This document shows, in pieces, positions 1 through 64,000 of a DNA stretch of 64,000 bases. Numbering within the stretch: position 1 is the first letter of the stretch; every line of letters begins with the position of its first letter. The notes beneath the pieces were generated by a model, which had not been told where the DNA came from, ran no database searches, and saw only the letters and a program-made list of their open reading frames with translations. Made by a program: the position numbers and the translations under genes. This stretch comes from Desulfuromonadales bacterium (GTDB lineage Bacteria; Desulfobacterota; Desulfuromonadia; Desulfuromonadales; Geopsychrobacteraceae): contig JAHYIY010000001.1 in NCBI GenBank assembly GCA_019429255.1, positions 62,001 through 126,000 on the forward strand, written 5' to 3'.

Positions 1-72
1 ATTTTTGCCAGGGTATTACATGGCGGTGAGATTACTCCGGGGTCACAACTGCGGGTATTAAGCGGCAGTTAA
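1..72 (+). CDS. C-terminal end of a probable MOSC-domain protein (partial)
   Basis: An open frame enters from the left edge and stops at TAA 70-72, giving 23 visible residues. The tail FARVLHGGEITPGSQLRVL resembles the end of MOSC-domain proteins, which close with a 'GGxxxxGDxVxV'-like strand; this domain binds sulfur or molybdenum-cofactor ligands. Only the last residues are visible, so the family call rests on a short pattern and is tentative. If right, it is another molybdenum-cofactor-related gene in a window that also holds a Tup/MoeA island 25 kb away. Confidence 0.4.
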   Translation: MFARVLHGGEITPGSQLRVLSGS

Positions 73-88
73 TATAAGCCGGGAAGCC

Positions 89-116
89 TTGACTGCTATA
101 CTTACAAGTGTATCAA
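89..116 (+). promoter_or_regulatory. Possible sigma70 promoter for the small lipoprotein gene
   Basis: TTGACT at 89-94 and TATCAA at 111-116 are separated by 16 bases, a reasonable -35/-10 pair, and lie just upstream of the AAGGAG ribosome binding site at 124-129. Inferred from consensus only. Confidence 0.35.
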
Positions 117-135
117 TCTTTGCAAGGAGACCAGA

Positions 136-540
136 ATGCTATCCCCGACATCCCATCTGCAATGCCATCGTTCGCGTTCCAGTTTGGCGACATTGGGGCT
201 GTATCTTGTTCTGCTGCCCCTGCTGGTGGCCCTTGCCGGCTGTTCAACCCACGCAGCCAGAACCCAGGAACTGATGGCCACCGACTACCAGCAGCTCGAT
301 AATGATGCCCTGCTGTTACATTTTTATGAGGTAGAAGATCAGATCAGTGTGACGGAACAACGCCGTTCATCTCCGTCCGTCAGTCTCGGTTTCGGTTTGG
401 GCAGCTATGGCGGTCGCAGCTCCGTTGGCGCCGGGGTTGGTGTCAGTACCCCGATCGGGCAACCGGAATCAGGGGCCGATCTGCGCGCCCACCTTAACCG
501 GGTACGCCTGGAGCTGCAGAAGCGCAATATCACCCCGTAA
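136..540 (+). CDS. Small glycine-rich lipoprotein of unknown function
   Basis: The 134-residue product starts at an ATG preceded by AAGGAG six bases upstream. It has a basic N-terminus, a hydrophobic stretch (about residues 18-33) and a lipobox LAGC with Cys36, so it should be exported and lipid-modified. The mature part has a short helical segment (TDYQQLDNDALLLHFYEVE), a glycine/serine-rich low-complexity patch (about 77-105) and a second helical segment at the end. I do not recognise a family domain. It appears to be a single-gene unit: a promoter-like sequence lies upstream and inverted repeats follow. The lipoprotein assignment is seen directly; any role is unknown. Confidence 0.7.
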   Translation: MLSPTSHLQCHRSRSSLATLGLYLVLLPLLVALAGCSTHAARTQELMATDYQQLDNDALLLHFYEVEDQISVTEQRRSSPSVSLGFGLGSYGGRSSVGAGVGVSTPIGQPESGADLRAHLNRVRLELQKRNITP

Positions 541-585
541 AAAATTTCTGGCTATCAACTTCGCTTGCGGTAAAAAGCAAAAAAT

Positions 586-675
586 TTCACCACCCGTTCG
601 CTTCACTCACTAGAGGCACCGAGCCACAGAGAAGCTCAGGGGTTTTTAAGAATTGCTCAGTGCCTCAGTGGTGAA
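586..675. repeat. Nested inverted repeat downstream of the lipoprotein gene
   Basis: TTCACCAC (586-593) pairs with GTGGTGAA (668-675), and inside it GAGGCACCGAG (613-623) pairs with CTCAGTGCCTC (656-666) with one mismatch. It lies between two convergent genes (ends at 540 and 703). It resembles dispersed intergenic repeats rather than a simple intrinsic terminator because no T-tract follows. Confidence 0.55.
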
Positions 676-702
676 TGCTATTCTGATACTGTTTCATCCC
701 AA

Positions 703-2424
703 TCAGCTGCAAACGCCGCAACGACAGCACCCAGGGGCACAGGGTGGGGTTAAATGTTGCCCTGCTGCACGCTGATATTCTCGCCACAGATACTCGCGTC
801 GCACCCCGGAATCGATAATTTCCCAGGCGAAAGCTTCATCCTGTCCACGCTCCCGCGTTAACTCATCCAGCAACGGAAATTTAGCTGCAGCGCAAAGTTG
901 CCGTAAGTTTCCCCCTGTGGCTAATTCCGGCAGCATAGCGGCGATGCGGCGATCGCCGCGCGACAGGAACGCCTGAAGGGTCGCCAGACGCACCGACTCC
1001 ATCATAAAGCGGGTATTGGGAATTCGACTGAACGCCGACTGCAACATTCGCCCTTTTTTCTTCAGCGATTTTTCCCCCTCCATTCCCGCCCATTGAAAAG
1101 GGGTAAAGGGCTTGGGGATAAAGGGGTTAACACTGACCGTCAGGTTGCCCATGTGGCCGCGGGCCTTGCCACTGGCCAGACGAATAGCGACGATCCGTTG
1201 CACCAGAGCAATGATAGCTTCGACATCAGTCATCAGTTCAAACGGCAATCCAATCAGAAAATACAGCTTCAGGTGTTTAATTCCACCATCCGTCAGCAAT
1301 TGCACTGCCGCAAGAATCTGTTCCTCACTCAAGCCCTTATTGATGACATCACGCAGTCGTTGACTGCCGGCTTCCGGTGCTATAGCGACGCTTGCATGAC
1401 CTGCCTCATTCAGCAGTGCAACGGCCTTTGCATCGATGGCATCAAGACGCAAACTTGATACGGAAATCTCGCCACCACGATCAACTATCCCCTGTTGCAG
1501 CGGCAAAACCTGCGAATAATCGGCGATAGCAGCAGCAACCAGCCCGATCCGGTTGCGCTGACATAACCCCTCGTCAACCTGCTGCAGCAGATTATCCAGG
1601 CTGCGTTCACGCGGTGGCAGGTAAACAAAACCGGCAGCACAGAAACGACATCCGCGCGAACAACCGCGCGACACCTCAACCAGCGCCATGTGGCCGAACC
1701 CGGCAGCTTCAGACTGGACGTAAGTACGACTGGCAGAGCTGTCAAGATCCTGCAAATATTGACGCCTGATGGTTTTGGGGACAGCAGCATTGCGCTGATA
1801 AGTAATTCCCTCTGTGGTGTAAAGCGGCTGATAAAACTGCGGAACATAGACACCCGGCAGCTGTGCCAGGGCGAGCAACAGCTCATTGCGCGGTAAAGAT
1901 GTTTGTTGCATGGCAGCATGTAAGGTATCGAGGAGCAAAGGCAGAATGGGCTCGGCCTCACCAACAGCAATCAGGTCGACAATCTCAGCTATAGGTTCAG
2001 GATTGATGAAGGCACAAACGCCGCCAAATAATACCAGGGGATCGGCGGGTTGGCGTTGAGCGGCAAAGAGAGGGATGTTGCCGGCAGCAAAAATGGCCGG
2101 CAGATGGAGATAATCATTCTCAAACGAGATGGACAGGGCAATCAAATCAAAGTCCCGTAAAGGACGATCAGACTCAAGAGACAGGGGGGGGGGGAGTTGA
2201 TTCGCGCCGGATGCCTCCGGCAAAAAAAACCGTTCACACAGACAATCATCGCGCTGATTGATCAGATGATACACCGTCTGAAAACCGAGATTGCCCATCC
2301 CCTGCTGATAGCCATTGGGATAAACCAGGGCAATACGGTAACGCCCTTCGTTCCACGAATGATAGCGGGTACCGATTTCGGCAGTGCGGCGCAGTTGATT
2401 GGAAGAAAGGGTTTTATTGGCCAT
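703..2424 (-). CDS. Radical SAM protein with N-terminal B12-binding-like region
   Basis: The 573-residue protein carries the radical SAM cluster motif CSRGCRFC with Cys255, Cys259 and Cys262 (CxxxCxxC), which ligates a [4Fe-4S] cluster that cleaves S-adenosylmethionine. The first ~200 residues have the pattern of the cobalamin-binding-like region found in front of many such proteins (FDLIALSISFEND, LVLFGGVCAFINPEP). The end is cysteine-rich (CAPGCCRCGVCS), a possible extra metal site. This matches the uncharacterised B12-binding-type radical SAM family; substrate unknown. It lies downstream of ftsZ in the same direction, but a terminator (2484-2510) and a miniature element separate them, so it probably has its own promoter. 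Confidence 0.85.
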   Translation of the reverse strand: MANKTLSSNQLRRTAEIGTRYHSWNEGRYRIALVYPNGYQQGMGNLGFQTVYHLINQRDDCLCERFFLPEASGANQLPPPLSLESDRPLRDFDLIALSISFENDYLHLPAIFAAGNIPLFAAQRQPADPLVLFGGVCAFINPEPIAEIVDLIAVGEAEPILPLLLDTLHAAMQQTSLPRNELLLALAQLPGVYVPQFYQPLYTTEGITYQRNAAVPKTIRRQYLQDLDSSASRTYVQSEAAGFGHMALVEVSRGCSRGCRFCAAGFVYLPPRERSLDNLLQQVDEGLCQRNRIGLVAAAIADYSQVLPLQQGIVDRGGEISVSSLRLDAIDAKAVALLNEAGHASVAIAPEAGSQRLRDVINKGLSEEQILAAVQLLTDGGIKHLKLYFLIGLPFELMTDVEAIIALVQRIVAIRLASGKARGHMGNLTVSVNPFIPKPFTPFQWAGMEGEKSLKKKGRMLQSAFSRIPNTRFMMESVRLATLQAFLSRGDRRIAAMLPELATGGNLRQLCAAAKFPLLDELTRERGQDEAFAWEIIDSGVRREYLWREYQRAAGQHLTPPCAPGCCRCGVCS

Positions 2425-2483
2425 GGCAGCAGTTATACACCCAAATGGCGCCGATGAGAACGTTTCGAGTTTTTAAAATAATC

Positions 2484-2510
2484 AAAAAAAAGGGCCATAC
2501 AAGATGGCCC
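2484..2510 (-). terminator. Intrinsic terminator, minus strand
   Basis: On the minus strand GGGCCAT (from 2510) and ATGGCCC (to 2492) form a perfect 7-bp stem with a 5-base loop, followed by eight T (A-run 2484-2491 on plus). It lies 60 bp upstream of the radical SAM start. Confidence 0.75.
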
Positions 2511-2662
2511 TGGACGAGGGAGTCGTCGGGATACAACTACAAGGTACAGAAACGCTGTACATCCGCCGGGCGGAGAACCGGCATGCATCACATCAGCAAT
2601 TACAAAAAACGTCTGCTCTTGAAGCAGGCGCAACAAAGTTGTCTGCCAGAGGGTTAACCTTT

Positions 2663-2805
2663 GTAACTATTCAGCTATGCCCTTGCGCAGGGTCGGGGGG
2701 CCTGTGACAAGGGTGTTTGTCGCCATGGATGGCGACAACAAGCGGTCATGGATGACGAAAAGCGTCCCTTGACATAGGACCCCCGATCCGTTGCTGAACA
2801 GATAC
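2663..2805 (+). mobile_element. Miniature inverted-repeat element, copy A
   Basis: 143 bp bounded by GTAACTATTCAGC (2663-2675) and GCTGAACAGATAC (2793-2805), imperfect 13-bp terminal inverted repeats, and flanked by exact 8-bp direct repeats TAACCTTT at 2655-2662 and 2806-2813. Inside is a perfect palindrome with arms TTGTCGCCAT and ATGGCGACAA (2717-2738). Two near-identical copies are at 36849-36992 and 52795-52938. It has no coding capacity, so a transposase would have to act in trans. GTAA termini and 8-bp duplications are typical of the IS66 family. Confidence 0.85.
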
Positions 2806-2914
2806 TAACCTTTTTGCAAGACAAGCAAAGAAACGAACGTCATCGTCGGTTATAATCCCCCCCTCAATTACCACAGTGGAGACAAGATCCAACCTGAAAA
2901 ATTTAAATCAATGA

Positions 2915-4099
2915 TCAATCAACCCGACGACGTAGAAAGGTCGGGATATCAAACTGTTCATCATCAACAAACAGATCGCGATTCTGGCTCGGCAGTTCGC
3001 GGCTGCGGCGGCCATAGAGTTCATTCTGTTGATTACGGATGTGAGTCGGCACATCTAGATCGCGCTTGTGTCTAACCACTGGCGGCACATAAGGTGCACG
3101 CTGCACATCAACAGTCTCAGTGTCTTTGCCCTTCACTTCGAACTGCTCTCCAAAACCGGTAGCGATGGCCGTAATCTTGATTTTTTCACCCAGACTCTCA
3201 TCAATCACCAGACCAACGATGATGTTGGCGTCCTCATGAACTTTTTCATGGATGATGGTTGATGCCTCTTCAAACTCTTCCATAGTCATACTCGATGAGC
3301 CGGAAATATTTACCAGAACACCCATGGCTCCGGAAATATCAACCTCTTCAAGCAGTGGACTACTGATGGCACTGTAGGCAGCCTCTGCGGCACGGCGTTC
3401 ACCCTCAGCGATGCCGATTCCCATCATCGCCATACCGCGGTTACTCATAACGGTTCGCACGTCAGCAAAGTCGACGTTGATCATCCCCTCGGTGGTAATC
3501 AGGTCGGAAATCCCTTGTACTGCCTGGCGCAAGACATCATCGGCCGGCTTGAACGCATCGAGAATGCTCATATTTTTTCCGGCCAGACCGAGCAGCCGAT
3601 CGTTTGGTACCACGACCAGCGAATCGACAACCTCGCGTAAAGCAGCAATGCCGGCATCTGCTCTAGTCATGCGCTGCTTGCCCTCACGAGTGAAGGGCCT
3701 GGTAACCACACCAACGGTCAGGGCTCCCGCTTCCTTTGCTGCCCTGGCAATGATAGGTGCAGCCCCGGTCCCGGTACCACCCCCCATGCCGGCGGCAATA
3801 AAAATCATATCCGCACCGGTAAAGAGTTCGACCAGACGCTTGATATCTTCCTCAGCAGCCTGACGCCCAATTTCCGGATTGGCTCCGGCTCCAAGACCCT
3901 TGGTCAGGTTACCACCGAGCTGAATTTTCATCGTTGCTTCGCTGCGCCGCAAAGCCTGGGCATCGGTATTGGCAACCAGAAAATCAACGCCTTCAACATG
4001 GTTGCGAATCATCGTGTTAACTGCATTACCTCCGCCACCACCGACGCCGATCACCTTGATTTTGGCTGCCTGATCCAGACTTTCCTCGAACTGAAACAT
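2915..4099 (-). CDS. ftsZ: Cell division protein FtsZ
   Basis: Tubulin-like GTPase that polymerises into the division ring. The GTP-binding signature GGGTGTG is near residue 105, with GVGGGGGNAVN near the start and the conserved C-terminal peptide DIPTFLRRR at the end, which binds FtsA and other partners. Starting at MFQFEES gives 394 residues, the usual length. An upstream in-frame ATG at 4120 (MPIQEGV) also has a good GGAGG site, so a seven-residue longer form is possible; I favour 4099 from the family's usual N-terminus. It is the last gene of the dcw operon, 140 bp after ftsA. Confidence 0.97.
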   Translation of the reverse strand: MFQFEESLDQAAKIKVIGVGGGGGNAVNTMIRNHVEGVDFLVANTDAQALRRSEATMKIQLGGNLTKGLGAGANPEIGRQAAEEDIKRLVELFTGADMIFIAAGMGGGTGTGAAPIIARAAKEAGALTVGVVTRPFTREGKQRMTRADAGIAALREVVDSLVVVPNDRLLGLAGKNMSILDAFKPADDVLRQAVQGISDLITTEGMINVDFADVRTVMSNRGMAMMGIGIAEGERRAAEAAYSAISSPLLEEVDISGAMGVLVNISGSSSMTMEEFEEASTIIHEKVHEDANIIVGLVIDESLGEKIKITAIATGFGEQFEVKGKDTETVDVQRAPYVPPVVRHKRDLDVPTHIRNQQNELYGRRSRELPSQNRDLFVDDEQFDIPTFLRRRVD

Positions 4100-4239
4100 G
4101 ACTCCCTCTTGAATAGGCATAACTGCCTCCCTGTCGTTGCGCTCCCGCTCACTCCGCGATCACAGAAGCTGGTTATCTAATTTTGCCTAACTTAGCAAAC
4201 TATAGTCTTTTTTACAAATAATTTATATATAATTACTTA

Positions 4240-5469
4240 TCAGAAAAAGTCGCTGAACATATCTTTCAAACGTTTCGACACCCGTTCAAACATGTTGTCT
4301 TCCCCAACCTTGAATTTCTGTGCCTGACTGTTCATGCTGCCGTACTTCACCAACCCTACCCCTGACGCGTAAATAGGCGAATTAACGACGTCAGCAAGAC
4401 CACCAATATCCACCGGCGTCCCTCGCCGCACCGGTAGATTAAAAATCTGTTCGGCCAGCTCCGGCATGCCGGGTAAAATGGCGGTGCCACCGGTAATAAC
4501 AACACCAGAGGCAATCAGCTCGTCGTAACCACTCTTGATGATCTCCCGGTTGATCAGAGAAAACATTTCCTCAACCCGGGGCTCGAGAATTTCGGCCAGC
4601 AATTGCCGCGACAAAATCCGCGGCTCACGTCCACCTACCGAAGGCACCTCGATGGTTTCATCCTTACCGACCATGGAGGTCAGACAGCAACCGTAAGCTT
4701 GTTTTATTTTTTCCGCCTCGGCCATGGGGGTGCGCAAACCAACGGCAATATCGTTGGTCAGATGATCACCACCAATCGACAGCACTGAAGTGTGTTTGAT
4801 GGCACCATCGGAATAAATCGCGATGTCGGCAGTGCCTCCGCCAATATCTACCAGCGCTACCCCTAGCTCTTTTTCATCCGCTGACAGGACCGCCTCACTG
4901 CTGGCCAGCTGTTCCAGGACGATATCGGCAACATCAACACCGGCACGATTACAGCTTTTGATAATGTTCTGGGCGCTGGCCACGGCTCCGGTAACAATGT
5001 GCACTTTGGCTTCAAGGCGCACGCCACTCATGCCTAACGGCTCACGAATACCATCCTGATCGTCGATAATGAATTCCTGCGGCAGGATATGCAGCACCTC
5101 CCGATCCATCGGAATCGCAATGGCCTTGGCAGCATCGATGACACGCTGCAGGTCATCACTGGTCACCTCCCGGTTTTTAATAGCGATGACCCCCTGCGAG
5201 TTCATACCGCGAATATGGCCTCCGGCAATTCCGGTAAAAACCGATTTAATTTCACACCCGGCCATCAATTCTGCTTCACGAATCGCTTTGCGGATAGCAG
5301 CAACGGTGGATTCAATATTGATCACAACCCCTTTGCGCATTCCCCGCGATGGACTGGTACCAATCCCCACCACTTCCAGGCCATCCTCTGCCATGTGACC
5401 GACAATACAGCAGATTTTTGTGGTTCCAATATCCAGGCCAACGATCAAATTATCACTCTTTTTACTCAT
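4240..5469 (-). CDS. ftsA: Cell division protein FtsA
   Basis: Actin-like ATPase that tethers FtsZ filaments to the membrane. The 409-residue protein starts LIVGLDIGTTKICCIVG (phosphate-1 motif) and contains VALVDIGGGTADIAIY (phosphate-2) and VVITGGTAILPG (adenosine motif). The C-terminal segment MFERVSKRLKDMFSDFF is an amphipathic helix that fits the membrane-targeting sequence of the family. It follows ftsQ by 15 bp, with AAGGGGG ahead of the start. Confidence 0.97.
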   Translation of the reverse strand: MSKKSDNLIVGLDIGTTKICCIVGHMAEDGLEVVGIGTSPSRGMRKGVVINIESTVAAIRKAIREAELMAGCEIKSVFTGIAGGHIRGMNSQGVIAIKNREVTSDDLQRVIDAAKAIAIPMDREVLHILPQEFIIDDQDGIREPLGMSGVRLEAKVHIVTGAVASAQNIIKSCNRAGVDVADIVLEQLASSEAVLSADEKELGVALVDIGGGTADIAIYSDGAIKHTSVLSIGGDHLTNDIAVGLRTPMAEAEKIKQAYGCCLTSMVGKDETIEVPSVGGREPRILSRQLLAEILEPRVEEMFSLINREIIKSGYDELIASGVVITGGTAILPGMPELAEQIFNLPVRRGTPVDIGGLADVVNSPIYASGVGLVKYGSMNSQAQKFKVGEDNMFERVSKRLKDMFSDFF

Positions 5470-5484
5470 GACACCCCCTTGGTA

Positions 5485-6330
5485 TCAGCTTTTTGCCGCT
5501 CTATCCGGCTGTTCAATGCGCACTATGACTTTTTCATCTACGTTTAAATCGATATAATCGAGCATCTTCATTTTTGGTTTCAGTAACGCATAGATGCGTT
5601 CCAGGCGATCCAGTTTTTCGTTGTAGTTGTTACTCCCCAATCGGATCCTCACCCCGTCCTCCAAAGTATAAACAGACAAACCGCCACCGGCCTCCCTGTG
5701 CACTTCCGAGATCTTATCCAGTCCGAACTGTGAACGCGATCCAAGTTCCCTAACCAGAGCCACCACCTCCAGCAACTGCAAACGATCTTTCTGCCGGCCC
5801 GATTCAAGTTGCGCTGCATCAAAACCGGTAATCACCGGATAATCGAGACTGTCACCGCCATCAAGCAGCTTGAATACAACACCATGAGTATCCAGATAAT
5901 AGAGGTACCCCAGATTGACAATCGCAACCGGCTGGCGTTCCACGATGCGGATACTGACCTGGCGCGGGAAAATTCGCTGAATGCGCGCATCCTTGACCCA
6001 GGGGTTTTCTGCAATCTTGCGCCCGATCAAATCCAGATCCAGGCTGAACGTTGACATTCCCGGCTGCACATCAGAAAGGGCCACCAGGGTCTGCTCACAC
6101 AAACGCTGATTTCCTTCAACACGAATCGTATCAATACGAAACTGGTCTGAGGCCAGGAGCAATTGCACCAGAAAAAAACCACCAGCGACAACTAACACAA
6201 CACTGAAAACACCAACCCCAACACGCAAACAGCGGCGCAGAAGATAACGCAGATTCAGCGGCTTTTTCTTCTTTTTGCGGCGGTTGTTACGCACCTTTTT
6301 GCCGGCGTTTTGTCTCTTCATGTCGTGCAT
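5485..6330 (-). CDS. ftsQ: Cell division protein FtsQ
   Basis: Bitopic division protein linking early and late divisome components. A very basic cytoplasmic N-terminus (RRKKKKK) precedes one membrane span (about residues 38-58, VGVFSVVLVVAGGFFLVQLL). A POTRA domain follows (DQFRIDTIRVEGNQRL...), then the FtsQ beta domain with VSIRIVERQPVAIV. Length 281 residues is normal. The start at 6330 has AGGA five bases upstream; ddl ends 7 bp before it. Confidence 0.93.
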   Translation of the reverse strand: MHDMKRQNAGKKVRNNRRKKKKKPLNLRYLLRRCLRVGVGVFSVVLVVAGGFFLVQLLLASDQFRIDTIRVEGNQRLCEQTLVALSDVQPGMSTFSLDLDLIGRKIAENPWVKDARIQRIFPRQVSIRIVERQPVAIVNLGYLYYLDTHGVVFKLLDGGDSLDYPVITGFDAAQLESGRQKDRLQLLEVVALVRELGSRSQFGLDKISEVHREAGGGLSVYTLEDGVRIRLGSNNYNEKLDRLERIYALLKPKMKMLDYIDLNVDEKVIVRIEQPDRAAKS

Positions 6331-6337
6331 GGCTGTC

Positions 6338-7273
6338 CTACTTCACAAGATCCGCATCAAGCAAAATCATCTCAACCAGCTCTTCAAAAGCGATACCGGC
6401 GGCGGCGGCGGCCTTGGGTAACAGGCTGGTTGCTGTCATCCCCGGAATCGTATTCACTTCGATGCAATAAAAACATCCATTCGCCATCATAAAATCGACT
6501 CGCGCCGCGCCACGACAGCCCAGCGCCCGACAGGCGCGCAGCGCAGCATCCTGAATTTGTCCGGTCACCTCTGATGATAGCGGAGCAGGCACCAGATAAC
6601 GGGTCGTGGTGCTTGCGTATTTGGCCTGATAGTCATAAAACCCTCCTTGCGGCACAATCTGGATGATCGGCAGCACCTGCTCATTCACCACCGATACCGT
6701 CAGCTCCGCACCATCGATATAGTCCTCTACCAGCAGGGAGCCATGGAGTTGGGCGGCAGCATCCAGACCCGCTTCTAATTCTTGCTTGTTGCGCGCAATG
6801 CTGATCCCGACGGTCGATCCCTCCCGTGAGGGTTTGACCACCACCGGCAACCGCAGGCAGCGCCTGAGCAGATCATCGGGCGTTTCTCCCGGCTTGACAT
6901 AATCGAATCCGGGAGTTTGTATCCCGTGATAAACAAGCAGTTGCTTGGTAACGATCTTATCCATAGCCATACTGGATGCCAGAACCCCGCTACCGCTGTA
7001 GGGGATCTGCATCACCTCGAGCAGGCCCTGTACGGTACCGTCTTCCCCGCCCTGACCGTGCAGGGCGACAAAGGCAACTTCAATCCCGGCATCATACAGT
7101 TGCTGCGGCAAATGGTGATCAGGGTCGATCAGTTGCGCCCGATAACCACGCGCCGACAGCGCAGCCAACGCTGCCTGGCCGGTACGCAAGGAAACGTCAC
7201 GTTCGACCGACCAGCCACCGGCTAACACCCCGATCTTCTTTTTCTGCATCTTTTCAGTAGTCCAACGTTTCAT
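6338..7273 (-). CDS. ddl: D-alanine--D-alanine ligase
   Basis: ATP-grasp enzyme that makes D-Ala-D-Ala for the peptidoglycan pentapeptide. Visible motifs are [29 protein letters not shown], the [20 protein letters not shown] metal-binding end and [13 protein letters not shown]. Length 311 from the ATG that overlaps the murC stop (ATGA, with GAGG seven bases before); an internal ATG at 7249 gives the more usual N-terminus [12 protein letters not shown], but its upstream site is weak. It directly follows murC, where many relatives have murB. Confidence 0.96.
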
Positions 7274-8655
7274 CCTTTGGCCTCGGCGGCACGCAAATGA
7301 TCCGCCACTAGATCACAGACCTGGTTGACATTGCCGGCGCCCAGGGAAATCACCATGTCACCGGGTTGCGCCAGTTCGACAACCCTCTTGGCAGCCTGAT
7401 CAAGGGTTTCACAATAATCAACCGCCTTGTGGCCATGATCGACAATTCCAGCCACCAGCGCCTGACTGCTCGCCCCTTCGCGCGGCTGCTCACCAGCGGC
7501 ATAAACAGCGGTGACCAGCAATACATCGGCATCATAAAATGCCGTCAGAAAATCAGCGAACAAGGCCTCAGTACGGCTATAGCGATGGGGCTGAAACACC
7601 GCAATCACACGTTTGCCCCAGCCATTTTTTGCCGCTGCCAGGGTAGCCTTAATCTCGGCTGGATGATGACCATAATCATCGACAATCATGATGTTGGAGA
7701 TGTTGTGACGTATCTCAAAACGCCGCTGCAAACCACCAAAATGACGAAAGCCACCGGCTATAGCGCTGAAAGGTATTTCCAGTTCGTGGGCTACCGCCAC
7801 CACCGCCAGGGCGTTCAGCACATTGTGACGACCGGGCATGGCAAAAGAGATCTGGCCCAGTTCCTGCCCCTGATAAAAGGCGACAAAGTTCGTCCGCCCC
7901 TGACGATGCTTGATATCCTGGGCATAAAAATCGGCCTGACTGTTGAACCCATAGGTTGAAAAGCGCTTCTTCACCTCGGGCAAAATAGCCTGGATGTTAC
8001 GATCCTCCAGACACAGAATAGCGCGCCCGTAAAAGGGCACCTTATTGATAAAATCAACAAATATCTGCTTGATTTCGTCAATTCCGGAATAATAATCGAG
8101 ATGATCAAGATCAATATTGGTCACCACGGCGATGGTCGGTGTCAGCAGCATGAAGGAACCATCCGACTCATCAGCTTCGGCAACCAGGAACTTGCCGCGC
8201 CCCAGCTTCGCATTGGAGCCAAAAGCATCAAGCTTGCCGCCGATAACCGCTGTCGGATCAATGCCGGCATGATGCAATACCACGGAGGTCATACTGGTGG
8301 TGGTCGTCTTACCATGGGTACCGGCAATGGCAATGCCGTACTTCATCCGCATCAACTCCGCCAGCATTTCAGCCCGCGGAATGACGGCGATATGGCGGCG
8401 ATGCGCCTCGACTACTTCCGGGTTGTCCGCTTTAACTGCCGTTGAGGTCACCACCACATCGACCTCGATCAGATTCTCGGCACGATGACCGATAACAATT
8501 TCCCCGCCCAGGGTTGCCAGGCGGCGCGTTGTATCAGTATCGCGCAGATCCGATCCCGACACCCGGTACCCGAGGTTCAGCAGCAGTTCAGCAATACCGC
8601 TCATGCCAATGCCACCAATCCCGACAAAATGAATCTTGCGGATTCGTCCGTACAT
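7270..8655 (-). CDS. murC: UDP-N-acetylmuramate--L-alanine ligase
   Basis: Mur ligase adding L-alanine to UDP-MurNAc in the cytoplasm. N-terminal UDP-binding motif [19 protein letters not shown] loop [16 protein letters not shown] and [12 protein letters not shown] are all present. The ATG at 8655 overlaps the murG stop by one base and has GGAGG seven bases upstream; it gives 461 residues, the standard size. It overlaps ddl by 4 bp at its end, leaving no space for murB, whose product makes this enzyme's substrate. Confidence 0.97.
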
Positions 8656-9749
8656 CAGTGCACCTCCGCTGGCGATAAAAGGGCTACAAGACTGCGGCAT
8701 TCGGCCAGAATCTTGGCAGCAGCATCGGGACGGGCCAGAGAACGCCCGCGCATGGCCATGAGTTGCAACTGTTCGCGATCAGCGAGCAGAATACGCAGCT
8801 CGGTGGCCAATCGCAGCGCGGTCAGATCATGCTGCTGCAGCACCACCGCCGCTCCAGCCTGCTCCAGGGCTCGAGCATTGGCATTCTGGTGGTCGCCGGC
8901 GGCGTGGGGGAAAGGGATCAGGATCGCCGGGCGCCCACAAACCGTCAACTCCGCCAGGGTTGTCGCACCGGCACGACAGATAACCAGCGCTGATTGAGCA
9001 TAGGCAGTTGCCATATCATCAATAAAAGGAACAATCGTCGCTGACGGGTAATTAACGGCGGCGTAGGCTTTACTTACCATGACAAAATCATCGTCACCGG
9101 TCTGGTGAAGAATCTGCGGTGGCTGCGACCAGCGCAGCAACTCGGGCAGACAGGTGACCAGCGCTTCATTGATGGCGCGCGCACCGCGACTGCCACCAAA
9201 GACCAGTACCTGTCCCGGCACTGGTAGTTCTTCTGTTATCTCAGCAAATCCCTGACGTAAGGGATTACCGGTCAATGTTGTCTTGTCGCGCGGGAAGCAC
9301 CCCAAAGTATCGGCATAGGAGACACAGATCCGCGCGGCACCCCTGACCAATAACTTGTTGCTTAAACCCGGAATCGCATTCTGTTCATGGATCAGATAGG
9401 GAATATGCAGAATTTTTGCTGCCAGTAACACCGGTACCGACGCATAGCCACCAAAACCCACCACCAGATCGGGCCTGAATCTGCGCAGTATCCTCTGAGC
9501 CTGAATCAGACTGCGGGTTAATTTGGGTAGCAGTTCCAGCTTACCGCGCAAACCACGACCAACCACCCCCACCATGTCAACCAACTCTAGTGGTAACTGT
9601 AATTGTGGCAACATGCGGTATTCGATGCCACGCCTGGTTCCGACAAACAGAATCTGCGCCCCCGGCACCTCTTTCAGCACCAGTTGCCCCAATGCCACTG
9701 CCGGGAAAAGATGCCCGCCGGTGCCGCCACCGGCCAACAGCACTCTCAC
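8655..9749 (-). CDS. murG: Undecaprenyl-PP-MurNAc-pentapeptide N-acetylglucosaminyltransferase
   Basis: GT-B glycosyltransferase at the inner face of the membrane that converts lipid I to lipid II. The N-terminal glycine-rich loop [17 protein letters not shown], the [14 protein letters not shown] region and [14 protein letters not shown] are diagnostic, and the C-terminal half has [25 protein letters not shown], the UDP-GlcNAc site. 364 residues. It overlaps ftsW by 4 bp. Confidence 0.97.
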
Positions 9750-10849
9750 GACGGCCTCTGCTGACGACCGGAGATGTTCAGCAGGATCCCCACCGCCAAT
9801 AGATTGGTGACCAGGCTGGTGCCGCCGTAGGAAATAAACGGTAAGGTCAAGCCTTTAGTCGGTAATAAACCCATACATACTGCCATATTGACAAAAGCCC
9901 CGAGACCTATCAGTAGGCTTAATCCAAAAGCCAGATTTCTGCCAAAAGGTTCCTGACATTGCAAGGCAATACGGATACCACTGAGCACCAGCAATAAAAA
10001 CAGGGCGGCAACCACCAGGACCCCGATCATCCCTAATTCTTCCCCGATCACCGAAAAGATAAAATCGGTATGCGCCTCAGGCAGATAAAACAACTTTTGC
10101 TGCCCCACGCCGAGCCCTTCTCCGGCTATCCCACCTTTACCAAAGGCGACCAGGCTCTGAATAATCTGAAAGCCGCTGTCGTACGGATCGGTCCATGGAT
10201 CAAGAAACGCCATGATCCGCCGCCGCCGATAGTCGGAGGTCATCACCAGGTAATAGAGCACCGGCAACGACATGAGAATCGTCGGCAGAATATACAACCA
10301 ACGGACGCCGGCAACGATGAGCATCACCAGCGCCACCCCGGCAACGATCATCGCACTACCCAGATCAGGCTGTTGAAGCAATAAAAACAGCAACACCCCG
10401 AGCACGATCATGTAAGGCAGATAGCCTTTGGTCAGGGATCTGACCTTTTCCTTTTTGCGCGTCAGGGAATGGGCAAGGTAGAGCACCAGGGTCAGTTTGA
10501 CCAACTCTGCCGGCTGCAAGGTCACACCCGGCAAACGTAGCCAGCGCGCTGCGCCACCGACCTTGACACCGATACCGGGAACCAGCAGCAGGGCGAGCAG
10601 CCCAATACTGACGAGCAGACTGATAACCGCCAGCTTACGCCAGTTTTCATAGTTGAAACAGGTCGCCAGACACAGCACGACGAAGCCGACCAGAGTATAG
10701 ACCGCCTGACGTTTAAGAAAATAAAAACCGTCCCCGAATCGTTCAGTCGCCATGATTGCTGACGACGAATAAACCATGACAACGCCGATACAGGTCAGCG
10801 CCACGGTCATCAGCAACATGCTCGTATCAATATGGCGCTGCAGAGTCAT
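9746..10849 (-). CDS. ftsW: Lipid II polymerase FtsW (SEDS family)
   Basis: Polytopic peptidoglycan glycosyltransferase of the septum, about ten membrane spans. Family signatures include SSAIMATERFGDGFYFLKRQ, GGAARWLRLPGVTLQPAEL, HTDFIFSVIGEELGMIGV and GLTLPFISYGGTSLVTNL. 367 residues. It overlaps both murD upstream (ATGA) and murG downstream, so it is translated within the coupled block. RodA is the nearest alternative, but dcw context supports FtsW. Confidence 0.95.
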   Translation of the reverse strand: MTLQRHIDTSMLLMTVALTCIGVVMVYSSSAIMATERFGDGFYFLKRQAVYTLVGFVVLCLATCFNYENWRKLAVISLLVSIGLLALLLVPGIGVKVGGAARWLRLPGVTLQPAELVKLTLVLYLAHSLTRKKEKVRSLTKGYLPYMIVLGVLLFLLLQQPDLGSAMIVAGVALVMLIVAGVRWLYILPTILMSLPVLYYLVMTSDYRRRRIMAFLDPWTDPYDSGFQIIQSLVAFGKGGIAGEGLGVGQQKLFYLPEAHTDFIFSVIGEELGMIGVLVVAALFLLLVLSGIRIALQCQEPFGRNLAFGLSLLIGLGAFVNMAVCMGLLPTKGLTLPFISYGGTSLVTNLLAVGILLNISGRQQRPS

Positions 10850-12207
10850 CGGCTCACTCCTGTAACAGGGAGAGCCTGAACCAGCTCCGCAAAAACAGCA
10901 CCACGCTGTTCATAGTTGGCAAACATATCGAAACTCGAACAGGCTGGCGACAACAACACAGTGCCACCGCTAGTGGTTAATCGACGAGCGGTGGCAACAG
11001 CCTCGGACATACTGTCGACATGGTAAATATTGCAACAGCCCGCCAGGTCAGTACTCATTTTCTGCTGCGCCTCACCGATCAGAATCAGCTGCTTGACCTT
11101 TTCTTCAAGCAATGGGCGCAAAGGTGAATAATCCCCTCCCTTGTCTTTACCACCGGCAATCAGGGTCACCGGATAATCAAGCCCGGCCAGACTTTTAAGG
11201 ACACTGCCAACATTGGTGCCTTTGGAATCGTTGTACCATTCTACTCCTGCCAGGGTGCGGACCAACTGCATTCGATGGGGTAATCCGGTGAAGTTGCAAA
11301 TCGCCGGCCAGGCCAGCGTACCGGGACAACCGTACAGCAACGCCGCAGTCAAAGCCGCCATGGCATTTTCGATATTATGCTCGCCGGAGAGTCGCAACGC
11401 TGTCAGGTCAAAATCCTGCTCCATACCCTGCCAGCTCCAACGCAACTGCCGGCCATGGCGAACCATACCGGCAACCTGCTTGCCGGCAGCAGAAAACCAC
11501 ACCTTGGTCGCCTGAATATCACTACAGAGCTCGGCAACTGCAGGATCATCGGCATTCAGGACAGCCAGATCAGTTGCCGTCATATTGACAAAGATATTGC
11601 GCTTGGCGGCATAGTAGCTGTGCAAATCAGGATAACGATCGAGATGATCAGCGCTTAAGTTGAGTAACAGGGCAATGTGCGGGTGAAAGCTGTTGATCGC
11701 TTCGAGTTGAAACGACGAAAGCTCAACCACCGCCACCTCATACCGGCGCAGGGCAGCATCAACAAAGGGCGTACCCAAATTGCCACCGACAAAAGCGTCT
11801 TTGCCCCAGACCCGCATCACCTCCCCGATCAAACTGGTGGTGGTCGATTTGCCATTGGTGCCGGTCACGGCGATGATTGGTGCGATAATCTCACGAGCAG
11901 CAATCTCTACCTCTCCCCATACCGGCACCCCGCGTTTTTTCGCTTGCTGCAGCGCCACATTGGTCAACGGCACGCCAGGGCTGACAGCAATCAGATCGGC
12001 GTTGTTAAAAAGATCGGGATCATGCCCACCCAGATCATAATGAACCGTCACTCCGGTTAACGCCGGCAGGCCACCCAACTGTTCGAGTGTCCGTTGATCG
12101 GAGAGTACGACATCGGCACCACGAGCGACAAAAAAGCGCACCAGTGCCTGACCACTCAGGCCGGCGCCGACGACAATCACTCGCTGTTGCTGATAGTTTG
12201 TTTTCAT
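10846..12207 (-). CDS. murD: UDP-N-acetylmuramoylalanine--D-glutamate ligase
   Basis: Third Mur ligase, adding D-glutamate. It opens with [17 protein letters not shown], has the ATP loop [16 protein letters not shown], and later [15 protein letters not shown] and [19 protein letters not shown], all typical of MurD. 453 residues. Start and stop overlap mraY and ftsW by 4 bp each. Confidence 0.96.
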
Positions 12208-13280
12208 CGTAATTTCAGTGTTGATAAGGCAATCAATGCCAGAATAATACTGATAATCCAGAAGCGCACAATGATCTTGGGCTCCGGCCAGCCTTTCAGT
12301 TCAAAATGATGATGGATCGGTGCCATGCGGAAGACACGTCGGCCCCAGTAACGAAACGACACCACCTGAACGATGACCGAAAGCGCTTCAATGACAAAAA
12401 TCCCGCCGACAATCACCAGCACAAATTCGTTTTTGGTGATGACCGCGATGGTTCCCAGAGCTCCCCCCAGAGACAAACTGCCAACGTCCCCCATAAACAC
12501 CTGTGCGGGGTAGGTGTTGAACCACAGAAAACCCAGCCCTGCTCCGACCATGGCACCGCACAGAACCGACAATTCGCCAGCGCCTGGAATGCTGGTAATC
12601 TGTAGGTACCCGGCAAGATTAACGTGACCGGCGACATAAGCCAGCAGTAGAAACGTGCTGGCGGCAATAATCATCGGACCAATGGCCAACCCGTCGAGAC
12701 CATCGGTCAGATTGACAGCATTGCTGGCACCAACCATCACCAGCATGGCAAAGGGGATGTAAAAAACCCCCAGATCAGGACTGATGTTCTTGAAAAACGG
12801 CACACTCAAGTGGGTTTCCACCATTCCGCTGAAGTAGAGCAACAACGCCGCCACTGCCGCGATCAGCAGCTGCCAGAACATCTTTTGCCGTGCCGAAATA
12901 CCGTCACTGTTTTTGCGCACCACCTTCAGATAATCATCAACAAAACCGATGGCGCCGTAACCGCCTGTTACCAGCAGACAGACCCAGATATACAGGTTAG
13001 TCAGATCGGCCCATAACAGCGTTGGCAGAATGATGGCGACCAGGATCAGGGCGCCACCCATTGTCGGTGTCCCCTCCTTGACAAAATGTGACTCCGGGCC
13101 AACTTTGCGGATTGATTGCCCGACCTGCATGCGCTGCAAGGTAGCAATAAGCCAGGGACCGAGCATAAAAGAGATCATTAACGCGGTAATAGTTGCGTAA
13201 ATGGTCCTGAAGGTGATGTAACGGAACACATAGAGGGCTGAGAATTCCGTATGCAATGGATAAAGCAGGTGATAAAGCAT
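12204..13280 (-). CDS. mraY: Phospho-N-acetylmuramoyl-pentapeptide transferase
   Basis: Integral membrane enzyme that makes lipid I from UDP-MurNAc-pentapeptide and undecaprenyl phosphate. Motifs: [22 protein letters not shown] (acidic active-site pair), [31 protein letters not shown] and [15 protein letters not shown]. 358 residues and around ten membrane spans. It starts 3 bp after murF and overlaps murD by 4 bp. Confidence 0.97.
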
Positions 13281-13283
13281 CTG

Positions 13284-14672
13284 TCAACCCTTCCGCTGCG
13301 CGGAATCCGGCACCGCTGATTTAAGTTCCTGCACCAGACGATCGAGCTGCACACCACGTGACCCCTTGACCAGCAACCGGTCACCAATACGGTGGCAAAT
13401 TTTCATCAGCTCGATAGCAGCGTCTACATGGGCAACCTTATGGATCTGCGTTTTGCTCATTCCTCCCTTAACGGCTCCCGCCTCCAGCTGCTCGCCATGC
13501 TGGCCGACTGCAATCAGCACATCGGCAACCTGCGCTACTCGTTCCCCCAGAGCCTGATGCAACACCTGAGCATCCTCTCCCAGTTCGAGCATATCACCGA
13601 GGATGGCGACTTTTCTGCCCTGCCCTTTAAGGGCGCTTAGCGCATCAAGCGCCGAACGAGCAGACAGGGGGTTTGAATTATAGCTATCGTCGAGCAGAAA
13701 GCCTCCGCCTGCCAGAGGGAAGAGATTCATCCGCCCCTGGACCGGAACGAACTCTTCCAGTCCACGCACAATGTGGTCTAACGTAACATCAAGCTCAAGA
13801 GCGGCGGCTGCTGCGGCAAGGGCATTATGCACGTTATGAACCCCCGGCACCGGCAACCGGACCGTACTGCGCTGTTCCATCGTCAACAGATCAAAACGGA
13901 TGGAACCTGGCTCAACAACGATCTTTTCGCCACGAACATCAGCCGAGGGGTTCAGTCCGTAGGTTTTCTTTTTTACCCCATTTGCAACCGGCAGCCGGGC
14001 AACACGTTCATCATCGAGGTTAATGATTGCTGTTCCCCCTTTAAGGCCGGCATAAAGCTCTCCTTTAGCGCGCGAAACCCCATCAAGACCGTGCAGGGTT
14101 TCGAGGTGCGCTTCACCGACATTGGTGATCACTCCGATGGTCGGTTGGGCGATCTCGGTCAGTCGCTCAATCTCACCTAAAGCGCTGGTGCCCATTTCAA
14201 CTACCGCCCACTGATGACTTTTTTCTATCCGCAACAGGGTCAGCGGCACGCCAATCAGATTATTGAAATTGCCGAAGGTTTTCAGCCCGGGGGCGACCTG
14301 CGTCAGAATGCCGGCAAGCATCTCTTTGGTGGTTGTCTTGCCCGCTGATCCGGTAATCGCAATTAAGGGTCCCTGCAGCTGAAAACGATGGGCAGCAGCA
14401 ATGTCACCCAGAGCACGCAAAGTATCAGCTACGCGTACCACCGGCACAGTCAAGCCCTCCACTACATCTTCACTCAAGCAGGCCGCGGCGCCATTTTTGA
14501 CCGCCTGGCTGAGGTAGTCATGGCCATCAAAACTCCCTCCCCGCAACGGAATAAACAAGGCTCCCGGCACCATGTTACGGCTATCGGTTGACACCCCGGT
14601 CAGGTCACAGTTCACCTTACGACCACAGAATTCCCCACCGACAATACGCACGATCCGTTCAAGATCAAACAT
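13284..14672 (-). CDS. murF: UDP-N-acetylmuramoyl-tripeptide--D-alanyl-D-alanine ligase
   Basis: Last cytoplasmic Mur ligase, adding the D-Ala-D-Ala made by Ddl. ATP loop LIAITGSAGKTTTKEM, VVEMGTSALGEIERL and LLDDSYNSNPLSARSAL are typical. The start used here, ATG 14672 (MFDLERIVRIVGGEF), has GGAGG nine bases upstream and overlaps the murE stop by 8 bp, giving 462 residues. The open frame runs on upstream to 14813 through the end of murE, but that extension has no site and does not fit the family. Confidence 0.95.
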   Translation of the reverse strand: MFDLERIVRIVGGEFCGRKVNCDLTGVSTDSRNMVPGALFIPLRGGSFDGHDYLSQAVKNGAAACLSEDVVEGLTVPVVRVADTLRALGDIAAAHRFQLQGPLIAITGSAGKTTTKEMLAGILTQVAPGLKTFGNFNNLIGVPLTLLRIEKSHQWAVVEMGTSALGEIERLTEIAQPTIGVITNVGEAHLETLHGLDGVSRAKGELYAGLKGGTAIINLDDERVARLPVANGVKKKTYGLNPSADVRGEKIVVEPGSIRFDLLTMEQRSTVRLPVPGVHNVHNALAAAAAALELDVTLDHIVRGLEEFVPVQGRMNLFPLAGGGFLLDDSYNSNPLSARSALDALSALKGQGRKVAILGDMLELGEDAQVLHQALGERVAQVADVLIAVGQHGEQLEAGAVKGGMSKTQIHKVAHVDAAIELMKICHRIGDRLLVKGSRGVQLDRLVQELKSAVPDSAQRKG

Positions 14673-16200
14673 GGCTTCCGCCTCCGCAGTTGCATGCCGC
14701 ACCGGCTTGGCCGAACGCCCGTTGCAATTCTTCGCGGTCATCAAAATGAATCCTGGTTGTACCGAGAATCTGATAATCCTCATGCCCCTTGCCGGCAACC
14801 AGCAGCAGATCACCTTTGCCGGCTAAACGTGCGGCACAGTTGATTGCCGAGCGCCGCTCCGGAATCACGATGAAGCCATTGCTGGCGCTATTAAGCGCGG
14901 ACGGGTCCAACTCGCAGCTGCCCGCTGCCAAGGCTCCGGCACGTATTTGTTGCAGAATGGCAAGAGGATCTTCGGTGCGCGGATTGTCAGAAGTGAAAAT
15001 GGCCAGATCTGAATATTTAACTGCCGCTGCCGCCATCAACGGGCGTTTTCCCGGATCCCTGTCGCCACCACAACCAACGACTGTATAAAGGCGCCGATGC
15101 TCCAGGCCGGAAAGGGTTTTTAACACCTGCTCCAGCGCATCTCCGGTATGAGCGTAATCAACCAGCGCCAGCACGCCGCCATCGTTGTCAACACGCTCGA
15201 GCCGCCCGGGAACCTGGGGTGCAGCACTAATTCCAGCGGTGATTTGTTCATTGCTGATATGCAACTGCTGAGCAATAGCCACCGCAGCCAGCAAATTACT
15301 TAAATTAAAATCACCGATCATCGGGCTGTCGATCTGCACATCCCCGCGGCTGCCGCTAAAAACCCCATGAATCCCATCGCGACCGACCACAACCTGCCGC
15401 GGATAGAGGTTACAAGTGGGCTGTTGACCAAAGGTTAAAGCAGCAGGAATATCGGCAATCAGGCGCTGTCCATAGGGATCATCAGCATTGATTAACGCAA
15501 CCCCGGCGCCAAGCAGATCAGTAAACAATCTGCTTTTGCTGGCAAAATAGTCCTCCAACCCGGCATGGTAGTCGAGATGATCCCGGGTCAGGTTGGAAAA
15601 AACCGCCACATCAAAAACAAGACCATCAACGCGGTGCTGTTCCAGGGCATGGGATGAAACCTCCATTATCAAAGCATCGGCACCGCGACGGCGAAACTCC
15701 GCCAGCATCCACATCAATTCTATGGACTCCGGCGTTGTGTGGGTTGCCTCATAGCTGCATGTGCCAGCCAGACGATAAGCAATCGTTCCAAAGACTGCCG
15801 GATTATAGCCGGCAGTCCTGAGAATGGCTTCGACCAGATAGGTGGTCGTGGTTTTGCCGTTGGTTCCAGTGACACCAATCACCGGTATCCCCTTGCCGGG
15901 ATAGCCATAGTAGTGCGCTGCAGCTTGCGCCATGGCGCGGCGAACATTAGCGACCTGAATAAAACAGCAATCAGTAGTCGGCGCCACTCCGACAAAAGAG
16001 CTGGCGACAACAGCACCAGCACCGGCGGCAATGGCCTGGGAAATATAGTTGCGCCCGTCGGTTTTGCTGCCCGGCAACGCGAAAAAAACAGCACCTTCGC
16101 CGACCTGTCGTGAATCATAGACCAGGGCCGAGATCGACCCCGCCGTCGACCCCTCAACCGCAATCGGATGGATAGCACCTATCAATTCACACAACTGCAT
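14665..16200 (-). CDS. murE: UDP-N-acetylmuramoylalanyl-D-glutamate--2,6-diaminopimelate ligase
   Basis: Adds meso-diaminopimelate to the peptide stem. ATP loop VIGVTGTNGKTTTTYLV, AVFSNLTRDHLDYH with the conserved lysine region ASKSRLF, and TSDNPRTEDPLAI, the DNPR motif of enzymes that use diaminopimelate rather than lysine. ATG 16200 (MQLCELIGA) with GGAGG eight bases upstream gives 511 residues; an in-frame TTG at 16236 would overlap ftsI and is less likely. Confidence 0.95.
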   Translation of the reverse strand: MQLCELIGAIHPIAVEGSTAGSISALVYDSRQVGEGAVFFALPGSKTDGRNYISQAIAAGAGAVVASSFVGVAPTTDCCFIQVANVRRAMAQAAAHYYGYPGKGIPVIGVTGTNGKTTTTYLVEAILRTAGYNPAVFGTIAYRLAGTCSYEATHTTPESIELMWMLAEFRRRGADALIMEVSSHALEQHRVDGLVFDVAVFSNLTRDHLDYHAGLEDYFASKSRLFTDLLGAGVALINADDPYGQRLIADIPAALTFGQQPTCNLYPRQVVVGRDGIHGVFSGSRGDVQIDSPMIGDFNLSNLLAAVAIAQQLHISNEQITAGISAAPQVPGRLERVDNDGGVLALVDYAHTGDALEQVLKTLSGLEHRRLYTVVGCGGDRDPGKRPLMAAAAVKYSDLAIFTSDNPRTEDPLAILQQIRAGALAAGSCELDPSALNSASNGFIVIPERRSAINCAARLAGKGDLLLVAGKGHEDYQILGTTRIHFDDREELQRAFGQAGAACNCGGGSHV

Positions 16201-16225
16201 CAATGCATCCTCCGCAGGATTAACA

Positions 16226-18184
16226 TCAGGCACCAAAACGCACCCAGGCTTTCTTGCCGTAAGGAATCAATTCACCGGCACGTGGATATTGCTCCACAGC
16301 TCGGCCACTGCCGGTCAATTTCAGATTCAGTCCCTGCTGTTCCATGGCCTGCAACACCTGGCGATAACTCATGCCCCTAAAATTTGGCATCACCAGACCG
16401 TCATCCGCATTTGCAGAAGACAGCAAAGGAGCCAGATCAGGCAGCGGCTTGTCATATACCGAAGCAACAGGCAGGGTGGCGACCTGGCTATGCGGCAGAA
16501 TATTCAAATGATTTAGTGCCTGTACCGCCACCCGCGAAAAAACCGGAGCTGCAACCTGACCGCCGTAGACCATACCTTTGGGCTCATCGACAGTCACGGC
16601 AATCACCAGGGCCGGGCTTTCTGCCGGCACAAAACCAATAAAAGAAGCAATCCGCTTATCGATAGAATAACCTCCGGTTACCGCATCAACCTTCTGGGCG
16701 GTTCCGGTTTTTCCGGCTACCCGAAAACCAGGAACGGCCCCTCTGACCCCGGTACCACCAGGTTCGGTAACGGCAACCATCATCCGGCGCACCTGCGCTG
16801 CGGTCTTTTCTGAAATAACCCGATGACGTACTTCCGGTAAGCGCCGCTGTATTACCTGATGGTCAGCATCGGTAATAGTTTCTACCAGATAGGGTTCCAT
16901 CAGTAGGCCACCGTTGGCGATAGCGCCCATCGCCGCAGCCATCTGAATCGGCGTGACACTGATTCCCTGACCAAAAGAAATCGCCGCGAGGTCAATTTCG
17001 AACCAGCGCGATGAGGGGCGGATCAGCCCTGTAACCTCACCAGGAAAATCGACACCGGTTCTGGAGCCAAAACCAAAGGACTGCAGATAGCGGTAATAAC
17101 GATCACGCTCAAGCTCTTTGCCGAGCTTGACAAAGCCGATATTACTGCTGAATTTCAGCATCTCCTCAAGGGTCAGATGGCCGAACTTGCGAGAATCACG
17201 AACAACACTGCCACCAACGGAATAACGACCCTGCTCGCAGTAAACAGTCTGTTCGGGGGTCATCAGCCCCTCTTCAAGAACGCCGGCGAGCAAAAAAGGC
17301 TTGAAGGTTGAGCCGGGCTCATAGACATCGCAAATGGCGCGGTTACGGCGCTGATCAGCGGCATAGCGGCCAGGCAGATTAGGATTAAAATAGGGCCAAC
17401 TGGCCAACGCCAGGATCCGCCCACTGGCTGGTTCAAGCATGATCAGGGTGCCACCGATGGCGTCACTTTCACGTACCACCCGCGCCAGTTCCCTTTCCGC
17501 GATATACTGCAATGCACGATCCAGGGTAAGCTGCAGATTATGACCGCTTGCTCCCCCCTGGATTGGTGCTTCGGCGCTTGCCAGGCCGCGGCCGCGAGCA
17601 TCCTTGGTCGATATCAGCAGCTCCGGTTCCCCCTGCAACCAACGATCGTATTCCAGTTCGATACCCTCTAGTCCGCGTGGATCAAGACCGGTAAAACCGA
17701 CGACATGGGCACCAATCGCCGATTGTGGGTAATAGCGCTTGCGTTCGCTGACAAACGCCAAACCGGGAATTCTGAGCTGACGCACGGCATCGGCGACTTC
17801 TGGGTCCATCATCCGCTGGAGCCAGACAAAACGCCGGCCATCAGCGGAGAGAGTTCTGACTAATTCGGATTGGGGAATTTTCAACAGTGACGCGAGTTTT
17901 TTCGCCGTGGCAGCCGGATCCTGAATCATCACCGGATCAGCGTAGAGGGAATCGACTTCAAGACTGAGGGCCAGAGGACTACCGTTACGATCAACAATGG
18001 TACCCCGGCGTGGGGCAAGTTTGATCACATGATGACGTTGCTGGTCCGCCCGAGCCTGTAACTCCGGAGCTTCAGCCACCTGCAACTGATAAGCACGCAC
18101 AGCAATAACACAAAAAGCCAGAATGAACAGCACTCCAAAAATCCGGATGCGAATCTGTCCTGCCTCATGCGTCATCGTCGGCAT
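16226..18184 (-). CDS. ftsI: Septal transpeptidase FtsI (PBP3-type) with C-terminal PASTA domain
   Basis: Class B penicillin-binding protein that cross-links septal peptidoglycan in the periplasm. One membrane span (about residues 12-31), a dimerisation domain, and a transpeptidase domain with the active-site set S292TFK, S346SN and K492TG. The last ~65 residues (MPNFRGMSYRQVLQAMEQQG...) form one PASTA repeat, absent from Escherichia coli FtsI but present in SpoVD-type proteins. 652 residues; its ATG overlaps the ftsL stop by one base (TAATG). Confidence 0.95.
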   Translation of the reverse strand: MPTMTHEAGQIRIRIFGVLFILAFCVIAVRAYQLQVAEAPELQARADQQRHHVIKLAPRRGTIVDRNGSPLALSLEVDSLYADPVMIQDPAATAKKLASLLKIPQSELVRTLSADGRRFVWLQRMMDPEVADAVRQLRIPGLAFVSERKRYYPQSAIGAHVVGFTGLDPRGLEGIELEYDRWLQGEPELLISTKDARGRGLASAEAPIQGGASGHNLQLTLDRALQYIAERELARVVRESDAIGGTLIMLEPASGRILALASWPYFNPNLPGRYAADQRRNRAICDVYEPGSTFKPFLLAGVLEEGLMTPEQTVYCEQGRYSVGGSVVRDSRKFGHLTLEEMLKFSSNIGFVKLGKELERDRYYRYLQSFGFGSRTGVDFPGEVTGLIRPSSRWFEIDLAAISFGQGISVTPIQMAAAMGAIANGGLLMEPYLVETITDADHQVIQRRLPEVRHRVISEKTAAQVRRMMVAVTEPGGTGVRGAVPGFRVAGKTGTAQKVDAVTGGYSIDKRIASFIGFVPAESPALVIAVTVDEPKGMVYGGQVAAPVFSRVAVQALNHLNILPHSQVATLPVASVYDKPLPDLAPLLSSANADDGLVMPNFRGMSYRQVLQAMEQQGLNLKLTGSGRAVEQYPRAGELIPYGKKAWVRFGA

Positions 18185-18501
18185 TACTCCACGCGCACGA
18201 TCTGGCCGGGAACTGGGTCACGCAGCCCCAGTTCACTCCTTGCCAATATTTCAATGCGCTCATCTCGCGATAAAAATGCAACCTCCAAAGAAAGTTCATT
18301 AACCTGCTGGGTTTGTACGCGCAAATCGCGCTCGAGCCGGGAAACCTCATACTCAAGACTGATGGCATGAATCCGGGTCCAGACAAACAACAAAGATAAC
18401 AGCGACATCAGTACAATCACTACCAGCATAGGGCTTAAACGTGGACGGGTCAGAGCAAACCCACTAATTTTGATTTGTGTCTGAGAAATTGCTTGTGACA
18501 T
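18184..18501 (-). CDS. ftsL: Cell division protein FtsL
   Basis: Small bitopic protein of 105 residues. A single membrane span (about 24-43, PMLVVIVLMSLLSLLFVW) is followed by a heptad-rich coiled-coil segment (YEVSRLERDLRVQTQQVNEL). Sequence conservation in this family is poor, so the call rests on topology, size and its place between rsmH and ftsI. It would act with FtsQ and FtsB-type partners in the divisome. It starts 2 bp after the rsmH stop. Confidence 0.88.
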   Translation of the reverse strand: MSQAISQTQIKISGFALTRPRLSPMLVVIVLMSLLSLLFVWTRIHAISLEYEVSRLERDLRVQTQQVNELSLEVAFLSRDERIEILARSELGLRDPVPGQIVRVE

Positions 18502-18503
18502 GA

Positions 18504-19457
18504 CTAATCCCCTTGCTGAAGCCGTTGAACAGCACGCAAAATAGCGCTGCGAGAACGTTGGTTTATTTCAATTTCAGCAGCTGCTGCCTTGATCCCTTTG
18601 CGCGTCAGCAGAACGACGTCGGGCTGATGCCGGCACTGACATACCGGTAACCGCGGCGGGCAGATGCACCCCTGTGCCCGTGCACGAAACAGCTGCTTGA
18701 CTATCCTGTCCTCCAGGGAATGAAAACTGATCACTACCAATCGGCCGCCCGGCTTAAGCAGATCAATTGCGGCATTAACCCCGCGCCTGACTTGACCAAG
18801 TTCGTCGTTGACATAAATCCGTAACGCCTGAAACACTCTGGTCGCTGGATGGATACGATCGGGACGGTGGCCACCGGGAACTGTGTCACGCACCAGTTCT
18901 GCCAATTGGGTAGTGGTGGTAATCGGTTCCTGTTGACGCCGAGCAACAATCCTGGCGGCAATCCGACGGCTGTAACGCTCTTCACCAAAGTCAAAGAACA
19001 GTTGGCGCAATGCCGCTTCCTCGAGTTGATTGACAACCTCGGCAGCGGTCATCCCGGCCTGTGGATTCATGCGCATATCCAGTGGGGCCTCATATCTGAA
19101 CGAAAAGCCCCGTTCGGGTGTGTCGAGCTGATGAGAAGACACCCCCAAATCAAGGATTATCCCATCGAGGCCGGCGATCCCTAGTTGCTTTAGCAGCTCG
19201 GCAGCCTGGTCAAATTCAGCATGGTGCAGGCTGACACGCTCACCGTAGGGTGCTAACACCTGTGCCGCGTTAGTTAGCGCGGCGGGATCGCGGTCAACGC
19301 CGATCAAACGACTGTCCGGTGCTTTGTCAAGAATCAATTGGGCATGTCCGGCACCACCCAGAGTGCCATCAAGAAAGACGCCACCTGGTTGTGGGTTAAG
19401 CCAATGAATAACCTCTTTTGGCAACACTGGTAGATGCGAATAAGAAGCGGCGAGCAT
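18504..19457 (-). CDS. rsmH: 16S rRNA (cytosine1402-N4)-methyltransferase
   Basis: SAM-dependent enzyme methylating C1402 of 16S rRNA. It begins SHLPVLPKEVIHWLNPQPGGVFLDGTLGGAGHA, with the SAM-binding loop, and has GLDGIILDLGVSSHQLDTPERGFSF and LKPGGRLVVISFHSLEDRIVK, the family signatures. 317 residues. ATG 19457 overlaps the mraZ stop by one base (TGATG). Confidence 0.97.
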   Translation of the reverse strand: MLAASYSHLPVLPKEVIHWLNPQPGGVFLDGTLGGAGHAQLILDKAPDSRLIGVDRDPAALTNAAQVLAPYGERVSLHHAEFDQAAELLKQLGIAGLDGIILDLGVSSHQLDTPERGFSFRYEAPLDMRMNPQAGMTAAEVVNQLEEAALRQLFFDFGEERYSRRIAARIVARRQQEPITTTTQLAELVRDTVPGGHRPDRIHPATRVFQALRIYVNDELGQVRRGVNAAIDLLKPGGRLVVISFHSLEDRIVKQLFRARAQGCICPPRLPVCQCRHQPDVVLLTRKGIKAAAAEIEINQRSRSAILRAVQRLQQGD

Positions 19458-19900
19458 CAGAAACCCAGGTCCGCCTGCCCCTGCGCATCGTCGCTCAGCA
19501 GCGCTTCCGACTCGGCGACGATCAGAGCATGGGCCTGCTGGCTCCAGATCTCAATTTTCTCGAACATGCCGATAACCACAGCCTCTTTATCGAGAGCGGC
19601 ATGCTCACGCAATGCCTGGGGAATCTGAATGCGCCCCTGAGCGTTAAACTGACATTCGCGCGCCGGAGCGATCCGATTACGCAGATTTGCTTCACGCATC
19701 GGCCCCGGTGCCATGGCGAGAACCTTGGCACAGATCTCATCCCAGCGTTTGCGCGGATAGGCGACCAGACCATTTTTGTAACGTGTCACTACCAGGCCAT
19801 CAGTGTCATAATCCTGACGCAGCTCATCACGAAACGGAGCCGGAACACTGACCCGTCCTTTGAGATCGATACTGACATTAAATTCGCCGGAGAATCTCAC
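19457..19900 (-). CDS. mraZ: Transcriptional regulator MraZ
   Basis: AbrB-fold DNA-binding protein that controls dcw operons in several bacteria. Two SpoVT/AbrB-like repeats are visible: FSGEFNVSIDLKGRVSVPAPFR and CQFNAQGRIQIPQALREHA. I chose GTG 19900, which gives 147 residues beginning VRFSGEFNVS and has AGAGG six bases upstream; the open frame extends to a TTG at 19930, but that stretch holds the operator-like repeats. First gene of the dcw operon, with a promoter and three 10-bp-spaced repeats immediately upstream, consistent with autoregulation. Confidence 0.93.
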   Translation of the reverse strand: MRFSGEFNVSIDLKGRVSVPAPFRDELRQDYDTDGLVVTRYKNGLVAYPRKRWDEICAKVLAMAPGPMREANLRNRIAPARECQFNAQGRIQIPQALREHAALDKEAVVIGMFEKIEIWSQQAHALIVAESEALLSDDAQGQADLGF

Positions 19901-19901
19901 A

Positions 19902-19927
19902 TGACACCTCTTGACACTTTTTGACAC
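19902..19927 (-). promoter_or_regulatory. Putative MraZ operator: three TGACAC repeats, 10-bp period
   Basis: TGACAC occurs at 19902-19907, 19912-19917 and 19922-19927 on the plus strand (GTGTCA on the coding strand), exactly one helical turn apart. It lies between the predicted transcription start (~19932) and the mraZ GTG, and overlaps the ribosome binding site. Known MraZ sites are short direct repeats with 10-bp spacing, so the layout matches although the bases differ from the enterobacterial TGGG core. Confidence 0.7.
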
Positions 19928-19938
19928 CAAGTTTGGAA

Positions 19939-19967
19939 AATATAGCGGTGGGCCCTGTAAGAGTCAA
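19939..19967 (-). promoter_or_regulatory. Sigma70-type promoter of the dcw operon
   Basis: On the minus strand TTGACT (19967-19962) and TATATT (19944-19939) are separated by 17 bases. Predicted start near 19932 places the repeats just downstream, suited to repression. Confidence 0.65.
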
Positions 19968-20096
19968 GGGAAAATCTGTAGACGGCTGTCTGGAGAGAAA
20001 AAGAAAAGTATTGCTAAGACAAGGACTTGGATTAACCCTGCAATGAAGGCCCGGGACACAAGGAGAAATGGCTAATTTCTATGAACTATTGGAGCA

Positions 20097-21359
20097 TCAA
20101 GAGGGTTCCTGTGGGGGAGGCGCAAGAAGGATTTCAATCTCTTCTATTCTTCTTTCTTCCATCCGCTTGACGCGAAAGCGGATCGGCCCCTCATCAAAGA
20201 CATCCCCTTCGGCGGGAATTTTACCGCTGAGCTGAAAAATATGACCGGCCAGCGTAGTAACCTGTTCTTCGGGGAGTTCGAGACCCAGACGCTTGTTGAC
20301 TTCACGCAGGGGCATGGCCGCGTCGATCAGATAATGACCAGTCCCCAACTCTTTAAACTCGACTTCGGCAATGTCATATTCATCGTTGATATCACCCACG
20401 ACCTCTTCAACCACATCCTCGAGGGTAACGATGCCTTCCATACCACCATACTCATCGACAACGATGGCTAAGTGTTCGCGCATTTTCAAAAAATTCTGCA
20501 ACAGCACACCGATCCGTTTTGATTCAGGAACATAGTAAGGCTTGCGGCTGGCGCTCTCAAAAGAGAAATCTGCCGGGCGCTGGATATAGGCCAGGACGTT
20601 TTTTGAATGCAGCACCCCAACGATATTGTCGAGATTCTCGCGATACACGGGAAAGCGGGAATGGCGCGCCTGCCGTACCATATCAAGAACCTCTTCAAAG
20701 GATGCCGTCACATCAATACCAACCACCTCGGTGCGCGGAATCATGACATCGCGCACCCGGGTTGCGGATAACTCAAAAATTCCGTGCAGCATCCGCCGCT
20801 GCTCGGCGGCAACAACCCCCGACTCTTCACCGGCCTCGATCAATGCCTTGATGCCATCCTCTGACACATGGAGCCCTTCAGCCTGATGCTTGCGCAAAAA
20901 ACTGGTTAGCACCCTGGACAGACCCGCGACCACACGAATAACCGGTGTCATCACAAACAAAAAACCCCGCATCGGCCGCAACACAATCAGAGAAAATCGC
21001 TCCGGGTACTGTGCCGCCAGGGTTTTTGGACAGACCTCAGCAAAAATCAGCAGAATCGGCGTCAGGATCAGGATGGTCAACCATTCCCCCTGTTCACCAA
21101 AGAGCCCGACAAACAACCCGGCAGCAATAACCGACGAAGCAATATTCACCAGGTTATTGCCAACCAGCACACCGCTCAAGGTGCGATCAGGGTTATCGAC
21201 GAGTTCAGCCAATTTGTCGGCTCCCGGATGCTGCTTTTGCTGCAGCAACCGCAGACGTAAGCGATCGAGGGAGGTAAAGGCGGTTTCGGAACCGGAAAAG
21301 AAACCGGAAAGCAGCAACAGAAAAAATAGCGCCAAAATGCGCCAGGATGTTTCATCCAT
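20097..21359 (-). CDS. CNNM/CorC-family membrane protein with CBS domains
   Basis: 420-residue protein with an N-terminal CNNM (DUF21) membrane domain of about four spans (LFFLLLLSGFFSGSETAFTSLD...), two CBS domains (about 205-325; VMIPRTEVVGIDV and LAIVVDEYGGMEGIVTLEDVVEE) and a C-terminal CorC/HlyC transporter-associated domain. Members are implicated in Mg2+/Co2+ efflux or general ion homeostasis; the old 'hemolysin' label is unreliable. It is transcribed in the same direction as mraZ, ends 196 bp upstream of it, and is divergent from ligA. Confidence 0.88.
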   Translation of the reverse strand: MDETSWRILALFFLLLLSGFFSGSETAFTSLDRLRLRLLQQKQHPGADKLAELVDNPDRTLSGVLVGNNLVNIASSVIAAGLFVGLFGEQGEWLTILILTPILLIFAEVCPKTLAAQYPERFSLIVLRPMRGFLFVMTPVIRVVAGLSRVLTSFLRKHQAEGLHVSEDGIKALIEAGEESGVVAAEQRRMLHGIFELSATRVRDVMIPRTEVVGIDVTASFEEVLDMVRQARHSRFPVYRENLDNIVGVLHSKNVLAYIQRPADFSFESASRKPYYVPESKRIGVLLQNFLKMREHLAIVVDEYGGMEGIVTLEDVVEEVVGDINDEYDIAEVEFKELGTGHYLIDAAMPLREVNKRLGLELPEEQVTTLAGHIFQLSGKIPAEGDVFDEGPIRFRVKRMEERRIEEIEILLAPPPQEPS

Positions 21360-21463
21360 TGAAAGGTATCCTCAGTTTTTGCATTGTATCGTTACCCTGT
21401 TCTTTACAACAGCAGAAACTCTTGCATTAGTTCAATTGAATCCGCATGATATGGATGAAATAA

Positions 21464-23799
<2,336 letters not shown>

Positions 23800-23834
23800 A
23801 TCGCTGGGCCTACTTTCGCAGGAAAGGATTCACC

Positions 23835-24839
23835 ATGACCCATCTGCTTAATCCGCGCCGAGTCGACACCTGGCGGAACATCATCCAGTGGGGGTTTTTC
23901 CTTTGGATATTGTACCTGGGTATCCGCTTTGCACTGTTTGTCCGCCATTTTGAAACAGCCGGAGCAACTCCTTTTGTTTCACGGCCCCCGGGAGTGGAAG
24001 GATTCTTGCCAATCGGGGCGCTAATGAGCCTGAAACATTGGCTGATGAACGGCATGTTAGATGCGATTCACCCCGCTGCACTGATTCTCTTTATTACCTT
24101 CATGGCGATGAGCCTGCTGGCAAAAAAATCATTCTGTTCCTGGTTGTGCCCGGTCGGGACCTTGTCGGAGGGCATGTGGAAAACCGGCCAACGCTTTTTG
24201 GGGCGGAATTTTCAGGTCTGGAGCCGGCTTGATATCCCCTTGCGTGGACTGAAATACCTGTTATTTTTCTTTTTCGCCAAAACCATCCTCTACGATATGC
24301 CGGCACAGGCAATCAGCAGCTTTATGCGGGCCCCATACTGGGCCACCAGTGATGTCAAGATGCTTTATTTTTTTAAACAGATGTCCGTGACTGCCGCGGT
24401 CGTCATTCTCGTTCTGGGCGCTTTGTCTCTGCTTTACAAAAATTTCTGGTGCCGCTATCTCTGTCCTTACGGTGCCCTGCTCGGGCTACTGAGCATCTTT
24501 AGTCCGATGAAAATCAGGCGGGATGATGCTCAATGTAACAGTTGCGCTGAATGCGCCCATCATTGCCCCTCGTCCTTACCGGTACACCGAAAAAAAACCA
24601 TCCACAGTCCGGAATGTATCGGTTGTGTCAGTTGTGTCGAAAGCTGCCCCAGAAGCGCTCTGGCCATGTCTCTGCCACGGCTGAAGCAACCCCTGCCGCG
24701 GTGGGTGTTCCCTGTGCTTGTCGTGGGAATTTATGCTGGAGGAGTCACTTTCGGCATGATCACCGGAAACTGGCAGACATCTCTGAGCTACCAGGATTAT
24801 CAGCAGCTGATACCGCTGATAAACAGAGTCGGGCATTAA
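23835..24839 (+). CDS. NapH-like membrane polyferredoxin
   Basis: 334 residues with several membrane spans (about 15-35, 70-90, 135-155, 185-205, 295-315), the paired motifs CSWLCPVGTL and CRYLCPYGAL on cytoplasmic loops, and two C-terminal [4Fe-4S] ferredoxin motifs (CNSCAECAHHCP and CIGCVSCVESCP). This is the layout of NapH/MauN/CcoG-related electron-transfer proteins that pass electrons between quinol and periplasmic or cytoplasmic partners. No nap, nos or mau genes are adjacent, so its partner is unknown. Start has AAAGG about eight bases upstream; it follows acyP by 35 bp. Confidence 0.85.
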   Translation: MTHLLNPRRVDTWRNIIQWGFFLWILYLGIRFALFVRHFETAGATPFVSRPPGVEGFLPIGALMSLKHWLMNGMLDAIHPAALILFITFMAMSLLAKKSFCSWLCPVGTLSEGMWKTGQRFLGRNFQVWSRLDIPLRGLKYLLFFFFAKTILYDMPAQAISSFMRAPYWATSDVKMLYFFKQMSVTAAVVILVLGALSLLYKNFWCRYLCPYGALLGLLSIFSPMKIRRDDAQCNSCAECAHHCPSSLPVHRKKTIHSPECIGCVSCVESCPRSALAMSLPRLKQPLPRWVFPVLVVGIYAGGVTFGMITGNWQTSLSYQDYQQLIPLINRVGH

Positions 24840-24999
24840 GTGCCACCAGCAGTAACCCCTGTCGCCACAAAAACATACATCTGGCCCACATGGCACGATG
24901 CTCCTCCCCTCCTCACCCAGTCCAGACATACAAGGTTTTATCCTGTCCACCAGGCCAACTCATGTTACTTTTAGTATTTTATTGTTATTTCTAGTTCAT

Positions 25000-25036
25000 T
25001 GTAGAAAAAATCCACATAGCGTGGAAATATTCTACA
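25000..25036. promoter_or_regulatory. Inverted repeat, possible activator site
   Basis: TGTAGAA (25000-25006) and TTCTACA (25030-25036) are perfect 7-bp arms, with CCAC/GTGG inside. It lies about 125-160 bp upstream of the predicted start of the sigma54-like promoter, a normal distance for an enhancer-binding protein. Role inferred. Confidence 0.4.
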
Positions 25037-25134
25037 CAAACAGGCCAACAATCGGACACCATCATTCCTCCCAGCAGTAAAAAATGTCCCTGTATCCCTA
25101 GTTTGCCACCATTCAAGGCCCATAAACAGAATCC

Positions 25135-25149
25135 GGCACTTGTCTTGCA
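25135..25149 (+). promoter_or_regulatory. Candidate sigma54 (-24/-12) promoter
   Basis: GGCACTTGTCTTGCA has GG at 25135-25136 and GC at 25147-25148 separated by exactly 10 bases, and matches the consensus TGGCAC-N5-TTGC apart from its first base. Predicted start near 25160, ~150 nt upstream of the molbindin gene. Confidence 0.5.
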
Positions 25150-25191
25150 GCTAAAATAAGGCTATTAGTTATATATAGTTGTTTTTGGTTT

Positions 25192-25219
25192 GTTATGGAT
25201 ATTTAAATCCAGACATAAC
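25192..25219. promoter_or_regulatory. ModE-like palindrome GTTATG...CATAAC
   Basis: GTTATG (25192-25197) and CATAAC (25214-25219) form an inverted repeat in an AT-rich context just downstream of the predicted start; a further GTTATATAT is at 25168-25176. Half-sites resemble those of ModE operators, but the spacing is longer than in Escherichia coli. Candidate metal-oxyanion-responsive site. Confidence 0.35.
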
Positions 25220-25226
25220 ATTAACC

Positions 25227-25289
25227 TCTGATTACTGTAACTGTTTATCCTGAAGGATCATGGACGATGATCAATCTGATGTAATCAGA
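25227..25289 (+). promoter_or_regulatory. Leader with mutually exclusive hairpins
   Basis: TCTGATTAC (25227-25235) pairs perfectly with GTAATCAGA (25281-25289). The right arm can instead form TCTGATgtaATCAGA (25275-25289). Inside, ATCCTGAAGGAT (25247-25258) competes with GATCAT-ggacg-ATGATC (25256-25272). The site is 12 bases upstream of the GGGAGG ribosome binding site. Confidence 0.4.
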
Positions 25290-25312
25290 ATAACCCTTGA
25301 CGGGAGGCAATG

Positions 25313-25741
25313 ATGAAAATCAGCACAAGAAACGTATTAAATGGAAAAGTGACGGCAATAAAACGCGGCGCGGTAAATTCAGAGGTAGAGATGACAATTG
25401 CCGGAGGACACAGGATTGTAGCCATCATCACTAATGAGAGCGTTGAGGCGTTGGGCCTCATCAATGGAAGAAACGCTTTTGCCTTGATCAAGGCTCCCCT
25501 GGTGGCTATCGGCAAGGACATTGCCGGTATGAAATTCAGCACCCGAAATATTTTGGAAGGCACCATCAAAGACATCACTCACGGATCGGTTAATGGTGGA
25601 GTGACAATCGACCTTCCAGGTGGCAACTTGATGGAGGCTATCGTTACTGAGCATAGCATTGCCGAACTGAAACTAAAAGTAAACGACACGGTAACGGCCT
25701 TTTTTAAAGCGTCACATGTCATTGTTGCTGTCACAGATTGA
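25313..25741 (+). CDS. mop: Molbindin: two tandem Mop (TOBE) domains
   Basis: 142 residues made of two homologous halves, KISTRNVLNGKVTAIKRGAVNSEV and KFSTRNILEGTIKDITHGSVNGGV, each one Mop domain. Such di-Mop proteins bind molybdate or tungstate in the cytoplasm and are thought to buffer or store the oxyanion. The second of two adjacent ATGs (25313) has correct spacing from GGGAGG. It heads the Tup/MoeA island and has the most elaborate upstream region in the window. Confidence 0.92.
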   Translation: MKISTRNVLNGKVTAIKRGAVNSEVEMTIAGGHRIVAIITNESVEALGLINGRNAFALIKAPLVAIGKDIAGMKFSTRNILEGTIKDITHGSVNGGVTIDLPGGNLMEAIVTEHSIAELKLKVNDTVTAFFKASHVIVAVTD

Positions 25742-25925
25742 ATGAAAACCAGTAGAAGTTAAAACACCACAGTACCCACTTATAAGGATATTGTTTTCAG
25801 TTGGTCCTGAATAAAACCGTGGTGATAAAAGACCTGGATTGAAACCCAACCATTTATCAGGCGTTGTTAGGTGATTTCGGTGCGGCACAATAGTGTCGGA
25901 TTCTTTAACTCAAGGAGAAATGATC

Positions 25926-26729
25926 ATGTCTATATTTCGTATTTTATTATCCGTTTTGCTCATGTTATCGCTGGCCGGAACAAGTTTCGCTACGGAACGA
26001 TTACGCTTGTCCACTACGACTTCAACCGAGAACTCCGGGCTGCTCAAGGTACTTGTCCCTCCTTTCGAGAAGAACAATGATTGCCGCGTCGACGTCATTT
26101 CAGTCGGCACGGGCAAGGCGCTAAAACTGGGCGAAGCAGGGGACGTCGACGTCGTCCTGGTGCATGCACGCACATTGGAAGACAAGTTCGTTGCGGACGG
26201 GTTCGGGGTCAATCGAAAAGATGTCATGTACAACGATTTTGTTATTCTCGGACCAGTCGCTGATCCGGCCGGGGTCAAAGGGTCGAAGACAACCTCCGAA
26301 GCTTTTTCCAGAATTGCCGGAAAAAAGATATCCTTTGTCTCTCGTGGGGACGAGTCAGGAACACATCAGAAAGAGAAAGAGATCTGGCAGGCCGCCGGTG
26401 TGACCCCGACGGGGTCCTGGTATATGGAGGCCGGCCAGGGCATGGGTGAAGTGCTTATCATGGCAACAGAAAAAGAAGCCTATACGATGTCCGACCGAGG
26501 TACTTACAATGCCTTCAAAAAATCAAAAACCGACCTGGTCATTGTCTTCGAGGGCGAAGAGGGCCTGTTTAATCCCTATGGAGTAATAGCCGTAAATCCG
26601 CAAAAACACCCGCACGTAAAATACGATCTGGCAATGAAATTTATTAACTATATCACCGGTCCTGAAGGACAAAAAATTATCGCCGAGTTCAAGGTCGACG
26701 GCGACCCGCTTTTCTTCACCTACAAATAA
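25926..26729 (+). CDS. tupA: Tungstate ABC transporter substrate-binding protein
   Basis: Periplasmic tungstate-binding protein of the TupA family. A signal peptide (MSIFRILLSVLLMLSLAGTSFA) is followed by LRLSTTTSTENSGLL, where TTTS is the oxyanion-binding start of TupA proteins, and by SRGDESGTHQKE, the second ligand loop. ATG 25926 is preferred because AAGGAG lies eight bases before it. 267 residues. TupA proteins select tungstate over molybdate with very high affinity, so this locus is probably tungstate-specific. A 190-bp gap with a long hairpin separates it from tupB. Confidence 0.93.
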   Translation: MSIFRILLSVLLMLSLAGTSFATERLRLSTTTSTENSGLLKVLVPPFEKNNDCRVDVISVGTGKALKLGEAGDVDVVLVHARTLEDKFVADGFGVNRKDVMYNDFVILGPVADPAGVKGSKTTSEAFSRIAGKKISFVSRGDESGTHQKEKEIWQAAGVTPTGSWYMEAGQGMGEVLIMATEKEAYTMSDRGTYNAFKKSKTDLVIVFEGEEGLFNPYGVIAVNPQKHPHVKYDLAMKFINYITGPEGQKIIAEFKVDGDPLFFTYK

Positions 26730-26778
26730 CTGGTTTCCTTACTGAAGCGGTTCTTTTGCGTCCTTTCTTACAAGAAGT

Positions 26779-26823
26779 ACTTCACTGTGACTATCCCGAT
26801 TCTCCGGATGGTCACAGTGAAGT
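26779..26823 (+). terminator. Long hairpin between tupA and tupB
   Basis: ACTTCACTGTGAC (26779-26791) pairs with GTCACAGTGAAGT (26811-26823), extended by ATCC/GGAT. There is no T-tract, so it may stabilise the tupA 3' end or reduce expression of the downstream genes rather than terminate fully. Confidence 0.55.
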
Positions 26824-26919
26824 TTCCGGACGGAAATTATTTAGCTTCATGAATGATCCGATTCACCGTCAGCTCACCTTATCCCACTGAGTAAGGAAAC
26901 GTCCAAAGAAGGTTTACTA

Positions 26920-27606
26920 ATGGAATTTCTTTTTGAATCTCTGCGCACCGCCTTAACCCTCATCCTTGCCCTTGATTTCGATGTCGTCGATGCGGTCGGC
27001 ACGTCTCTGAAGGTGTCGATCTGGTCGGTTATTCTGGCTGCTACGGTGGGGATTCCCTTCGGAGTAGCCGTCGCGGTGAATGAGTTTCGCGGAAAGCGGA
27101 TCCTGATCACCCTTATCAACACTCTAATGGCATTGCCGACCGTGGTTGTTGGCCTGGTCGTATATGGTTTTCTAAGCCGCCAGGGACCCTTAGGTGAGTT
27201 GTCATTGCTTTTTTCTCCAGCCGCTATGATTATCGGCCAGACAGTACTGGCCCTGCCAATTGTCGTCCATTACTCACTGGGTGCAGTGCGGGGTGCAGAC
27301 GCACGGATACTACCAACGGCCAGGACCTTGGGAGCGGGACCACTAAGATGTTTGATCAGACTCGTTCTTGATGTGCGTTTCGGCATTGTCGCAGCTGTCA
27401 TTGCTGCATTTGGCCGAGTGGTTGCCGAGGTGGGAGTGGCAATGATGCTCGGTGGCAACATCCGCGGTTACACACGGTCAATGACAACCGCGATTGCCCT
27501 GGAAACAAGTAAAGGAGAATTCGCTTTCGGATTAGCCTTGGGAATTTTTCTGATGGCTGTAGCGCTGTTCATTAATATCCTTTTCAATGTGATGCAGGAG
27601 CGATAA
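26920..27606 (+). CDS. tupB: Tungstate ABC transporter permease
   Basis: 228-residue inner-membrane permease with about five to six spans. The cytoplasmic coupling loop EVGVAMMLGGNIRGYTRSMTTAIALE has the EAA-like pattern of TupB/ModB permeases. AAGAAGG precedes the start. It is 4 bp from tupC. It would form a homodimeric channel with two TupC subunits and dock TupA. Confidence 0.93.
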   Translation: MEFLFESLRTALTLILALDFDVVDAVGTSLKVSIWSVILAATVGIPFGVAVAVNEFRGKRILITLINTLMALPTVVVGLVVYGFLSRQGPLGELSLLFSPAAMIIGQTVLALPIVVHYSLGAVRGADARILPTARTLGAGPLRCLIRLVLDVRFGIVAAVIAAFGRVVAEVGVAMMLGGNIRGYTRSMTTAIALETSKGEFAFGLALGIFLMAVALFINILFNVMQER

Positions 27607-27610
27607 GCAC

Positions 27611-28294
27611 ATGTCGGCACTTTACCAACTTAAAGATATTGGACGCAGGTATGGCACCCGCCCGGTTCTTGACATTGACTCGCTCCAACTGCAGGCAGGT
27701 CGGCTTTATACGCTGACTGGAGCAAACGGATCCGGAAAAACCACATTATTACAAATCCTTGCCTTCCTCCAGCCGCCCAACTCCGGTAACCTAATTTTTC
27801 GAGGATTACCGGTGACCTGGTCAAGGGGAGTACTGCGACAATTACGTCGGGAGGTCACTCTGCTACATCAGTCACCTTATCTATTCGCCACCAGTGTCTA
27901 CGCAAATGTGACTTTTGGTTTAAGGTCCAGGGGGATCAGGGGAGAGAAGCTTCGACGGGCAGCCATGGCTGCCCTGGAAACCTGTGGTCTCAGTGGCTTT
28001 GAGGGGCGCAGCGCACGAGAACTTTCAGGGGGAGAGGCGCAAAGAGTCGCCATGGCCCGCGCCCTGGCATTGCAACCAGCCGTGCTTCTTCTCGACGAAC
28101 CTTTAGCCAACGTAGACAGCGAGACGTCTTCTCTTTTGCTCCAGGTGATTCGCTCTTTGCCGAAAGCTGGAACATCCGTTATTATGACCACCCATGATCC
28201 ACGCCATCAGTCCGACCTCAATAGTATAACGATCCATCTGGAAAATGGTTGCGTTGTTTCGAATGCAACCTCATCACACTCAGGGATATTATGA
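27611..28294 (+). CDS. tupC: Tungstate ABC transporter ATP-binding protein
   Basis: 227-residue ABC ATPase: Walker A GANGSGKTT, Q-loop LLHQSPYLF, signature ELSGGEAQRVAMARAL, Walker B VLLLDEPLANVD and switch histidine TTHDPRH. It lacks the C-terminal regulatory TOBE domain found in ModC, as is usual for TupC. The moeA start overlaps its stop (ATGA at 28291-28294). Confidence 0.93.
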   Translation: MSALYQLKDIGRRYGTRPVLDIDSLQLQAGRLYTLTGANGSGKTTLLQILAFLQPPNSGNLIFRGLPVTWSRGVLRQLRREVTLLHQSPYLFATSVYANVTFGLRSRGIRGEKLRRAAMAALETCGLSGFEGRSARELSGGEAQRVAMARALALQPAVLLLDEPLANVDSETSSLLLQVIRSLPKAGTSVIMTTHDPRHQSDLNSITIHLENGCVVSNATSSHSGIL

Positions 28295-29532
28295 AATCGG
28301 TTTTTTTAAATACTTACAGTCGTTTTGAATTCGAGGACTTATTGCAATCCTTTCCGCCCGTCGGCACCGAAACTGTCGCTTTTAATCGCTCGTGCTATCG
28401 AGTCTTAGCTGAAGAACTTATTTCCCCTGAGGAACTCCCGGCCGCCAGGCGGTCGTCGATGGACGGTTATGCCTTGCGAGCGGCCGATGCCTTTGGGGCA
28501 AGCGACAACAATCCTGCCTACCTCGAATGCACGCGCCGTCTGGAAGTAAATGAATATCCGGATTTCACACTGCAATCGGGGGAATGCGCCTGGATTGCTA
28601 CCGGAGGGGTATTGCCGCAAGATGCCGACAGCGTAGTAATGGTCGAATATACGCAAGAGATAGGTTCCGCAACCATCGAGATTCGTCAAAGTGTAGCTCC
28701 AGGAGAAAACATGATGGAGCGCGGTGAAGACGCAACGATCGGGCAGAGAATGATTTTACCCGGCAGCAGATTACGTCCCCAGGAGGTTGGGTTACTGGCA
28801 GCCCTCGGCATCACCGAGGTAACAGTTCATCGGCGGCCGCGTGTTGCTATTCTCTCAACCGGAAATGAACTGGTAGCTGCTACCGAACATCCCGCTCCGG
28901 GCCAAGTCCGAGACGTCAATGCCCATACCATTGCCTGTCTGGCCGAAGAGGCGGGTGGGGAGCCCATCCATTGCGGTATTGTTGGCGATCATCTTGAGGA
29001 ACTGTTGCCGGCACTTAAAAGTGCCCTCGCGCAAAGTGACGTCGTCTTTCTTTCCGGCGGCAGTTCCAAAGGGACACGCGATCTGACCATCGCAGCCCTG
29101 TCTGAGATACCTGGTGCTGACATTCTGGCTCATGGAGTGAGGATCAGCCCGGGCAAGCCCACAATTCTGGCCCGGGTAGGGACTAAGGGCGTTGTTGGGT
29201 TGCCCGGCCAGGTCGGCTCGGCTCAGGTGGTGATGGCCGTGCTGGGTCGCCCCTTCCTCCGACACCTTGCCGGCGATCATCAGGCATTCTCCCAAAAACT
29301 GCGGCCACTACGCCAAGCACGCCTTGGGCGCAATCTATATTCTCGCCAGGGGCGGGAAGATTTTGTCCGAGTAAAGCTCGAGCCGGGGCCGGAAAAAACT
29401 CTCCTGGCACAGCCGGTAATGGGCAAATCGGGGCTGCTTCGCTCGCTGTTACAGAGCGATGGGCTTCTTGTCATCCCGGCCGAAGTAGAAGGATTCCAGG
29501 CGGGAGAAGATGTCGAAGTCTGGCTTCTTTGA
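28291..29532 (+). CDS. moeA: Molybdopterin molybdenumtransferase MoeA (first copy)
   Basis: Inserts molybdate or tungstate into adenylylated molybdopterin. 413 residues: MoeA N-terminal regions with RSSMDGYALRAADAF, the central molybdopterin-binding domain with VAILSTGNELV, VFLSGGSSKGTRDLT and SPGKPTILARV, and the C-terminal domain. ATG 28291 is coupled to the tupC stop. Together with the second MoeA directly downstream, it suggests one copy serves tungsten and one molybdenum, as proposed for organisms with both metals; which is which cannot be seen. Confidence 0.93.
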   Translation: MKSVFLNTYSRFEFEDLLQSFPPVGTETVAFNRSCYRVLAEELISPEELPAARRSSMDGYALRAADAFGASDNNPAYLECTRRLEVNEYPDFTLQSGECAWIATGGVLPQDADSVVMVEYTQEIGSATIEIRQSVAPGENMMERGEDATIGQRMILPGSRLRPQEVGLLAALGITEVTVHRRPRVAILSTGNELVAATEHPAPGQVRDVNAHTIACLAEEAGGEPIHCGIVGDHLEELLPALKSALAQSDVVFLSGGSSKGTRDLTIAALSEIPGADILAHGVRISPGKPTILARVGTKGVVGLPGQVGSAQVVMAVLGRPFLRHLAGDHQAFSQKLRPLRQARLGRNLYSRQGREDFVRVKLEPGPEKTLLAQPVMGKSGLLRSLLQSDGLLVIPAEVEGFQAGEDVEVWLL

Positions 29533-29561
29533 AAAACGCACCCCCAACAGGGACACACACT

Positions 29562-31502
29562 ATGTCTACTCGCAACATCTATCTTAAAACTATGCCACCC
29601 GCCGATGCGGTTACTAAGGCCAAAGCTGTTCTTAATCGTGAGCGGCTTATCAAAAAGGAAATAATTCCGGTTTCCGAGGCTTCCGGTCGAGTGACCGCAG
29701 CTCCGGTCTACGCCCGCTATTCTGCTCCCAGTTTCCACGCAGCGGCAATGGACGGAATCGCCGTATGGGCAAAGAAAACTTACTTCGCCCGAGAGGGGTA
29801 TCCTGTCCGACTTGAGCCTGAAACCGATTTTTTCCCCGTCAACACTGGCGAGCCCATCCCCCCTGGAATGGATACCGTTATTAAAATTGAAGAGACGATC
29901 GGGACCTCCTCAGGTGCCATTTTCATTGAATCTCCACACTTTCCGTGGGCGCATGTGCGCCGTGTCGGTCAGGACATTGTGGCAAGCGAACTGTTGCTCA
30001 CGTGCAATCATCTTCTTTCCCCTTATGACATTGGTGCCCTTTTGGCCGCCGGTGTGTGGGAGATAGAGGTTTGGGAGCGGGTTAAGCTGGTGTTTATTCC
30101 AACTGGCAGCGAAGTACTTGACTTCGCCTTGCGCCCATCTCCCGGGCTGGGACAGATCGTAGAAAGCAATTCGCAAATATTTTGCGCATTAGCCCGTTCC
30201 TGGGGAGCTTTGCCCAACAACGTTTCACCAGTGCCCGACAATCCAGAGATGTTACGAGAAGCAGTTCAACAAGCCCTCACCTCTGACGCCCAGGTGGTTG
30301 TCGTAGGGGCAGGATCTTCGGCTGGAGAAACGGATTATACTGCCAGGGTTTTTGCTGAACTGGGTGAGGTACTTGTACGTGGACTTGCCATAAGTCCCGG
30401 AAAACCCACGCTGCTAGGCGTCGCAGCCGGCAAATTGCTGGTGGGAGCCCCTGGATATCCGGGCAGCGCCGTTGCTTGCTTTGAAGAGGTCCTGGCCCCT
30501 TTAGTCGCCTGGCTGGGACGTTCTATTTCTGTGGAACGCGAACGCCTGAATGTCAAGCTTACCCGCAACATCCCTTCCCCGCTGGGCACCGAAGAGATGG
30601 TGCGACTGGCCGTTGGGCGCATCGCTGGAGAAGCTCTGGCAGTTCCCTTGGGAAGAGGCTCCGGAATGATAACCAACCTCGCTAAAGCCCAGGCACTGCT
30701 GCGGGTGACGGCCGCAAGTGAAGGAGTTGACCAGGGAGATACAATGGAAGCGGAATTGCTGGTACCAAGGTCGGTTCTTGACCAGGTACTACTGCATGTG
30801 GGCAGCCATGACATCTTGCTCGACTTGCTGGCCAATGAACTCATGAGTCTCAACCAACCGGTTCGTTTGGTATCCAGCAATGTCGGCAGCCTTGCGGGAT
30901 TGGCAGCCATCCGGGATTGTTCAGCCATGTTTGCAGGGAGCCATCTCCTCGATCCGGGAACAGAAGACTTTAACTTCCCTGCTTTAGCGAAGTACCTCCC
31001 CGGCATCGATGTCTATGTGATCAACCTTGCCATTCGCCACCAGGGCCTGATCGTCCCTAAGGGCAATCCCAAGCGGTTGCAACAGATTGAGGATCTTGCG
31101 CGTGAGGAGGTTACCTTCATCAACCGCCAACGTGGTGCCGGCACCCGTATCCTGCTTGATTACCATCTACAGAAGGCTGGCATTGATCCCTCAAATATCC
31201 GTGGCTATCAGCACGAGGAATTTACTCACATGGCGGTGGCAGTGAATGTGCTGAGCGGCGCCGTAGACACAGGCCTCGGAATCAGTTCTGCTGCCCGTGC
31301 ATTAGATCTTGACTTTGTCCCCCTGGCTCGAGAGCGCTACGACATCGTCATTCCCCGCATTTTTCTGAATGATCCAAGAATACAGTCCCTGCTTTCGCTT
31401 CTCCAGCAATCGGAGCTGAAGTCTAAAATTGAATCGTTTGGAGGATATGAGACCACTTTGACCGGTCGGGAAATGGCTCCAGGGATGGGACTTGACGGCT
31501 AA
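29562..31502 (+). CDS. MoeA fused to a C-terminal PBP-like ligand-binding domain
   Basis: 646 residues. The first ~405 form a complete MoeA (FHAAAMDGIAVWAKK, FIPTGSEVLDFAL, VVVGAGSSAGETDYTA, AISPGKPTLLG). Residues ~415-635 form a periplasmic-binding-protein-like domain (PBP_like, TupA-related) with no signal peptide: VGSHDILLDLLA, NVGSLAGLAAI, RHQGLIVPKGNPKRLQQI and AVDTGLGISSAA. A PBP-like domain in the cytoplasm attached to the metal-insertion enzyme suggests it presents or senses the oxyanion. The same domain is on the next gene. Start is the ATG 29 bp after moeA; its ribosome binding site is weak. Confidence 0.9.
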   Translation: MSTRNIYLKTMPPADAVTKAKAVLNRERLIKKEIIPVSEASGRVTAAPVYARYSAPSFHAAAMDGIAVWAKKTYFAREGYPVRLEPETDFFPVNTGEPIPPGMDTVIKIEETIGTSSGAIFIESPHFPWAHVRRVGQDIVASELLLTCNHLLSPYDIGALLAAGVWEIEVWERVKLVFIPTGSEVLDFALRPSPGLGQIVESNSQIFCALARSWGALPNNVSPVPDNPEMLREAVQQALTSDAQVVVVGAGSSAGETDYTARVFAELGEVLVRGLAISPGKPTLLGVAAGKLLVGAPGYPGSAVACFEEVLAPLVAWLGRSISVERERLNVKLTRNIPSPLGTEEMVRLAVGRIAGEALAVPLGRGSGMITNLAKAQALLRVTAASEGVDQGDTMEAELLVPRSVLDQVLLHVGSHDILLDLLANELMSLNQPVRLVSSNVGSLAGLAAIRDCSAMFAGSHLLDPGTEDFNFPALAKYLPGIDVYVINLAIRHQGLIVPKGNPKRLQQIEDLAREEVTFINRQRGAGTRILLDYHLQKAGIDPSNIRGYQHEEFTHMAVAVNVLSGAVDTGLGISSAARALDLDFVPLARERYDIVIPRIFLNDPRIQSLLSLLQQSELKSKIESFGGYETTLTGREMAPGMGLDG

Positions 31503-31580
31503 ATTATTATTTTCTATCCTTGTCCCGCGCCGGCAGGTATTCAGGTTCCCATGCAACGGTTTAAACCAAGCGAGTAAATT

Positions 31581-32489
31581 ATGGAAAAACTTCTCTCAAC
31601 CAAAGACGTTGCAGAATTTCTGGGAGTCAACGAGAAGATGGTTTATACCCTGATCAACGAGAAGGGTCTGCCGGCGACGCGGATCACCGGAAAATGGTTA
31701 TTTCCAAAACATTTGGTCGAACAGTGGGTGGTGAACAAGACCCTTAACTACCCTCAACAAATGGAATCGGCTGTCCAGGTCCCTAACCTTTTGTTGGTCG
31801 CCGGCAGCAATGACATTTTGTTGGACCGGACACTGGCGCTCTTTCAACACGAATATCCGGAATACGTCGCCATGTTTGGCAACCTGGGCAGCCTTGGGGG
31901 ACTGCGGGCTCTACGTGCGGGACGTTGTCATCTTGCCGCCAGCCATTTGGCTGAGGAAAACGGGGAAGAATACAATTTTTCCTATGCGGCAAGTGAACTG
32001 GAAGAGTTGCCGGCAGTTGTCAACTTTTGCCGTCGCCAACAGGGACTCTTGGTCCCCAGGGGAAATCCCCGCAATGTTCAGGAGATCAGCGACATTGGCG
32101 CCAAGGAGCTGAGAATTGTCAACCGGCCCCTTGATGCCAGCACTCGATTGCTCCTTGATCGTGAGCTGAAAAAAGCAGGTCTCGACTGTCGCGACATCAA
32201 GGGATATGAGCGCGAGTTCAATAGCCATCTTGAAATCGGCCTGGAGGTCATGTCCGGGCGTGCGGACACCGGTCTGGGCATCAGCGCTGTAGCATGCTTG
32301 CTTGGACTCGACTTTTTACCTTTGCGCTGGGAGCGTTTCGATCTGCTGATACCCAAGGACGGCTTTTTCACCAAAGCAACGCAGTTGTTTCTGGACCTTC
32401 TTCACAGTAGCGCGTTCCACGATCTGATCCAGGGTCTGCCCGGATATGACCTGACCTTGAGCGGCAAGATGATTTATCCACGGGAGTAA
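31581..32489 (+). CDS. Helix-turn-helix regulator with PBP-like sensor domain
   Basis: 302 residues. The N-terminus (about 1-50; LLSTKDVAEFLGVNEKMVYTLINEKG, then GKWLFPKHLVEQWV) is an excisionase/MerR-type helix-turn-helix of the HTH_17 kind. Residues ~70-295 match the PBP-like domain of the upstream MoeA fusion almost motif for motif (GSNDILLDRTLA, NLGSLGGLRALRAG, RQQGLLVPRGNPRNVQEI, RADTGLGISAVA). It is probably a one-component sensor of tungstate, molybdate or a related ligand that controls this island; ligand and operator are inferred. It is convergent with rsmI, 21 bp apart. Confidence 0.88.
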   Translation: MEKLLSTKDVAEFLGVNEKMVYTLINEKGLPATRITGKWLFPKHLVEQWVVNKTLNYPQQMESAVQVPNLLLVAGSNDILLDRTLALFQHEYPEYVAMFGNLGSLGGLRALRAGRCHLAASHLAEENGEEYNFSYAASELEELPAVVNFCRRQQGLLVPRGNPRNVQEISDIGAKELRIVNRPLDASTRLLLDRELKKAGLDCRDIKGYEREFNSHLEIGLEVMSGRADTGLGISAVACLLGLDFLPLRWERFDLLIPKDGFFTKATQLFLDLLHSSAFHDLIQGLPGYDLTLSGKMIYPRE

Positions 32490-32510
32490 ACCAGCATCCT
32501 GCCTTATTGA

Positions 32511-33374
32511 TCAACCGGAACCCTCTTCGTCCCCCTCAACCTCCTTCTTCCGCAATGCCAGAGACTCCCGATAAACTTCGCTGCCGGCGACGCCATGATC
32601 ACGCGCAACCAACTTGACAATTTCTTTCCAATCAAGATCAGTGGTCTGGCGCAAATGGAGCAACTGCTCTGCTATTGTCATCGCCGGTGCCTGCCGGGGT
32701 GCCGCTGCCAGCATGATGACCAACTCCCCTTTCACGCTCTCCCGCTCGGAAAAGTCGGTGAGTGCTTCTTGTGCCGTACCGGCAAACAACTCTTCATGAC
32801 GCTTGGTCAATTCACGCGCAATGGCAACCCGACACTCACCGCCACAGATCTCAACAATATCGGACAAGGTTGCCAGCAAGCGGTGGGGAGCTTCGTACAT
32901 GACCTGGGTCGTTGATTCATCACTACAGCGTTGCAACACAGTACGTCTGGCCTGGGTCTTGGCCGGCAGAAACCCGAGAAAGCGAAACCCTTCCGTCGGC
33001 AGTCCGGCAATGGACAGTGCGGCGATCACGGCAGAGGAACCGGGTACGGCTACTACCGGAATTTCTTCATGATGACAACGCTGCACCAGTTCATAACCGG
33101 GGTCGGCAATACAGGGGGTACCGGCATCACTGATCAGGGCGATACTTTCACCCTCCTTAAGACGCGCCAGGAGCTGCTCAGCGCGCCCTTTTTCGTTGTG
33201 ATCGTGGTACGAAATCAGCCGTGTGGCAATACCGTAATGGCTCAGCAGTTTGCGGCTATGGCGGGTATCTTCGGCGGCGATCAAGACCACCTCCGCCAAA
33301 ATCCTGACGGCCCGATAGGTCATATCTTCAAGATTACCGATCGGCGTAGCCACAACATAGAGGGTTCCGCTCAC
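32511..33374 (-). CDS. rsmI: 16S rRNA (cytidine1402-2'-O)-methyltransferase
   Basis: 287-residue tetrapyrrole-methylase-fold enzyme that 2'-O-methylates C1402, the same nucleotide that RsmH (at 18504) modifies on the base. Signatures [38 protein letters not shown] and [19 protein letters not shown]. Its ATG overlaps the nadE stop by 4 bp. Confidence 0.96.
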
Positions 33375-35338
33375 TGCAACCGCTCCAGCTGACTAAGCCA
33401 CAGGGTTGCCAGCGCATCACTTGGCATGCGCCAGTCACCACGCGGTGACAGCGCCACAGTGCCAACCTTGGGGCCATCGGGCAGACAGGAGCGTTTAAAC
33501 TGCTGACTGAAAAAACGCCGATAGAACTGCTTCAGCCAGCCGGTCAACTGCTCACGACTGTATTCGCTAGAAAAGACCTGTTCGGCCAGCATCAGCACCT
33601 TTTGCGGCGGGTAGCTCAGACGTACGACCTGGTAGAGGAAGAAATCATGCACCAGGTAGGGGCCAATCACCTGCTCCGTCAACTGATCGATTTCACCATC
33701 AGCAGTTGGCGGTAACAGCTCGGGGGAAATAGGGGTGGCACAGACGTCGCGCAACACGGCAGAAATATTACCGCTGAATTCCTCCTCGGCACACCATTGC
33801 ACCAGATAGCGCACCAGGGTCTTGGGCACACCGCTGTTGACTGCGTACATGGACATATGATCACCATTGTAGGTACACCAGCCCAGCGCCAGTTCAGACA
33901 GATCACCGGTGCCGATAACCAGGCCGGAAACCTGGTTGGCAATATCCATCAGAATCTGGGTGCGTTCGCGCGCCTGGCTATTTTCGTAGGTAACGTCATG
34001 AACTTCAGCATCGTGACCGATATCACGAAAATGCTGCTCAACCGCAGCGTGAATCGGAATCACCCGCAACGTCACCCCCAGCTCGGTAGCGAGTTGTTCG
34101 GCATTATTGCGGGTTCGGGTTGTGGTTCCAAACCCGGGCATGGTGATCGCTACAATCCCCTCGCGCGCCAGGCCGGCAAGATCATAGGACTTAACCATCA
34201 CCAGCAATGCCAGGGTCGAATCAAGACCACCGGACAGGCCGATAACAGTGGTGCGGGAACCAGTATGGCGCAAGCGTCTGACCAGCCCACTGGTCTGGAT
34301 CTGAAAAATCTCGCGACAGCGCTCCTTGCGCTCGGCAGCGTCAGGCGGAACGAAGGGCGTTCGTGTCAGCGGCCGCAACAGCTCGGAGATGGCACGCCGG
34401 GGCAATGGGAACGGAATCATCCGGGGCGGCGATGCCGGAACGCTGTCGGCAAAGGAACGGTTGCGTTGACGCTCGTTCTGCAGGCGGGCGATATCGATAT
34501 CGGCCACCGCCAGTTGACTTTCGAAGGAAAACCGCGCTGTCTCGGCAAAAACCTGGCCGTTTTCGGCAATCAGCGAATGTCCGGGGAAAACCAGATCGGT
34601 ACTCGACTCACCCGGTCCGGAGCCGGCGTAAACATAAGCGGCCAGGCAGCGGGCCGACTGCGAGGCCACCAGATTGCGACGATATTCATATTTTCCAAGG
34701 ATTTCCGGGCTTGCCGACAGATTGAGGAGCAAACTAGCGCCGGCCAGTGCCTGATAACCACTGGGGGGCTGTACGGCCCACAGATCTTCACAAAGTTCAA
34801 GGCCGACCAGGATCTGCGGGTCATCAGCCGCAGAAAAAAGCAGATCGGGACCAAAGGGAATTTCACTGCCCCCCAGGGTAACGGTTGAAAAGTTGGCATC
34901 CGCGGCCGAAGCGAACCAGCGCTGCTCATAAAATTCGCCGGTGTTGGGCAGATGCGTCTTGGGCACCAGCCCATGGATGAAGCCACCACTGATCAGCGCT
35001 GCACAGTTGAACAGCCGCCCCGAGACCGCCAGGGGAAGCCCAACCACAACCGCAATATCTGACGTTGCCGTCCATTTTTCCAGGGCAAAAAGCACCTCAA
35101 CCACGCGGCGCTGTAAAACCTCCTGAAAAAATAGATCACCACAGCTGTAACCGGTCAGACACAGCTCGGGAAACACCACCAGGGAGCAGGACTGTTCGAC
35201 GGCACGCTGGGCGAGGCAACAGATCTCTGCAAGATTTGCATCAGGGTCCGCCAGGTGCAATTCCGGCGTAGCCGCAGCGACCCGGACAAACCCATGGGAG
35301 CGTGGATCAATTGCCGTGGTGTTTATTTTATTGGTCAT
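33371..35338 (-). CDS. nadE: Glutamine-dependent NAD+ synthetase
   Basis: 655 residues. The N-terminal nitrilase-like glutaminase (about 1-275) has [10 protein letters not shown] (catalytic Glu), a lysine in [12 protein letters not shown], and [10 protein letters not shown] (nucleophile Cys). The C-terminal synthetase domain has the ATP loop [14 protein letters not shown]. It makes NAD+ from deamido-NAD+ with ammonia channelled from glutamine. AAGGAG is nine bases before the ATG. It is followed by rsmI with a 4-bp overlap. Confidence 0.96.
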
Positions 35339-35368
35339 TGATGGACACTCCTTAACGATAGAGAGCCT

Positions 35369-35740
35369 TCAGCCAGCCAGGGTAAAGGCATTCTGGATAT
35401 GATTGACTTCCGGCGCCTGCCCGGGAGGTGCCAGAATGGCAATCACATCGAAACGAGGGTGAAGGCGCGAAACTTCCGGTTTTTTCAGATACCACTGGGC
35501 ACTGCGAATAATTTGCCGCTGCTTTTTTATGCCGACAGCATCCTGCGGCAATCCGAACAGGGCACTGCGCCGGGTTTTTACTTCAACAAAGATCAAATCA
35601 TGGCGCTTTTTGGCAATGATATCAATTTCTCCCAGGGGACAGCGAAAATTACGTTCGATCAGAGTATAGCCCTGTTCGCGTAAATATGCAGCCGCGACCT
35701 CTTCGCCATAGGCTCCCAGAGCCAGGCGCCGCTCAGTCAC
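35369..35740 (-). CDS. YraN (UPF0102) nuclease-fold protein
   Basis: 123 residues from GTG 35740, which overlaps the rnhB stop by 8 bp and has AAGGAG seven bases upstream; the reading frame continues upstream inside rnhB but that is not plausible coding sequence. LALGAYGEEVAAAYLREQG, GEIDIIAKKRHDLIFVEVKTR is the PD-(D/E)XK-like core of the family. The function of YraN is not settled; it commonly neighbours rnhB, as here. Confidence 0.92.
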   Translation of the reverse strand: MTERRLALGAYGEEVAAAYLREQGYTLIERNFRCPLGEIDIIAKKRHDLIFVEVKTRRSALFGLPQDAVGIKKQRQIIRSAQWYLKKPEVSRLHPRFDVIAILAPPGQAPEVNHIQNAFTLAG

Positions 35741-36374
35741 GCAAATGCTCCTTGACCCCGGCGAAGGTTTTGCGATGAAGATAGGATGGCCCATGTTCAG
35801 CAATGGTTGCCCGATGTTGCAGCGTTCCGTATCCTTTGTGGGAGGCAAAACCGTAAGCGGGCAATTGGCGATCATAGCTGAGCATGATCCGGTCGCGTAT
35901 CACCTTGGCAACCACCGAGGCTGCGGCAATGGAAAGGGAACGACTGTCCCCCTGTTTGATACATTGCTGGGAAAGATTTAAAGGTACGGGTGAAATTCCG
36001 TCGATCAACAGGTGATCTGGAGAAAATGGCAAACGGCCAATGGCGCGGCTCATGGCCAGTAGAGTCGCCTGGAGGATATTCAGGCGATCAATTTCTGCGG
36101 TGGAAGCGACACCAATGCCGACAGCACGTGCCTGTTGGTAAATTTCCGGATAGAGGGATTGGCGCTGACGCTCACTGAGCTTTTTGGAATCGGTCAAACC
36201 AGACAGGGAAAAGTATTCGGGGAGGATAACCGCAGCGGCAACAACCGGACCAGCCAGAGGACCGCGGCCGGCCTCATCTACTCCGGCTATGGATTGAAAA
36301 CCGCGCTGCCGTGCCCGCTGCTCAAACTCCAGAGAGGTGAGCGCTGGAGAGTCGAACAAACTCAAAGGTGTCAT
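35733..36374 (-). CDS. rnhB: Ribonuclease HII
   Basis: Cleaves RNA in RNA-DNA hybrids, including single ribonucleotides in DNA. IAGVDEAGRGPLAGPVVAAAVIL holds the catalytic Asp-Glu pair, with LTDSKKLSERQRQ, LLIDG and SIAAASVVAKVIRDRIM completing the active site. ATG 36374 (MTPLSLFDSP) is preferred because AGGTGG is eight bases upstream, giving 213 residues; in-frame starts at 36392-36395 lie inside the T-tract of the rplS terminator. Confidence 0.93.
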   Translation of the reverse strand: MTPLSLFDSPALTSLEFEQRARQRGFQSIAGVDEAGRGPLAGPVVAAAVILPEYFSLSGLTDSKKLSERQRQSLYPEIYQQARAVGIGVASTAEIDRLNILQATLLAMSRAIGRLPFSPDHLLIDGISPVPLNLSQQCIKQGDSRSLSIAAASVVAKVIRDRIMLSYDRQLPAYGFASHKGYGTLQHRATIAEHGPSYLHRKTFAGVKEHLRD

Positions 36375-36393
36375 CCTGGTCGCCACCTTCATC

Positions 36394-36425
36394 AAAAAAA
36401 AGCCCCCAGATCAAACGCTGGAGGC
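36394..36425 (-). terminator. rplS operon terminator
   Basis: On the minus strand GCCTCCAG (36425-36418) pairs with CTGGGGGC (36409-36402), one G-U pair, followed by eight T (36401-36394). The T-tract ends 20 bp before the rnhB start, so rnhB depends on read-through or on a promoter within this short region. Confidence 0.75.
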
Positions 36426-36447
36426 TTATTAAACAGTTGAGCAGGAA

Positions 36448-36795
36448 TTAGGCGGTACGCTTTTCCACAATCCGGGCAGCCTTACCACGCAGGTTGCGCA
36501 GGTAATACAACTTGGCACGACGGACTTTACCGACGCGCACCAGTTCAACCCTTTCGATGCTGGGTGAATGCACCGGAAAGATCCTTTCGACGCCGACACT
36601 GCCGGACATTTTGCGTACCGTGTATGACGAGCCAAGGCCGCTGTTGACACGCTTGATGCAGACACCTTCATAAACCTGAATCCGCTGCTTGTCCCCTTCG
36701 GTGATTTTAACGTGAACCTTGAGGGTATCACCCGCCTTGAAGAGGGGGATATCCTTGCGAAGTTGTTCATTTTCTAATCTATCGATGATGTTCAT
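36448..36795 (-). CDS. rplS: 50S ribosomal protein L19
   Basis: 115 residues; [32 protein letters not shown] and [28 protein letters not shown] are diagnostic. L19 sits at the subunit interface. It is the last gene of the ffh-rpsP-rimM-trmD-rplS group but is separated from trmD by 203 bp that contain a miniature element. AGGAGG is upstream of the ATG. Confidence 0.98.
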
Positions 36796-36848
36796 GCCTT
36801 ATCCTCCTGAAAAATGATTCTATTCTTGTCTTTCGACGTTATCTATTT

Positions 36849-36992
36849 GTAACTATTCAGCTCTATCCTTGCGCAGGGCCTTTGGATCCTGTGGCAAGGG
36901 TTTTTGTCGCCATGGACGGCGACAAAAAGCGGTCATGGATGACGAAAAGCGTCCCTTGACATAGAATTCCCGACCCGGTGCTGAACAGATAC
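36849..36992 (+). mobile_element. Miniature inverted-repeat element, copy B
   Basis: 144 bp from GTAACTATTCAGC to GCTGAACAGATAC, flanked by exact 8-bp direct repeats ATCTATTT (36841-36848 and 36993-37000). Same internal palindrome class as copy A (TTTGTCGCCATGG arm). It is inserted between trmD and rplS; the right duplication touches the trmD stop codon. Confidence 0.87.
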
Positions 36993-36998
36993 ATCTAT

Positions 36999-37760
36999 TT
37001 AATTATTACTCCGCTGAGTAAATAACCTGTCAGTCTCGCCACGCAATCCTTCAAGAATCCGGCGATCGTCAGCACTGAGGTCGGCCTTTTCCAGCAAATC
37101 GGGGCGGCGCTGCAGAGTACGCAATAACTGCTGTTCGCGGCGCCAGGCGTTGATGCGGCGGTGATCACCCGAAAGCAACACGTCCGGCACGGCAACATCA
37201 TTAAAAACCGGCGGCCTGGTATACTGGGGATACTCCAGCAAACCATCGGTAAAAGAATCGCTTGTCACGCTGTCTGCTGAGCCAAGGACTCCCGGCAGAT
37301 AACGGGCAATGGCATCAATCATCACCAGTGCCGGCAATTCACCACCGGTCAGGACAAAGTCGCCAATGGAAAATTCTTCATCCACCAGCGTCGCGCGAAC
37401 TCGCTCATCAAACCCGGCATAGCGGCCACAGAGAAAGATAAGCCCCTCTTCGGTGGACAAACGCCGGGCATGCTGTTGGTCAAAAGGGACGCCCTGAGGC
37501 GACATCAGCAACACCCTGGCAGCCGGGGTGCGGCGCTTCAATGCAGCGACGGCCCGCGCCAAGGGTTCGGGCTTGAGCACCATCCCATCGCCACCACCAT
37601 ATGGCGCATCATCGCAACTCAGATGCTTGCCCTCGGCCCAGTCACGCAGATTGTGGGTTTCAACCGCGATTAAGCCCTGCTTCACTGCACGCCCGAGAAT
37701 GCTTTCGCGCAGCGGCGAATCAAGCATTTCCGGAAACAGGGTAACAACATGGAAAATCAT
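36999..37760 (-). CDS. trmD: tRNA (guanine37-N1)-methyltransferase
   Basis: SPOUT-class methyltransferase acting on G37 of tRNAs. FHVVTLFPEMLDSPLRESI, LSCDDAPYGGGDGMVLKPEPL, FLCGRYAGFDERV and SIGDFVLTGGELPALVMIDA are the family motifs. 253 residues. Its ATG overlaps the rimM stop by 4 bp. Its stop lies next to the target duplication of element copy B; the reading frame itself is full length. Confidence 0.97.
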   Translation of the reverse strand: MIFHVVTLFPEMLDSPLRESILGRAVKQGLIAVETHNLRDWAEGKHLSCDDAPYGGGDGMVLKPEPLARAVAALKRRTPAARVLLMSPQGVPFDQQHARRLSTEEGLIFLCGRYAGFDERVRATLVDEEFSIGDFVLTGGELPALVMIDAIARYLPGVLGSADSVTSDSFTDGLLEYPQYTRPPVFNDVAVPDVLLSGDHRRINAWRREQQLLRTLQRRPDLLEKADLSADDRRILEGLRGETDRLFTQRSNN

Positions 37761-38320
37761 TCTCGTTCCGGCACCAGCCCGGCAGGCAAATCGACCTTGA
37801 CAACTCCCTGTTCCAGGTCAATCGCTAAAACAAACTCTTTAACAGCGGGAATCAGCACTTCACCATATACCCCCTCGACCACGTAGGTATCGTGGGCGGC
37901 GGTGGTGAATATTCTGACCAGACGGCCGAGATCACCATAATGTCGGTCTATCACCTGTAATCCCGACAATTCTTGCCAATAATATTCATCATCGTCGAGC
38001 TCAGGCAAGGCGGACTCCGGCACCTTCACCTTGCTGCCAACCAACGGCTCGGCCAGTTCGATACGATCAAAGCCTTTGAGCCGCATCAGCGCCACCCCCT
38101 TGTGGGGAATCTGGCGACTGACAGACGCCAATATAACCGCACCGTTCGGAGCTTCCAGAACAACCTCGGCAACTGTAAGCAGAACAAACAGATCACCTGA
38201 GTGCGCTCGGACTTTGATGTCGCCCCGCAGGCCATGGGTGCCGACAACATCAGCGACATGGAGCAAGTGATCATGATCTTTCTGCTGTTTGTCAGAGCCG
38301 AGCAAAGGCAATCCTGTCAT
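37757..38320 (-). CDS. rimM: Ribosome maturation factor RimM
   Basis: 187 residues. The N-terminal RimM domain (LLHVADVVGTHGLRGDIKVRAHSGD) is followed by a PRC-barrel (ELSGLQVIDRHYGDLGRLVRIF...EVLIPAVKEFVLAIDLEQGVVKVDLP). It assists 30S maturation through S19. It starts 24 bp after rpsP; the KH-domain gene often found between them is absent. Confidence 0.95.
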   Translation of the reverse strand: MTGLPLLGSDKQQKDHDHLLHVADVVGTHGLRGDIKVRAHSGDLFVLLTVAEVVLEAPNGAVILASVSRQIPHKGVALMRLKGFDRIELAEPLVGSKVKVPESALPELDDDEYYWQELSGLQVIDRHYGDLGRLVRIFTTAAHDTYVVEGVYGEVLIPAVKEFVLAIDLEQGVVKVDLPAGLVPERE

Positions 38321-38344
38321 CTGTACTGCCGAGCAAAGGAGGGC

Positions 38345-38614
38345 TTAAGCCGCCGGCGAGCCTTTGAATTTTGCCCAGACACCGGAAAGACGCAGTAATC
38401 TGCGTACCGTATCAGTAGGCTGGGCGCCCTTCTGCAGCCACTCCAGCGCGCGATCTTCTTTGAAATCAACCAAAGAAGCTTCCAGACGCGGGTTGTACTG
38501 CCCTAATGCTTCAATAAACCGGCCATCCCGTGGGAAACGCTCATCGGCTACAACTACCCGATAAACTGGTTTTTTCTTGGCGCCACCGCGGGCGAGCCTG
38601 ATTTTTACTGCCAT
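38345..38614 (-). CDS. rpsP: 30S ribosomal protein S16
   Basis: 89 residues: [34 protein letters not shown] is diagnostic. Placed between ffh and rimM as in many bacteria. AGGAGG lies upstream of the ATG. Confidence 0.98.
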
Positions 38615-38686
38615 GCTGTCTGTCCTCCTGGTGTTTCACATAAATTATTGGGGTGTCCTGGATAAAAGATTACCCCGTCATACTGT

Positions 38687-40039
38687 TTAAAATGGAAGCT
38701 GACCACCGCGACCAAGCATTCCCTTGAGCCCTTTAGGACCCATTTTCTGCATCTTTTTCATCATCTTCTGTGCTTCAACAAAACGCTTTAACAACTGATT
38801 GACATCCTGAACCCGGGTACCACTCCCCCTGGCAATGCGCAGGCGCCGTGATCCGTTCAAAATCCGATGATCCATCCGTTCGCGCGCCGTCATTGAGCGG
38901 ATAATAGCTTCGATCTTCTGGATTTCCTTTTCCGGCAACTGCATTCCGGACGTCTGCTTCATCATCTTGCCGGCACCAGGAATCATCTTCAGCAGGGAAT
39001 CAATCGACCCCATTTTTTTAACCATCTGCATTTGCTCAAGGAAGGTTTCCAGGGTGAACCCATCCTTGCGCAGCTTGGCTTCCATGGCAGCGGCATCATC
39101 CGCCTCGACGGCAGCCTGGGCTTTTTCAATCAGGCTTAAGACATCCCCCATGCCAAGGATGCGCTGGGCCATACGATCGGCATGAAAAACCTCAAGGGCA
39201 TCGAGCTTTTCCCCCATACCGATGAGCTTGATCGGCTTGCCGGTGACTGCACGAATCGACAGAGCCGCACCACCACGGGCATCACCATCCATCTTGGTCA
39301 GGATAACGCCAGTCAGCGGCAGTTGCTCATTGAAGCTCGCCGCCACTGTCACCGCATCCTGCCCGGTCATGGCGTCAGCGACAAACAGAATTTCCTGTGG
39401 CACGACTGCCTGGACAATCCCCTTGAGTTCACCCATCAACTCGGCATCAATATGCAAACGACCGGCGGTATCGAAAATAATTGTATCAAAACCGTTGAGC
39501 TCAGCATAACGGTGTGCCCGGGTACAGATGTCAACAGGTCTGTCTTCTGCCGACGAGTCAAAAACCTCGATCCCCAACTGCCGACCCAGGGTCTTTAACT
39601 GCTCGATAGCTGCCGGCCGATAAACATCGGCGGGGACCAGCAACGGATTGCGCTTATCGCGCCGCAGCTTGAGTGCCAGCTTACCACAACTGGTTGTTTT
39701 ACCCGCCCCCTGCAACCCACAGAGCATCATCGACACCGGAGGCTTGGCAGCCAGCCGCAGGGAGTTGTCTTCCCCCTCGCCCATCAGGCGCGCCAGCTCT
39801 TCCCGCACAATTTTTATAACCTGTTGCGCCGGAGTCAGGCTCTTGAGAACATCCTGCCCCACTGCGCGCTCACTGACCGTGGCAACAAAATCCCTGACAA
39901 CGCGGAAATTCACATCGGCCTCAAGCAGCACCAGGCGGATTTCGCGCATGGCTTCTTTGATCTGCTTTTCGTTTAACCGCCCGTGACCACGCAGTTTTTT
40001 AAATACTGCATCCAGCTTGTCAGAAAGATTATCAAACAT
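38687..40039 (-). CDS. ffh: Signal recognition particle protein Ffh
   Basis: 450-residue SRP GTPase that targets nascent membrane proteins with 4.5S RNA and FtsY. NG domain with G1 MLCGLQGAGKTTSCGKLA, DTAGRLHIDAELM (G3), TKMDGDARGGAALS (G4 region), then a methionine-rich M domain (EQMQMVKKMGSIDSLLKMIPG, MQKMGPKGLKGMLG). First gene of the operon with rpsP-rimM-trmD-rplS. No SRP RNA gene is seen in the window. Confidence 0.97.
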   Translation of the reverse strand: MFDNLSDKLDAVFKKLRGHGRLNEKQIKEAMREIRLVLLEADVNFRVVRDFVATVSERAVGQDVLKSLTPAQQVIKIVREELARLMGEGEDNSLRLAAKPPVSMMLCGLQGAGKTTSCGKLALKLRRDKRNPLLVPADVYRPAAIEQLKTLGRQLGIEVFDSSAEDRPVDICTRAHRYAELNGFDTIIFDTAGRLHIDAELMGELKGIVQAVVPQEILFVADAMTGQDAVTVAASFNEQLPLTGVILTKMDGDARGGAALSIRAVTGKPIKLIGMGEKLDALEVFHADRMAQRILGMGDVLSLIEKAQAAVEADDAAAMEAKLRKDGFTLETFLEQMQMVKKMGSIDSLLKMIPGAGKMMKQTSGMQLPEKEIQKIEAIIRSMTARERMDHRILNGSRRLRIARGSGTRVQDVNQLLKRFVEAQKMMKKMQKMGPKGLKGMLGRGGQLPF

Positions 40040-40125
40040 AAAACCTATCGCTGCTACTTACAAAAGAGCAAAAGTAAAATTTATCAACCCCATTTGTCAA
40101 GACAAAACTCTACCGCCAGAAAGAC

Positions 40126-40380
40126 TCACATAATCTGTGTATATATGCCCGCTTGCATCACCCAGAGTTCGGCGATAGGGACTCCGTCACGACCAAGCAT
40201 GTCGTCAATTCCGGCGTGCTCAGCTTGAGCAAAACACAGCGCCAAACCACAGTCTGCGCTCAGCTGTCGAGGCGCTGGAATCAACCTAAAAGCAATACCT
40301 GCCGCCTTCAGGATTTTTTCTGCCTTAAGCACCCGATGGACCGAATGAAAAACGGCAACATAATCACCCTCTTTTACCAC
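40126..40380 (-). CDS. DUF3343 protein (putative Se/S carrier-like)
   Basis: 84 residues from GTG 40380, which has GAGG four bases upstream; the reading frame continues to 40455, but the longer starts lack sites. DYVAVFHSVHRVLKAEKILKAAGIAFRLIPAPRQLSADCGLAL is the DUF3343 pattern, with the conserved PR-x-L-S-x-D-C-G segment. Members are often annotated as putative selenium/sulfur carriers and are common in anaerobes, but evidence is thin. It is divergent from the next gene. Confidence 0.75.
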   Translation of the reverse strand: MVKEGDYVAVFHSVHRVLKAEKILKAAGIAFRLIPAPRQLSADCGLALCFAQAEHAGIDDMLGRDGVPIAELWVMQAGIYTQIM

Positions 40381-40553
40381 GACACCTCGACAAATTGATG
40401 ATTGACATGCCCCCATCCGGTCGCGCATAGTGCCATGTTTGTACTGTTGGCGCAAGAAACAATTGACAGCAACCGTCGATCAATTGACAGATCCCTCAAG
40501 GGCGCAGTAAAGTTGCTGGGTTTTAAGAAGAGTTCATCCAAAAAGGAACACCT

Positions 40554-40814
40554 TTGTTGCCCGATACTCACGTGTTGCCACTGATTATACTGCTTTTAAT
40601 CGCCTTCGCCGGCAACCTGCCGTTAGGCTATCTGCGCGAGAATGCACCGAAGTATTCTCTGCGCTGGATGCTTTACATCCATGCCTCCATCCCGCTACTG
40701 ATTGTTGTCCGCCAGTTTTATGGTTTCAGCTGGCACTGGATTCCTGCCACCCTGGCCTGCGCTGTCATCGGCCAGATGCTCGGTGGCTGGATGTGGCGTC
40801 GTACCCACCCATGA
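40554..40814 (+). CDS. Small membrane protein, unknown function
   Basis: 86 residues with three likely membrane spans (about 8-26, 39-55, 60-78) and no recognised domain. It starts at TTG 40554, six bases after AAGGA. The coding evidence is the good ribosome binding site, the strong hydrophobic pattern and coupling to dciA, whose ATG overlaps its stop (ATGA). Confidence 0.6.
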   Translation: MLPDTHVLPLIILLLIAFAGNLPLGYLRENAPKYSLRWMLYIHASIPLLIVVRQFYGFSWHWIPATLACAVIGQMLGGWMWRRTHP

Positions 40815-41317
40815 GTACCGGCAAACGCCCGCCACTCAAACAGGCGCAGAGTGTTAACACCCTGCTCAAGGAAATGCTTGGCAAGCCCGGGCTTGGTGAA
40901 CAGCTTACCCGGCATCAGGCCTGGCTGGTATGGGATAAAATTGTCGGCAAGCAGATAGCGGCACGGGCACGACCTTTACGCTTACGCAGAGGAGTTTTGG
41001 AGATCGCAGTCGACCACCCGGTCTGGATGCAACAACTGCAAATGATGAAAACCCAGATCCTTGCCAAGATTCAGGAGCAGACACCAAAAGCTGGCATCAC
41101 CGACCTCTATCTACGCAAAACCGGCCATTCAATGCCCCCCGCGCCTGCGGCAACAGCACCGACTAAAGCCCCTCCCCTGGAAGACATTGAGCTCAGTGCC
41201 GCTGAACGATCCCACATCGATCACCTGGTCAAACACATTAATCACCCTGAACTTCGGCAGGAACTACGGCGGCTCTTTTGCTTGCAGGCAAAACTCCAGA
41301 GAAAGCGCGATTCCTAA
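40811..41317 (+). CDS. dciA: DciA-like protein (DUF721)
   Basis: 168 residues. The DUF721 domain (LLKEMLGKPGLGEQLTRHQAWLVWDKIVGKQIAARARPLRLRRGVLEIAVDHPVWMQQLQMMKTQIL, split here by eye) is a KH-like fold. DciA is the ancestral loader of the replicative helicase DnaB in bacteria without DnaC or DnaI, which fits a deltaproteobacterium. A proline/alanine-rich linker and a C-terminal helical tail follow. ATG 40811 overlaps the preceding stop. It ends in a 4-bp overlap with the convergent methyltransferase. Confidence 0.8.
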   Translation: MSTGKRPPLKQAQSVNTLLKEMLGKPGLGEQLTRHQAWLVWDKIVGKQIAARARPLRLRRGVLEIAVDHPVWMQQLQMMKTQILAKIQEQTPKAGITDLYLRKTGHSMPPAPAATAPTKAPPLEDIELSAAERSHIDHLVKHINHPELRQELRRLFCLQAKLQRKRDS

Positions 41318-42063
41318 CCTTCTGCACCGACACAGCGATACATCTGCTCAACCTCTTCACTATAGCAGCGCTCTGCCTGACAACCCACATAGAGAACCAG
41401 GGGCTGTTCCACCTTCAGACCAGGACGCCCCCCCTTGTTCCCCTCAACCAGGACCAGCCGGGCATCGCTGCTTGCCGTCGCATGAACCATCCGCAAACGC
41501 TTTGGTTCGATCCCAGCCCGCGTCATGGCGCCAAACAACAGATTAAGCCGCTCGGCCAGATAGACGACAGCAAAGCGCCCGCCGGCTTTCAGTAACCAAC
41601 CGGCTGCTGCCGCAAAATCCTCAATGGTTCCGGCCAACTCGTGGCGCGCGCGAGCACGCTCATCATTAGGGGCGACACGACCGCTGGCAGCCGAACGATA
41701 AGGGGGGTTGCTCACCACCAGATCCATACTCCCGCCGGCAACAATCTCTTGTATCCGGCGGATATCCCCCTGATGAATACTGATACGCCCGGATAAGCCA
41801 TTCAATGCAACGTTGCGCCGGGCGCGCGCTGCCATTTCCTCTTGCAGCTCAAAACCAAGAATTTTTTCAGCAGCACCCAGGTATGACAGTAACAGCGGCA
41901 ACACGCCGTTGCCCGTGCCCAGATCGGCAATCTGCCGGCATGGCGCCAGACAAACAAAGCGCGCCAACAAAACGGCATCAACCGAATAACGATGGCCGGC
42001 TTTCGCCTGCCACAGTTGCAGATTGCCAGGCAATAATTGATCGAGGGTTTCAGCGGTGCCCAT
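41314..42063 (-). CDS. tRNA1(Val) adenine37-N6-methyltransferase-like protein
   Basis: 249 residues, Rossmann methyltransferase with LDQLLPGNLQLWQAKAGHRYSVDAVLLA at the start, SAM motif IADLGTGNGVLPLLLSYLG and the amino-methyltransferase motif SNPPYRSAASGR. This arrangement is that of the YfiC/TrmN6 group, although substrate cannot be proven from sequence. Preceded by the terminator of the cytochrome gene. Confidence 0.85.
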   Translation of the reverse strand: MGTAETLDQLLPGNLQLWQAKAGHRYSVDAVLLARFVCLAPCRQIADLGTGNGVLPLLLSYLGAAEKILGFELQEEMAARARRNVALNGLSGRISIHQGDIRRIQEIVAGGSMDLVVSNPPYRSAASGRVAPNDERARARHELAGTIEDFAAAAGWLLKAGGRFAVVYLAERLNLLFGAMTRAGIEPKRLRMVHATASSDARLVLVEGNKGGRPGLKVEQPLVLYVGCQAERCYSEEVEQMYRCVGAEG

Positions 42064-42083
42064 GTTATTCTTTCACACCCATC

Positions 42084-42127
42084 AAAAAAAACGAACGCCA
42101 ACCCGGATGAACCGGACTGGCGCTCGT
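42084..42127 (-). terminator. Cytochrome gene terminator
   Basis: On the minus strand ACGAGCGCCAGTCCGG (42127-42112) pairs with CCGGGTTGGCGTTCGT (42106-42091) with two internal mismatches, then seven or more T. Lies 41 bp after the cytochrome stop. Confidence 0.75.
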
Positions 42128-42167
42128 AAACAATCAATATCTAGCTGATAAAACGAATAAAAACGTT

Positions 42168-42479
42168 CTAACGCTTGTGACAGTCGTTACAGGTGCCCTT
42201 CATACCGGCACCCTTGTGACAATCGATACAGAAGGTGTGAAATTCACCCCGGGGAGCCTTGGTTGAGGGAGCGGCGGCACCATCATGACAGCTGCGGCAG
42301 GCAGCATCGTTGGAGCCTTCATGGTGACAGGTGATGCAATCGGCACCAGCATGCTTGGCATGCTCGAAAGTGACGTTGCCATTCTTGGCTTCAAAAACAA
42401 CTTGGTCTGGTGCTGCAATGGCATACACAGCAATACCAACGACAGCAAACACGGCCAGCAATACAACAAGCTTCTTCAT
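42168..42479 (-). CDS. Periplasmic tetrahaem cytochrome, c3-like
   Basis: 103 residues from ATG 42479. A signal peptide ends around residue 22-23 (VVGIAVYAIAA). Four CxxCH haem sites are visible: C48-H52, C61-H65, C84-H88 and C97-H101. Exactly four further histidines remain (H40, H43, H53, H81), which fits bis-histidine ligation of all four haems. The opening DQVVFEAKNGNVTFEHAKH matches the c3/c7 family. The better-known Geobacter PpcA and Desulfuromonas c7 proteins have only three haems, so this is a c3-type member. Likely a periplasmic electron carrier in respiration. Confidence 0.92.
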   Translation of the reverse strand: MKKLVVLLAVFAVVGIAVYAIAAPDQVVFEAKNGNVTFEHAKHAGADCITCHHEGSNDAACRSCHDGAAAPSTKAPRGEFHTFCIDCHKGAGMKGTCNDCHKR

Positions 42480-42592
42480 TTTTCTACTCCTCCTGATAAA
42501 AGAAAACAACCTACGACAAAAAAACAATCTACCGGTCGCTAAAGTAAAATGACAGCTCACCTGATGTCAACAAAAATTGTATACAGTGTCCG

Positions 42593-43117
42593 TTAAACCA
42601 GCCCCTCAGCACGTAACTTTTCCTGCAATCGATCGGACTTTTTAACGACTCCGGCAGCCATTTCCTGTTTGAACTCATCCAGTTTTTGTTCCAACTGCAG
42701 ATCAGTAGTCGCCAGCATGCGCACGGCGAATAATCCGGCATTACGTGCCCCGGCAGGGCCAATCGCCATGGTAGCCACCGGAATACCGGCCGGCATCTGT
42801 ACCATCGCCAGCAAGGCATCCAGCCCGCGTAGCGACGTAGCATCGATCGGCACCGCAATCACCGGCAGGGAGGTTTCTGCTGCCACCACACCGGCCAGAT
42901 GAGCAGCTGCCCCGGCACCGGCAATCAGCACCTTGATACCGCGCTCACGTGCACTGCGCACATACTCGGCAGTTCGTTCGGGAGTACGGTGGGCGCTGGA
43001 AACAATCATCTCAAAGGGCACCTCAAACTGCTTGAGCGCCCGTCCGGCTTCGGCCATCACCTCATAGTCGTTGTCACTGCCCATCAAAATTCCCACCAAC
43101 GGCTTTTTTTCACTCAT
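42593..43117 (-). CDS. purE: 5-(carboxyamino)imidazole ribonucleotide mutase
   Basis: 174 residues. [36 protein letters not shown] and [24 protein letters not shown] are class I PurE motifs. It converts N5-CAIR to CAIR in purine synthesis. ATG 43117 has AGGAG upstream and overlaps the purD stop by 8 bp. No purK is seen adjacent, so the partner synthetase must be elsewhere or the class differs. Confidence 0.95.
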
Positions 43118-44408
43118 TTTTTTCTCCTGCACAAGCTGCATGCTGTAATGCCCGGGCTCCAATATCCCGGCGATAATGAACATTGTCCCAATGAATTTTC
43201 TCAACCGCCTGATAAGCGCTACTGATCGCCTGCGCGACGGTTGAGCCCAAGCCGGTGACGCCAAGTACCCGGCCCCCAAGATTGACGATTTTCCCCTGCT
43301 CCAGGCCGGTGCCGGCATGAAAGACCATAACATCCTTCATTGCGGCAACTTCCTCGAGTCCGGAGATGGGCAAGCCTTTAGCATAATCAGATGGATAGCC
43401 GCCACTGGCCATAACCACGCACACGGCTGCCTTGTCGTGCCATTCGATGGTTTTATTATCGAGATTACCCTCGGCACAGGCCTTGAGGATCGGCACAATA
43501 TCTGACTTCATCCGCATCAGCAACGGTTGCGCTTCCGGGTCACCGAAACGAGCGTTGTACTCCACCACCCGCGGTTTACCATCCTTGATCATTAAACCGA
43601 CGTAGAGAATGCCACTGTAAGGACAACCATCTTTTGCCATCCCGACAATGGTCGGATGGACGATGGTATCAACAATGATCTGATGAAGTTCCGCTGTGAC
43701 CACCGGTGCCGGTGAATAAGCACCCATGCCTCCGGTATTGGGTCCCTGGTCCTGGTCATAGACCCGTTTGTGATCCTGGGATGAGGCCAGCGGCAGGATC
43801 GATGTGCCATCGGTAAAGGCAAAAAAGGAGGCCTCCTCTCCTGCCATAAATTCTTCGATAACAATGCAACTGCCGGCGGCGCCAAAGACCTGATCGAGCA
43901 TCATCTCGTCAAGGGCGGCAAGGGCCTGTTCTTCGGTCATGGCAACCACCACCCCCTTGCCGGCTGCCAGACCATTGGCCTTGATGACAATCGGCGTCCC
44001 TTGCTCCTTGACATAGGCCACGGCATCGCCATGATCGCTAAAGCTGCGATAGGCGGCAGTGGGGATCTGATGACGCTCCATCAGTTCCTTGGAGAACCTC
44101 TTGCTTCCTTCGATCTGGGCAGCTTTCTGTGTTGGTCCGAAAACGGTCAGCCCGGCGGCCTGAAAATGATCGACAATCCCCAGGGTCAACGGGACTTCAG
44201 GGCCAACGACGGTGAGACCAATCTGCTCGGCCCGGGCAAAGTCGCACAGTCCCTCAATATCATCTGCTGCGATATGAACACATTCGGCCAGCTGGGCAAT
44301 ACCGGGATTTCCGGGCGCACAGTAGATCTTTGCGACCAGCGGCGACTGGGCAATCTTCCAGACCAGGGCGTGCTCACGCCCACCACCACCGACTACCAGA
44401 ATGTTCAT
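43110..44408 (-). CDS. purD: Phosphoribosylamine--glycine ligase
   Basis: 432-residue ATP-grasp enzyme, second step of purine synthesis. MNILVVGGGGREHALVWKI at the start, VIKANGLAAGKGVVVAMT and SSQDHKRVYDQDQGPNTGGMGAYSP are diagnostic. AAAGGAAG precedes the ATG. Co-transcribed with purE; purH lies 359 bp upstream across a repeat-rich spacer. Confidence 0.97.
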   Translation of the reverse strand: MNILVVGGGGREHALVWKIAQSPLVAKIYCAPGNPGIAQLAECVHIAADDIEGLCDFARAEQIGLTVVGPEVPLTLGIVDHFQAAGLTVFGPTQKAAQIEGSKRFSKELMERHQIPTAAYRSFSDHGDAVAYVKEQGTPIVIKANGLAAGKGVVVAMTEEQALAALDEMMLDQVFGAAGSCIVIEEFMAGEEASFFAFTDGTSILPLASSQDHKRVYDQDQGPNTGGMGAYSPAPVVTAELHQIIVDTIVHPTIVGMAKDGCPYSGILYVGLMIKDGKPRVVEYNARFGDPEAQPLLMRMKSDIVPILKACAEGNLDNKTIEWHDKAAVCVVMASGGYPSDYAKGLPISGLEEVAAMKDVMVFHAGTGLEQGKIVNLGGRVLGVTGLGSTVAQAISSAYQAVEKIHWDNVHYRRDIGARALQHAACAGEKNE

Positions 44409-44767
44409 TGTTACTTCCTTTCATTTATGCGTGAACCCGAATGCAGCGACTCACGCCCCGTGGGGCGAATTTTCATAAAGTAACTTTTTTTATTATCACA
44501 AATCTTTGACAGAACACTTCCCCCCTTGACAAAGGGGGGGCTAGGGGGGATTTCTACCGACAGTCTCAGGCAAATCCCCCTAAGTCTCCCTTTGTCAAGG
44601 GGGACTTGGCTATTACGGAAAACAAGTACGACATCAGGAACTTTTTTTTAAGTTACTCAGAAGAAGTTACCTGCGGGCGATTCACCAACATAGGCATTGG
44701 TTGATTAATCTACCCACGTAGGGGAGATTAATCCATCCGTGTAAGGGCGATTCATGAATCGCCCTTA
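44409..44767. other. Repeat-rich 359-bp spacer between purH and purD
   Basis: No ORF. Contains a long imperfect inverted repeat (44521-44604) and a perfect 28-bp palindrome that runs into the purH stop codon (44741-44768), plus short near-repeats of GGGCGATTCA between them. Confidence 0.7.
44521..44604. repeat. Imperfect inverted repeat, ~33-bp arms
   Basis: Left arm 44521-44553 (CCCCCTTGACAAAGGGGGG...) and right arm 44572-44604 (AAATCCCCCTAAGT...TTGTCAAGGGGGA) are largely complementary with an 18-base loop. Such C-rich 'CCCCTTTGTCAAGGGGG' repeats are dispersed in intergenic regions of many bacterial genomes. Confidence 0.75.
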
Positions 44768-44768
44768 C
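44741..44768. repeat. Perfect 28-bp palindrome at the purH 3' end
   Basis: GTAAGGGCGATTCA (44741-44754) and TGAATCGCCCTTAC (44755-44768) are exact reverse complements; the last base overlaps the purH stop codon. No T-tract, so not a standard terminator. A related GGGCGATTCA lies near 44688. Confidence 0.8.
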
Positions 44769-46336
44769 TAGTGACGGAAATGGCGCATCCCGGTAAACAC
44801 CATGGCAATTCCATGCTCATCGGCTGCGGCAATCACCTCTTCATCACGAATCGACCCGCCCGGCTGAATCACCGCGGTAATTCCGACCGCTGCCGCATTA
44901 TCAATCCCATCACGGAAAGGGAAGAAGGCATCGGAGGCCATAGCCGAACCGGCAACACTCAAGCCGGCGTGCTCAGCTTTGATGGCGGCAATGCGGGCTG
45001 AATTGACCCGGCTCATCTGCCCCGCACCAACACCAATGGTCATCCCTTCCTTGCCATAGACAATGGCATTGGACTTGACGTATTTTGCCACCCGCCAGGC
45101 GAAGTCGAGGTTGCTCATCTCATCAGCGGTTGGCTGCCGGCGGGTCACAACCTTCAACTTGGCACTGAGCTTCAAGTCGGCATCCTGCACCAGCAAACCG
45201 CCATGCACCTTTTTGAAATCGAAACGCGCGACACTATCAGCCGGCCACTGGCCACACTCAAGCAGACGGACATTTTTTTTGGCGGCAACAACGGCTACCG
45301 CTTCCGTGGCAACCTGCGGCGCAATAATCACCTCAACAAATTGATTATCAACAATAGCTTTTGCCGTTTCAGCATCCAGCTCGCGATTGACTGCAATAAT
45401 ACCACCAAAAGCTGATTCCGGATCGGTAGAAAAGGCCTTGTGATAGGCCTCCAGCAGATTGTCGCCAATGGCTACCCCGCAGGGGTTGGCATGTTTGACG
45501 ATAACGCAGGCCGGAGTGGCATCAAACTGTTTGACACATTCCAGGGCTGCGTCGGTATCAGCAATATTGTTGTAAGAGAGTTCTTTACCCTGCAACTGTC
45601 TGGCCGTCGCTACCGAGGCTTCGCTGAACCCTTTTTCGACGTAAAAGGCCGCTTTCTGATGAGGGTTTTCGCCGTAGCGCATCCCCTGACTGTGCTGGTA
45701 TTGCAGAGTCAGACTGGCCGGGAATTCTATCACCTCACCACTTGTGCGCTGACCGAGCCAATTGGAAATGGCGCCATCGTAAGCAGCGGTATACTGATAA
45801 GCCTTGGCAGCCAGTCGGAAATTGGTCTGGGGCGACACCGCTCCAGCGCTTGATGACAACTCATCCAACACCGTGGCGTAGTCTGCCGGGTCAACCACAA
45901 CGGTGACCGAACGGTTATTTTTAGCGGCGCTGCGCAACATGCTCGGGCCGCCGATATCGATATTTTCAATAGCATCTTCAAGGGTGCAGTCGGGACGCGC
46001 CACCGTCGCTTCAAAAGGATAAAGATTGACGACCACCAGATCAATCGCCTCGATGGCATGCTGTTGCATGACGGCAACATGTTCGGAATTATCCCGCAGA
46101 CCAAGCAGGGCTCCGTGAACCTTGGGGTGCAAGGTCTTGACCCGGCCGTTCATCATTTCAGGAAACCCGGTATATTCAGAAACATCTGTCACAGGAATTC
46201 CAGCTTCACGTAATAGTCCGGCGGTACCGCCGGTAGAGAGAATCGTCACCCCATAATCGCCATGTAGTGTTCGAGCAAAATCAACAACACCGGTTTTATC
46301 AGACACTGATATAAGTGCGCGTTTGATGACAGCCAT
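44768..46336 (-). CDS. purH: Bifunctional AICAR transformylase/IMP cyclohydrolase
   Basis: 522 residues performing the last two steps to IMP. The N-terminal cyclohydrolase ([45 protein letters not shown]) is followed by the transformylase with [24 protein letters not shown] and [20 protein letters not shown]. Monocistronic in appearance, same direction as purD-purE. Confidence 0.97.
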
Positions 46337-46486
46337 CCTCGTCCCTTTCTCTTTATAGATATGGTAAAATCAGCATGATAAATATGTGCTAACCTGGCCG
46401 GTACGCCCACCGGCAAAAACATACCCTCTGCCAGGAGCGGAAAAGCCGATTTATTAGCATGGTTCAGTTGCTACTGACAACCGATT

Positions 46487-47674
46487 TCAGGCAGAGGGCA
46501 GGTAGCGGCGCGGCACCCGGGCGGCGATACGGCAGAAAACCTCGTACGAAATCGTATCCAGCTGTGCCGCCATGGCATCGGCGCTGATAGTTAGTCCCTG
46601 CGCGCTACCTAACAGGGTGACAGAATCACCGATGGCAACATCGGCGACAGCACTGACATCGACCATGATCCAGTCCATGCAGACCCGTCCGACCACCGGT
46701 ACCAGATTTCCACGCACAATAGCTTTACCAACATTGCTCAACCGACGATTGTAGCCATCCGCATAGCCAACGGGCAACACCGCCACCTTGATGGGTCGGT
46801 CGGCACGAAACGAATGCCCATAGGAAATTCCGCTGCCGGCCGGGAGTTGTCGCAACTGAGCGACACAGCTACGCAGATGCATCACCGGGCGCAAATCAAG
46901 CGTTGATGCAAAGGCATCCCCCGGCAAGCCACCATAGAGCATGATCCCAGGTCGCACCAAAGTACACTCCCGACAGTAGCGCGCAGCAATCCCGGCGCTG
47001 TTGGAGAGATGCAACTCGACCGGATTGATACCACTGGCGCGCACCAGATCAATCACCTCGAGGAAACGTTGTTGTTGGGACGCAGAAATGCCCGATGTAG
47101 GCTCGTCGGCACAGGCCAGGTGGGACATCAACCCGTGAATCACCAGCCCCGCCATCCCCTTTAATCGTGGCAGGGCAAAACGCAACTGTTGCGGGGAAAA
47201 CCCCACCCGCCCCATCCCGGTGTCGACTTTGAGATGAACGCTGATCTGTTGCCGCAGTCGAACAGCTACAGCATTGAGGCGCTCTGCGGTATCCATATCA
47301 AGCAGAGCGGGCATCAGGGACTCACGGATAAAAACCTCTTCCTGACCCGGAAAACACCCTCCCAAAACGAGCAGATTTGTGTCGATTCCGGCCCGCCGCA
47401 GGGCCCGGGCCTCCTCCAGGGTGGCTACGGCGAAATCAATAATTCCAGCATCGCGCAGCGCTTTGCTTACCGGCACCGCGCCGTGACCATAGGCATCGGC
47501 CTTGACAACTGCCATCACTCGCTGGGACGGGTGCAAAAATTGATAAACCTGACCAAGATTATGCAGCAGTGCCGTCAGGTCGATATCAGTCCAGGTCGGC
47601 CTGCCTGACTGATCCAGTAGCAAGTTCTCACGCTCTTCCCTGACATTGCCGGTATGATTTGGTGAAAAAGCCAT
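46487..47674 (-). CDS. alr: Alanine racemase
   Basis: PLP enzyme supplying D-alanine for peptidoglycan. RVMAVVKADAYGHGAVPVSKAL carries the PLP lysine, and VDTGMGRVGF and LRPGIMLYGGLPGD-like segments are typical. ATG 47674 gives 395 residues; a GTG at 47710 would add 12. Neither has a strong ribosome binding site. Divergent from thiED across 171 bp. It feeds the Ddl step encoded at 6338-7273. Confidence 0.94.
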   Translation of the reverse strand: MAFSPNHTGNVREERENLLLDQSGRPTWTDIDLTALLHNLGQVYQFLHPSQRVMAVVKADAYGHGAVPVSKALRDAGIIDFAVATLEEARALRRAGIDTNLLVLGGCFPGQEEVFIRESLMPALLDMDTAERLNAVAVRLRQQISVHLKVDTGMGRVGFSPQQLRFALPRLKGMAGLVIHGLMSHLACADEPTSGISASQQQRFLEVIDLVRASGINPVELHLSNSAGIAARYCRECTLVRPGIMLYGGLPGDAFASTLDLRPVMHLRSCVAQLRQLPAGSGISYGHSFRADRPIKVAVLPVGYADGYNRRLSNVGKAIVRGNLVPVVGRVCMDWIMVDVSAVADVAIGDSVTLLGSAQGLTISADAMAAQLDTISYEVFCRIAARVPRRYLPSA

Positions 47675-47845
47675 CTGATCGGGAACCCCCCATTTACGGC
47701 TAAAAAGCACAACAAAAGATTAATTGACACCAAGGTTTACAGCTGTTAGTGTTACATATTGTGGCATATCTACCCTCTTTTCGTGCAACAAAAAACCAGC
47801 CTTATCAACACGCCCAAACACGCCAGGAGCAAAGGAATATTATCG

Positions 47846-49276
47846 ATGATTTCCGGACTCTACCTGATTACTGACGACAACCGTGATGGCCGCATCTTAC
47901 ACAAAGTCAAGAAAGCTTTGACCGGCGGAGCACGCATCGTCCAGTACCGTGCCAAAGATATCCACCCCGATACACGACGCGACATAGCCGAACAGCTTTG
48001 TTCCCTTTGTCATGAATATAAGGCGATGCTGGTCATCAACGATTTTCCCGAACTGGCGCGTGATGTGGATGCGGACGGGGTTCATCTCGGACAGGACGAC
48101 ATGCCTGTCTCTCAGGCGCGCCAGATTGTTGGTCGCAACAAACTGATCGGTATCTCGACCCATAATGTCGACGAAGCCCTCAAGGCCGAAGCACAAGGTG
48201 CTGACTATATCGCTTTCGGCAGCGTATTTCCTACATCGTCCAAAGAAAACACCACCCTCGTCGGCCTGAAAAACCTGAGCATGGTCCGCAAGGCTGTCCT
48301 CATTCCGTTGGTTGCCATTGGCGGCATGACCCCGGAAAGAGCGTCAGCAGCCATCGACGTCGGTGCCGATGCAGTCGCGGTCATTTCAGGCGTTATGGCA
48401 GACGATAATCCGGGGCGCGCAGCGCGGGAATTTGCCCTGCTGTTCAATCGCCGGTTAGCACTACCTAAAGGCAAGGTCATGACCATTGCCGGGTCCGACT
48501 CCGGCGGCGGCGCCGGAATCCAGGCGGATATTAAAACCATCACCCTGCTGGGCAGCTATGCCTCCAGCGTTTTGACTTCATTGACGGCACAGAACACCCT
48601 CGGTGTCAGTAACATTTATAGTGTTCACACAGATTTTGTGCTCCAGCAACTGGATGCGGTACTCAATGATATAGGAACTGATACCGTTAAAACCGGGATG
48701 CTCAACTGGGGGGGAATTGTCTGGCGGGTAGCCAAAGTGCTGGAAGAACGACACCTGCTTGCAGTTGTTGATCCGGTCATGGTAGCGAAAGGTGGAGCCA
48801 CGCTGCTTGATCAGGAGGCGCGAGACAGTCTGATATCGCGACTTCTACCTCAGGCTTATCTGCTTACTCCCAACTTGCCGGAGGTGACCGCTATGACCGG
48901 CTTAACACCCGAAACAACGGAACAGATGATTGAGGCCGGTCGCACCTTGCAGTCTCTGGGCGTACGTAATGTGCTACTTAAGGGGGGGCACCTGCAAGGT
49001 GACGCTACCGATATTCTTCTGATTGGTGAACAGGAGCATCTGTTTACCTCACCACGGATCAACACGTCAAACACCCATGGTACCGGCTGTTCCCTGGCGG
49101 CCGCCATCGCCACCTTCCTCGCTCAGGGCTATCCGCTCAAACAGGCCGTTGAGCGCAGCAAACGTTTTGTCAACATCGCCATTGAGCATGCTGTTCCCAT
49201 CGGTCAGGGCCACGGCCCGATTAATCATTTTCATGCGGCGATGCAACTCTTGCATGAAAAGGGTCCGATGGATTAA
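47846..49276 (+). CDS. thiED: Fused thiamine phosphate synthase / HMP-P kinase (ThiE-ThiD)
   Basis: 476 residues. The first ~205 are ThiE (GLYLITDDNRDGRILHKV, RIVQYRAKDIHPDTRRDIA, DGVHLGQDDMPVSQARQI, ISTHNVDEALKAEAQGADYIAFGSVFPT, split by eye). Residues ~210-470 are ThiD (VMTIAGSDSGGGAGIQADIKT, SSVLTSLTAQNTLGV, NTHGTGCSLAAAIATFLAQG). It makes HMP-PP and couples it to the thiazole phosphate. Order is E then D. ATG 47846 is ten bases after AGGA. No thiamine-pyrophosphate riboswitch is recognisable upstream. Confidence 0.95.
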   Translation: MISGLYLITDDNRDGRILHKVKKALTGGARIVQYRAKDIHPDTRRDIAEQLCSLCHEYKAMLVINDFPELARDVDADGVHLGQDDMPVSQARQIVGRNKLIGISTHNVDEALKAEAQGADYIAFGSVFPTSSKENTTLVGLKNLSMVRKAVLIPLVAIGGMTPERASAAIDVGADAVAVISGVMADDNPGRAAREFALLFNRRLALPKGKVMTIAGSDSGGGAGIQADIKTITLLGSYASSVLTSLTAQNTLGVSNIYSVHTDFVLQQLDAVLNDIGTDTVKTGMLNWGGIVWRVAKVLEERHLLAVVDPVMVAKGGATLLDQEARDSLISRLLPQAYLLTPNLPEVTAMTGLTPETTEQMIEAGRTLQSLGVRNVLLKGGHLQGDATDILLIGEQEHLFTSPRINTSNTHGTGCSLAAAIATFLAQGYPLKQAVERSKRFVNIAIEHAVPIGQGHGPINHFHAAMQLLHEKGPMD

Positions 49277-49311
49277 ACTGCAGCCATATGCCTGCATCAG
49301 ATCTGTTAACC

Positions 49312-49356
49312 AAACAGCGCGGCCACCCGTCTATTGTGGTTGGCGCTGTTTTTTTC
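49312..49356 (+). terminator. Terminator-like hairpin between thiED and thiC
   Basis: AACAGCGC followed by GGCCAC pairs with GTGGTT and GCGCTGTT (one bulged G), with a run of T directly after. It ends about 20 bp before the thiC start and close to its ribosome binding site, so it could act as an attenuator for thiC. Confidence 0.7.
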
Positions 49357-49375
49357 TCCCCGCAAGGACAATTTA

Positions 49376-50677
49376 ATGACTCAACTGGAGATAGCACGAC
49401 AGGGGCGCATCAGCGACCTTGTTCGGCAAACTGCCGTCGCGGAAAATATCGAACCGGAACTCCTGCGTCAGAAAGTTGCTGCCGGTACGGCGGTGATCTG
49501 CCGCAATAATAAACACCTCAACGCCCGCCCTCTGGCGGTCGGCGAAGGCCTGCGCACCAAAACCAACGCCAACATCGGCACCAGCGGCGACGATACCAGC
49601 ATTGACAAAGAGCTGGAAAAAGCCAAGGTCGCCGCAGCTGCCGGGGCAGATGCGTTGATGGATCTGTCGACCGGAGGCCCCATCGATGACATCCGTGCTG
49701 CCATCATTGCCGAAACTGATCTCTGTATCGGCAGCGTCCCCCTCTATCAGGCCGCCTGTGATGCCGTGCTGCGTCAGGGCAAGCCGATTGTCGACATGAC
49801 GGTTGAAGATATTTTTGACGGGGTCAAAAAACACCTGGACGATGGCGTCGATTTTATCACCGTCCACTGTGGCGTTACCAGAGAGACAGTCGCGCGCATG
49901 GAGCGTGAAGGGCGCCTGCTTGAGGTTGTTTCGCGCGGCGGTTCCTTCACCGTCGAGTGGATGCTCCACAATAACGCGGAAAACCCTTTGTATGAGTATT
50001 ATGATCGCCTGCTTGAACTGGTGCGCCCCTATGATGCGGTGTTATCCCTCGGTGACGGTTTCCGCCCCGGCTGCCTCGCCGATGCCACCGACCGTGCCCA
50101 GGTTCAGGAGCTGATTATCCTTGGTGAGTTGACCCAGCGTGCCCAGGAGGCCGGCATCCAGGTCATGATCGAAGGCCCCGGCCATGTTCCCCTCGATCAG
50201 ATTGAGGCCAACATCAAGCTGCAGAAACGTCTGTGTCATGGCGCCCCATTTTATGTTCTTGGCCCCCTGGTGACTGATATCGCCCCCGGCTATGACCATA
50301 TCACCGCGGCCATCGGTGGTACTGTCGCGGGCGCAGCCGGTGCCGATTTCCTCTGCTACGTCACGCCGAGCGAGCATCTGCGACTACCAACGGTTGAAGA
50401 TGTCCACGAAGGGGTGATGGCGGTACGGATTGCTGCACACGCCGCCGACATTGTCAAAAAGATCCCGGGAGCCATGGAAAAAGACAACGCCATGGCCCGC
50501 TTCCGTAAAAAACTCGACTGGGAAGGACAGTTCTCCGTTGCCATCGACCCGGACAAAGCCCGCCGTATCCGCAAGGAGTCGGGAGTGGATGAAAGTCACG
50601 GTGCCTGCACGATGTGCGGAGCCCTGTGTGCCTACAAGGTCATGAACGAAAGAAAACAGGAAAAAGCCGGCAGCTGA
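49376..50677 (+). CDS. thiC: Phosphomethylpyrimidine synthase ThiC (or BzaF-like paralogue)
   Basis: 433-residue radical SAM enzyme of the ThiC family, which rearranges aminoimidazole ribotide to HMP-P. TKTNANIGTSGDD, IDDIRAAII, DFITVHCGVTRETV, EGPGHVPLDQIEANI and the C-terminal cluster motif CTMCGALC are present. The start at 49376 has AAGGA seven bases upstream. Its position after thiED supports ThiC. The paralogue BzaF, which makes the 5-hydroxybenzimidazole ligand of cobamides from the same substrate, is similar in size and cannot be excluded by eye. Confidence 0.88.
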   Translation: MTQLEIARQGRISDLVRQTAVAENIEPELLRQKVAAGTAVICRNNKHLNARPLAVGEGLRTKTNANIGTSGDDTSIDKELEKAKVAAAAGADALMDLSTGGPIDDIRAAIIAETDLCIGSVPLYQAACDAVLRQGKPIVDMTVEDIFDGVKKHLDDGVDFITVHCGVTRETVARMEREGRLLEVVSRGGSFTVEWMLHNNAENPLYEYYDRLLELVRPYDAVLSLGDGFRPGCLADATDRAQVQELIILGELTQRAQEAGIQVMIEGPGHVPLDQIEANIKLQKRLCHGAPFYVLGPLVTDIAPGYDHITAAIGGTVAGAAGADFLCYVTPSEHLRLPTVEDVHEGVMAVRIAAHAADIVKKIPGAMEKDNAMARFRKKLDWEGQFSVAIDPDKARRIRKESGVDESHGACTMCGALCAYKVMNERKQEKAGS

Positions 50678-50708
50678 AAGATGTAGCCACAAACCCTTAT
50701 TAGCCCAT

Positions 50709-50737
50709 AAAAAAGCCCGCGTCATGCGGGCTTTTTT
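50709..50737. terminator. Bidirectional terminator between thiC and speA
   Basis: GCCCGC (50715-50720) pairs with GCGGGC (50726-50731) around a GTCAT loop, with six A before and six T after, so it works for both convergent genes. speA ends 14 bp beyond it. Confidence 0.85.
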
Positions 50738-50750
50738 GTTGCCGATGGCC

Positions 50751-52658
50751 CTACTCACCCATGTACGTGTACGACACCAGCGTCCGATCGAGCAGTTCAA
50801 TAAAATGACTGCTCTGCTCAATACTGATTTTGCGCGATGCGACACTTTTTTCCAGGGTATCACGCACGTGCTTGAGAATTTCCGGTCCCTTGTACTGCAC
50901 GTACTTGAGGCTTTCCCACACCGCGTCGCCGCTGATCACCGTATCGATCTTGTAACCGGTTTTGCGGTTAAAGGTCACGTGCACGGCATTGGTATCACCG
51001 AACAGGTTGTGCATATCGCCAAGAATTTCCTGATAGGCGCCAATCAGAAAGAAGCCGATGTAGTAATCCTCGTCCTTTTTAACCTTGTGCAGCGGCAGAA
51101 ATTTGGTGCGTCCATTTTCACCGACAAAACTGGTGATCTCACCATCGGAGTCGCAGGTGATGTCGGCAATCGACGCATTGATCTCCGGTTTCTGCTGCAG
51201 GCGCTGAATCGGCATGATCGGAAACAGCTGATCGATGGCCCAGGAATCGGGAATCGACTGAAACAGGGAGAAGTTGGCAAAACAGGTCTGACGTAACGAC
51301 AACTGAAAATTCTGCAATTCTTCCGGTACCAGCTTCAAGCGCTCAACGATACTGTTGATCTTCTGGAAAATCTTGAAACACAGCCACTCGGCCACCGCCC
51401 GGTCATGGAGGTTAAGATAGCCCAGGTTAAACAGGCTGACCGCCTCCTGAATCAGCTGCAGGGTATCGTGGTAATCTTCGCGCAATGAATGACGGTCGAT
51501 GCTCTTGTAGATATCAACCAGTTTTTTAACCGTCGGCGCAAGCTTTTCTGTCGAATCCAGCACCTCTTCAAAATCCGGCGTCAAGCTCTGAGCGTTGGTA
51601 TTCAGGGCATTGGTCACCAGCACCGAATAGTGGGCGACGATCGCCCGCCCGGATTCGGAAATAATGTTGGGACAACGGACTCCGGCATCATCACAGATAT
51701 TTTTAATCTGATAGACAACGTCGTTGGCATACTCCTCGACCGAGTAATTGGCACTGGAAAAATAACTCGACTTGCTGCCGTCATAGTCAACGCCGAGGCC
51801 GCCACCGATATCGACGTACTCCAGATTGACCCCGAGTTTACACATCTCGGCATAGACGCGGGTTCCCTCAATCAGGGCGGACTTGATCTTGTCGATTTTA
51901 GTGATCTGGCTGCCGATATGAAAGTGCAGCAGATTCAAACTCTCGAGCATGTTCTCTTCGCGCAACAGCTCGATAGCTGTCATGATTTCGGAGATGCGCA
52001 AACCGAACTTCGCACCATCACCGCCGGAGGTCGCCCATTTGCCAGTACCTTTTGAAGACAGCTTCACCCGCACACCAAGCTTTGGGGAAATACCGATCTC
52101 GCGCGCCAGAGCAATGATTTTTTCCAGCTCGAACAGCTTCTCAACGACGATGGTGATGTCGTAACCAAGACGGGTCGCATAAAGAACCGTTTCAATAAAT
52201 GCGTGATCCTTGTAGCCATTACAGATAATCGGGATATCCTTGCCGGTGGCAAAGGAAATGGCAATCAGTAGTTCCGGCTTGGAGCCAACCTCCAGACCGA
52301 TATTGTAGCGCTTACCAAACTGGGTGATGGCCTCAACCACCTGACGCTGCTGATTAACCTTGATCGGATAGAAGGTACGATACTCGGCCGGATAGTCATT
52401 GTCGCTGATGGAACTTCTGAAGGCGCGATTGATAGCAGAGATGCGCCCTTCGAGAACGTCCATAAAACGCAGCAGGATCGGTGGCTTGATTTTGCGCTTG
52501 ATCAGGTCGTCAATCAGGACGCGCAGGTCGATGGAATATTTCGAGTTCGGCGAGGGATGAACACAGACGTTCCCCTTACGATTGATCGAAAAGAGATCGG
52601 CACCCCAGTTGCTTAGGTTGTAGAGTTTGTCGGAACTTGCAGTACTCCATTTTTCCAT
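50751..52658 (-). CDS. speA: Biosynthetic arginine decarboxylase
   Basis: 635-residue PLP-dependent enzyme converting arginine to agmatine. TFYPIKVNQQRQVVEAI holds the PLP lysine, LLHFHIGSQI and YVDIGGGLGVDYDGS the phosphate-binding and glycine-rich regions, and IISESGRAIVAHYSVLV. This is the large fold-III form. Agmatine leads to putrescine, the substrate for the two enzymes upstream in the same direction. A miniature element (copy C) separates it from nspC. Confidence 0.96.
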   Translation of the reverse strand: MEKWSTASSDKLYNLSNWGADLFSINRKGNVCVHPSPNSKYSIDLRVLIDDLIKRKIKPPILLRFMDVLEGRISAINRAFRSSISDNDYPAEYRTFYPIKVNQQRQVVEAITQFGKRYNIGLEVGSKPELLIAISFATGKDIPIICNGYKDHAFIETVLYATRLGYDITIVVEKLFELEKIIALAREIGISPKLGVRVKLSSKGTGKWATSGGDGAKFGLRISEIMTAIELLREENMLESLNLLHFHIGSQITKIDKIKSALIEGTRVYAEMCKLGVNLEYVDIGGGLGVDYDGSKSSYFSSANYSVEEYANDVVYQIKNICDDAGVRCPNIISESGRAIVAHYSVLVTNALNTNAQSLTPDFEEVLDSTEKLAPTVKKLVDIYKSIDRHSLREDYHDTLQLIQEAVSLFNLGYLNLHDRAVAEWLCFKIFQKINSIVERLKLVPEELQNFQLSLRQTCFANFSLFQSIPDSWAIDQLFPIMPIQRLQQKPEINASIADITCDSDGEITSFVGENGRTKFLPLHKVKKDEDYYIGFFLIGAYQEILGDMHNLFGDTNAVHVTFNRKTGYKIDTVISGDAVWESLKYVQYKGPEILKHVRDTLEKSVASRKISIEQSSHFIELLDRTLVSYTYMGE

Positions 52659-52794
52659 GAACGGAACCTTTCATGATGGTGATGTCCGGCCACAGGGAGG
52701 TGGTGGATCGGACCCTTGTTCTTATCATAACCAAAATCGGCAACCACTAATGACGATGACCGATTCCGTCCAACTATCAATAGCAAAAAACCTT

Positions 52795-52938
52795 GTAACT
52801 GTTCAGCAGCGGATCGGGGATCCTATGTCAAGGGACGCTTTTCGTCATCCATGACCGCTTGTTGTCGCCGTCCATGGCGACAAACACCCTTGCCACAGGA
52901 GCCAAAGGCCCTGCGCAAGGATAGTACTGAATAGTTAC
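52795..52938 (-). mobile_element. Miniature inverted-repeat element, copy C (reverse)
   Basis: 144 bp from GTAACTGTTCAGC (52795) to CTGAATAGTTAC (52938), in the opposite orientation to copies A and B. Flanking 8-mers are AAAACCTT (52787-52794) and AAAACTTT (52939-52946), one mismatch, suggesting an older insertion. Internal palindrome near 52862-52884. Confidence 0.82.
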
Positions 52939-52954
52939 AAAACTTTTAGACCAA

Positions 52955-54109
52955 TCAACCGAGGCGACTTCTGAAATCGACATAACCAAAACGGCGCACC
53001 ACCGTCAATTCACCCGTATCAGGCTCATAGGTACATAAGTGTGGATGCTGAATGCCGTTGAAGGTCGTGGTTTTGACCGTAGTGTAATGAGCCATATCCT
53101 CAAACGCCAGGCGGCTACCGACCGCCAGAGGCTGATCAAACGACCAATCGCCGATGACATCGCCGGCCAGACAGGATGGCCCACCGAGACGATAGGTAAA
53201 AGGTTTTTCCTGCGGCGCACCGGCACCATGGATTTCCGGACGGTAGGGCATTTCCAGCACATCCGGCATATGGCAGGTCGCCGATACATCGAGAATTGCG
53301 TTATCAACCTCATTGTGCACCAGATCAAGAACTTCGCCGACCAGCAGGCCGGTGCCGATGACGACCGCCTCGCCCGGCTCAAGATACACATCAATCCCGT
53401 ATTTGTTCTGATAATACCGGATCAGCCCGATCAGCCCGTCAATATCGTACCCCGCACGGGTGATATGATGACCACCACCAAAATTGACCCACTTCAGCCG
53501 GGGCAGGAACGCGCCGAATTTTTCTTCAAACACTGCAGCAGTGCGCGCCAGCGGCTCGAACAACTGCTCACACAGGGTGTGAAAATGCAGCCCGTCAACG
53601 CCATCAAGGGAGCGCCCGTCAAATTCTGCCCGTGGTATCCCCAGCCGCGACTTGGGCGCACAGGGATCATAGAGGGGCACCGCTCCTTCCGAATGCTGTG
53701 GGTTAACGCGCAGGCCAATGGACACACGCCCTTGTGTTTTTTCCCACAGGGGACGAAACCGCTCCAGTTGGGAAAAAGAATTAAACACCAGGTGGTCAGA
53801 GATGGCGAGCAACTCCTCGACATCCGCTTCCTTGAAGGCAGCGGAGAAGGAATGCACCTCACCGCCGAACTCCTCACGGCCAAGGCGCGCCTCCCAGGGG
53901 GAACTGGCACAGACCCCTTTCAGGGTCTGGGCCATCAGGGGAAACAGCGGCCAAAAGGAAAAAGCCTTGAGGGCAAAAAGAATCTTTGCCCCGCTACGCT
54001 GCTGCACGTCATCAAGAATCGCAAGATTATGGCGCAAGCGCCCCAGATCGATGACATAGGCAGGCGACGGCGCCAGCTTCAGGATGTTGGGAATGTCGAT
54101 ACCGGTCAC
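52955..54109 (-). CDS. nspC: Carboxynorspermidine/carboxyspermidine decarboxylase
   Basis: 384-residue fold-III PLP decarboxylase. SPAYVIDLGRLRHNLAILD and KILFALKAFSFWPLFP (PLP lysine) open the barrel; WVNFGGGHHITRAGYD and VYLEPGEAVVIGTG bind phosphate; CASSPWEARLGREEFGG is characteristic of NspC. It forms spermidine or norspermidine from the carboxylated intermediate. Starts 3 bp after the dehydrogenase gene. Confidence 0.93.
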   Translation of the reverse strand: MTGIDIPNILKLAPSPAYVIDLGRLRHNLAILDDVQQRSGAKILFALKAFSFWPLFPLMAQTLKGVCASSPWEARLGREEFGGEVHSFSAAFKEADVEELLAISDHLVFNSFSQLERFRPLWEKTQGRVSIGLRVNPQHSEGAVPLYDPCAPKSRLGIPRAEFDGRSLDGVDGLHFHTLCEQLFEPLARTAAVFEEKFGAFLPRLKWVNFGGGHHITRAGYDIDGLIGLIRYYQNKYGIDVYLEPGEAVVIGTGLLVGEVLDLVHNEVDNAILDVSATCHMPDVLEMPYRPEIHGAGAPQEKPFTYRLGGPSCLAGDVIGDWSFDQPLAVGSRLAFEDMAHYTTVKTTTFNGIQHPHLCTYEPDTGELTVVRRFGYVDFRSRLG

Positions 54110-54112
54110 CTG

Positions 54113-55309
54113 CTACAGCTCCGGCCACTGACCTTCAACAACCGTGTACGGTAGCCCCATCGGGCCCAGCTCGGCAAGGAAAACCTCCGGGTCAAACTGC
54201 TCCATGTTCCAAACGCCTAGGGCGTGCCATTTGCCGGTCACCATCATGATGCCGCCGACCACCGCCGGGACCCCGGTGGTATAGCTGATCGCCTGGGAAT
54301 TGGTTTCCCGGTAGCAAGCCTGGTGATCACAGATATTGTAGATGTAGACCTGCTTGCGCTGACCATTTTTGGTGCCGCGGGCAATCACGCCGATACAGGT
54401 TTTACCTTTAGTCAAAGGACCGAGACTGGCCGGATCAGGGAGTAGTGCTTTGAGAAACTGGATCGGCACAATCTTCTGCCCCTGGAATTCAACCTCGTCG
54501 ATACGCGTCATGCCGACATTCTGCAACACCTCCAGATGTTTGAGATAGTTGTCGGAAAAGGTCATCCAGAATTGGGCTTTTTTGATGGTCGGGATATGCT
54601 TGACCAGCGATTCCATTTCTTCGTGATAGAGCCGATAAATGTTCATCGGTCCGATCCCTTCAGGGAAATCAAAAACCCGCCTGGTCGAGAGCGGTGCCGA
54701 TTCGACCCACTGATCATGCTCCCAGTGCCGGCAAGTGGCAGTTATCTCGCGGATATTGATTTCCGGGTTGAAATTGGTCGCAAATGGTAAACCGTGATTC
54801 CCGGCATTGGCATCAATAATGTCGATTTCCTCCACCACATCAAGGTATTTTTTTGCTGCCAGAGCAGTGAAAACATTGGTCACTCCAGGGTCAAAACCGC
54901 TGCCCAACAGTGCCATCACCCCTTTTTCCTTAAAACGGTCATGGTAGGCCCACTGCCAACTGTACTCAAATTTTGCCGTTTCGTGCGGCTCAAAGTTGGC
55001 CGTGTCAAGATAATCAACGCCGGTCTCAAGGCAAGCGTCCATAATCGTCAGATCCTGATAGGGTAAGGCGACATTGATCAGCAGTTGCGGTTGTTCGCGC
55101 TTGATCAGGGCGATCAATTCAGGCACATTATCAGCATCAACCTGCGCCGTTTTAACTGTTACATCCTTGATTTCTGCAGCAATTTCGTCACACTTAGATT
55201 TGGTCCGCGAAGCCAGAGTAATGGCGGAAAAAATATCCTTGCGCTGAGCGCATTTATGGACAACGACGCGACCGACACCGCCGGCACCGATAATCAGAAC
55301 CTTGCTCAT
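54113..55309 (-). CDS. Carboxynorspermidine/carboxyspermidine synthase (dehydrogenase)
   Basis: 398 residues of the saccharopine-dehydrogenase fold. KVLIIGAGGVGRVVVHKCAQ is the NADPH site; DTANFEPHETAKFEYSWQW and GFDPGVTNVFTALAA are typical of the CASDH/CANSDH group. It condenses putrescine or diaminopropane with aspartate semialdehyde. ATG 55309 has GGGAG six bases upstream; an ATG at 55315 touches the site and is less likely. Paired with nspC it gives the spermidine route independent of decarboxylated SAM. Confidence 0.92.
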   Translation of the reverse strand: MSKVLIIGAGGVGRVVVHKCAQRKDIFSAITLASRTKSKCDEIAAEIKDVTVKTAQVDADNVPELIALIKREQPQLLINVALPYQDLTIMDACLETGVDYLDTANFEPHETAKFEYSWQWAYHDRFKEKGVMALLGSGFDPGVTNVFTALAAKKYLDVVEEIDIIDANAGNHGLPFATNFNPEINIREITATCRHWEHDQWVESAPLSTRRVFDFPEGIGPMNIYRLYHEEMESLVKHIPTIKKAQFWMTFSDNYLKHLEVLQNVGMTRIDEVEFQGQKIVPIQFLKALLPDPASLGPLTKGKTCIGVIARGTKNGQRKQVYIYNICDHQACYRETNSQAISYTTGVPAVVGGIMMVTGKWHALGVWNMEQFDPEVFLAELGPMGLPYTVVEGQWPEL

Positions 55310-55610
55310 TTTCATCTCCCTTGCGTTTGCAGAAAAGTCACCAACGCCCGTGCGAGCACATAAACCACCGGCGAAACGCCGCTTTTCCCATGGATCCAAG
55401 AACTAAAGACAATCTATGAATCTACCTTTCCTGTAAACCCTGTCAATAGAAAACAACGGCTACCCCCCAAAACCTGAAACATCCTGCATTGTCCGGCAAA
55501 CCCAAGCTTATACCGGCCTACGACCCCTTGAATCGCCAGAGGGGTTTATGGTGTAATCTTTTTTATCGTCAAGATCAGAACCTTTACTCATTTTCCGACA
55601 GGTTGTTATC
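55310..55610. other. 301-bp divergent promoter region
   Basis: Contains the candidate polyamine-operon promoter (55419-55446) on the minus strand and GC-poor sequence upstream of the lipoprotein gene. I see no other element. Confidence 0.5.
55419..55446 (-). promoter_or_regulatory. Candidate sigma70 promoter of the polyamine genes
   Basis: TTGACA (55446-55441) and TAGATT (55424-55419) on the minus strand, 16-base spacer, about 110 bp upstream of the dehydrogenase start. Confidence 0.45.
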
Positions 55611-56864
55611 GTGTATCTGCTGATCCGTTTAGTGTCTTTTGTCTTCTTGCTGATGTTGTTGAGTGCCTGTACCATGACCAATATAACCCCTCAGCCCACT
55701 GCCACCGCCCGGCAGCCGTACCCACTGCCACAACCAATCGTCGCCGGCGACATATTTCATCTGCCCAGCGGATTCCGGGTCTCCGACGAAACCGTCATTG
55801 ATCATGCCCTGCGAGCTCAGGTCATCTACGTTGGTGAAACCCACGATAACCCGGCATCACACCGTGTCCAGGAAAAAATTCTCCGGGCACTGGCAACAGA
55901 CAATCCAGACAGGATCGCCCTGGGAATGGAAATGTTCACGCCGTCACAACAACCGGTCCTTGATCAATGGAGTGCCGGTGAACTGAGCGAGAAAGAGTTC
56001 TTAAGGCAGGTGGATTGGCATTCAACCTGGAAAATTGACTTTGCCCTTTACCGCGACCTGCTGCTTTTCTGTCGGGATCAGGGCATAAAAATTCTCGCTC
56101 TGAACGCCGAGCCCTTAACCAGACAACTTCTCAGTAGAACAGCAATCGAGGATCTCTCCGCAGAAGACCAAGCCCGATTACCGGAAATGGACTTCGACGA
56201 CCCGCACTATCGTGCCATGCTAACCGCCTTCATGTCGGGACATCCCATGGGGCACGGCAACTTGAGCGGATTCGAAAGGGTGCAAACCCTCTGGGATGAG
56301 ACCATGGCTGCCCATCTGGCAGACTATCTGAGCACCAAAAACTCAAATCACCAGGTCATGGTTGTTGCCGGAAGCAACCATATCCAATATGGTTTTGGAA
56401 TTCCTCGGCGCCTGTTCCGGCGCTTGCCAGTCAGCTATCTGCTCATCGGCACGACCGAAACAGAGGAGTCCAAAACACTCAACCCGGACCGCATCATGAA
56501 GGTCGATACCCCGGAATATCCGCTGCTTCCATATCACTTTCTCTATGTTACTGAATACGAGAAGTTGCTGCGGGTGGGAGTCAAGCTTGGGGTGGTTATA
56601 ACACCGGGTACCGCTGAGCAACAGGGAGTCCTTATCGACAAGCTGTTGCCCGATTCAGCTGCAGCGGCACATGACCTGCGTAGCGGTGACATCCTGCTAC
56701 GGATAGATGGAGAAATCCTCACCGACAGACTGGATCTGACCTATGCCCTGGCTGACAAACAGATTGGCGACAAGGCAACCTTTGAACTATTGCGTGACAA
56801 CAGAGAAATCACGATTGACGTTGAATTTACTGCTGAGAACCAGCAATCACCCAAAATGCCGTAA
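55611..56864 (+). CDS. ChaN-family (haem-binding/Tiki-like) lipoprotein with PDZ domain
   Basis: 417 residues from GTG 55611. A short signal peptide ends in the lipobox LLSAC (Cys20). The middle (about 60-280) is a ChaN/Tiki-superfamily domain: VIYVGETHDNPASHRVQEKIL, LGMEMFTPSQQPVLDQWSAG and VVAGSNHIQYGFGIPRRL, with His/Glu residues able to bind metal or haem. The last ~90 residues are a PDZ-like domain (GVVITPGTAEQQGVLIDKLLPDSAAAAHDL then GDILLRIDGE). Related ChaN is implicated in iron/haem uptake; the PDZ fusion suggests a protein partner in the periplasm. Confidence 0.85.
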   Translation: MYLLIRLVSFVFLLMLLSACTMTNITPQPTATARQPYPLPQPIVAGDIFHLPSGFRVSDETVIDHALRAQVIYVGETHDNPASHRVQEKILRALATDNPDRIALGMEMFTPSQQPVLDQWSAGELSEKEFLRQVDWHSTWKIDFALYRDLLLFCRDQGIKILALNAEPLTRQLLSRTAIEDLSAEDQARLPEMDFDDPHYRAMLTAFMSGHPMGHGNLSGFERVQTLWDETMAAHLADYLSTKNSNHQVMVVAGSNHIQYGFGIPRRLFRRLPVSYLLIGTTETEESKTLNPDRIMKVDTPEYPLLPYHFLYVTEYEKLLRVGVKLGVVITPGTAEQQGVLIDKLLPDSAAAAHDLRSGDILLRIDGEILTDRLDLTYALADKQIGDKATFELLRDNREITIDVEFTAENQQSPKMP

Positions 56865-56875
56865 CTTTTGATGAA

Positions 56876-56928
56876 TAAAAAACCGCCACTCCGGAGGGAG
56901 GCAGAAAAGCTCAACCCGGACTGGCGGC
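56876..56928 (-). terminator. fba terminator
   Basis: On the minus strand CCGCCAGTCCGG (56927-56916) pairs with CCGGAGTGGCGG (56894-56883) with one mismatch, followed by T-rich sequence (A-run 56876-56882 on plus). It also lies just after the ChaN-like gene. Confidence 0.7.
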
Positions 56929-56986
56929 TAATTCGGTAAAGGCAACAACCCTTTTAAAAAGATCGTTTACAGCTAGGTTACAGTTA

Positions 56987-57967
56987 CTAAGCGCGCCCGG
57001 CACTCCCCAGCACCGCCTCATTCTTATGCTTGATCAGCTTGATCAGTTCCTTGCGCGCCGCGCCCAGGTACTTGCGCGGATCAAACTCACCGGGATCATT
57101 GGCCAGATATTCACGAATCTTCGCCGTCACGGCCAGACGGCCATCGGAATCAATATTGATTTTGCAAACGGCACTCGCCGCGGCACGACGCAACTGATCC
57201 TCCGAGACGCCGACGGCCCCCTCGAGTCTACCGCCGTACTGGTTGATCAGTTCGACATACTCGGGCACAACACTCGATGCTCCATGCAGAACGATAGGAA
57301 AGCCGGGGATGCGTCTTTCAATTTCTTCAAGGATATCAAAACGCAGAGGGGGTGGCTCTTCACCGGGTTTGACCTTGAATTTGAACGCCCCATGGCTGGT
57401 ACCGATGGAGATGGCCAGGGAATCAACACCGGTCTTGCTGACAAAATCCTCCACCTCGTCTGGCTGGGTATAGGTCGAATGCTCGGCAACCACCTCATCC
57501 TCGATCCCGGCGAGAACACCCAGTTCGCCCTCAACTGTCACATCATGGGCGCGGGCGTATTCCACCACCTTGCGGGTCAGGGCGACGTTTTCCTCGTAAG
57601 GCAGATGAGAACCATCAATCATCACCGAGGAAAAACCGGATTCGATGCAGCTTTTGCAGGTGTCAAAGGTATCACCATGATCGAGATGGAGAACAATAGG
57701 AATTTCTGATCCCATCTCGCGCGCCATGCGCACCGCACCCATAGCCATATACCGTAACATGGTTTCGTTGGCGTAACTGCGAGCCCCCTTACTGACCTGT
57801 ATAATGACGGGAGAGTTAGTTTCTGCACAAGCCACAACAATTGCCTGAAGTTGCTCCAGGTTATTGAAATTATATGCTGGTATTGCATAACCGCCTGACA
57901 CTGCAGCCTTGAACAAATCACGCGAATTTACCAGTCCCAGATCCCGATAGTTCACCACATCAGCCAT
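56987..57967 (-). CDS. fba: Class II fructose-1,6-bisphosphate aldolase
   Basis: 326 residues from ATG 57967, which has GGAGG eight bases upstream; the open frame extends to 58150 but that part is not coding-like. YAIPAYNFNNLEQLQAIV, VLHLDHGDTFDTCKSCIESGF (zinc ligands), SVMIDGSHLPYEENVALT and LAISIGTSHGAFKFK are class II motifs. Glycolysis/gluconeogenesis enzyme; divergent from the GAPDH gene. Confidence 0.96.
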   Translation of the reverse strand: MADVVNYRDLGLVNSRDLFKAAVSGGYAIPAYNFNNLEQLQAIVVACAETNSPVIIQVSKGARSYANETMLRYMAMGAVRMAREMGSEIPIVLHLDHGDTFDTCKSCIESGFSSVMIDGSHLPYEENVALTRKVVEYARAHDVTVEGELGVLAGIEDEVVAEHSTYTQPDEVEDFVSKTGVDSLAISIGTSHGAFKFKVKPGEEPPPLRFDILEEIERRIPGFPIVLHGASSVVPEYVELINQYGGRLEGAVGVSEDQLRRAAASAVCKINIDSDGRLAVTAKIREYLANDPGEFDPRKYLGAARKELIKLIKHKNEAVLGSAGRA

Positions 57968-58164
57968 GAATGATTCCTCCATATCAGTATAGATGAAGAG
58001 CATTATCCGGATAGAGTCATACCACACCGCCAACGCCCGGTTTAGAGCCTGCAAATTGTTGCAATAGCAATTTGGATCTTTTACTATACGCTTGATTTTA
58101 ACGGTTGGTATATCACATATTGTTAAAGACTTAAAAAACATTCGCAACACGAAAGGAAACGACC

Positions 58165-59604
58165 ATGGGTGAGACAGTGGTAGGGGACTATTTCAAGGAC
58201 TGGAAAGAGCGGGAGGCCATTGCCGAACTGATGATTCCGCTGATTGGCAAGCTGTACCGCGATCACGAAGTCATTTGCACCGTTTTTGACCGCAACCTCG
58301 TTAATCAGTCAACCATCGACATTCTTCGTGTTCATCGCTTTGCGCGGCAGATCATCAACCGGGAAATCTGGGTCAAGGATACCTATCCCATTCTGCAGGT
58401 CATGGCAGAGATGGATCTGGCTCCGGCCAAGGTCGATCTGGCCAAACTGGTTCTGCGCTATAGGGAACAATCAGGCAGGGACATCCGCACTTTTGTTAGT
58501 GAACAACTAAAAGGCCTGGATACCGGCAAGAGGCATCAGCTCAGTGCTCCCCGCGACGTTGTCCTCTACGGTTTTGGCCGGATCGGACGGCTGCTGGCGC
58601 GCATCCTTATTGAGCAGGCCGGTGGTGGCGACAAGTTGCGTCTGCGCGCGGCTGTCGTGCGTAAAGGCAGCGATGATGATCTCGCCAAACGCGCCAGTCT
58701 GCTGCGCCGCGATTCAGTTCATGGCCACTTTAAAGGCACCATTGTTGTTGACCAAGCACAGAGCTCGATTGTTGCCAACGGCAACCAGATCCGCATCATT
58801 TACGCCGATTCACCGGAAGAAATCGACTACACCAGCTACGGCATTAACAATGCCATCGTCATTGACAATACCGGCAAGTGGCGCGACCGCGCCGGGTTGT
58901 CACGCCATCTGCGTCCCGGCGCAACCCAGGTGCTACTGACCGCACCGGGCAAAGGGGATATTCCCAATGTCGTCTACGGCGTCAACAATGATCTGCTGGA
59001 AAGTGGCGATGCAATCCTTTCGGCAGCCAGCTGCACCACCAACGCTATTGTTCCGGTTCTTAAGGCTATCAACGACCGCTTCGGTATCGAAAACGGACAT
59101 GTCGAAACCTGCCACAGCTACACTAACGACCAGAACCTGATCGATAACTATCACAACAAAGAACGGCGTGGGCGCAGTGCCCCGTTAAACATGGTCATCA
59201 CTGAAACCGGCGCCGCCAAAGCGGTAGCCAAGGCGTTGCCGGAACTGGCCGGCAAACTCACCGGCAACGCCATCCGCGTCCCAACCCCCAACGTCTCCCT
59301 GGCGATTCTCAATCTGACATTGAATCTGGAAACCAGTGTTGAAGAGATTAATCTGTACCTGCGCGGCATGTCGTTGGAATCACCTTTGCAGGACCAGATC
59401 GACTACACCAATTCCCCGGAAGCCGTCTCCACCGACATGGTTGGTTCCAGCTACGCCGGTATCGTTGATTCCCTCGCCACCATCGTCCAGGGAAACCGCT
59501 GCGTTCTCTATATCTGGTACGACAATGAATACGGCTACAGCCATCAGGTGGTGAGAATTGTTGAGAAGGTGTCGGGGCTGAATCTGGAGACCTGGCCGAA
59601 GTAA
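58165..59604 (+). CDS. gap: Glyceraldehyde-3-phosphate dehydrogenase, long form
   Basis: 479 residues, about 140 longer than ordinary GAPDH. The extra N-terminal part (1-~128) is helical (EAIAELMIPLIGKLYRDHEV, FARQIINREIWVKDTYPIL). The dehydrogenase starts at DVVLYGFGRIGRLLARIL (NAD site) and has the catalytic Cys290 in SAASCTTNAIVPVLK, then WYDNEYGYSHQVV. This long type is known in several proteobacteria. Divergent from fba, which suggests shared control of the triose-phosphate section. AAAGGAAA precedes the ATG. Confidence 0.95.
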   Translation: MGETVVGDYFKDWKEREAIAELMIPLIGKLYRDHEVICTVFDRNLVNQSTIDILRVHRFARQIINREIWVKDTYPILQVMAEMDLAPAKVDLAKLVLRYREQSGRDIRTFVSEQLKGLDTGKRHQLSAPRDVVLYGFGRIGRLLARILIEQAGGGDKLRLRAAVVRKGSDDDLAKRASLLRRDSVHGHFKGTIVVDQAQSSIVANGNQIRIIYADSPEEIDYTSYGINNAIVIDNTGKWRDRAGLSRHLRPGATQVLLTAPGKGDIPNVVYGVNNDLLESGDAILSAASCTTNAIVPVLKAINDRFGIENGHVETCHSYTNDQNLIDNYHNKERRGRSAPLNMVITETGAAKAVAKALPELAGKLTGNAIRVPTPNVSLAILNLTLNLETSVEEINLYLRGMSLESPLQDQIDYTNSPEAVSTDMVGSSYAGIVDSLATIVQGNRCVLYIWYDNEYGYSHQVVRIVEKVSGLNLETWPK

Positions 59605-59635
59605 TTCGGGGCCTTGAATGCGCCGAATACCTTAT

Positions 59636-59675
59636 AAACAAAGCGGGATTCCGTCTCCGGGATCCCGCTTTGTTT
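59636..59675. terminator. Bidirectional terminator between gap and katG
   Basis: AAACAAAGCGGGAT (59636-59649) is the exact reverse complement of ATCCCGCTTTGTTT (59662-59675). Convergent genes end at 59604 and 59702. Confidence 0.85.
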
Positions 59676-59701
59676 CTTGGCTTTCATTTAAAACGTTACT
59701 T

Positions 59702-61984
<2,283 letters not shown>

Positions 61985-62087
61985 TTAAAAGATTGTATCA
62001 TCTTCCCGATCGATTACACGATCATCGCGAAAAAAACGAATTCATTGACAATCTCAATTCACCTATCAAGAATAATTACGAACTAGG

Positions 62088-62116
62088 AATATAACTGCAG
62101 CCTATTCGCCTGTCAA
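62088..62116 (-). promoter_or_regulatory. Sigma70-type promoter of katG
   Basis: TTGACA (62116-62111) and TATATT (62093-62088) on the minus strand with a 17-base spacer. Predicted start near 62081. Confidence 0.6.
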
Positions 62117-62128
62117 GGCGCTGGAAGC

Positions 62129-62169
62129 AAAAAAGCGGAGAACCCTTTTGTCGGATTCTCCGCTTTTTT
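62129..62169. terminator. rpsU terminator (bidirectional form)
   Basis: AAAAAAGCGGAGAA (62129-62142) pairs exactly with TTCTCCGCTTTTTT (62156-62169). Lies 36 bp after the rpsU stop on the minus strand. Confidence 0.85.
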
Positions 62170-62204
62170 ATCGTGCTGATGAATTACTTTAACGCCTTGA
62201 CCGA

Positions 62205-62402
62205 TCAGGCAAACCGCTTGATGGCGCGCATCTTCTTGCGCAGGCGACGCTGAGCTTCTTTTTCTTTGCGCTTACGCTTGATACTTGGTTTTTCGTAAAA
62301 CTTGCGCTGCTTCATTTCACGGAAAAGCCCTTCCTGCTGCAACTTACGCTTCAGGACTTTAATCGCCTTTTCGACGTTGCCGTCGATAACAGTGATTTCC
62401 AC
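62205..62402 (-). CDS. rpsU: 30S ribosomal protein S21
   Basis: 65 residues from GTG 62402 (MEITVIDGNVEKAIKVLKRK when read as Met); a TTG at 62408 would add two residues. LQQEGLFREMKQRKFYEKPSI and the basic tail KRKRKEKEAQRRLRKKM are typical of S21, which takes part in initiation on the 30S subunit. GGGGTGA lies six bases before the GTG. Stands alone with its own terminator. Confidence 0.95.
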   Translation of the reverse strand: MEITVIDGNVEKAIKVLKRKLQQEGLFREMKQRKFYEKPSIKRKRKEKEAQRRLRKKMRAIKRFA

Positions 62403-62491
62403 GAACAATCACCCCACTTTCTTCTCGATCTTTGCAGAAACTTATTGCTGCTGCAAGAGGTGGGTCTTATACACTCTTAACCCTTGGCAAG

Positions 62492-63619
62492 TCAAGGGGA
62501 TTCCCCCGGCTCTTTAATATAGAGAAAAACCCGGATGCCGCCATGAGAAAAACCGAGCAGAGGTTTTATGTGCAGTTTTTTCATCTGCACAGCAACCGTT
62601 TCGGGACACAACAGAGCACACTTCCAACGTGCGAACGCACCACCACACAGATGTTCAATATCACGATAAAATAATCGCAGGTCCGTACTGCCGCCCAGGC
62701 GGGCACCGTATGGCGGGTTGCCGATCAACAATCCGCAATCCCCCGGCGGCACCAGCTCCTGCAGTTTTCCTTCGTTGATCTCAACAGCAGGGCCCAGATC
62801 TGCGCGCTCAAGATTGGCGCGCGCGGCCAGGATCGCCCTGGGATTCGTGTCGACACCATAAATAGCAGCATGACCACAACATCGTTCCCCTTCCTTGGCC
62901 GCAATCAGCAACTGCCGCCACAAGTGCTCACGGTACTTTGGCCAGCGCATAAAAGAAAAATCGCGCCGGGTTCCGGGTGGCCTGTTCGCGGCGATCAGTC
63001 CCGCTTCAATGACAAAGGTACCGGAACCGGTCATCATATCGACCAGGGGCATTGAACCATCATAACCACAAGCCAATAATGCCGCGGCAGCGAGATTCTC
63101 GCGCAAGGGCGCAGCGCTGCGCGCCTGGCGATAACCACGGCGGTGCAGATGTTCGCCGGAACTGTCAATGGAGATCACGACATGGTCACCACTGATCCGC
63201 AACAGGACCATCTGCGCCGGGCCGGCGCCCACCACTGATGATCCTAATGCTGTACTGATGGCTTCCCGGCACACCTCGACGATGCGCCCGGTGTGCGATA
63301 AGCGTGAACGCTGGCTGGCCGCCCGGACATCGCATGCTGTCCCGGGTTTGATGTAGCGCCCCCAGGGCAGGCGTACCAGACGCTGAAACAGGGTCGGGAA
63401 ATCGCGGGCAGTCAGCGATCCCAGACGCACCAGAATGCGGTTTGCGCTACGCAACCAGAGGTTGGCCAGGTAGATATCACGGACCCCACCGCTAGTAAAA
63501 CCGACCCCACCCTTTACCGGCTCCTGGGGGCACAAACCCAACCCGACAAGCTCCTGAAAACAGATGGCCTCAAGTCCGGGAGGCGTAACCGCAAAGCAAT
63601 CTCTTGGTGAATCTTTCAT
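62492..63619 (-). CDS. THUMP-domain rRNA methyltransferase (RlmL N-terminal type)
   Basis: 375 residues from ATG 63619 (AAGG seven bases upstream). An N-terminal ferredoxin-like/THUMP region (CFAVTPPGLEAICFQELVGLGL, GGVGFTSGGVRDIYLANLWLRSANRI) binds RNA; the C-terminal methyltransferase has MPLVDMMTGSGTFVIEAGLIA (SAM site) and LLIGNPPYGARLGG (NPPY). It resembles the m2G2445-forming part of RlmL and lacks the RlmK half. Exact target inferred. Confidence 0.9.
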   Translation of the reverse strand: MKDSPRDCFAVTPPGLEAICFQELVGLGLCPQEPVKGGVGFTSGGVRDIYLANLWLRSANRILVRLGSLTARDFPTLFQRLVRLPWGRYIKPGTACDVRAASQRSRLSHTGRIVEVCREAISTALGSSVVGAGPAQMVLLRISGDHVVISIDSSGEHLHRRGYRQARSAAPLRENLAAAALLACGYDGSMPLVDMMTGSGTFVIEAGLIAANRPPGTRRDFSFMRWPKYREHLWRQLLIAAKEGERCCGHAAIYGVDTNPRAILAARANLERADLGPAVEINEGKLQELVPPGDCGLLIGNPPYGARLGGSTDLRLFYRDIEHLCGGAFARWKCALLCPETVAVQMKKLHIKPLLGFSHGGIRVFLYIKEPGESP

Positions 63620-63789
63620 GATCAAACCTTTCGCCGGCACAGCAACAGAAACTCCTACGCAGATAGATACAGACAGTAACAATCTGCAGTTATTGAAAAA
63701 AGAGAAATACGTACCCCCCATGGCCTTTTTTATGTGATATAAGAGGGAAAATCAGCCGTCAGAACCAGAACGAGCAAACGGAAATACAG

Positions 63790-64000
63790 ATGAATTTCAA
63801 ACGTTACTTCAAAACTGATCAGCAACTCGTTCTGCAACATCAGAACGATCAATCGTCAGCCACCAGGCGTACCGAGTTGCTGATTGTTTCTGTGGCAGAG
63901 GTGGAAGGCAACCAGCTGATCGTCAACTCCCCCTATGGCAGCGACGTTGTTGAGCACTACGCCATCTCCCCCGACACGGTTATAGAAGTCACCACTGACG
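63790..64000 (+). CDS. Start of an unrecognised protein (partial; possibly PilZ/YcgR-like)
   Basis: The first 70 codons of an ORF that runs off the right edge. The sequence MNFKRYFKTDQQLVLQHQ with LLIVSVAEVEGNQLIVNSPYG resembles N-terminal beta-barrel (PilZN/YcgR-type) regions that precede c-di-GMP-binding PilZ domains, but the PilZ motifs would be outside the window. ATG 63790 is preceded by a weak ACGGAAA site. Divergent from the methyltransferase gene. Confidence 0.5.
   Translation, partial: MNFKRYFKTDQQLVLQHQNDQSSATRRTELLIVSVAEVEGNQLIVNSPYGSDVVEHYAISPDTVIEVTTD

Follow-up and report, generated by a model that had tools for sequence, protein, structure and literature searches.

What does the 302-residue protein that closes a run of tungstate uptake and metal insertion genes in a Desulfuromonadales bacterium sense, and on which DNA would it act? 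We followed both questions through a 64,000-nucleotide stretch of this genome (the window) and through relatives of the protein in other genomes.

A seven-gene tungstate island ends in a TaoR-type regulator

The genes mop-tupABC-moeA-moeA/PBP-taoR are co-directional (25310-32489), the regulator gene being the last of the seven; beyond it lie convergent genes with TP_methylase and NAD_synthase domains. The individual features are:

25310-25741, + strand: mop, two TOBE/Mop domains, tungsten/molybdenum binding or storage; first gene downstream of the operator arrays
25920-26729, + strand: tupA, tungstate-binding protein (NF041772 246.7 bits, under the 400-bit cut-off)
26920-27606, + strand: tupB, permease (NF041773 197.9 bits, under the 320-bit cut-off)
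27611-28294, + strand: tupC, ABC ATPase, assigned to Tup from its position
28291-29532, + strand: moeA, assigned from its domains (MoeA_N, MoCF_biosynth, MoeA_C)
29562-31502, + strand: moeA with a C-terminal PBP_like domain (PF12727, residues 424-615); NF011068 677.4 bits, above the 534-bit cut-off
31581-32489, + strand: taoR-like gene, 302 aa, ATG start; HTH_17 head and PBP_like sensor

The tupA ATG at 25920 is preceded by AAGGAG, the moeA ATG at 28291 overlaps the tupC stop, and an alternative TTG start at 29529 is possible for moeA/PBP. The permease scores above the cut-off of the subfamily model NF038017 (231.3 bits), and tupC reaches 121.9 bits against the TupC model, below cut-off and as one among many matches. 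The seven genes probably form one autoregulated operon. No riboswitch, such as the Moco motif, was matched by Rfam over the island (23500-33000, E≤1). A stem-loop between tupA and tupB (26780-26822; z −5.5 for 26780-26860) has a 17-bp outer stem and no T run, and could set the dosage of tupA against that of tupBC. Elsewhere in the genome lie a distinct modA locus that has TOBE proteins of its own, four AFOR_C matches and six Molybdopterin-family matches.

The initial annotation had described the regulator as an excisionase-type HTH joined to a PBP-like body, and profile searches bear this out: Pfam places HTH_17 (PF12728) at residues 4-50 (46.8 bits, cut-off 27) and PBP_like (PF12727) at residues 87-274 (207.3 bits), and the NCBIfam ‘excise’ model TIGR01764 scores 36.9 bits, above its 28.8 cut-off. 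These two are the only Pfam domains in the 302 residues at E≤0.001; neither the LysR HTH_1 and LysR_substrate domains, nor a TOBE domain, nor an XerC/D-type (integrase) domain was detected at that threshold. By its domains the plan is not new, since the TaoR family likewise joins HTH_17 to PBP_like (Rajeev et al. 2019, Environ Microbiol 21:784, as cited in the accessible text of PMC11980592 and PMC10102598). At E≤0.001, PF12727 has two matches in the 2.74-Mb genome, the regulator and the MoeA fusion encoded upstream of it. Residues 68-300 of the regulator are 41% identical to that fusion over 233 residues (E 1.5e-49), and the motif-by-motif likeness previously remarked on was recovered throughout, with four motifs present in both proteins (regulator/fusion): GSNDILLD/GSHDILLD, GSLGGLRALR/GSLAGLAAIR, RQQGLLVPRGNP/RHQGLIVPKGNP and the identical DTGLGIS/DTGLGIS.

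The sensor adopts a predicted PBP type II fold and shares conserved residues with MoeA-PBP

The AlphaFold model of the regulator, computed from 34 aligned orthologues plus the window protein (35 sequences), has a mean pLDDT of 88.9 and a pTM of 0.73. Its top VIA-align match is ModA with tungstate (1wod; Z 17.7, rmsd 3.0, 212 aligned, residues 69-292), tied with LysR effector domains (Z about 17), phosphate-binding proteins and the Geobacter tungstate-binding protein 3lr1 (Z 16.9). In the model, the regulator body clearly has the two-lobed PBP type II fold of the ModA/TupA kind. Only fold searches matched the PDB; a sequence search returned no relative at E≤10.

When 80 regulators are set against 10 MoeA fusions, 35 positions prove conserved in both groups (at least 95% and at least 90%), among them S76, D78, S104, H122, R152, R182, T188, R189, H216, E251, R252 and D254, and 8 are fixed differently; these counts leave out L005 and five XRE-type rows. 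The overlap supports the earlier suggestion that regulator and enzyme sense the same ligand, which they probably do. A profile comparison with 41 TupA sequences was weak (regulator, E 0.041, probability 1.3%; MoeA-PBP, E 0.0032, 10%), and the resulting unguided alignment puts the conserved Arg and Thr of regulator and MoeA-PBP alike on the R-x5-T stretch of TupA, with regulator R182 and T188 aligned to the residues numbered R118 and T124 in PMC5517513. The accessible text of that paper places TupA R118, T124 and D170 in that pocket lobe and reports no binding for R118E. Together, the modelled fold, the conserved residues and the weak TupA alignment favour an oxyanion as the putative ligand; the same evidence separates tungstate neither from molybdate nor from a cofactor intermediate.

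Regulator and MoeA-PBP domains belong to separate lineages

A genome-collection scan with the regulator returned 68 loci: 67 taken as HTH-PBP loci, mostly in Desulfobacterales and Desulfuromonadales and including the partial matches L083 and L087, and one MoeA-PBP locus (L085, Alkaliphilus), which is excluded from all taoR counts. In the fetched DNA, tupA-, tupB- or tupC-like genes accompany at least 44 of the 67 loci, and all three accompany at least 28; the criterion was the best tblastn match, above 60 bits and 36% identity, and the counts are lower bounds as several contigs are short. This linkage, along with the operator arrays described below, lends weight to the role of local tungsten or molybdenum regulator first proposed for the protein. 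Within the host family, 14 of 44 genomes match the query; the PBP part was matched in the regulator’s own genome, G041 and G039 only, the others matching through the HTH region only, and the regulator gene is therefore patchy in the family. The protein at L005 (G039) is a distant HTH-PBP relative (30% identity, very long branch) with a 19.2-bit array-like site near its gene. At L124, and also at L123, L125, L126 and L127, proteins of about 384 aa combine the PBP_like domain with an XRE-type HTH_3 (Pfam result for L124), which is another regulator plan with the same sensor.

The initial annotation had raised a local duplication of the PBP-like domain, a reading favoured by the closeness of the two genes and by their 41% identity, and the domain phylogeny speaks decisively against it. 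In a 96-row tree, the HTH-PBP rows fall on one side of a branch (89/82) and so do the MoeA-PBP rows (94/53); the window regulator groups with six relatives, of which five belong to its order (100/100), and the window MoeA-PBP pairs with that of G069 (100/95). In a 39-row tree the HTH-PBP group holds (99/100), and the MoeA-PBP group appears in 22% of bootstrap trees. Forcing the two window domains together costs 217.7 log-likelihood units and is rejected (p-AU 1.4e-34; 39 of the 96 rows, the long branch L005 being kept in the larger tree and left out of the AU set). Each domain groups with its own kind elsewhere, which argues for separate lineages brought together and against a fresh local copy. 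Also against such a copy, MoeA-PBP adjoins moeA without taoR in fetched DNA from four members of the order and from Alkaliphilus. Recent duplication thus retains next to no probability. Adjacent moeA, moeA/PBP and taoR recur in L129 and L130; L131, L132, L133 and L135 have moeA and moeA/PBP with no taoR in the fetched stretch, and none of these four stretches shows an operator array even at 9 bits.

GT arrays upstream of mop form a candidate operator

A de novo motif search by expectation maximisation, run on 112 upstream regions of which four lie in the window, returned a direct repeat with a 10-bp period. Retrained without the window on 67 taoR upstream regions, the motif consists of three GT half-sites at 10-bp pitch; its likelihood gain was 425.9 in the best of up to 25 starts, and shuffled regions gave 106.6 in the best of up to 12. 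In a display of 50 arrays, 2 of them in the window and 48 in relatives, GT occupies offset 3 in 96%, offset 13 in 100% and offset 23 in 98%, figures that describe the motif and are no test of it, the arrays having been chosen by that motif; a fourth GT stands at offset 33 in 34% of the 50 displayed arrays. In a five-fold held-out test, 38 of the 67 regions exceeded the 99% quantile of the null (about 0.7 expected) and 33 exceeded its maximum, the hold-out being incomplete in that the register of the training sites was taken from the full matrix. Scanning the window located two arrays:

24963-24992, + strand: operator array 1, GT half-sites at 24964, 24974 and 24984; 204 bp upstream of array 2
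25167-25196, + strand: operator array 2, GT half-sites at 25168, 25178 and 25188 (10-bp pitch); 113 bp before the mop ATG

With the window-free position weight matrix (PWM), array 2 is the best site on both strands of the 64 kb (25.2 bits) and array 1 the second-best independent one (19.9 bits); the next non-overlapping site scores 7.2 bits, and the highest score in 20 triplet-shuffled windows was 14.2. None of 3000 dinucleotide shuffles of the 470-bp mop intergenic region reached 19.9 bits. A sequence-only covariance model, made from 37 of the 44 best sites with none from the window, also ranked array 2 first (E 0.011) and array 1 second (E 0.37) in the window. Genome-wide, array 2 was its sole match at E≤10 (E 0.55; 150 of 311 candidates scored); array 1 was not listed, which indicates limited sensitivity of that scan. 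Of the two operator regions guessed from the sequence at the outset, 25160-25312 contains array 2 and 25742-25925 is without an array.

No array was found before tupA, tupB or taoR in the window, nor at the genome’s other tungsten/molybdenum loci scanned with flanks of about 1.5 kb (four AFOR_C, six molybdopterin-oxidoreductase and three mod-region loci; best 5.5 bits), the modA locus reaching 2.5 bits at best. Around the window arrays there is no TTGAC at the usual distance, and a search for a canonical sigma-70 promoter beside them gave only 9-of-12 matches (3 found against 1.5 expected). A hairpin lies between the two arrays (24994-25050, z −4.15) and resembles a terminator on the − strand, where a T run comes after the inner stem.

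Array position and targets in relatives

An array above 17 bits lies within 420 bp upstream of taoR at 38 of the 67 loci, 37 of which have one reading towards taoR; it is absent at 29 loci (27 with at least 250 bp fetched), and 23 loci have no array anywhere in the fetched DNA. L141 and L142, whose contigs equal those of L021 and L058 in length, were taken to be duplicates of them and counted once. The Desulfovibrionaceae loci L074, L077 and L086 show no array in fetched DNA; in the Desulfuromonas group, L036, L037 and L058 have tupA and no array, and L137 and L143 reach 9-12 bits. Such array-free taoR loci rule out a universal operator code. By eye, some spacers at these Desulfuromonas-group loci (L036, L037, L058, L137, L143) show other GTTA arrangements, possibly a diverged operator.

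For 39 of 51 arrays, a TTGAC follows 35-85 bp downstream; random positions have one in 6% of cases. The distances between array and TTGAC show clustering with a 10.5-bp period (R 0.6; the nominal p of 7e-7 is inflated by relatedness). This placement fits binding upstream of a −35 box, with polymerase touched from one face, and suggests activation; by eye, L030 and L042 have TTGAC on the upstream side of their arrays, and the L134 and L130 arrays run right up to the next gene's start, a pattern that points to repression. The TaoR family may act in both directions. In the 2019 study, TaoR reportedly activates aor and represses tupABC.

Twin arrays that read the same way precede tup genes in the window (204 bp apart) and in three relatives outside motif training, L129 (226 bp), L130 (227 bp) and L138 (215 bp). 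L129 and L130 have weak second arrays (15.5 and 12.5 bits, respectively), and the helical phase of the spacings has a resultant of 0.91 at 10.5 bp for these four pairs only. Same-direction twins are not a general rule: L134 and L139 have a single array, and L136 has one per direction. Two arrays in L140 precede two different operons, and several training loci (e.g. L023, L024, L059) carry opposite-direction pairs.

Outside the training regions, arrays precede tupA in L129, L134, L136 and L138. The array at L140:5351 stands ahead of a ModA-like binding-protein gene with permease and ATPase genes behind it, and that at L021:3269 ahead of an operon with Complex1_51K and Molybdopterin domains, which by its domains reads as a formate-dehydrogenase-like, putatively NAD-linked, enzyme. 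Downstream of a GT array in L021, the formate-dehydrogenase-like molybdopterin-oxidoreductase frame (5376-8090) is split at a stop after NNVDHCARL, which we take to be the usual selenocysteine place. A Porin_O_P gene recurs behind arrays: the L139:4702 array precedes one, followed by tupA, tupC and taoR, and the L130 twins stand ahead of a Porin_O_P gene and tupA. Five loci (L039, L043, L044, L046 and L057) have an array that lies 3.4-4.5 kb ahead of taoR and precedes a gene pair; tupA and taoR come next, in the opposite order in L039. The first gene of the pair is Porin_O_P in L039, the only locus tested. Porin_O_P, a phosphate-selective porin family, is a possible outer-membrane route for the oxyanion.

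Comparison with known regulators

Like the TaoR family, the window protein has an HTH_17 head, a PF12727 sensor after it and linkage to tungsten/molybdenum genes, and the Desulfovibrionaceae proteins L074, L077 and L086 lie inside the same HTH-PBP tree group. L074, from Desulfovibrio sp. A2, is 50% identical to the query. In the accessible text of PMC10102598, the D. vulgaris regulator of tungstate uptake is named tupR (DVU3193) with the same 2019 citation. The window locus differs from the family in placing taoR at the end of a seven-gene co-directional run that includes moeA and moeA/PBP, and in having no array near the genome’s four AFOR_C genes. The gut ‘TaoR-like’ proteins, as the accessible part of PMC11980592 presents them, also have a TOBE domain, unlike the window regulator. 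We came upon no account of a TaoR operator among the literature matches listed, and because the 2019 paper is known from citing papers only, we claim no novelty for the GT motif. The MoeA1/MoeA-PBP fusion, described in the accessible text of PMC11733289 as co-occurring with TupA, and represented in that of PMC10102598 by DVU0951 with PF12727, carries the same PBP_like domain as the regulator, but is an enzyme fusion without HTH and its PBP domain falls outside the HTH-PBP tree group.

LysR-type regulators also join a DNA-binding head to a PBP type II effector domain, LysR effectors being among the best fold matches, and the arrays likewise stand upstream of a −35-like box (TTGAC, 39 of 51 rows). 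LysR operators are generally dyads, whereas here the head is HTH_17 and the operator a 10-bp direct-repeat array. ModE, a one-component molybdenum/tungsten-linked regulator of a transport operon, senses with TOBE domains. The initial annotation called the plan unusual compared with ModE; the contrast stands, the window regulator having no TOBE sensor, but the plan is that of the published TaoR family, and the MoeA-PBP fusion is described as well. TunR, which is tungstate-responsive, combines an XerC/D-type DNA-binding domain of phage-type origin with a ModE-like, TOBE-type sensor; the window regulator resembles it as a tungstate-linked regulator with a phage-type DNA-binding head, and has no integrase or TOBE domain.

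A model for control of the operon and its alternatives

From the observed genes, domains and arrays, and from the recurrence and position of the arrays, we infer how DNA contact, ligand, operon transcription and direction of control may fit together. Very probably, a TaoR-family regulator with a molybdenum/tungsten ligand, most likely tungstate, controls the mop-tup-moeA-taoR genes via the GT arrays. The PBP-like body, a cytoplasmic version of the ModA/TupA/LysR-effector fold, would close on this ligand, most likely the tungstate oxyanion. The excisionase-type heads would sit side by side on three or more GT half-sites, which, about one helical turn (10 bp) apart on one DNA face, would give a short head-to-tail row. 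Two such rows (24963-24992 and 25167-25196) upstream of mop would control mop-tupABC-moeA-moeA/PBP-taoR, regulator included, the likely net effect being less transcription when tungstate is plentiful. Work cited in the accessible text of PMC11733289, in which tungsten lowered moeA1 expression in D. alaskensis, agrees with this direction. A more elaborate arrangement is conceivable, though we doubt it: a LysR-like switch built from phage parts, in which a pair of Xis-like head-to-tail filaments on GT repeats, looped about 204-227 bp apart and gated by a MoeA-type sensor, shuts or opens the tungstate operon. Phage Xis forms a head-to-tail filament, and the near-constant helical phase of the four twin spacings (204, 215, 226 and 227 bp) is suggestive, being what looping would require.

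As for the ligand, molybdate, or both oxyanions in place of tungstate alone, is a possible but somewhat unlikely choice: structurally, ModA matches no less well than the tungstate-binding protein does, and one relative has an array ahead of a ModA-like gene (L140:5351), yet the linkage of taoR is to tup-like genes (44 of 67), and the genome’s separate modA locus has its own TOBE proteins and no array (best 2.5 bits). A sensor for a cofactor intermediate (MPT-AMP or finished Moco/Wco) would have the regulator read cofactor supply, with the PBP domain of MoeA presenting substrate or product. The fusion of the same body to the metal-inserting enzyme points this way, as does a continuous groove from the PBP-like site to the MoeA active site in an archaeal model (accessible text of PMC11733289), and the shared R152, R182, R189, E251, R252, D254, H122 and H216 offer what seems more charge than a bare oxyanion needs. 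Against it, fold and size match ModA and small-anion binders, although LysR effector domains with larger ligands tie; R182 and T188 fall on the oxyanion residues of TupA in the weak unguided alignment; and taoR is linked to uptake genes (44 of 67). On balance we regard the intermediate as unlikely.

The arrays themselves might be sites of another regulator, or AT-rich promoter architecture, with the regulator acting elsewhere, as the 23 of 67 taoR loci without an array in fetched DNA could suggest. Such a reading is improbable in view of the shuffles of the mop intergenic region (0/3000 at 19.9 bits), of the arrays that precede molybdenum/tungsten genes in loci or regions outside training, and of the taoR-free moeA-moeA/PBP stretches, 0/4 of which show an array in fetched DNA even at 9 bits.

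Implications

The well-supported reading of this locus is a tungstate/molybdate regulator that belongs to a known kind and has a clear candidate operator, tungstate or molybdate being most likely what the regulator senses; the locus is a good regulon model and no new kind of system. It sets a concrete candidate operator, two arrays each with three GT steps spaced 10 bp apart, beside a TaoR-type regulator, and ties tungstate uptake, metal insertion by two MoeA proteins and regulation into one probable operon. Beyond the operon, array positions suggest that the tungstate regulon may also take in Porin_O_P outer-membrane genes. The presence of two moeA-like genes in many genomes is described as not understood in the accessible text of PMC10102598, which infers that both are needed for the tungsten cofactor of Aor and are not specialised for molybdenum versus tungsten. 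The regulator and the MoeA fusion share 35 domain positions despite their separate lineages, such that knowing the ligand of either would inform both, and also this two-moeA question.
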